DNA from: a virus
Reading direction: 5' to 3' (one strand)
DNA length: 28,372 nucleotides
IMG/VR virus record: IMGVR_UViG_3300048686_000419
Span: 1-28,372 of that record
The position numbers were made by a program, and so were the translations under genes. The notes beneath the pieces are model-generated. The model did not search any database and had not been told where the DNA came from. It saw only the letters and a program-made list of their open reading frames with translations. The number at the start of each line of letters is the position of its first letter. Within the stretch, counting starts at the first letter, position 1. This document shows, piece by piece, positions 1 through 28,372 of the stretch.

Positions 1-1
1 C

Positions 2-295
2 ACAGTCACTCCGGTTACGGTTTCACCCTCGCAAGCTGGAACGCAGACGTTTGCAGCGTTTTCATTGCAAGGGACAGCAGGAAATCTAGTTACGGTGAGT
101 TGTTTGACGGTCGGGGCTAGGACCACACTTAGTATGCCTAGTGGCACAGTGAGCTTGAATTATTGTTCATTCAAAGATATTGCTGTGACGGGCGGTGTGT
201 TTTTCAAGGGGTTAGTCAGCAACGGCTGTGTCGAAGGGACTAACACCACAGGGATCGTCTATGCCGGACCTTCGCAGATGATTATGTTCGGTTAA
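2..295 (+). CDS. C-terminal end of an unidentified late (virion-type) protein, 5'-truncated by window edge
   Basis: The reading frame is open from base 2 to the TAA at 293-295, so this is the last ~97 residues of a gene that begins before the window. A TTG at 65 could serve as a start, but the upstream codons continue the same Thr/Val/Ser/Gly-rich style (TVTPVTVSPSQAGTQTF), so truncation is more likely. The visible part is beta-rich, alternates Thr/Val/Gly and has no membrane segment. It ends 15 bases before the large fibre gene, which has its own ribosome site. The composition is that of a phage tail or adhesin beta structure. I recognise no family. Confidence 0.6.
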   Translation, partial: TVTPVTVSPSQAGTQTFAAFSLQGTAGNLVTVSCLTVGARTTLSMPSGTVSLNYCSFKDIAVTGGVFFKGLVSNGCVEGTNTTGIVYAGPSQMIMFG

Positions 296-310
296 ATTAG
301 CGGGGAAAAA

Positions 311-3300
311 ATGACGCAGCCTAATTCATTTGCTGACGGTTATCGGCTGATTGACGGCACGGAACTGAATGCCACGCTTGCTAATCCGGTATGGTCACTT
401 GACCCTATCCAGACAGCTACGGCAGGCGGCACGGTCGTCACGTCACGAAAAATCACCGATACGATCACGAATGTGGCTACAGCTGCCGGATATGCGGGCT
501 TGACGTTGCCGCAGGCCAATGAACTTGGTCGCCTGCTGATGGTGATTAACAGTTCGTCAAGCACGATTGTGGTGTATGCGGCTGGCGGATCGACGGTTGA
601 CGGAAATCCTGGAGATGTTGGGACGCAGATTGCGGGAAACACTGCCGCGATTTTCACTTGCGTGAATGTGAATGAATGGCTGAAAATGCCGTTTATTCCG
701 TTCACTTTCACGTCGAATAACGTGTATATCCAAGAGTCGATTGCGACGTTGCGACTGTGGAATACATCTGCGTTTGACAGCCCGCTGCAGATGTCGCTGA
801 TTTACAACACGACGCTTGGCGATGGCGGCGGACTTTTCTATCTTGACGCTGCAGATCACACGACGCCGGATAATGGCACGACTGTGATTGTGGATGCTGC
901 AGGAAATCGCTGGAAACGCGAAGAAGTCAACGCGCAGTTTATTAGTAATTTGGTGGCCTCGCTGGTTACGATTGCGGATGCGGGCGGGTATTACACATCG
1001 TCCGATGTGGAAGGGGCGCTTCAACAGATTGGCGCGGTGATTGCCGCATTGCCGACAACTGCACCTTTGGCCGTCACGACTTACGCGGTGCTGCTCACCA
1101 TCACAACTGCGCCGGAATACACGCAGGCGACGGTTTACGATGATACGGTCGGAACGACTGTTTCGCGCTCCCGGACAACGAATGTTGCGACTTTGACACT
1201 GGCTGCGGCTACGGGCTTGACGGCTGGGGATAAAGTCAACGTCGTGAACATGACCGATACTTCGTATGATGGAACACAGGTTACGGTGTTGAGCACACCC
1301 ACGCCGACTTCGTTCACTTACGCAAGCACAGGTTCGGACGAAGGCACGACTGCGGATGCGGCAGGTAACGTAAACCGTAACGGTGTTTATAGTTCAGATG
1401 GAGCAGGCGGCTGGAACTTCTTAACGTATTCCAGTGTTGATACGTTGACGCTCGCGGTTTCTAATTTGCAGGCGCAGACCGCTGGCTTAGAAAATAGCGC
1501 GTTCAATTCGCAAACTATTGGCGCAGCCTCACCTGCGGCAGGCACCGGCACTAGCAGTCGATACATTTATATCTTCAAAGATTTGATCGGTTTTAGTGGT
1601 TATGTGACGAGCATTTCTGCGTATGTAACAACTCCTGTTACCGTGGAAATGTATGAGTTCACGATCAATACTTCAAATCAGATTACAGCCTTTACTAATC
1701 TTGGGCAGCTTGATTTTTCAAATGTTGGGCTGAACACCATTACAAATTTCAATCCGACTGTTTCGGCAAATAAGCGATTGGGCTTTTTGCTTACGTCTGG
1801 AACGCTGGACTACACGGCAGGAACTGCAAATTATGATTATGTGAACAATAGTGGTAGCGGTCCGGCTATTGGTAATACGCCGATCATTGGTGCTGGCTCT
1901 TACCTGAATTTTAACATCAAAGTCGGTGGAGCGCGCGGGGGGCTGCTGACTGCGACAAGTAATGATGTGAATACGCTTCAAGCAGATGTTGGAAACATTT
2001 CGTATTTAGGTCCGACAGTTTCGAGCACGGTCACGTCAACAGATTCTAGCACTGGTGTGCGGCTGCTTAATCCGGCGGCAACTGCCGTGGGTCGAGTTGT
2101 CATGCGTGTGCGGTGTTCGGCTGCTACGACGCTGGAGATTAAAAGGGCTGTTGATAATTTTGACGGCACTTATACGATTGCAGAAAGCGTTACGAAGTCT
2201 GTTGTGGTTGGCTTGAATATCATCGACACAGGTATGACGGCTGCGGTTGGTGATTTGTTTGGCTACCATCAGACGGCTGCTACGGTAACTTATGATACAG
2301 CTGCTCCGAATAGAGGTTGTATTTCGATTGTAGGTAATCCTGCGATTGGCGTTGCGACTGCAGGCACTGTTGGCGGTCCGTTCACCTTAAATGTGCAGTT
2401 TGAGGTATATGCCGGTCTTTTCGAAGAAACGTATATCACTCTGCAAGGACAGATTGACACAATCAATACGTCTATTTCGGGTATTCCGGCAGGCGGCTTT
2501 GGCACGGTCGTTTATGGACTGCCGACTGTTATCGACACGGCATTAACTGCTTCGACCCGCACGTATATGACTTATACCCCGCTCACGTATGACGGGTATT
2601 TGACGCAGTTTGAAGTTGCATGTTCGGGTAATGGCTCGATCACGGTTTATGAACTGACGCTGGATGGATCGGGCAACATTACAGCTATTTCAACTTTGGG
2701 CGCGGCAAGTGTTGTTGCGGGCGTAAACACGATTACAAGTGTAATTGCGCCCGTAACGGCAGGCAATTATCTGGGTATTCGCTCCACCACGTCGATTATA
2801 CGGTATAATACGGTTGCCCCGATTGTTGGGTATCGTTATACGAATGCTTCGACCAGTGCCCCGATTGTCGGCGATACAACAGTTGGCACGGTTGGAAACC
2901 AGATCGAGTTCAACTTTACTGTTGAAGGGGCGATCATTGGGCAGTTGGATGCAAATACGGCTGACATTACTACGCTGCAATCGTCTGTCGGGGCCAGCAC
3001 TTCGTTTATTCATGCGCCTGCTGCCGGTAATGCAACTGCAAATGGCGGTTATACTTGGGTTATGCCGAATCCGGTGGCGGATGCAGGGTATCTGACGCTT
3101 TCGGTCAATATGGCGGCGGCAGTCACAGGACAAGTGGTCAGACTGCAATCGGCTGGCGGTGGCAATTATACCGCTGTTGAGATTGTTACGGTCAATTTCC
3201 CTGGTGGAATTAGTTCGACGACTGCTGGTGGAATGTATGTGAATGCCGGTGAATATATCGGCATTTATACTGCAACGTCGGCAATTAGATATTCGAATGT

Positions 3301-4708
3301 GGCTCCGGCGTATGGCATCATTTATTACAATGGGCTTGCCACGTTAGGCGTCCCGACAGCCTATACGACTACCGGCGCGTTCGACTTTGAGATACAAGTC
3401 ACGACGAACAGTGGCCTGTTTTATGATGTCGCGCAGCTTAATTTGTCGGTTGCTAACTCGCCAAGTGGCCCGCTTTCGACCATCGACAACACCGGCTCGT
3501 CAGACACCACAACAGATTTTTCGACGGCAAGATCGCTGCAGCCGACGCCATATGTTCCGTCCGGCACGTTCAACATCACGTCCTTCCCTTACAATGGTCA
3601 GGGTTTCTGGGGATCGGATCAGGCGAATGTTTATGTGAACAATGTGCGATATGTGCTGCCGCATTCGCCTATTGTCGGCGCGGTTTGGAATAGAGTTCGT
3701 GGTGTTCTGTATCCGCAGATTACCACTGGTAGCTGCGTGATTATTAATGGCGACTCGATTACGAATGGTGCTTACGCAACGTCGCTTGACTATACTTATG
3801 TAAGTGAGTTTTGTCGGTTCTTGAACGCAGGTATTGCGCTTGATGTGCCGATTATGACGAACTTCGACAACACAGATACGTCTGGTAATTTGGCGTTCGA
3901 AGGTGTGACGGTTTCTGGCACGCTTGTGAATGGCACGGCAGGGCCGGTTAGTCATTCGCTTATTCTGCAGCCGGGACAGGTTATCACCTTTACAGGTGCT
4001 TATGAGCAGATTGACGTGACGTATCAGCGCACGCTGACTTCTGGGACGCTGGACTTTGCGTATAATGCCGTGTCGTTTAAGACGATTGTGTGTGCGGGTG
4101 CGGCTGCGGACGATGTGTTCACGGGGCCGAGTGCGACGGGGCAAACTGCGAGCGGCACGTTCACGATCACCAACACTTCCGGCACAGGAACGGTGGAGAT
4201 CACATCGCTTACACGATTGGGCGTGAAGGGCGCGGGCACCGCAAATCGCCTTTATGTCATGCGAGCGGCGCATGGTTCTTATCAGTTTACCAGCTACGGC
4301 TCTGCACAGATTGCGTCGATGATCCGCATAGCAAATGCTCAGGCTGGAGGCTCAAACCATTATGTTGTTCCGGCTCTTGGCACGAACGATGGTTTGGCAG
4401 GCACGAGTTACGCAAATATGATTACCCGCGTGAACACGTATGTTGGGTATTGGACGGCGGCTGGTGTTCCGGTGCTGAATATGACTGCGATCATGCCGTG
4501 GCGTTGGGCTTCAGATACGAATGGCGTGAACCTTGTGCAGTATGACGGAGGCATCCGGCAGGCATACAAAACGCTTGGTGTCCAAATGGCTCCAACTGAC
4601 GGCATCGACTTTGTAACGCTTGGTTGGGCGACAGACGGCCATCCGAACGATCAAGGCATGGCTGCAGTTTGCAATGCTCTTGTGTCCACACTTATTGGTG
4701 AACCCTAA
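311..4708 (+). CDS. Tail fibre/tailspike with N-terminal anchor domain, four tandem beta repeats and C-terminal SGNH esterase domain
   Basis: This 1465-residue virion protein probably binds and trims a surface polysaccharide. The start is supported by GGGG about 6 bases upstream. Residues 1-126 match the free 131-residue protein at 13940. Residues ~143-208 form a tailspike-type neck with the typical GDGGGLFY...DNGTTVI...RWKRE pattern, followed by a TSSDVEGALQQIG trimerisation-type linker. Residues ~397-1040 hold four diverged repeats. The end is an SGNH/GDSL hydrolase: block I G1147-D1148-S1149, block III GTND at 1357-1360, and a final HPN with H1444. The acidic partner D1442 sits two residues before the His, where most relatives have three. 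A deacetylase or esterase acting on O-antigen or capsule is inferred. The next gene is a holin-like gene, the same order as the end of T7-type late regions. Confidence 0.85.
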   Translation: MTQPNSFADGYRLIDGTELNATLANPVWSLDPIQTATAGGTVVTSRKITDTITNVATAAGYAGLTLPQANELGRLLMVINSSSSTIVVYAAGGSTVDGNPGDVGTQIAGNTAAIFTCVNVNEWLKMPFIPFTFTSNNVYIQESIATLRLWNTSAFDSPLQMSLIYNTTLGDGGGLFYLDAADHTTPDNGTTVIVDAAGNRWKREEVNAQFISNLVASLVTIADAGGYYTSSDVEGALQQIGAVIAALPTTAPLAVTTYAVLLTITTAPEYTQATVYDDTVGTTVSRSRTTNVATLTLAAATGLTAGDKVNVVNMTDTSYDGTQVTVLSTPTPTSFTYASTGSDEGTTADAAGNVNRNGVYSSDGAGGWNFLTYSSVDTLTLAVSNLQAQTAGLENSAFNSQTIGAASPAAGTGTSSRYIYIFKDLIGFSGYVTSISAYVTTPVTVEMYEFTINTSNQITAFTNLGQLDFSNVGLNTITNFNPTVSANKRLGFLLTSGTLDYTAGTANYDYVNNSGSGPAIGNTPIIGAGSYLNFNIKVGGARGGLLTATSNDVNTLQADVGNISYLGPTVSSTVTSTDSSTGVRLLNPAATAVGRVVMRVRCSAATTLEIKRAVDNFDGTYTIAESVTKSVVVGLNIIDTGMTAAVGDLFGYHQTAATVTYDTAAPNRGCISIVGNPAIGVATAGTVGGPFTLNVQFEVYAGLFEETYITLQGQIDTINTSISGIPAGGFGTVVYGLPTVIDTALTASTRTYMTYTPLTYDGYLTQFEVACSGNGSITVYELTLDGSGNITAISTLGAASVVAGVNTITSVIAPVTAGNYLGIRSTTSIIRYNTVAPIVGYRYTNASTSAPIVGDTTVGTVGNQIEFNFTVEGAIIGQLDANTADITTLQSSVGASTSFIHAPAAGNATANGGYTWVMPNPVADAGYLTLSVNMAAAVTGQVVRLQSAGGGNYTAVEIVTVNFPGGISSTTAGGMYVNAGEYIGIYTATSAIRYSNVAPAYGIIYYNGLATLGVPTAYTTTGAFDFEIQVTTNSGLFYDVAQLNLSVANSPSGPLSTIDNTGSSDTTTDFSTARSLQPTPYVPSGTFNITSFPYNGQGFWGSDQANVYVNNVRYVLPHSPIVGAVWNRVRGVLYPQITTGSCVIINGDSITNGAYATSLDYTYVSEFCRFLNAGIALDVPIMTNFDNTDTSGNLAFEGVTVSGTLVNGTAGPVSHSLILQPGQVITFTGAYEQIDVTYQRTLTSGTLDFAYNAVSFKTIVCAGAAADDVFTGPSATGQTASGTFTITNTSGTGTVEITSLTRLGVKGAGTANRLYVMRAAHGSYQFTSYGSAQIASMIRIANAQAGGSNHYVVPALGTNDGLAGTSYANMITRVNTYVGYWTAAGVPVLNMTAIMPWRWASDTNGVNLVQYDGGIRQAYKTLGVQMAPTDGIDFVTLGWATDGHPNDQGMAAVCNALVSTLIGEP
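1500..3425 (+). repeat. Four diverged tandem protein repeats in the fibre (about 140 residues each)
   Basis: The units lie at about 1500-1950, 2005-2420, 2505-2945 and 3000-3425. Each contains a strand pair ending in a Y/F-x-G-x-x-x-T motif (RLGFLLTSG, LFGYHQTAA, YLGIRSTTS, YIGIYTATS). Units 2-4 then show a Tyr followed by a short gap and AP (TYDTAAP, RYNTVAP, RYSNVAP). Units 1-3 are followed by short linkers with a TLQ core (VNTLQADVG, YITLQGQID, ITTLQSSVG). The repeats are only protein-level; the DNA has diverged. They look like beta-sandwich modules, possibly carbohydrate-binding. Confidence 0.7.
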
Positions 4709-4727
4709 TCTGACAAGGGCTATAAAT

Positions 4728-4961
4728 ATGCCACTCCACCACGATCACTCTTTACCAGATTTTGCAAACTCGCTGTTTTCCACAACAGCAGAAAAGATCG
4801 GAGGGGTCGTATCAGTTGGTATGATTTCCTCTCCTTTCTGGATACAGCAGGTAAAGCCGTATTCAGATGTCGCTGCGCTGTTAGCGCCAATTCTCGGCTG
4901 CATTTATCTGTCGTTGCAGATCGGGTTCAAACTTTACGATAGAGGATCGAAGGAAGATTGA
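4728..4961 (+). CDS. Small membrane protein, probable class II-type holin
   Basis: The 77-residue protein begins with MPLHHDHSLPDF and has two likely membrane segments: residues ~20-37 (GGVVSVGMISSPFWIQQV) and ~43-66 (VAALLAPILGCIYLSLQIGF). It ends in a charged tail, KLYDRGSKED. This topology, and the tyrosine/gln-rich second helix followed by a basic-acidic tail, resembles T7 gp17.5-type holins, which form lesions in the inner membrane for lysis. Its place between the fibre gene and the terminase also matches the T7 layout. An in-frame start at 4620 lies inside the fibre gene; ATG 4728 follows AAGGG at a reasonable distance and is preferred. No endolysin gene is adjacent, so the holin role is inferred from topology and position. 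Confidence 0.55.
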   Translation: MPLHHDHSLPDFANSLFSTTAEKIGGVVSVGMISSPFWIQQVKPYSDVAALLAPILGCIYLSLQIGFKLYDRGSKED

Positions 4962-4962
4962 C

Positions 4963-5136
4963 ATGAAAAAATGTTGCGACCATAAGCGCCCGGATCGTGA
5001 AAGTCACATCATGGGACTGCATCACGATATGAGCAAACTGATGAACGCGAAAGCGAACAAAGCTGGCATTGCTCCGAACACTCAGCAGAAAGAGCTGAAG
5101 TCATTGAAGTCAAGCAAGCAACCTGGAGGTAAGTGA
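4963..5136 (+). CDS. 57-residue basic protein of unknown function
   Basis: ATG 4963 lies one base after the stop of the holin-like gene and follows AAGGAAG about 5-7 bases upstream, so it is probably translated. The product starts MKKCCDHKRPDRESH and is rich in Lys, His and Asn, with no membrane segment. A Cys-Cys-x-His at the N-terminus and several His residues might bind metal, but this is speculation. Its stop overlaps the next ATG by one base (TGATG), indicating translational coupling. The position is where T7-like phages keep the small terminase, but the protein is much too short for one. No family is recognised. Confidence 0.55.
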   Translation: MKKCCDHKRPDRESHIMGLHHDMSKLMNAKANKAGIAPNTQQKELKSLKSSKQPGGK

Positions 5137-5303
5137 TGGCAAAGGGCAAGATGACCATGGCCGAGTGGGAACGCTCTCCGATGGATAAGAAAAAGGATGC
5201 AGCGCTCAAGAAAAAGGGCATCAAAGAGGGCTCTGCTAAGGACAAGGCGATGGACAAAAAGGGCCTCGCTGCTTACAATGCCAAGGTTGGAAAAAAGAAG
5301 TAA
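5136..5303 (+). CDS. 55-residue lysine-rich protein with an internal duplication
   Basis: The ATG follows a strong TGGAGGT site and overlaps the previous stop. About 17 of 55 residues are Lys. Two copies of a short unit are visible: E12-RSPMDKKK-D21 and E31-GSAKDKAM-D40, both of the form E-x-S-x-x-D-K-x-x-D. The highly basic, probably helical or disordered nature would suit nucleic-acid binding or packaging, but nothing proves it. It lies directly before the large terminase, 23 bases away, so it is expressed with packaging genes. I do not recognise a characterised family. Confidence 0.6.
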   Translation: MAKGKMTMAEWERSPMDKKKDAALKKKGIKEGSAKDKAMDKKGLAAYNAKVGKKK

Positions 5304-5326
5304 GCCCACTAGGGATTGAGTATAGG

Positions 5327-6691
5327 ATGGACTTAACCACACAAAATGCGAAGGTTGTTGAGTGGCCGGAAAAGCTACAATGCTTGTTCTGGCCGCAAAT
5401 CAACGGAATGCCTGTTCGCTATCGTGTGCTGTATGGCGGTCGCGGAGGGGCGAAGTCATGGGGCATTGCGAGAGCGCTTGTTATTCTGGCGGCGAAACGC
5501 CCCCTTCGCATTTTGTGTGCGCGTGAATTTCAGAACTCGATTAGAGACTCTGTTCACAAGGTGCTTTCTGACCAGATTGACATGCTTGGTCTTGCTGGCT
5601 TTTACCAGATTGAGCAGGCAAGAATTTTTTGTCCCGCGACGGGTTCGGAGTTTTCTTTTGAAGGCATCCGTAACAATGTCACGAAGATTAAGTCATATGA
5701 AGGTGTGGACATTTGCTGGGTGGAAGAAGCAAATAAAGTCACGAAAAGCTCTTGGGAAGTCCTTATTCCCACGATCCGTAAGGAAAATTCGGAGATTTGG
5801 GCGTCGTTTAACCCGGAGCTTGAAAGCGACGATACATACGTGCGCTTTGTCCTTCACGCTCCAGCGAATGCGATTGTGCAGAAGATTTCTTGGCGCGATA
5901 ATCCGTGGTTTCCGCAGGTTTTGAAGCAGGAAATGCTCGACCTGAAGGCTCGCGACCGCGATGCGTATTTGCATGTGTGGGAAGGGGAATGCCGGAAAAG
6001 TCTGGAAGGAGCGGTCTATGCCGAAGAACTTCGTGACTGCGCTGAAGAAGGTCGCATCACACACGTTCCTCACCATTCTAGCTCTGCTGTTAATCTATAT
6101 TTCGATCTTGGCAGGTCTGACAGCACGGCAATTATCTTCGAGCAATACGTCGGAATGCAACGACGAGTCGTGGACTTTTACGAGAATCGGCTCAAAGGGT
6201 TAGATCATTACATTCATGTGCTGCGCACACGCAGGGGCTCCACGGGTGAACTTTATGACTATGGTATCTGCTGGTTGCCGCATGATGCTCGGGCCAAGAC
6301 ATTAGGGTCGAAAAAGTCTATCGAGGAGCAGATGCGTGATGCGGGTTTTCAGGTTCGCATTGTGCCGAGGTTGAGCAAGTTCGACGGGATTATTGCGGCG
6401 AGAAGCATTTTTCCGACATGCTGGTTTGATGCCGCAAAATGTGAGAAGGGCCTTTTACACGCTCTTCGTCATTATCATTACGAAGAAAATCCTGTGACTG
6501 AGACGTTCAGTGCAGAACCTGTGCATGATTGGTCGTCCCACGCTGCTGACGCTTTTCGATACATGGCTATTGCCTCGAACGAAGGTGGATCGGACGGGCG
6601 CAGTCGTAAGGTGGCGGGGGCGCTAAAGCGTCAAAGCGGGTTAATGGGTAAGTTGCAGAATTTGGGCGAAAGCCTGGGATGGATGGGATAA
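5327..6691 (+). CDS. terL: Terminase large subunit (DNA-packaging ATPase/nuclease)
   Basis: This 454-residue motor drives DNA into the prohead and cuts it to length. The N-terminal ATPase has a Walker A at G37-GRGGAK-S44 and a Walker B with catalytic Glu at ICWVEEA (residues 129-135). A coupling-type motif is seen around SFNPE. The C-terminal RNase H-like nuclease shows D260 (YFDLGRSD), D265 and the late HAADAFRY motif with D408. Overall it resembles the PBSX/Terminase_3 group. The length is in the normal range. ATG 5327 has only a modest AGG site nearby. The stop abuts the portal start with no gap, so the two are coupled. No recognisable small terminase gene is next to it. Confidence 0.93.
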   Translation: MDLTTQNAKVVEWPEKLQCLFWPQINGMPVRYRVLYGGRGGAKSWGIARALVILAAKRPLRILCAREFQNSIRDSVHKVLSDQIDMLGLAGFYQIEQARIFCPATGSEFSFEGIRNNVTKIKSYEGVDICWVEEANKVTKSSWEVLIPTIRKENSEIWASFNPELESDDTYVRFVLHAPANAIVQKISWRDNPWFPQVLKQEMLDLKARDRDAYLHVWEGECRKSLEGAVYAEELRDCAEEGRITHVPHHSSSAVNLYFDLGRSDSTAIIFEQYVGMQRRVVDFYENRLKGLDHYIHVLRTRRGSTGELYDYGICWLPHDARAKTLGSKKSIEEQMRDAGFQVRIVPRLSKFDGIIAARSIFPTCWFDAAKCEKGLLHALRHYHYEENPVTETFSAEPVHDWSSHAADAFRYMAIASNEGGSDGRSRKVAGALKRQSGLMGKLQNLGESLGWMG

Positions 6692-8893
6692 ATGGCACGG
6701 CAAGCAGTTGACAGCGATAAATTCCAGAAAGTCCTGAAACGTGCGCAAGAGCGTTTTAAGCGTTGCGAAGGCTGGGAGAGCTACGCCCGCAGATTGTTCA
6801 TGGATGACATTCGTTTTGCGAATGCGGACGCTGACAACAAATATCAGTGGCCGACGCGCATGTGGAATGATCGGCAGCGCGATGAGCGTCCTGCTTTAAC
6901 GATCAACAAGACCCGTCAGCATAATCTGAACATCATTAACGATGCGAAGATGAATAAGCCGGGAATTAAGTATCGTGCTGCGGGCAATGGTGCGACGGCG
7001 GAAAGTGCGCGGATTTGGGACGGCATCGCGAGACACATTGAGTATCAGTCAAATGCCCCGGCGCACTACGACTATGCCACCCGCTTTCAGGTCGAAGCTG
7101 GCATTGGCTATCTGCGTGTGAACACGGACTACGTGGACGAGAACTCGTTCGATCAGGAAATTTATATCACGAGTATCGCAGACCCGCTGACGGTTTATAT
7201 TGACCCGGACGCGAAGGCTCCGGCGAAAGAAGATGCGCGCTTTGCGTTTATCTTCGAAGACATGCCGAAAGATTTGTTCGACCAGAAATATCCGCAGTAT
7301 AAGCAGTTTGCTGGGCAGGAAGTTCTTGTTGGCGAAAAGGGCTGGTATGACGAGGACCATGTTCGCGTTGCGGAATATTTTGAAGCAGAAGATGTGAACG
7401 ATGAACTGCTGATGTTCGATGGTCCGAATGGTCAGCCAATGACGCTTATGGCCTCGGACTTGCGGAAGGTCGATCCGAAAAGTAAAATTTTTGATGATCC
7501 CCAGACTCGTAAGCGTGACGTGACTCGCCGTGTGATCCATTACCACTTTATTGTTGGTAATCATGTGGTGCAGGAAGAAGAAAAGGTTTGGATCGGCAAG
7601 ACCATTCCGATTATTCCAGTTGTTGGTGAGGAAACGATTATCGAGGGAAGGCTGGACCGTAAAGGTCACACCCGTGCGTTAAAAGACCCTCAGCGTATGT
7701 ATAACTATTGGGCGTCTGCTGCAGTAGAATACGGAGCCTTGCAGTCCAAAACTCCATGGATCGTTGGAGTGGAAAGCGTAGAAGGCTTTGAGGAATACTG
7801 GGCTACGGCGAATCGCCAAAATCATGCGTATCTGCCTTATAAGTCTGTTGGAGATGATGGTAAGCCTTTGCCTCCACCTTCTCGTATTGAGCCGCCTGTT
7901 CCGTCGCCGGTCGCGTTGAAAGGCATGGAAGTGGCGAATGTTGAAATGCAGATGGTTTCCGGGCAATACGAAAATCAATTGGGTATGCAGGGAAATGAAC
8001 GCACGGGGAAGGCCATAGCCGAAAGGCAAAGGCAGGGCGACCGTGCCACATACCACTTCATCGACCATCTGGCGATTGCTATTCGTCAGGTTGGTAAGAT
8101 CATTCTTGATCTCGTGCCGAAAGTTTACGACACCAACCGTGTTGTGATGATTTTGGCTGAGAACAACGAGAGTCTGGAAGTCAAGCTCGATCCGCAGTTG
8201 CAGCAAGCGCATATGCTGGAATTGAATGAGAATAATGAAGTGATCGGGCGGGTGCTGAACCCGGCGGTCGGAAGTTATGAAGTGCTGGCTGATGTGGGTC
8301 CGGGCTATGCGACGAGACGTGAAGAAGCGTTTAATGCGCTGACTCTGATCCTCACGCAGAACCCTGCGCTGACGAGCGTTATTGGCGACATCATGTTCCG
8401 CGCTGGCGACTTCCCGATGGCGGAAGAAGCGGCAGAGCGTCTGAAGCGCATGGTTCCCCCGCAGGCGCTCGGTCAAGGCCCGTCGCAAAACGAGCAGATG
8501 CTTGCCGCACAACTTCAGCAGATGCAGCAGGCCCTTCAAGCCTCTATGGATGAGTTGGCGAAGGAAAAAGGCAAATCCCAGGCGAGACTCGAAAAAAGAG
8601 AGGTCGAGGTTTACGACGCGATCACTAAACGTCTGGACATTCTACTCAAGAATGTGGGAATGTCGCCGCAGCAGAACGCGCAAATTACCGATCAGGCTGT
8701 GCAGGAAAGCACCGAAGTCCCGATCAGCGATACCTACGAAGGGCACGAAGATCAGATGCAGGGACGGCAGATGGCATTGCCGCTTGAGGATCACGAAATG
8801 CCAGAAGGCGCAATGCGGGGCGAGGATGGACATGCCTATGCGCCCCACCCACAGATGCCTGGAATGATGGCCCGTGTGACGAAGGAGAGTTGA
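6692..8893 (+). CDS. Portal protein, P22 gp1-like
   Basis: This 733-residue protein forms the dodecameric portal at one capsid vertex, through which DNA enters and leaves. The length is close to P22 gp1 (725). The N-terminal half has the family pattern: a basic helical start, WNDRQRDERPALTINKTRQ, then a region with repeated Tyr/Asp motifs such as YIDPDAKAPAKEDARFAF. The end, from about residue 590, is Gln/Met-rich and helical (MLAAQLQQMQQALQAS), fitting the helical barrel extension of P22-type portals, with a Pro/His/Met-rich tail. It starts immediately after the terminase stop. The next gene begins one base after its stop, with AAGGAG inside the portal end. Confidence 0.92.
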   Translation: MARQAVDSDKFQKVLKRAQERFKRCEGWESYARRLFMDDIRFANADADNKYQWPTRMWNDRQRDERPALTINKTRQHNLNIINDAKMNKPGIKYRAAGNGATAESARIWDGIARHIEYQSNAPAHYDYATRFQVEAGIGYLRVNTDYVDENSFDQEIYITSIADPLTVYIDPDAKAPAKEDARFAFIFEDMPKDLFDQKYPQYKQFAGQEVLVGEKGWYDEDHVRVAEYFEAEDVNDELLMFDGPNGQPMTLMASDLRKVDPKSKIFDDPQTRKRDVTRRVIHYHFIVGNHVVQEEEKVWIGKTIPIIPVVGEETIIEGRLDRKGHTRALKDPQRMYNYWASAAVEYGALQSKTPWIVGVESVEGFEEYWATANRQNHAYLPYKSVGDDGKPLPPPSRIEPPVPSPVALKGMEVANVEMQMVSGQYENQLGMQGNERTGKAIAERQRQGDRATYHFIDHLAIAIRQVGKIILDLVPKVYDTNRVVMILAENNESLEVKLDPQLQQAHMLELNENNEVIGRVLNPAVGSYEVLADVGPGYATRREEAFNALTLILTQNPALTSVIGDIMFRAGDFPMAEEAAERLKRMVPPQALGQGPSQNEQMLAAQLQQMQQALQASMDELAKEKGKSQARLEKREVEVYDAITKRLDILLKNVGMSPQQNAQITDQAVQESTEVPISDTYEGHEDQMQGRQMALPLEDHEMPEGAMRGEDGHAYAPHPQMPGMMARVTKES

Positions 8894-8894
8894 G

Positions 8895-10307
8895 ATGGCT
8901 TACTGGGATGAAGTGCTTGGCAATGTGCCGGAAAGTTTAATTGGTTCCGCGCAGGGCATGTATGATGTCGCCGCAAATCCCCTACAGGCTGCGCAGGGCG
9001 TCGGATATTATGCGATGCACCCTCAAGAAGCTGCAGCTCGTGCATATGGACATTATGCTCGTCGATATAAAAATTTGCCGACAGCAATGGAAACATTTCG
9101 GCAGAATCCTGTAAGTGTTGTGGAGGACCTTTTACCTCTGGCAGCCTTGCGTGGATTGGCGAAAAAGGGCGCAAAGGCTGGAGCTAAAAAAGGTGCACAG
9201 GAAGCTGCTCGTCGAGAGATTTCAGGACCTGCAGCTATCGAAGGGGAAGTGATTTCTCCGATGCCGCAGATTGGCTATATGCCCCCGGAAGCTGCACCCG
9301 TTGCGCCGTATTATCGCAATGTCCCGCCGGAAATGGGCACGTCGATGCGTCCGATGACGCCGTTCCAGCAGAACCAAGTCGGCCTTTCGACTGGGCGGTT
9401 TGGTATGCAGGGTTATGCGCCGGAAATGGCTGTCACGGACTTTGAGTCGTATGCTCCGGGTGGCATGGGCCGCACGACTACTGGTCCGACGCCGATGAAC
9501 AAGTTCGATCAGAACATGATGGACGCTTATCGCCGTGGTCGAATGAGCACAGGTGCTTCACGCGGAATGTATGGCGAATACACTCCGGAGGAAATGGGCT
9601 CCGCAGTTGCGCCGTATCGGCAGGGTGGACTGGTTTATGAGCCTGTCGGCCCGCAGGGTGCAGCTCCTCGTCAGATTGGTGGTCCGCAGGGTGCGCCGCG
9701 TTTGGGCTATGAGCGAGGCCCGATTGAGGGTGAATGGTCGGAAGTTTATGGCATCGGTGGCCCGCAGGGTCGTCCGGGTTATGGCGGCGAAACGTCGATG
9801 GGTTCTCGCATGGCTGCGGGGGCATATCCCTATGTCTCAAATGCTGGACGCGGAGGGCTGCCGTGGGGCACGATGGCCGGAATTGGTGCCGCTGGCGCAG
9901 CTTTTCCAATGGCGATGGGTTATTTTTCGAATAATCCATTGCAGCCTACAAATGCGCCGGAAGCTGCAGCTCTGCATCCGACTTTCCATGGTCAGATGGG
10001 GCCAGTGGAATTGCCGAGCGAACGCCGAGTTGCGCAACGTCCGCCTTTAGATATTTCTTCACGTCGAGGGGGCGCTGCTGCGGCTCCTTCCGCACCGACA
10101 GGTAAATCACAAAAAGGAGCAAGAGGTGCTGGACAGAAGGGTGCACCGTTGCCGCCAACTCGCCCGGAAGAATATAATGCAGGTCAGTTTGAACATAACC
10201 TGAATTACCAGTTTACTGCTGCGCTTGATGCGTTATTTGGACAGCGAGAAGCCAAACGTGGCCGCAACACTCAAGAATATTACGCCACAAACCCGTGGCC
10301 GTATTAA
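8895..10307 (+). CDS. Unidentified 470-residue Gly/Pro/Met-rich protein between portal and scaffold
   Basis: The start follows AAGGAG at good spacing. Residues 1-~95 form an Ala-rich helical domain (NVPESLIGSAQGMYDVAANP...), the style seen in internal or ejected virion proteins. Residues ~95-115 are a Lys/Ala-rich basic stretch. Residues ~120-300 are low-complexity, rich in Pro, Gly, Met and Tyr, with three GPQG units and several PPE-type motifs. Residues ~320-355 contain a Gly/Ala hydrophobic segment (WGTMAGIGAAGAAFPMAMGY), and the end is basic and polar. An internal head protein or head-surface fibre is possible; the family is not recognised. A hairpin follows the stop. Confidence 0.7.
   Translation: MAYWDEVLGNVPESLIGSAQGMYDVAANPLQAAQGVGYYAMHPQEAAARAYGHYARRYKNLPTAMETFRQNPVSVVEDLLPLAALRGLAKKGAKAGAKKGAQEAARREISGPAAIEGEVISPMPQIGYMPPEAAPVAPYYRNVPPEMGTSMRPMTPFQQNQVGLSTGRFGMQGYAPEMAVTDFESYAPGGMGRTTTGPTPMNKFDQNMMDAYRRGRMSTGASRGMYGEYTPEEMGSAVAPYRQGGLVYEPVGPQGAAPRQIGGPQGAPRLGYERGPIEGEWSEVYGIGGPQGRPGYGGETSMGSRMAAGAYPYVSNAGRGGLPWGTMAGIGAAGAAFPMAMGYFSNNPLQPTNAPEAAALHPTFHGQMGPVELPSERRVAQRPPLDISSRRGGAAAAPSAPTGKSQKGARGAGQKGAPLPPTRPEEYNAGQFEHNLNYQFTAALDALFGQREAKRGRNTQEYYATNPWPY
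9648..9774 (+). repeat. Three GPQG-coding repeats
   Basis: A 13-14 base unit of the form GGYCCGCAGGGT begins at about 9648, 9681 and 9759 and encodes GPQG each time, followed by Ala, Ala and Arg. The spacing is uneven. The repeats make up the core of the protein's low-complexity region, which has a collagen-like Gly-Pro flavour but no strict Gly-x-y periodicity. Confidence 0.65.
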
Positions 10308-10309
10308 CA

Positions 10310-10330
10310 GAAGGGGGAACTTCCCCCTTC
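10310..10330 (+). terminator. Perfect 9-bp stem-loop after the 470-residue gene (attenuator or processing hairpin)
   Basis: GAAGGGGGA pairs perfectly with TCCCCCTTC around a 3-base ACT loop, starting two bases after the upstream stop. No T run follows (ACACTATAGG), so it may be a leaky terminator or an RNA processing or stability element rather than a full intrinsic terminator. The ribosome site of the next gene (TAGGAG) begins only a few bases downstream. Confidence 0.6.
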
Positions 10331-10348
10331 ACACTATAGGAGCCAAGA

Positions 10349-10681
10349 ATGTCAAGAGAGCCGTTGATTAGGTTGCCGGGAAAAGGCGCACATGCCCATA
10401 AACTGGTGGCGAAAACTGCGATGGAAATGGCGCAGGAAGTCTATGAAAAGAATGCTGGACGTTCGAACGACTTTTACGAGAAATATCCAGATCGTGAAGC
10501 GTATGTGTCGTCCTGTTGGGCGCTATATCTTGATGCTGCTAGGACCACTTTGACGCAGTTATTGACTACGAACATGGATGACAACTTGAAGCAAGAGATA
10601 TATGATGCCTTGGTGAAAGACGCTACGTTGCGTCGAGGACGTGAGGGCGTCCTTCAAATGAAACACGGTGCAGGAGCCTAA
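10349..10681 (+). CDS. 110-residue conserved-style phage protein upstream of scaffold, function unknown
   Basis: The ATG follows ATAGGAG at good spacing. The soluble, mostly helical product has a basic N-terminus (MSREPLIRLPGKGAHAHK), a middle with YEKYPDREAYVSSCWALYLDAAR, and a basic end. No membrane segment or catalytic motif is visible. It sits between the portal block and the scaffold, behind a hairpin. The ribosome site of the scaffold gene lies in its last codons, one base before the scaffold start. The genomic position suggests a head-assembly accessory role. I cannot name a characterised family. Confidence 0.75.
   Translation: MSREPLIRLPGKGAHAHKLVAKTAMEMAQEVYEKNAGRSNDFYEKYPDREAYVSSCWALYLDAARTTLTQLLTTNMDDNLKQEIYDALVKDATLRRGREGVLQMKHGAGA
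10672..10676 (+). promoter_or_regulatory. Ribosome binding site fixing the scaffold start
   Basis: AGGAG lies six bases before ATG 10683. A GTG at 10668 in the same frame would place this site inside the gene with no site of its own, so ATG 10683 is preferred. Confidence 0.75.
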
Positions 10682-10682
10682 C

Positions 10683-11453
10683 ATGAAAACTTTGATGCTG
10701 AATTTTTGGGAAGGCGCGATGCGCCAAAGTGACGGAGAGCAGGGCGCGGCACCGCCAGAGGCACCAGCCGCTGTCGAGGCTCCCGTTGTGGCCGATGCTG
10801 GTCAAGAAACGGTAGCAGATAGCGTTCCCCACGATGCTGCTCCCGATGAAAGCTCTGCGAAACCCCCGCAGGGTCTGCTTGACCGCATCGGCCAACTTAC
10901 CCGTCAAAAGCGTGAACTTGAAGAACGACTGCAGCAGGTTGAATATGCTCGGCAGCCACAGGCTTATGAACAGCCGCAGGATGCTGGTTACGATCCTCGC
11001 ACCGTGCAGTTGGAAATTCACCGGCAGGCCCAGGAACTTGCAAAGCAGCAGGCTTGGAAAGACACGACTGACAAGATTTGGAATGAGGGTCTGAACAAGT
11101 TTGGCGATTGGGCTCCGCAGCTTAACAACATGGCTCAGATTTTAGGTGGTATTCCGACCACGCTGACAGAAGCCGCGATTGAAACTGGAAATCCGCAGGA
11201 CGTGCTTTATCATCTGGCAAAGAACCCTGATGAAGCAGCGCGGATTGCGATGCTTCCGCCGACAAGGCAGGCGGTGGCGGTCGCAAAATTAGCGAGTGGA
11301 TTGAACGCACCGAAACGTGTTTCGTCTGCTCCTCCGCCCATTACTCCGAAAGTGCAGGGTATTGGGTCTGCTCCGGCGACCCTTGACGATCCCAACATTT
11401 CTATGGAAGAATGGGCAAGATTACGCAACGAGGCAACTCGTCGCAGAAGGTAG
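10683..11453 (+). CDS. Scaffolding protein
   Basis: This 256-residue protein guides coat assembly and then leaves the prohead. An acidic, Pro/Ala-rich disordered region (residues ~15-60) is followed by a coiled-coil start (LLDRIGQLTRQKRELEERLQ), Gln-rich helices and a C-terminal unit SMEEWARLRNEATRRRR. A short basic C-terminal helix pair is what P22-type scaffolds use to bind coat. The length is slightly below P22 gp8 (303). Its place directly before the coat gene supports the call. A 161-base structured leader separates it from the coat gene, which could allow the two proteins to be made in different amounts. Confidence 0.85.
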   Translation: MKTLMLNFWEGAMRQSDGEQGAAPPEAPAAVEAPVVADAGQETVADSVPHDAAPDESSAKPPQGLLDRIGQLTRQKRELEERLQQVEYARQPQAYEQPQDAGYDPRTVQLEIHRQAQELAKQQAWKDTTDKIWNEGLNKFGDWAPQLNNMAQILGGIPTTLTEAAIETGNPQDVLYHLAKNPDEAARIAMLPPTRQAVAVAKLASGLNAPKRVSSAPPPITPKVQGIGSAPATLDDPNISMEEWARLRNEATRRRR

Positions 11454-11614
11454 GCGGGATCACCTTACGATCCCCCCTCTCTGGCCGCAGGGTAAGTGGT
11501 CTGGGCTGGCCCGACAAAGTGACGGACGCGGGCACCGTCGAAACGCAGGGGACTCCCCCATGCTTTTGGCTTTTGAACAGCGCGTCCGCGCACTTACTAG
11601 GAGGGCCGTAGGCC
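11454..11614 (+). promoter_or_regulatory. Structured leader of the coat gene
   Basis: This is the longest non-coding gap in the late region. It holds a stem-loop, GGGATC/GATCCC, at 11456-11474 (7-base loop), right after the scaffold stop. Farther on, GGACGCG (11524-11530) can pair with CGCGTCC (11581-11587), enclosing a smaller GGGG/CCCC hairpin. It ends with a strong AGGAGG at 11599-11604, 10 bases before the ATG. I see no convincing -10/-35 promoter. The structure may stabilise the coat mRNA or attenuate upstream transcripts. Confidence 0.5.
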
Positions 11615-12826
11615 ATGTCGAATACAATTCTTACAATTAACATGATTACCCGTGAGGCCGTTCGCCTCTGGGTCAATACCAACTCGTTCCTGCAGCATAT
11701 CGACACGCAGTATGACGATCAGTTCGCCATTACCGGCGCGAAGATCGGCCAGAGCCTGCGTATCCGCCTGCCGAACGACTACACCGTTCGCACGGGTCCG
11801 GTCGCGCAGATTCAGGACACGGCGGAAACCAGCACCACGCTGACGCTCGCCACCCAGAAGGGCGTTGACGTGTCGTTCAACTCTGCCGAGCGCACGATGT
11901 CCTTGGACGATTACTCCAAGCGCATTCTTGCTCCGGCGGTGAACAATCTGGTCGGCGCGGTTGCGGCGGACGTTATGTCTGGCGTTGAAGGCGGCGTTTC
12001 GAACCTTGTCGGCAACTTTGACGCTGCTGGCAATCTGCTTCGTCCGACGCTCGACACTTGGCTGCAGGCTAAGGCGCTGCTGTCCTTGCGTTCGGCCCCC
12101 ACGGATAACCGCAAGTTCATTCTTGATCCGGTTTCCATGGCCCGCACGGTGCAGAACCTGTCCGGCCTGCTCAACCCTGCCACGGAAATCTCCGAGCAGT
12201 ATCGCAAGGGTGAAGTTTATAACGCGATTGGCTTCGACTGGTTCGAAGATCAGACCGTTATCAAGCACACGACTGGCACGTATGTCGCTGGTGTTTCTCC
12301 GACCGTCAACGGTGCGAACCAGACGGGCACGAGCATCAACGTCACGATTGGCGCTTCGTCATTCACCGTGGGCGACATCATCACCTTCGCTGGCGTGAAC
12401 GCGGTCAACCGCATCACCAAGGTTTCGACGGGTGAACTGCAGCAGTTCGTTGTGACGAGCTACGCTGGCGGTGTGCTGGGTATCTATCCGGCTATCGTTC
12501 CGCCGTCCGGTGGTAATCCGGTTCAGTATCAGACGGTTACTGCTTCGCCTGCGAATGGCGCGCAGATTAACAGCCTGACGCTGACGGGCACGGTTTATCG
12601 CAAGAACCTTGCGTTTATTCCCGATGCCGTCACGATGGCGACCGCCGATCTGCAAATGCCGAAGAACATGCAGGAAGTCGCTCGTGAGCGTATGGATGGC
12701 GTGTCTCTCCGCATGGTCACTGGCTTCGACATTAAGTCGGATCAGTTCATTACCCGTCTGGACGTTCTTTACGGTTATCTCTGGGTTCGTCCTGAGTGGG
12801 CCGTGGTCGTCGCGGACATCATCTAA
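11615..12826 (+). CDS. Major capsid (coat) protein, P22 gp5-like
   Basis: This 403-residue protein forms the icosahedral shell. It carries the P22-type HK97-fold pattern: an N-terminal arm, ATQKGVDVSFNSAERTMSLDDYSKRI in the E-loop/spine region, then a long helix, LAPAVNNLVGAVAADVM. At ~215-300 there is an inserted domain with FTVGDIITFAGVNAVN, closely like the I-domain motif of P22 coat (GDKISFAGV). The C-terminal P-domain closes with VLYGYLWVRPEW. The length compares with 430 in P22. The gene uses visibly more GC-ending codons than its neighbours, as expected for the most highly expressed protein. It has the best ribosome site in the window. Confidence 0.9.
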   Translation: MSNTILTINMITREAVRLWVNTNSFLQHIDTQYDDQFAITGAKIGQSLRIRLPNDYTVRTGPVAQIQDTAETSTTLTLATQKGVDVSFNSAERTMSLDDYSKRILAPAVNNLVGAVAADVMSGVEGGVSNLVGNFDAAGNLLRPTLDTWLQAKALLSLRSAPTDNRKFILDPVSMARTVQNLSGLLNPATEISEQYRKGEVYNAIGFDWFEDQTVIKHTTGTYVAGVSPTVNGANQTGTSINVTIGASSFTVGDIITFAGVNAVNRITKVSTGELQQFVVTSYAGGVLGIYPAIVPPSGGNPVQYQTVTASPANGAQINSLTLTGTVYRKNLAFIPDAVTMATADLQMPKNMQEVARERMDGVSLRMVTGFDIKSDQFITRLDVLYGYLWVRPEWAVVVADII

Positions 12827-12835
12827 TCGCAAAAA

Positions 12836-12857
12836 GCTGGGGGCTTCGGCCCCCGGC
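12836..12857 (+). terminator. UUCG-loop stem-loop terminator after the coat gene
   Basis: GCTGGGGGC and GCCCCCGGC form a 9-bp stem (one G-U pair) closed by a TTCG tetraloop, starting 10 bases after the coat stop. It is preceded by AAAAA and followed by ATCTTT. The very stable stem and short T tract suggest a partial terminator or mRNA 3' end stabiliser, which would set coat mRNA apart from the downstream tail genes. Confidence 0.75.
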
Positions 12858-12863
12858 ATCTTT

Positions 12864-12869
12864 AAGGAG
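12864..12869 (+). promoter_or_regulatory. Ribosome binding site fixing the start of the 108-residue gene
   Basis: AAGGAG ends 7 bases before ATG 12877 but only 1 base before the in-frame ATG 12871. Spacing therefore favours 12877 as the start. Confidence 0.7.
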
Positions 12870-12876
12870 CATGGAA

Positions 12877-13203
12877 ATGGCTAAAACAAGACAGCAGTAT
12901 CTCGGTGTTTACGAGAATATGGATTTCCCTGATTATAAGTTTGAGGAATATCCGAAAGTTGTTGGTTATCGGGACGAGAAAAAGACCATTCCGATTATCG
13001 TTGGGAATGCGAAAGAGGAAGTGGAATTTATCACCACTGGTTCTCCGGGCGCGCATATTTCCCGTGAAGAAGAATTACAGGCCGAATTAGATCGTGCGGC
13101 CATGGAACTCGAAGTTGCGAAAAAGCAGCTTGCTGAACTCAAAGCTGGCCAGGACAAGGCAAAAGCATCTTTGCCGCTGCCTGCCGGTAAGAAAGAGGGT
13201 TAA
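12877..13203 (+). CDS. 108-residue small head-region protein with C-terminal coiled coil
   Basis: The N-terminal half is globular and rich in aromatic and acidic residues (YLGVYENMDFPDYKFEEYPK), with beta-type stretches such as KTIPIIVGNAKEEVEFITTG. Residues ~67-92 form a strong coiled coil (EEELQAELDRAAMELEVAKK), followed by a Lys/Pro-rich tail. It follows the coat terminator and precedes the gp4-like connector by three bases. A capsid decoration, tail-hub accessory or assembly factor role is possible from location. No family is recognised. Confidence 0.7.
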   Translation: MAKTRQQYLGVYENMDFPDYKFEEYPKVVGYRDEKKTIPIIVGNAKEEVEFITTGSPGAHISREEELQAELDRAAMELEVAKKQLAELKAGQDKAKASLPLPAGKKEG

Positions 13204-13206
13204 TAA

Positions 13207-13935
13207 ATGGCAACGACTGCCAATGACATCATAACTCTTGCGTTTAAAGACGCAGGTATTCTCGGTGTCGGGCAGTCGATGCTCCCCGAGGACTATAATG
13301 ATGCGCTGACCCGCATGAACATGATGATCGCACAGTGGCGTGTTAAACGCTGGTTGGTGTGGCATCTTGTGGACAAAAGTATAGTCAGCACGGGAGCGCA
13401 AAGTTATACAGTTGGTCCGGGCGGGGATATAAATGTCTCGTGGCGACCGGACAAACTAGAAAGCGCGTTTTTTCGGATGCTGCCCGGATCAACTGGCACC
13501 CAATCCGTTGATTATCCGTTGCAAATTCTTATGGCCTATGAGGATTATGCGCGGATCACGCTAAAAAGTCTGGTGTCGTTTTCGCAATGTATTTTTTACG
13601 ATAGCGGTTATCCGCTGGGTAAAATTTATCCATGGCCGATCCCGCAAGCAAATCTTTATGAAGTGCATATTATTCTTAAAGAAGTGCTTTCGGAATTTGC
13701 AGATCTGACTTCCACGTTTGATTTTCCGCCGGAATATCTTGCGGCGCTGCATTATAACATGGTTGTGAGGTTGAGAGCTGCTTATAGAATGCCAGAAGAC
13801 CCTGGGTTTAATGGTTTAGCAGCAGATGCGATGCAGACGCTGCGTTCAGCGAATGCGCAAATTCCGTCCCTTGTGATGCCGGATAATCTGGTCCGTCCGG
13901 GCGTTTACAACATTTACTCCGACCAGACGAGGTAA
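13207..13935 (+). CDS. Head-to-tail connector / tail accessory factor, P22 gp4-like
   Basis: This 242-residue protein most likely binds under the portal and extends the DNA channel after packaging. The N-terminal segment, TANDIITLAFKDAGILG...LPEDYNDALTRMNMMIAQWRV, has the helical pattern of gp4-type adaptors (a helix, an acidic loop, then a helix ending in a W). The C-terminal helix AALHYNMVVRLRAAYRM followed by a polar tail also fits. It is longer than P22 gp4 (166), with an inserted middle domain (residues ~60-160). The order coat, connector, gp10-like hub agrees with P22. The start ATG follows the upstream stop by three bases. Confidence 0.75.
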   Translation: MATTANDIITLAFKDAGILGVGQSMLPEDYNDALTRMNMMIAQWRVKRWLVWHLVDKSIVSTGAQSYTVGPGGDINVSWRPDKLESAFFRMLPGSTGTQSVDYPLQILMAYEDYARITLKSLVSFSQCIFYDSGYPLGKIYPWPIPQANLYEVHIILKEVLSEFADLTSTFDFPPEYLAALHYNMVVRLRAAYRMPEDPGFNGLAADAMQTLRSANAQIPSLVMPDNLVRPGVYNIYSDQTR

Positions 13936-13939
13936 TATC

Positions 13940-14335
13940 ATGGCTATTCCCAATCGTTTCCAGTCCGGTTTCCGTCTTGAAGATGGCGATGCGATTAATA
14001 AAGCGTTGGCTACTCCGCAGTGGCAGACGAATTATGGTATCACTGCTTTGGCTGGCGGTGCGCGTAATTCTTCTACACCTGTTCTGGTGCTCGGTGCGAA
14101 TACGGTTACGACTGTTGCGACGGCGGCTGACAGCGTTGTTCTTCCGGTAGCAACGGCGGGCAGTGTTGTGTGGCTGCGTAACGCTGATGCGGCTGACGCG
14201 GTGCAGGTTTTCGCCAATGGTTCGGATACGATCAACGGCACGGCTGGCGCGACTGGTATCAGCGTGGCGAACGGCAAGACTGTGCTGTTTGTCGCCGCTA
14301 CGAACAACGTGTGGTTCTCGCTGCTTACCGCGTAA
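13940..14335 (+). CDS. 131-residue protein homologous to the fibre's N-terminal domain
   Basis: Nearly the whole protein aligns with residues 1-126 of the large fibre. Both begin PN-x-F-x-x-G-x-RL-x-DG and keep N, L, A, P and W in the same spacing, then share NTVTTVATAAD / NVATAAG, a central beta stretch and an ending of the form A-x-x-x-x-V-N-x-W. It has no membrane segment or catalytic motif and looks like a small beta-sandwich. It lies between the gp4-like and gp10-like hub genes, so it may be a structural part of the hub, a plug, or a free form of the fibre-docking domain. It starts 4 bases after the connector stop, with GAGG just upstream. Confidence 0.8.
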   Translation: MAIPNRFQSGFRLEDGDAINKALATPQWQTNYGITALAGGARNSSTPVLVLGANTVTTVATAADSVVLPVATAGSVVWLRNADAADAVQVFANGSDTINGTAGATGISVANGKTVLFVAATNNVWFSLLTA

Positions 14336-14344
14336 GGGTTTAAG

Positions 14345-15760
14345 ATGCCTCAGATTCAGTTAGTTCAAGGTGCTTATGAAGCGCGGAGTGTTATCGCTAA
14401 CGCCCAGCGTTGCATAAACTTATATCCGGAACTAAATACAAAAGATGCTGAGGTCCCTTACACGCATTACTGCACTCCAGGGCTGGTGACGCTTACGCAA
14501 GGAAATGTTGCGGAAGTGCGCCAGCTCTACACGGCAAGCAATGGGCTGCTTTTTGCGGTCATCGGCGACACTGTTTATTATGTGCCGGATAGTTTTGTGT
14601 TGCAGCCTTTGGGCAACATCGCTACGCAGTCTGGCCAAGTCAGCATGTATGATAATAAGATCACGCTCATTATTCTGGACGGTTCGCTTTTTGGCTGGAG
14701 CGTGGATTTGGGCACTCTGGCCTTTGCGCCGTTTAGCCCTGCGGAATTTCTAGGCGGAAATCAAATTCGCTACATCGACACGTTCCTTGTGTCGAGCACA
14801 CAGAATGGAAACATTCAGTCGAGCAACTCTGGCTTGGAAACTTATCCGACTCTTGGCTACGCCACGATCTCTGGCGATGCGGACCAGTTGCAAATTATTG
14901 ACGTGGTGCATAAAGAAATCTGGGCTTTCGGTCGGCGGACTACGGAAGTCTGGAGTAACGTCGGGACGTATCCGTTTCCTTTTGCTCCGATCCCCGGTGT
15001 GTTTTTGCAGCATGGAATTGCTGCGCAACGGTCGCTGGCGAAATGGGGTCTGAACATTTTCTTCTTGTCGCAAGACAATAACGGCGAAGCCTTGGTGATG
15101 ATGGGCACAGCTTACAAGGCTGACATCATTTCAACACCTGCAATCAGCGATGCTATCGGTGGATACGAAACGATCAGCGATGCGATTGGGTTTTGCTATC
15201 AGCAAGGGTCGCACATTTTCTATGTGCTGACTTTCCCCTCTGCGGATCATACTTGGGTTTACGATTTATCCACGCAGCTTTGGCATGAGCGGGCCTGGCT
15301 CGACAACAACGGGGCGTTGCATCGTCACCGTGCGAACTGCGTTGCGTTTGCTTACGGCAAAACAATCTGCGGTGACTGGCAAAACGGAAAACTCTACAAC
15401 TGGGACCTGCACACCTATACAGACGACGGCGCGGCGATTTTGAAATTGCGGTCTTTCCCGCACATTGTCAGCAGCCTGGATCGTATTAGCTATCGGCAAT
15501 TCATGGCTGATATTGAAGTCGGCACGGAGCCGATCCCCGGCATCAATCCGCAATTAACGCTGCGTTGGAGCGATGATCGTGGAGTGACGTTTGGAAATGG
15601 TGTGCATCAGTCTTTGGGCAAAGGTGGGCAATATAAGGCAATCCCATCTTGGAACAGATTAGGGTTCGCCCGTGACCGCGTATTTGAATTATCATGGACT
15701 GCCGCTTGCGCCTCGGCGTTAAATGGTGCATTCATTGATGTTGAGAAGATGGAGACGTAA
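14345..15760 (+). CDS. Packaged-DNA stabilisation / tail hub protein, P22 gp10-like
   Basis: This 471-residue protein probably closes the portal channel after packaging and holds the tail needle or spikes. Its length equals P22 gp10 (472). The N-terminus, MPQIQLVQGAYEARSVIANAQRCINLYPE, is typical of this family (a short strand, then an Ala-Gln-x-x-x-N-L-Y motif). The middle consists of repeated beta-blades, with the hallmark stretches ADQLQIIDVVHKEIWAFG and TTEVWSNVG. The C-terminal third has HRANCVAFAYGKTICGDWQNGKLY. It is flanked by the 131-residue domain and an 83-residue protein whose ATG directly follows its stop. Confidence 0.87.
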   Translation: MPQIQLVQGAYEARSVIANAQRCINLYPELNTKDAEVPYTHYCTPGLVTLTQGNVAEVRQLYTASNGLLFAVIGDTVYYVPDSFVLQPLGNIATQSGQVSMYDNKITLIILDGSLFGWSVDLGTLAFAPFSPAEFLGGNQIRYIDTFLVSSTQNGNIQSSNSGLETYPTLGYATISGDADQLQIIDVVHKEIWAFGRRTTEVWSNVGTYPFPFAPIPGVFLQHGIAAQRSLAKWGLNIFFLSQDNNGEALVMMGTAYKADIISTPAISDAIGGYETISDAIGFCYQQGSHIFYVLTFPSADHTWVYDLSTQLWHERAWLDNNGALHRHRANCVAFAYGKTICGDWQNGKLYNWDLHTYTDDGAAILKLRSFPHIVSSLDRISYRQFMADIEVGTEPIPGINPQLTLRWSDDRGVTFGNGVHQSLGKGGQYKAIPSWNRLGFARDRVFELSWTAACASALNGAFIDVEKMET

Positions 15761-16012
15761 ATGCTACGTGCTCTCGTTCCTAACTCTTTGAAAAACTTAA
15801 TTCAGCCGGACGGATCAATTTCGCGCCAGTTGCAGTTGCTTCTTTCCGCACTTGTTCAAAACACTGTGCCGACGACGCAAGATGCAACGACTGGAGCGCC
15901 CTTGGCGGGGGCGGTATTGCTGCCCGACGCCGCGCTTATTCCGAATGGCTGGACACAGATCGACACAATCGTGATAGGTGCTAACACCTACAAAGTAATC
16001 ACGCTGGTTTAG
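15761..16012 (+). CDS. 83-residue protein of unknown function, coupled to the gp10-like gene
   Basis: The ATG comes straight after the upstream TAA with no gap, so translation is probably coupled. The N-terminal part is helical (RALVPNSLKNLIQ...QLQLLLSALVQN). The C-terminal part is beta-type and hydrophobic (AGAVLLPDAALIPNGWTQIDTIVIGANTYKVITLV). It could be a small tail or hub accessory or a tail-tip piece. It lacks the long trimeric coiled coil of a P22 gp26 needle. The next gene's site, AGGAGAG, lies just after its stop. Confidence 0.65.
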   Translation: MLRALVPNSLKNLIQPDGSISRQLQLLLSALVQNTVPTTQDATTGAPLAGAVLLPDAALIPNGWTQIDTIVIGANTYKVITLV

Positions 16013-16021
16013 GAGAGTATT

Positions 16022-16909
16022 ATGGACCCTTTGACTATGGGACTTTTGTATGGAGGGGGATCGTTACTCTCCGGTGTTGGCGGAATGTTGGGCTCGCAGA
16101 CGCAGGCTAATGCAGCGCGATCTGCCGGTCAGATGGGATGGCTCGGCTCGGTTCTAGCAGCAAATGCTGCGGAAACTGGTTATGGCCGTGCAAAAGAAGC
16201 ACTTTCTCCATATGCGATTGCCGGTTCTAAGTCCCTTGGCATCCTTACCGATGCTTTAACTGGCACAGGCGCGTTAAAAGCTGGTATCGGTGGTGGCGGC
16301 AACACTTTAATGTCCACCTTTGCTCCGACTCAGCAGCAGTTGGAAGGAACTCCGGGTTATCAGTGGGCTCGGGAACAGGCGCTTGGCGGTATGGCGAATA
16401 CTGGCGCAGCGCGTGGGATGGGGCTTTCCGGTAATGTCATTCAGGACATTGGAAAAACTGCCACGGGTCTAGCATCTCAGACTTTTCAGCAGCAGCTTCA
16501 AAATTACATGCTGCAAAATCAGCAAGCCTTTAACATGCTGTTTGATCCGGCAAAAATGGGCCTGGGCGCTGCTGGTAGTATTGCAAATGCCGCGACAGGA
16601 GCGGCTGGACAAATTGGTAGTGCAGCTATGGGTGCAGGCAATGCACTGGGTCAAAGCATTTATAATGCTGGCACATCGCTTGGTGCAGGAACAAATGCTC
16701 TCTTTGGCGCGGCGGGATCGGCAATGCAGGTGCCTTATTTGGCATCTCTTTATTCAAATCGTAATGCTCCCTCTCCTGCTGCCAGCAGCAGTTCCACATT
16801 TACACAAATGCTGCCTGACTTTTTGCGATATGGTTTCGGGAGTAGCGGTAATTTACCGTCAAATGTAGTAGGCGGCCTGGGTGATCGCCCAGTCCCGACT
16901 TACTACTAA
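16022..16909 (+). CDS. Ejection / DNA transfer protein, P22 gp7-like
   Basis: This 295-residue virion protein probably leaves the capsid before the DNA and helps it cross the envelope. The first ~40 residues form a Gly-rich hydrophobic segment (MGLLYGGGSLLSGVGGMLGS) followed by an Ala/Gln helix. The central region carries the family signature: TFAPTQQQLEGTPGYQWARE, then ARGMGLSGNV and FQQQLQNYMLQNQQAFNML. The C-terminal half is Ala/Gly-rich with amphipathic character, able to associate with membrane. It is the first of three adjacent ejection-type genes. AGGAG stands 6 bases before the start. Confidence 0.75.
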   Translation: MDPLTMGLLYGGGSLLSGVGGMLGSQTQANAARSAGQMGWLGSVLAANAAETGYGRAKEALSPYAIAGSKSLGILTDALTGTGALKAGIGGGGNTLMSTFAPTQQQLEGTPGYQWAREQALGGMANTGAARGMGLSGNVIQDIGKTATGLASQTFQQQLQNYMLQNQQAFNMLFDPAKMGLGAAGSIANAATGAAGQIGSAAMGAGNALGQSIYNAGTSLGAGTNALFGAAGSAMQVPYLASLYSNRNAPSPAASSSSTFTQMLPDFLRYGFGSSGNLPSNVVGGLGDRPVPTYY

Positions 16910-16927
16910 GAAGGTTTGGAGAATAAG

Positions 16928-18463
16928 ATGGCTGACGGAATTACTTACGCGGCTCCGGTCGCCGGACAAAACACGCAGAACCCGCTTCAAAATATGCAGC
17001 AGATGCAGGCTATGGGCCTTCGCGCTGCGGAGATGGAACGGACGCAACAGGCGACTGAACAGCAGGCGATGTCGTTTGCTGGCAAGCAGGCGCTTGGTGC
17101 GATCATGCAGAAGCATTTCAATCCTGAAAATGGCGAGTTCGATCACGTCGGGGCTTTTGGTGATTTAGCCTCCCACAAAGAACTTGCGCCAGTTTTAGCT
17201 GAATACATGCCCACATTGTTACAAATGCCGGGTGTGCAGGCTGACTCTTTGGATAAACAATTAAATCATCAACTGCATCTTACTGAAGCAAACTCCAGAT
17301 TAAGTGCAGATGCGTTTAATAAATTGCAGGTTGGCGGGGCAGACCCGTCCGCTATTGCAACTGATCTTGTCGCACAGCAAGCACGAATTGGATATATTGA
17401 CCGCAAGCAGTTGCCTGCATATACAGCGCAATTAGTTGATCTTGCAAAAAAGAATCCAAAAGCCTTTCAACAGCAATTATATTCTTCTGCGCAATTCGGA
17501 AAAGAAGCGCAAGAATCGCTGCAGCGCACTAAATCTGATCTTGGGTATCTGAGAGAAGAAGTTGATACATATGGGCAGGACCCAAATGATTTTGCAACTT
17601 ACGGTAAAAAAATAACGATGCCTCGTTTTATGGCTGGCACTGTATCTCCTATTTTGCAGAATGTGTTAGGAGAACAACAGATGCCAGCCCAACAGGATGC
17701 TACGCTCGGTGGGTCGGCTCCTCCTACCGGCGGTGTAGCTAGGCAGGGAGAGTCACCCTCGGCTCTCTCTGCCGGTCGTCTTGCTGAAGCTCCTACGAGT
17801 TTTACGCGCGAACAAGAAGCGCAAAAACCTGAAAGTGCTTGGGGGAAAATGCGAGAAAGCATCGGTGAGGAGGCTGATGGCGCTGCGGCATCACAGCAAG
17901 CCATTACAGAAACACGCTCGTTGATTAATGATCTACAAAATCTCGGTCAAACCGGCACAGGGCCAACTGCGAAAATACGAGCACAGGCTGTTAAGTTGTT
18001 AAATGAGACTCAAGGGCTGTTGGACAATTTGCCAGAAAAATCGCCTTTGAAAAAATTGGCAATTCCTTTCTTCGAATCTGCCAGTAAAGCTGTAGCGGGG
18101 TCGGATGATCCAAGCAAATGGGTTGGAGCGGCGGAAGCTCTAGAAAAACTTGGAGCTATTACCGCTATTGGCGGTTTGCGCCGAGCCGTTGGGTCTGGAA
18201 ATAAAGTCACTCAACAAGAAGTGATGAAATTTATTGATATTTTCCCTGGGCTCACATCTTCTCCGGGAGGTGTGAAACGAATGCTCGATTATATGGAAAA
18301 GGTGAATAAATCTGTGCTAGAACGTCAGAAATTTTTCAACTTTTTCGAACGAGAAAACAGGGGACACCGCACTAAAGGTTTTAATCCAAGTGTGTTTGAT
18401 GAAGAATGGAATGAAATTCTTCGCAAAAGCGGCGCAATAAAGTTTGAGCAGCAAGGAGAATAG
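16928..18463 (+). CDS. Internal ejection protein, P22 gp20-like position
   Basis: The product is 511 residues from ATG 16928, which is chosen because GGAG at 16918-16921 gives normal spacing; a TTG at 16916 would sit on that site. The protein is long, helical and Gln/Ala/Met-rich at its N-terminus (NPLQNMQQMQAMGLRAAEME), with a Pro/Ser/Gly-rich hinge around residues ~255-300 and a helical C-terminal domain. No transmembrane segment or catalytic motif is evident. The location between the gp7-like and the lysozyme-bearing gene matches the second ejection protein of P22-type phages. The assignment is by position and composition; sequence identity to P22 gp20 is not obvious. Confidence 0.65.
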   Translation: MADGITYAAPVAGQNTQNPLQNMQQMQAMGLRAAEMERTQQATEQQAMSFAGKQALGAIMQKHFNPENGEFDHVGAFGDLASHKELAPVLAEYMPTLLQMPGVQADSLDKQLNHQLHLTEANSRLSADAFNKLQVGGADPSAIATDLVAQQARIGYIDRKQLPAYTAQLVDLAKKNPKAFQQQLYSSAQFGKEAQESLQRTKSDLGYLREEVDTYGQDPNDFATYGKKITMPRFMAGTVSPILQNVLGEQQMPAQQDATLGGSAPPTGGVARQGESPSALSAGRLAEAPTSFTREQEAQKPESAWGKMRESIGEEADGAAASQQAITETRSLINDLQNLGQTGTGPTAKIRAQAVKLLNETQGLLDNLPEKSPLKKLAIPFFESASKAVAGSDDPSKWVGAAEALEKLGAITAIGGLRRAVGSGNKVTQQEVMKFIDIFPGLTSSPGGVKRMLDYMEKVNKSVLERQKFFNFFERENRGHRTKGFNPSVFDEEWNEILRKSGAIKFEQQGE

Positions 18464-18465
18464 TC

Positions 18466-20865
18466 ATGGTCGATCTTGAAAATACATGGCTAGAAATGTA
18501 TGGAAAAGGGGGTCAAAAAGCTGCTCCCCCGGCAAGTGGCGCACCTGCGGAGACGCCCGTTGCTCCGATGAGTGATACAGAACGCACTTGGCATGAAATG
18601 TATGGCAAGTCTGTTCCGGCGCAATCAGCAACTACTGCTCCGCCTCCTCCTACTTCCACACCTATGGAAGCAAGAGCGATTGAGGCGTCAAAGCAAGGCA
18701 AAAAACACTGGAATGTGAATGAAGCCTATAGGGGCAGCGAAGACCCGGCACGAGCGCAATACAATAGCTTAATTCAACTCGGCGCTTCACCCAAAGAAGC
18801 GTTGTTTTTGACCGGCGCCGCAGCTTCTGAAAGCAATTTTGATCCAACTGCCGTGCACGATCAAGGCACTGGTTACGGCCTTTACGGACATAGACTTGAT
18901 CGTTTAACTGCTATGCGAAAATTTGCTGGCACGGAATATCCGTCGCAAATACAGCAAAATGCTTTTGCCTTGCAGGAACTTCGTTCTCGTCCTGAATGGG
19001 ATATGATTAATAATGCGAAAAATGCAAGAGAACTTGCTATCGCTCAAATGCACTATGAACGTCCTCAAGGCTATACCCCGTCTGATCCGACAGGTGGATT
19101 AAATTTTGCTGGACGTTTAGGGACGCTTAATAAATTTTCGTCGTTTATGGGTGAAGGCGAAAAGATTGCTCCCGGTGAATTGGCTCCTGAGTGGGGGGCC
19201 ATGCAATCTGCTGCGAGTGGCGCGGCGTTTGGTTTTGGCCCGCAGATTCGAGCTGCTTATAAAGCGGGAGGTTTATCTGGACCTCAATATGAAGCCTATT
19301 TGCACGATCTTCAACGGCAAGAACAACTATATAAAGAGCAAAATCCGTTGTCTGGTTATGGCGCGGAAGCTGTTGGCACAATGGTTTCGCCCGGAATGTT
19401 ATTGCGTGGGGCAAAAGTTGTGGCTCCGTTTGCTGCTCCGTATCTTGCGCCAATTACATCAAGAATAACTGGATACTTGGCTCCAAAAGTTGCGCCAGTT
19501 ATTACTGCGGCGGAACCCTATTTGCAAACTGCTGGTGAATTGTTAGGACCCACTGGGGTTGCAGGAGTTGAAGGCGCTGGGCAGGCTGCGCTTCAAACTG
19601 GACTTGAAGCTGGTAGTCAGGCACTTGGCGGAACACTTGGGGATACTGAAACTCCTTTCGCAGAGCAGTTTAAAAGAAATGTTTTGACAGGAGGTGTGCT
19701 TGGTGCAGGCCTGAGTAAAGCATTGACACCTAAAGCTGGTGGGGTGTTTGCTCCTGAATGGGAAGGGAATGCACGCGCTCTCGGACAAGCGGCATTTGAT
19801 AAATATAAAATCCCCGTCAGTCCGGGCCAATTTGCGAAGGGTGAGGCTAAACAATTCTTTGAAAAAACTGCATCGCAAGGAAATCTTGACGCTCAAGCTA
19901 AACGCTATTCAGAAGAATTGGCGAAAAGCATTGGTGCAAAAGATTTAACGCCTGCAGGTTGGGATGCTGCAAAAAAAGCAGCGGGTAAAGAATATGATAC
20001 GTTTGCAGCTTCTGTTGGAACATTAGCGCCCACGCCAACAGCTGGACGGAAGTTCTATGACATTTACACTTCTGCGTATGGCATCCGCGATCCAAATATT
20101 CGAAACACTGTCATGGATATTCTTACAAAAATTGGAAATGATTTAAGAACTGGGCGCATGAACGGCACCATGTATCGGAATTATGTAAAGAGCGGAGAAA
20201 TTATCGACAACAAACTTTTAGGCCTGGATAATGCCACTAAAAAGCATTTTGGTGGAAAAATCCGAGATGCGCTCGATACTCTTGTGCGGGATAATTTTCC
20301 TGCTGAAGCTGATCAGCTAATCGCTTTGAACTCTCGTTATCGCGATATTAAAACTTTGGAAAAATTGACAACCACAAGTGGGATTGTTAATCCAAAAGCT
20401 GTGGCGAAAAAAGTTAAAAGCAAGGGGGCGTCCGCTAACTCTCCGTTGCAAGAACTTGGTCCAATCGGTGAGTTTTTGCCGAAAGTTAATGAAGCGGGTG
20501 AAGCCGTTATGAAAGCAAGGCCCGCTGAAACTGGCGTGATGGCGGCTCTTGGAAGATATGGCATGTATGGCGGCGGTGCTGCCTATCTTGCATCCGAGTT
20601 GCCCATAGTGAATGCGTTCCTTCAGGCGGGTGGCCCATTATTTGCACAAGCAGTGCCTTATGCTGCGGGCGGTGTAGCTGCCGCAGGGGCCACAATAGCT
20701 GGCAAACGGGCGTTGACTGAGTTAGCTTCTCAACCTGAATGGATGAAGCGCGCCATCTTTGAACAAAAAGTTGGAAAAACTATGAAAACTGGTGCGAGAA
20801 AAGCTGTGAGGCCGCTGCTTCATGCGGGAATTAGTTATAATCCTTTGACTGGAGTTCAAGAATGA
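18466..20865 (+). CDS. Internal virion protein with tail-lysozyme domain, P22 gp16-like position
   Basis: This 799-residue protein is likely ejected to breach peptidoglycan and form part of the DNA conduit. Residues 7-14 and 41-48 are copies of TW-x-EMYGK, separated by an Ala/Pro-rich spacer. Residues ~85-210 match the phage tail-lysozyme fold: AAASESNFDP with the probable catalytic E122, HDQGTGYGLYGHRLDRL, then QNAFALQELR and a closing AQMHYERPQGYTP. The middle (about 300-400) has Ala/Pro/Leu hydrophobic stretches. The end has GGAAYLASELPIVNAFLQAG and a Gly/Ala helix, both candidates for membrane contact, then a basic tail. The last codon overlaps the next start (ATGA). Confidence 0.83.
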   Translation: MVDLENTWLEMYGKGGQKAAPPASGAPAETPVAPMSDTERTWHEMYGKSVPAQSATTAPPPPTSTPMEARAIEASKQGKKHWNVNEAYRGSEDPARAQYNSLIQLGASPKEALFLTGAAASESNFDPTAVHDQGTGYGLYGHRLDRLTAMRKFAGTEYPSQIQQNAFALQELRSRPEWDMINNAKNARELAIAQMHYERPQGYTPSDPTGGLNFAGRLGTLNKFSSFMGEGEKIAPGELAPEWGAMQSAASGAAFGFGPQIRAAYKAGGLSGPQYEAYLHDLQRQEQLYKEQNPLSGYGAEAVGTMVSPGMLLRGAKVVAPFAAPYLAPITSRITGYLAPKVAPVITAAEPYLQTAGELLGPTGVAGVEGAGQAALQTGLEAGSQALGGTLGDTETPFAEQFKRNVLTGGVLGAGLSKALTPKAGGVFAPEWEGNARALGQAAFDKYKIPVSPGQFAKGEAKQFFEKTASQGNLDAQAKRYSEELAKSIGAKDLTPAGWDAAKKAAGKEYDTFAASVGTLAPTPTAGRKFYDIYTSAYGIRDPNIRNTVMDILTKIGNDLRTGRMNGTMYRNYVKSGEIIDNKLLGLDNATKKHFGGKIRDALDTLVRDNFPAEADQLIALNSRYRDIKTLEKLTTTSGIVNPKAVAKKVKSKGASANSPLQELGPIGEFLPKVNEAGEAVMKARPAETGVMAALGRYGMYGGGAAYLASELPIVNAFLQAGGPLFAQAVPYAAGGVAAAGATIAGKRALTELASQPEWMKRAIFEQKVGKTMKTGARKAVRPLLHAGISYNPLTGVQE
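18484..18609 (+). repeat. Duplicated TWxEMYGK motif
   Basis: Two copies of an eight-residue motif, TWLEMYGK and TWHEMYGK, stand 34 residues apart at the N-terminus of the lysozyme-bearing virion protein. Each is preceded by an acidic residue, and a flexible Ala/Pro linker lies between. They look like paired short binding peptides. Confidence 0.8.
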
Positions 20866-22223
20866 AAAAGGTAAGTGGAGCCCTTGCGGCCTTTTTGTAT
20901 AGCACATCTGCACTCTGGGGCGCGACCTTGCTGCCTAACGGGCAACAGCAATTCGTCGATGCGACGGGCAAGCCCTATGCTGCAGGCAAAGTATTTTTCT
21001 ACAGCAATTATCCAACCTGCACGGTTCTGAAAAATACTTATCAGAATGAAGCTGGGACGCAGCTTAACACGAACCCGATTATTCTGGATGCTGCGGGTCG
21101 TGCCACGATTTTTGGTTCGGGCGCGTATTGCCAGGTTTTGAAAGACGCGAACAATAACACAATCTGGACGAAATATACGTCTGATACGTCGTCTGCGAGT
21201 AATTTGGGATGGGGCGGGACGAGTGGCGGAACGGCTAACGCCCAGACCGTGACGGTTTCGGCCTTTTCGAATGTGAATGGACAGACCTTTTACTTCAAAG
21301 CTGGCGCTACAAACACGTCTGCCTTAACACTTACGGTCAACGGTGGTTCTGCGATTAGCGTGGTGCGTGACACGCCGACCGGGACGGTTGCGCTGACGGG
21401 CGGTGAGGTGGTGTCGGGCAACATCATCGGCGTGACCTATGACAGTGGCACAGGTGTTTTCCATCTTGTCACGAACAATTCACGACTGTTTGGTTATGCG
21501 AATGCGGTGCCTGCTGCCATCACCATGGACCTGAACGCTTCAAGTTCGCACGTCGTGAACGTCACAGGGTCTGGCGTCAGCATTTCAAGTTTCGGCGCAG
21601 GCGGTGCGTCTGCTGCTGCGAACACGATTTTCTTTCTGCAGTTTAACGGCACGAACACTGTCGTAGCTGGGGCGAATATCACCACGCCGTCTGGTGGTAA
21701 TATTGTTGTGTCGAGTGGCGCGTCTTTGACTGTGTTGTATCAAGGCGCAAACTCTTGGCGAGTGCTGCAAGTCACTGGCGGTTCGAGCAGTGCGATTGGG
21801 CAAATTGCCGCATTTGCGACAAGCACTTGTCCGACTGGCTGGCTAAAAGCAAACGGAGCCACTCCTGCGCAAGCGACTTATCCAGGTTTGTATGCGGCTA
21901 TCGGCACGACATGGGGTCCGGCGGCTGCGGGCAACTTCACGCTTCCTGATTTCCGTGGAATGTTTTTGCGCGGGATTACGGACGGACGTGCGACTGATCC
22001 GAATGGCGGGGCGTTGACTGCGCAGGCCCTTGCTGCTTTTGTGGACGATCAGTTTGAAAGCCACACACACACTTATACCGCAGGAGGGTCTTCGACAATT
22101 GCCCTTTCGGCAGGCGGTGTTCCAGTCAATCAGTCGGCACCTTCTAGCACAAATACTGGCGCAACTGGCGGAACGGAAACAAACCCGAAGAACGAAGGGG
22201 TGCTTTACTGTATTCAGTATTAA
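20862..22223 (+). CDS. Tail fibre with collar domain and signal-peptide-like N-terminus
   Basis: The product has 453 residues. Residues 1-21 look like a Sec signal peptide: MKK, a hydrophobic core (ALAAFLYSTSALW), and a possible cleavage near WGA-T. Residues ~22-105 form a known fibre N-domain type (LPNGQQQFVDATGKPYAAGKV...NTNPIILDAAGRATIFG). The middle is Gly/Thr/Val-rich beta structure. Residues ~315-370 are a phage tail collar domain (GWLKANGATPAQATYPGLYA...GNFTLPDFRGMFLRG), and the tail holds the usual HTHTY stretch and NPKNEGVLYCIQY ending. It begins inside the previous stop (ATGA) and is the last late gene, followed by a terminator hairpin. Confidence 0.85.
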   Translation: MKKVSGALAAFLYSTSALWGATLLPNGQQQFVDATGKPYAAGKVFFYSNYPTCTVLKNTYQNEAGTQLNTNPIILDAAGRATIFGSGAYCQVLKDANNNTIWTKYTSDTSSASNLGWGGTSGGTANAQTVTVSAFSNVNGQTFYFKAGATNTSALTLTVNGGSAISVVRDTPTGTVALTGGEVVSGNIIGVTYDSGTGVFHLVTNNSRLFGYANAVPAAITMDLNASSSHVVNVTGSGVSISSFGAGGASAAANTIFFLQFNGTNTVVAGANITTPSGGNIVVSSGASLTVLYQGANSWRVLQVTGGSSSAIGQIAAFATSTCPTGWLKANGATPAQATYPGLYAAIGTTWGPAAAGNFTLPDFRGMFLRGITDGRATDPNGGALTAQALAAFVDDQFESHTHTYTAGGSSTIALSAGGVPVNQSAPSSTNTGATGGTETNPKNEGVLYCIQY

Positions 22224-22242
22224 GCCCACTTGATAGCTAGTG

Positions 22243-22265
22243 CGGGGTGGGATTAACCTGCCCCG
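22243..22265 (+). terminator. Stem-loop terminator at the convergent late/early junction
   Basis: CGGGGTGGG pairs with CCTGCCCCG around an ATTAA loop (9 bp, two G-U pairs), 20 bases after the fibre stop. The G-U pairs exist only in the plus-strand transcript, so it should work mainly for the late genes. It overlaps the stop codon and last codons of the opposing ATPase gene. A short TGCATTTCC follows. It separates the two opposed transcription units. Confidence 0.65.
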
Positions 22266-23443
22266 TGCATTTCCCTAGCCAGCGGAACGTAAGTTTCTGT
22301 CCCCGCTTGACGCTGAATAATCCCCGCCTTTTCCATTAAATTCATAATACGCTCCGCTTTTTCGGCGGGAGTGCGCTGTGATAAAAACCGTAAGATTGTT
22401 GCCGCAGCAATCGGGGCGCGGTGCTTCACATAAATGCTGAATAAATACTGAAATGTTTCTTCGATCACTTGATCGTCGGAGCGCATAATCATGTCGCGGA
22501 AGATTTGCGGCATCAATTCTTCAATCTCAAGCAACCAGCCTCTCGCCCGTTCGACATCTTGCATTCGTATGGCGAGTTCTTCGCCGCGAGCCATGGCGGA
22601 AGTCATCGCGAGTTTGACGGCAAAGATTGTTCCTCGACGTGGAATGTAGTTGGCGAGTTTGGGATGATCGGGAACTGGTCCCCATTTATCTTTGCGCCAG
22701 CGCTCCATGTCCGCGATAGCTTTCGCGTCCCATTTCATTTCGCCGTAATAGTCTGCGCAGGCATCTAACTTTTGAACAAGTTTTTTCTGCTCCGCGTCCA
22801 TGTTTTTGTATTCGCCAAACAGCGGGACATCGGGCATGGACGAGGAATAGACCATTAAAAGGCGAGAGGTCCAGCCCATTGTCCATGCGGCCTCGGGAAG
22901 CAACGTCGCCAAGAAACCGGGCTGTGATCCGACGAGCAGCGTGGTCATGGGATTGTGAATTTCAATCGGGTCTTTCAAACTGTGGCGACGTTCCTCACGG
23001 TATGTTGCTTTGTGGTCGAACAACTCGTTAATGATGGATAGGAAGTTTAGATCGTGAGCGTTAATAAAAACACCTAGCTCTGCTGCGAAGACAAATAGGT
23101 GGTTGTAATCGAGGACTCCAGAGTTGTTGGGTTTCAACACACTCCGTGCCGACCGACCCAGCGCGTCAATGTATGAGGCGGCTGTCACGCTGTTGGGTGC
23201 GATGTGAAATTTCTTCGTGGCCTTCAAAAGCGCTTCGGCAGGATTGATCGCTTGCGATTTGCCGATGCCCGGAGGAGCCACGAGCATTGTGTAGAGGTTC
23301 GCATATTGCGGACCTGCTTTTGTCATGCACCAAACACGTTTTTCTAACGCGCCAGAAAGCGTGGTGATCGCCGCCCATTTACGGAAAATTTCTGGTGACG
23401 GGCGCTCGTCAGTGAACGCCACAAAAGAATCAACAAAGTCCAC
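22253..23443 (-). CDS. P-loop ATPase, probable replicative helicase or primase-helicase (DUF3987-like)
   Basis: The product has 396 residues. The start is GTG 23443, supported by AGGGAG 7 bases before. The N-terminus (SPEIFRKWAAITTLSGALEKRVW) precedes a Walker A, A56-PPGIGK-S63. An FVFAAELGVF stretch with E122 may be Walker B. GWTSRLLMVY later offers an arginine-finger-like Arg. The C-terminus (about 330-390) looks like a winged helix (AAATILRFLSQRT...ERIMNLMEKAGII). This layout resembles phage and prophage DUF3987-type ATPases acting in replication. No primase zinc motif is seen. It follows the polymerase by 35 bases on the same strand. Confidence 0.7.
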   Translation of the reverse strand: MDFVDSFVAFTDERPSPEIFRKWAAITTLSGALEKRVWCMTKAGPQYANLYTMLVAPPGIGKSQAINPAEALLKATKKFHIAPNSVTAASYIDALGRSARSVLKPNNSGVLDYNHLFVFAAELGVFINAHDLNFLSIINELFDHKATYREERRHSLKDPIEIHNPMTTLLVGSQPGFLATLLPEAAWTMGWTSRLLMVYSSSMPDVPLFGEYKNMDAEQKKLVQKLDACADYYGEMKWDAKAIADMERWRKDKWGPVPDHPKLANYIPRRGTIFAVKLAMTSAMARGEELAIRMQDVERARGWLLEIEELMPQIFRDMIMRSDDQVIEETFQYLFSIYVKHRAPIAAATILRFLSQRTPAEKAERIMNLMEKAGIIQRQAGTETYVPLAREMHGAG

Positions 23444-23478
23444 CCCAGGCTCCCTGCATTTCTAAAAGCAAATTGCTA

Positions 23479-24960
23479 TTAAAGTTTTTGTGAGAGCAGA
23501 GGTGTTCTTCTGCGCTCGTCCTTTTTGTTTTTCCACTTAGCCAAACCATCGGGATTGGAGTCTGGGTCGAAGTTGCCCCAGTTCCATCCGACTTTCGCTT
23601 CGCCGGGGACGACTAACTGATGACCGTCTTTTTCAAATGCGAGATCAAAATGGGAAAGAGCCTCGGAGATGATGTCAACTTCGTTAAGGTGTTCGGGGTA
23701 TTGAAAGTAAAGAGCGTCGTGAACTTGGGCGATGAGTTGCACCTGCGGCATGTGTTTCCAAACTCTCCACAAAACCAGGTTCAGCCTCTCCGCCGTCGCG
23801 CTCTGTGGTGAAAACGCAATCGCCTCACGGAGCGTCGAGTCATCGTTCGCTCGTCCGAAGAACGTGCGCTCTCGTCCGAAAGGTGTGATGATGCGGTTTG
23901 AGGTTTGGAGTTGTTGGGCGACCCATCTATGCCATTTTGGTATTCCTGAGAAACGCTCAAAATATCGGGCCTGGAATTGTTCTGCGACGACAACGGGGAG
24001 TTTGGCATGTCGGGCCATGGTCGGAGGTAATCCGCGATAATTGCTTCCGTGCCCGAGTTTCTTCGCCATGTCGCGGTAGGTGAGGTGACGGTAGAAGGGA
24101 GTGTCTGCGATTTTACGATCGGCCTTTGGATCGTCTGTCCATCCCAATTCGGGCCAAGCAGTCCTTGCCACAAGAGTGTGAAGGTCGCCACTATAGCAGG
24201 CGTCCAGATAAGACCAATCACCGCAGATGGTGCCTGAAAGCCATCCCACTTCTCTACTTTCTGCTTGTTCCAAATCAATCCCGCAGAGTTTGTAACCGGG
24301 GTCGGCGACAAACATTTTTCGCAGAGACGAAGTAATGTTCTGTAAATTCGTGCCGGTGCCGAAAGCGTTTGTGCTGGATGAAAAGCGTCCTGTTTCTGTT
24401 CCTGCGACATTGTAAGAAGTCCTCATGCGACCGTCGCTGTCCACTTCCGTGTTGAGCACGGAAAGTTGTTTCACAGCGTCTCGTATAGCCAGTATGGTTG
24501 CCACCATTGGACGGGCGTGAAAGTAGTTGTCGAGTTTTTCAAGAGCCTCTCGGTCCATGGACAATTTGCGCTCCCCCTTCTTCGAAGTCCAGATTTCGGG
24601 GATACGCATGTGTTGAAAGAAAAATTCTTGCAGCATCTTAGGGGAATTGGCTTTGAGGGGCTTGTCCCAGACGGCATAAGCAAAACGATTGAGAAGAGCA
24701 GTAAGGCGCTGGATTTCGACAGTAAGCGTGTCAATGCCTTTTTGCCTTTCGTAGCTGTCAATGCGGAAGCCCCGCTGCATCATGTCCATAACAGGGGCCT
24801 GGAGCGCGCGGGTGAAATTGTAAATTTTAGGGGCGGGGCCGATTGCACGAATAGCGTCGAGCACTTCGTGTGTGATGCAGCAATCCAGACCGTTGTAAAG
24901 CTGTTCGTTTTCTGCGAGCACAATGCCTTCTTGCAGTGTGGAGGTGTCGATGATGGGCAT
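23479..24960 (-). CDS. Family A DNA polymerase (polymerase domain plus tail end of exonuclease domain)
   Basis: The product has 493 residues from ATG 24960, whose first base overlaps the upstream stop (TAATG). It copies phage DNA. Motif A is GIDLEQAESREVGW with catalytic D229. Motif B is R296-x3-K300-x7-Y308, in correct spacing, with His304 where Klenow has F762 and T7 has Y526. Motif C is QVHDA, with D415 but Ala in place of the usual Glu. The N-terminus holds Y22-NGL-D26, the Exo III motif of a 3'-5' exonuclease whose Exo I and Exo II lie in the separate upstream gene at 25733-26788. The protein is therefore the second half of a split exo-polymerase. A start at 24996 lacks a good ribosome site. 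Confidence 0.92.
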   Translation of the reverse strand: MPIIDTSTLQEGIVLAENEQLYNGLDCCITHEVLDAIRAIGPAPKIYNFTRALQAPVMDMMQRGFRIDSYERQKGIDTLTVEIQRLTALLNRFAYAVWDKPLKANSPKMLQEFFFQHMRIPEIWTSKKGERKLSMDREALEKLDNYFHARPMVATILAIRDAVKQLSVLNTEVDSDGRMRTSYNVAGTETGRFSSSTNAFGTGTNLQNITSSLRKMFVADPGYKLCGIDLEQAESREVGWLSGTICGDWSYLDACYSGDLHTLVARTAWPELGWTDDPKADRKIADTPFYRHLTYRDMAKKLGHGSNYRGLPPTMARHAKLPVVVAEQFQARYFERFSGIPKWHRWVAQQLQTSNRIITPFGRERTFFGRANDDSTLREAIAFSPQSATAERLNLVLWRVWKHMPQVQLIAQVHDALYFQYPEHLNEVDIISEALSHFDLAFEKDGHQLVVPGEAKVGWNWGNFDPDSNPDGLAKWKNKKDERRRTPLLSQKL

Positions 24961-25118
24961 TAAAGCACCATTCCGCAAGCAACAAACAGCACCCAAACGG
25001 CTAACGCTTTTTCAGAACCAGTCACGATGTAATATGTGAAAGGCACGAATGAGAGGATGAGCGGTGAAAGCATTAGAGCAAACCTTTCATATGCAGATGG
25101 TTGAATATCCTGCGCCAT
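24960..25118 (-). CDS. 52-residue small membrane protein
   Basis: The ATG at 25118 has AAGGAG six bases upstream. The product starts MAQDIQPSAYERFALM and has two hydrophobic stretches, LSPLILSFVPFTYYIVTG and ALAVWVLFVACGMVL, so it is an inner-membrane protein. The last base of its stop is the first base of the polymerase start, so the polymerase is probably translated by coupling to it. Its first 46 bases overlap the end of the 73-residue gene in another frame. No family is recognised. A longer reading from 25217 would run through the ribosome site and is unlikely. Confidence 0.65.
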   Translation of the reverse strand: MAQDIQPSAYERFALMLSPLILSFVPFTYYIVTGSEKALAVWVLFVACGMVL

Positions 25119-25294
25119 GCGTAGCTCCTTACAATACTTACAATGGTAAAGATCGCGGTGAGGCTGATGTTTTCTTGGAGTGAAGGGTGTAGGTTGAACC
25201 ATGGGAACACCAGCCATTGAGTTAGCAAGGAAATGAGAAAACCAGACGCGGTGTTGAGGGACGCTTCCATAAAGGAATGTTTCCTGCTTTGCAT
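25073..25294 (-). CDS. 73-residue membrane protein, DUF7220-like
   Basis: ATG 25294 is preceded by AGGAG nine bases upstream, located inside the end of the HNH gene. The pattern is that of a common small phage family: a basic QSRKHSFMEA start, a first membrane helix (GFLISLLTQWLVFPWFNL), an amphipathic loop with NISLTAIFTIVSIVRSYAWRRIF as the second helix, and a basic end. These proteins recur in phages of Proteobacteria with no assigned function. It overlaps the HNH gene by 73 bases and the next small membrane gene by 46 bases. The name rests on recalled family resemblance. Confidence 0.7.
   Translation of the reverse strand: MQSRKHSFMEASLNTASGFLISLLTQWLVFPWFNLHPSLQENISLTAIFTIVSIVRSYAWRRIFNHLHMKGLL
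25125..25130 (-). promoter_or_regulatory. Ribosome binding site of the 52-residue membrane gene
   Basis: AAGGAG on the minus strand, six bases before ATG 25118. It decides that start over the longer in-frame reading from 25217. Confidence 0.7.
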
Positions 25295-25740
25295 AAGGAT
25301 TTACTCCTCTCCAACAATTCTATTGCTTCTTCTTTTGTTTTTACGGTGCCGAGGTTAATTCGTTTTTTATCAGGCTGGTCTAAATACACTTTCCATTTGC
25401 TATGAGTTTTGTCGAAACAATATCCGACACGGTTTTCATGTCGAGAAGTATTTCGCATGTTTTCTGTATGCGAGCATTCTCTCAAGTTACAAAATCTGTT
25501 GTCCGCAGGATTACGGTTTACGTGGTCTATAAATTGCGAAGGGAAGGAGCCTGTTTCTGCAAGCCAAACTAAATGGTGCACTAAATGTAATTTGCCGTCA
25601 AGTCTAATTGACGTATAACCGCGTCTATTAACATGACCTGCGAATTTTCCAACAAATCCTCTGCGAACAGTTTGTTTCCATGAAAATGTTCCAGACTCTG
25701 CATGATAAGTCAGTCGTGTGAGTAATTCTTCTTTAGTCAT
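25222..25740 (-). CDS. HNH endonuclease with AP2-type DNA-binding domain (homing endonuclease)
   Basis: This 172-residue mobile endonuclease lies between the two halves of the exonuclease-polymerase. Residues ~1-50 are a typical leader (ESGTFSWKQTVRRGFVGKFAG, then GYTSIRLDGK). The HNH core is H55-H56...D72-H73...N81...N85 (HHLVWL, IDHVNRNPADN). Residues ~102-145 form an AP2-like fold (GYCFDKTHSKWKVYL...INLGTVKTKEEAIELL). The last ~22 residues run into the next gene's start region and look unlike the family. The start overlaps the upstream stop (ATGACTAA), with GGAG 10 bases before. Base composition is about 39% GC by hand count, lower than its neighbours, which points to separate origin. Confidence 0.9.
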   Translation of the reverse strand: MTKEELLTRLTYHAESGTFSWKQTVRRGFVGKFAGHVNRRGYTSIRLDGKLHLVHHLVWLAETGSFPSQFIDHVNRNPADNRFCNLRECSHTENMRNTSRHENRVGYCFDKTHSKWKVYLDQPDKKRINLGTVKTKEEAIELLERSKSLCKAGNIPLWKRPSTPRLVFSFPC

Positions 25741-25980
25741 CTTTCTTCATCTCCGTAATTTTTTTACCGCGCATGGTTTTCCATGCTGGCTCACTTGTGT
25801 ATATTGAGCCAAGAAAGCCTAAACCTTTTTGTAATTCTGGATACAGTGCATGGTGATACAACATTGTATCTTCTAAACATGATCTGGGTCTGTAACCCTC
25901 TTTCATTAAATACTGAATATCATAGCAACCGTTTTGAAATATCTTTATGACGAAAGGATTTTCTAAAATGCTTCGAACCA
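25261..25980. other. Low-GC island covering the HNH gene and the adjacent exonuclease end
   Basis: Hand counting in 60-base lines gives about 36% GC for 25741-25980, about 39% for 25321-25740 and about 42% for 25261-25320. The lines 25201-25260, 25981-26040 and 26041-26100 are near 52%. The shift on the right falls inside the exonuclease coding sequence, about 240 bases beyond the HNH start, so the island is larger than the HNH gene itself. Confidence 0.7.
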
Positions 25981-26788
25981 CATTTCTTGCATCTCGTTCA
26001 AGTGCAGGGCTGTCCCAATAGTTTCCGCCTTTCGAGCGGTCCCAAAATGGAACGACCATTGCGTTTTCAGCGTCGGCGCTAAATCCGATCATCTCGATCA
26101 TGCCGTATTTTGTTTCGATGTCGCAGGCGCTTTCAGCACGAATGTGTTGCGCGATCCATTCATGGCATTCTGCGATTGTCGGGTTGACTAAAATTCTGCG
26201 AGAGGGTCTTTTGATTTCTGGAAAAAGACTTTCGCGTTTGGCCTTCATTAAATCCGCGAGGGTAATCGGCCTATTGGCCCAATTACGCAAGACTGCCGAA
26301 GGGTGATAGGTCGGGAGGACTTTGCCGCCAGCAAGAGTTCCTGTTGCCACTGTCCCGCGTAGGCTTCCAAGGCCATTAGTGCCAAGCAAAGCCCAACAAG
26401 CTGTAGCCCCCAAAGCGACAGTGATATTAGGACGAACTTCTTCCAATTCGACACGGAGACGCTCCAATTCTGACAGGTATTCGGGGCGAAGATACTGCCC
26501 CACCTTACCTAAATGCGGGTGAAGATAATCTTCGCCGCACTCAGCCTTTTTGCAACAAAGCGCGGTGAAGTCGTTGTTCGGGGGACGCAGCGCCAACACA
26601 TTTGTCAAAAAGCAATCTTTTCGAGCAATCCCTGCCTCTTTCAACATGCGGGTCAGTTCTTGACCTGCGTAGCCTTGGAAGGGCTTTCCGACCATTGCCT
26701 CTTGCTCACCCCAGGCTTCACCGACAAACGCAATCTTTGCGTCTTTCGGACCAGAAGAATGAGCGAATGCTGGCGCTGCGTTGTGCAT
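25733..26788 (-). CDS. Uracil-DNA glycosylase fused to the N-terminal part of a 3'-5' exonuclease
   Basis: The product has 351 residues. Residues ~15-195 match a family 4/5-type uracil-DNA glycosylase: G23-EAWGEQE-E30, a TNVLALRPPNN stretch, VALGATACWALLG and the H162-P-S motif (LPTYHPSA). The N-terminal C-x2-C and the Cys of KCRPP that hold the iron-sulphur cluster in family 4 are absent. Residues ~210-351 are a DnaQ/Klenow-type exonuclease with Exo I D223-x-E225 and Exo II N286-x2-Y-D290, ending soon after a SIYTSEPAWKTM stretch, before Exo III. The missing Exo III opens the polymerase at 24960. The start is one base after the upstream stop with a weak ribosome site, so coupling is likely. 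Confidence 0.85.
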   Translation of the reverse strand: MHNAAPAFAHSSGPKDAKIAFVGEAWGEQEAMVGKPFQGYAGQELTRMLKEAGIARKDCFLTNVLALRPPNNDFTALCCKKAECGEDYLHPHLGKVGQYLRPEYLSELERLRVELEEVRPNITVALGATACWALLGTNGLGSLRGTVATGTLAGGKVLPTYHPSAVLRNWANRPITLADLMKAKRESLFPEIKRPSRRILVNPTIAECHEWIAQHIRAESACDIETKYGMIEMIGFSADAENAMVVPFWDRSKGGNYWDSPALERDARNVVRSILENPFVIKIFQNGCYDIQYLMKEGYRPRSCLEDTMLYHHALYPELQKGLGFLGSIYTSEPAWKTMRGKKITEMKKDD

Positions 26789-26789
26789 G

Positions 26790-27032
26790 TTACTGCTGCT
26801 TTGCGGTTAGAGCTTTGACAAGCCACATGGCTCCGGCTTCGAACGAAGTAATTGCTTGGCCGTAAAGCCGCAGTTCTTCGTCTTTAAGTTCGGTGCCAGC
26901 GCCGTCCGGCATCATGTCGTAGCAAAAGTCGATCAACTCTGCCGCAAGACGTTTTGCTTCTTTCACGTCTGCTTGCTCGGAAGGGTTGAAAGACTTTCGA
27001 ACGATCTTCTCGCCGTATGTAAGTTCAGCCAT
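26790..27032 (-). CDS. 80-residue protein resembling the Acb2/Tad1 hairpin family (possible anti-CBASS cyclic-nucleotide sponge)
   Basis: The start ATG overlaps the upstream stop (TAATG). The layout is that of Acb2-type hairpin proteins: a short N-terminal segment with Tyr6, the FNPS turn (KSFNPSEQADV), a first long helix (EAKRLAAELIDFCYDMM), a linker, then a second helix with LYGQAITSFEAGAMWLVKAL. Acb2 oligomers bind cyclic di- and trinucleotides and so blunt CBASS (and, for relatives, Thoeris) immunity. Placement among early, small, overlapping genes next to DNA-modification genes is typical for counter-defence. The family call is from recalled sequence style, and binding residues are not confirmed. 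An alternative is an uncharacterised early phage hairpin protein. Confidence 0.6.
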   Translation of the reverse strand: MAELTYGEKIVRKSFNPSEQADVKEAKRLAAELIDFCYDMMPDGAGTELKDEELRLYGQAITSFEAGAMWLVKALTAKQQ

Positions 27033-27481
27033 TAGCGATTTTCCTCTGCCACAATGGCGAGCAGCAGCAGGCTGTAAACCACCATGTCGTCGATGCGGTC
27101 GCGGATGGGCTCGCTTCGCGCACGATTTTTGTTTTCGCGCACGTCCTTCACATACTGTGTGATCGTGTCGATGTGTTTGCCAGCAAGAAAAAACCACGCG
27201 GTTGACATGGGGACGCCCTGCTGGTCCGCCAGTCTCCGAAAGTTCGCAAGAATGTCAGCCTTGTCACCATATTCCGCGTTCTTCGTGGCGAATAATTTCT
27301 CAGCCCGCTTCATGGCGTCAGCGATAATGGTAAGCTGCGGGTTGCTGCCAGCAATGTTGGTGGGGGCGTTGTTCGGGACTTTGTTCACGGCGGGCTCCTT
27401 GTTGGCTACGGGTTTCACGTCAGCAATGGTTTCATAAAGTTCGTGAATGTTGATGCGTTCAGCTAGATTTTCCTGCGTCAT
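27032..27481 (-). CDS. Nucleotide-modification-associated domain 1 (DUF1599-like) protein
   Basis: The product has 149 residues from ATG 27481, chosen because AAGGAG lies 7 bases upstream; longer readings run back through the methyltransferase gene. Residues ~1-55 are a flexible, charged, Asn/Pro-rich start. Residues ~60-145 carry the domain pattern: KNAEYGDKADILANFRRLADQQGV, then GKHIDTITQYVKDV, and a final RIDDMVVYSLLLLAIVAEE, a helical bundle with conserved Asp/Asn. The family is linked to phage base or nucleotide modification systems, but its exact reaction is not established. It overlaps the methyltransferase end by 23 bases and the Acb2-like start by one. Confidence 0.75.
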   Translation of the reverse strand: MTQENLAERINIHELYETIADVKPVANKEPAVNKVPNNAPTNIAGSNPQLTIIADAMKRAEKLFATKNAEYGDKADILANFRRLADQQGVPMSTAWFFLAGKHIDTITQYVKDVRENKNRARSEPIRDRIDDMVVYSLLLLAIVAEENR

Positions 27482-28372
27482 TGTTTTGCTCCTTTTGTAG
27501 TGATGATGCTTTGCGGAGAACACGCGAATGATTAAGGGCTCGTCTCGCGTTCGCCACGTAGTCATCGTCAATCTCGAGGCCAAGCACATGCTCGGCTCCA
27601 AGGGCTTCGGCGGCGCGGAGAGATGATCCGCCTCCGCATGTCGGGTCCAGCATACGGGTGTTGCTGTCCACGAACATTTGTAGGAAGTGCTTCAGCACTG
27701 GCTCGGGTTTGGTGTGCGGGTGGTGCTCCTTGTTTGTGGGGGATGCAATCGCATTACTGACAGGCTTGACCAACAGCCTATCTTCACGAGAGGCGATCAG
27801 CGCCGTCTCGTAAATTCGTCTGGGTTCACGCTTGGGATCAGGCACGATCCCCACGTTGTCGCTTTTGACCCAGATTAACGGGAAGTTACAGAACGAAAGC
27901 TGTGGCGCAAGCTCTGCAAACATTTCGAGTGTCTTGGCTTGGATTTTGATGTCGCCAGATAGCCAGAACACCAGATGGCCGCTGTGCGCCATGATGCGGT
28001 CGAGGTTGGCGCAAAGCGCGTGGATTAGTTTTTCGTAAACGTCCGCAGCGTCGTCGTAGTTGGACCATGACTTTTTGCCAGACCATGCGCCTCCGAAAAC
28101 ATTCACGCCATAGGGGAAGTCGCAGTGGATGAGATTAAAAGGCTCTCCGCGATAGGCTGGGGCCCATTCGAGGAAGGACTGCTGGAGGATTGAAGCCTCG
28201 GCGGGCGTGATTAGGGGCGCATGTCGGGCACTTTTGGCGGGCGCGTCGGGGGATAGGCCGGAGGATTGATTTTCCGGGGGCGTGGTTGCGTTCATTAGGT
28301 CGTCTAGGGGGTCTATACCCGATTGCCCCGAAAGCCTATCAGCGACCGCCTCTGTGGCTGTTGACAATAGAT
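27459..28372 (-). CDS. DNA adenine/cytosine-N4 methyltransferase (beta-class order), 5' end beyond window
   Basis: The frame is open to the window edge, so the start is not visible; a TTG at 28367 or an ATG at about 28295 would be internal candidates, neither with a good ribosome site. The target-recognition/catalytic motif IV DFPYG (about 28110-28121), a variant of DPPY, comes before the SAM-binding motif I, DPTCGGGSSLRAA (about 27627-27647), which is the beta-class order. VLGLEIDDDYVANA follows motif I. The leading ~50 residues are a low-complexity linker, so another domain may lie upstream. It probably protects phage DNA from host restriction or marks it for another step. Its end carries the ribosome site for the modification-associated gene. 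Confidence 0.85.
   Translation of the reverse strand, partial: LLSTATEAVADRLSGQSGIDPLDDLMNATTPPENQSSGLSPDAPAKSARHAPLITPAEASILQQSFLEWAPAYRGEPFNLIHCDFPYGVNVFGGAWSGKKSWSNYDDAADVYEKLIHALCANLDRIMAHSGHLVFWLSGDIKIQAKTLEMFAELAPQLSFCNFPLIWVKSDNVGIVPDPKREPRRIYETALIASREDRLLVKPVSNAIASPTNKEHHPHTKPEPVLKHFLQMFVDSNTRMLDPTCGGGSSLRAAEALGAEHVLGLEIDDDYVANARRALNHSRVLRKASSLQKEQNNDAGKSS

Follow-up and report, generated by a model that had tools for sequence, protein, structure and literature searches.

An 80-residue protein encoded in a viral replication operon belongs, by its sequence, to the Acb2/Tad1 hairpin family as a distant member, an assignment that we regard as solid, and it probably works as a sponge for cyclic oligonucleotides. 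Acb2 itself is a phage protein that sequesters the alarm signals produced by infected bacteria. It is encoded in the window, by which we mean the whole 28,372-base virus record IMGVR_UViG_3300048686_000419 of IMG/VR. Six protomers, each a short N-terminal helix followed by an antiparallel helix pair, would form a hexamer, which would hold cyclic di- and/or trinucleotides at the contacts between subunits and leave them intact. With the signal nucleotides bound, CBASS-type effectors would not be switched on: stoichiometric sequestration would keep the effectors of CBASS or of a related signal-based defence off during infection. We infer the hexamer, its ligand, its binding and its anti-defence effect from knowledge of the family. 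This type of sponge system is already known; the FNPS branch, to which the window protein belongs, is less so.

The gene and its operon

The original prediction placed an 80-residue open reading frame in this segment. The frame is open over exactly that span, but it lies on the minus strand, and the plus strand of the span carries a stop (Table 1). The protein, MAELTYGEKIVRKSFNPSEQADVKEAKRLAAELIDFCYDMMPDGAGTELKDEELRLYGQAITSFEAGAMWLVKALTAKQQ, contains both of the motifs that had been read from it, FNPS (residues 15–18) and AGAMWLVKAL (residues 66–75). In IMG/VR, the gene is present at the same position in all 16 near relatives (74–99% identity) and its pairwise dN/dS is 0.04–0.22; because of this retention and these ratios, the frame is, by comparative sequence measures, a genuine gene evolving under purifying selection. 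Among the neighbouring operon genes compared with relative L013, it is the most divergent, at 76% identity versus 82–93% for the others.

The gene shares one base with its upstream neighbour (junction TAATG), whereas one base separates it from the downstream uracil-DNA glycosylase (UDG) gene (junction TAACATG). It therefore does not overlap both neighbours, as had been thought, but only the upstream one. For the upstream 149-aa frame, Pfam and NCBIfam gave no match, and the only matches were PHROGs of unknown function. In L001–L004, the upstream neighbour is only 71% identical and lies ~226 bases from the Acb2-like gene.

A position between modification genes and repair/replication genes had also been described. 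The replication operon is there, but the modification genes come down to a single DNA methyltransferase. The order in relative L014 is PD-(D/E)XK nuclease, AAA ATPase, 145-aa protein, ParB_N–methyltransferase fusion, unknown 145-aa protein, Acb2-like gene, UDG–exonuclease, polymerase and primase/helicase-like ATPase; its methyltransferase (L014:4135-5586) is a 483-aa fusion of ParB_N with an N6/N4 DNA methylase. The likely motif IV of the ParB-fused methyltransferase reads DFPY, the usual form being DPPY. Since the operon holds only one ParB-fused DNA methyltransferase, the gene for which is incomplete in the window, the suggestion that this phage also uses DNA camouflage is only a guess. The operon is presumably expressed early.

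Table 1 Features of the Acb2-like gene and its operon in the window
Feature	Position	Strand	Remark
Acb2-like gene, 80 aa	26790..27032	-	ATG at 27032, TAA at 26792-26790
Phe15 of FNPS motif	26988..26990	-	Invariant, 82/82 aligned sequences
Lys27	26952..26954	-	82/82; aligns with invariant Acb2 Lys26 (PaMx33 numbering), 50/50; hhalign and MAFFT
Arg55	26868..26870	-	82/82; aligns with Acb2 Arg67, 45/50 Acb2-type sequences
Thr62	26847..26849	-	79/82; aligns with PaMx33 Thr74 (43/50) and T4 Thr68
Ribosome-binding site AGAGGA	27042..27047	-	Within 3' end of upstream gene (junction sequence)
Upstream neighbour, 149 aa, phrog_6802	27032..27481	-	One-base overlap with Acb2-like gene
DNA methyltransferase (N6_N4_Mtase)	27459..28372	-	Truncated at contig edge
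Downstream neighbour: uracil-DNA glycosylase domain and 3'-5' exonuclease part of family A DNA polymerase	25733..26788	-	
Polymerase part of family A DNA polymerase	23479..24960	-	Same operon as Acb2-like gene
Primase/helicase-like ATPase	22253..23443	-	Same operon as Acb2-like gene

Relationship to proven Acb2 and Tad1 proteins

A profile search for the Acb2/Tad1 hairpin, the check proposed with the original prediction, returned a match of the window protein to Pfam PF24729 above the Pfam cut-off (3.6e-7, 30.7 bits, cut-off 27). The same profile is matched at E ≤ 0.01 by all 82 FNPS-type sequences of a diverse alignment. A second library agrees: phrog_717 is common to PaMx33 Acb2 (9.8e-33), T4 Vs.4 (2.3e-32) and FNPS-type relatives, among them P0002 and P0004 (7e-8 and 5e-15), and the window protein itself gives a weak match to it (8.8e-4).

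The window protein is just ~15% identical to the Acb2 proteins of PaMx33 and T4 (~16% for T4). BLASTP of P0001 against PaMx33 Acb2 found no match, and single-sequence comparison is therefore too weak at this distance; searching the PDB with the single sequence of the Acb2-like protein likewise gave chance matches only. We compared the 82 FNPS-type sequences with an independently built alignment of 50 Acb2-type sequences, made up of PaMx33-type Acb2 and T4 Vs.4, and hhalign joined the two groups at 96.8% (E 2.6e-10). A scripted repeat of this profile comparison scored 54.8; in 100 column shuffles the highest score was 24.8 and the mean 10.5, and a reversed-alignment control scored 9.4. Cyclic-shift controls carried no information, since a local alignment finds the shifted block again. 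As the profile–profile score lies far beyond the shuffled and reversed controls, homology to proven Acb2 proteins can be called firm at the profile level despite ~15% identity. The Acb2-type membership originally proposed is thus supported by PF24729, phrog_717 and the shuffle-controlled comparison. Run against the PDB, the FNPS profile reached T4 Vs.4 directly as the sole Acb2 (E 0.007) and no Tad1 chain at E ≤ 10; chain 9ptq ('Acb2 homolog 43'), which appeared weakly elsewhere, was absent among the matches of this profile.

The two-helix hairpin expected for the protein was also recovered by structure prediction. AlphaFold2, supplied with the 82-sequence alignment, gave a monomer model (pLDDT 92.8, pTM 0.81) with helices at residues 6–10, 21–40 and 48–75, that is, a predicted short N-terminal helix and two long antiparallel helices, without an extra domain and without strands. 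The same helix layout has been published for Acb2 (PMC10419184). When the model was compared with a viral structure library, the two best matches were both named Acb2/Tad1 hairpin proteins; Foldseek found no significant match in the PDB. VIA-align against the PDB ranked T4 Vs.4 with cGAMP (7uq2) first (Z 7.5, rmsd 2.6, 65 residues), with unrelated hairpins reaching up to 7.2. This method does not separate Acb2 from other hairpins, and a control model of PaMx33 Acb2 has the same limit, scoring 12.4 with its own structure, 9.5 with T4 and 8.5 with unrelated folds. The comparison of the predicted fold with the PDB is thus consistent with Acb2, while alone not decisive.

The window protein shares its Pfam domain, its PHROG and the helical hairpin with Acb2 of the Pseudomonas phages PaMx33/PaP2 (PDB 8h2j, 8h2x and 8ixz). 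The PaMx33 protein is 93 residues long rather than 80 and begins with MDNQHKKIKGY; its Tyr11 is not clearly matched in the window protein, which has the FNPS motif instead and a shorter connection between the helices. T4 Acb2 (Vs.4) is the top structural match in the PDB; like the window protein, it carries MW..(R/K)A in its last helix as well as the Thr at T4 position 68, whereas it has no Arg at the position of window Arg55. Tad1 (Thoeris anti-defence 1; PDB 8smd and 8kbb) is a hexameric sponge of the same Pfam hairpin domain family. Unlike Tad1, which has an N-terminal beta domain, the window protein is modelled as all helical. Tad1 binds gcADPR plus CDNs and CTNs (PMC12043709).

Pocket residues and the probable function

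We aligned the FNPS-type and Acb2-type groups jointly with MAFFT and took registers from hhalign as well. In the joint alignment, the window protein demonstrably retains four positions of proven Acb2 proteins (Lys, Arg, Thr and Met): Lys27 and Met69 occur in every sequence of both groups, and Arg55 and Thr62 in at least 90%. PaMx33 Lys26, Arg67, Thr74, Met81 and Arg85 correspond to window Lys27, Arg55, Thr62, Met69 and Lys73, the last pair being Lys in 82/82 FNPS-type versus Arg in 50/50 Acb2-type sequences. The original prediction had named Tyr and Lys as pocket residues. The Lys is in place, Lys27 aligning with Lys26, which we take to be a residue with a role in ligand binding. The Tyr, in contrast, has no certain counterpart in the FNPS-type protein; the position of T4 Tyr8/PaMx33 Tyr11 falls in a gap of the joint MAFFT alignment. 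In T4 Acb2, mutation Y8A yields a binding-deficient protein and T68M lowers binding affinity; sponges already known also set off the toxicity of Panoptes (PMC12657230).

It is possible that Phe15 of the FNPS motif is the counterpart of the Acb2 binding Tyr. The Pfam alignment begins with Phe15 at profile position 2, and the Pfam and MAFFT registers lie about one helix turn apart. The distances to the following helix are alike, with Phe15 six residues and PaMx33 Tyr11 five residues before it; measured from the conserved Lys, the two offsets differ by 3. The N-terminal MDNQHKKIKGY typical of PaMx33-type Acb2 is missing from the window protein in the joint alignment.

Several observations count against a sponge: no Tyr aligns with T4 Tyr8/PaMx33 Tyr11, MDNQHKKIKGY is missing, identity is ~15%, unrelated hairpins (Z 7.2) come close to T4 Vs.4 (Z 7.5), and our searches turned up neither a solved structure nor a published test of an FNPS-type protein. 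The closeness of the Z scores is the one point in favour of a chance helical hairpin unrelated to Acb2, as structure search alone fails to separate the window protein from unrelated hairpins. Two profile libraries and the shuffle-controlled profile comparison nevertheless support homology and make a chance resemblance barely credible. The missing Tyr and N-terminus would suit a hairpin-fold protein that is related to Acb2 but has no affinity for immune nucleotides and serves the replication operon in some other way, for instance by binding DNA, a partner protein or a different nucleotide; the place in that operon is kept in 16/16 close relatives. We nonetheless consider such a protein unlikely: the wider family is not tied to replication genes but also occurs beside terminase, portal and capsid-like genes, and Lys, Arg, Thr and Met are retained where proven sponges have them.

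A further alternative retains the sponge and changes its ligand to a non-CBASS signal such as the Thoeris ADP-ribose product. The hairpins of Acb2 and Tad1 fall into one Pfam family, gcADPR is among the ligands of Tad1 (PMC12043709), and the Acb2 Tyr is not clearly kept in the window protein. The window protein is without the N-terminal beta domain of Tad1, however, and T4 Vs.4 is the solved protein nearest to it by profile, no Tad1 chain having been found at E ≤ 10; we therefore regard this alternative as quite improbable. A cyclic-oligonucleotide sponge acting on CBASS or related signals is the reading that we favour.

The FNPS branch and the split polymerase

The window protein's own subgroup includes the FNPS-type proteins of Pasteurella phage Pmp11, phage DSL-LC05 and Flavobacterium phage FCL-2, which are 37–39% identical to it and differ from it in their genomic neighbourhoods. 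Kept in the subgroup are G7, V11, F15, N16, P17, S18, V23, K27, A31, R55, A60, T62, M69, W70, V72, K73 and A74. One pattern scan of IMG/VR yielded at least 539 confirmed FNPS relatives. A profile scan of genome contigs found 56 loci with the diverse alignment as query and none with close relatives only. The branch reaches genomes of Bacteroidota, Alphaproteobacteria, Burkholderiales, Rickettsiales and Patescibacteria, and it also occurs in phages of Gammaproteobacteria. We found no solved structure of an FNPS-type member in the PDB with the FNPS profile and no published test of one in the literature searched.

Neighbours in the wider family include terminase, portal, capsid-like, SSB-like and polymerase genes (some labels were assigned by eye from sequence), and the 1,049 neighbour genes fall into 715 clusters. 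Because the family adjoins replication, terminase and capsid-like genes alike, with so many neighbour clusters, the varied neighbourhoods point to a mobile accessory function that stands alone, and not to a component of the replication machinery. In contigs L121–L126, the FNPS-type gene comes immediately behind one for a capsid-like protein, in a late-gene context that differs from the replication operon seen in the window.

Only tentatively do we suggest that the FNPS-type proteins form a separate, widespread sponge branch, which might hold its ligand through the FNPS loop and the Lys, Arg and Thr residues, without the Acb2 Tyr, and might accept a different or narrower set of immune nucleotides. 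If FNPS proteins act as sponges, signal-based defence and the means to counter it would extend far beyond the 239 tailed phages of the published Acb2 set (reviewed in PMC12043709), and the unmatched Tyr would predict a different ligand range.

Downstream of the Acb2-like gene, two minus-strand genes (23479-26788) together encode a family A DNA polymerase: the UDG–exonuclease gene (25733-26788) and the polymerase gene (to 24960). They match adjacent stretches of a single PHROG, phrog_17 (475–798 and 808–1235 of 1,445 positions). The split into two genes is kept in relatives. Between the halves lie a DUF7220 small protein of unknown function (1.9e-29; 25073-25294, minus strand) and an HNH endonuclease gene (25222-25740, minus strand). 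A group I intron as the cause of the split was rejected, as there was no Rfam match and the split also occurs in relatives without the HNH gene. A 45% identical HNH gene is found between the two halves in L014/L015, and the gene is absent from the position of the split in relatives such as L001–L005; it looks like a mobile insertion.
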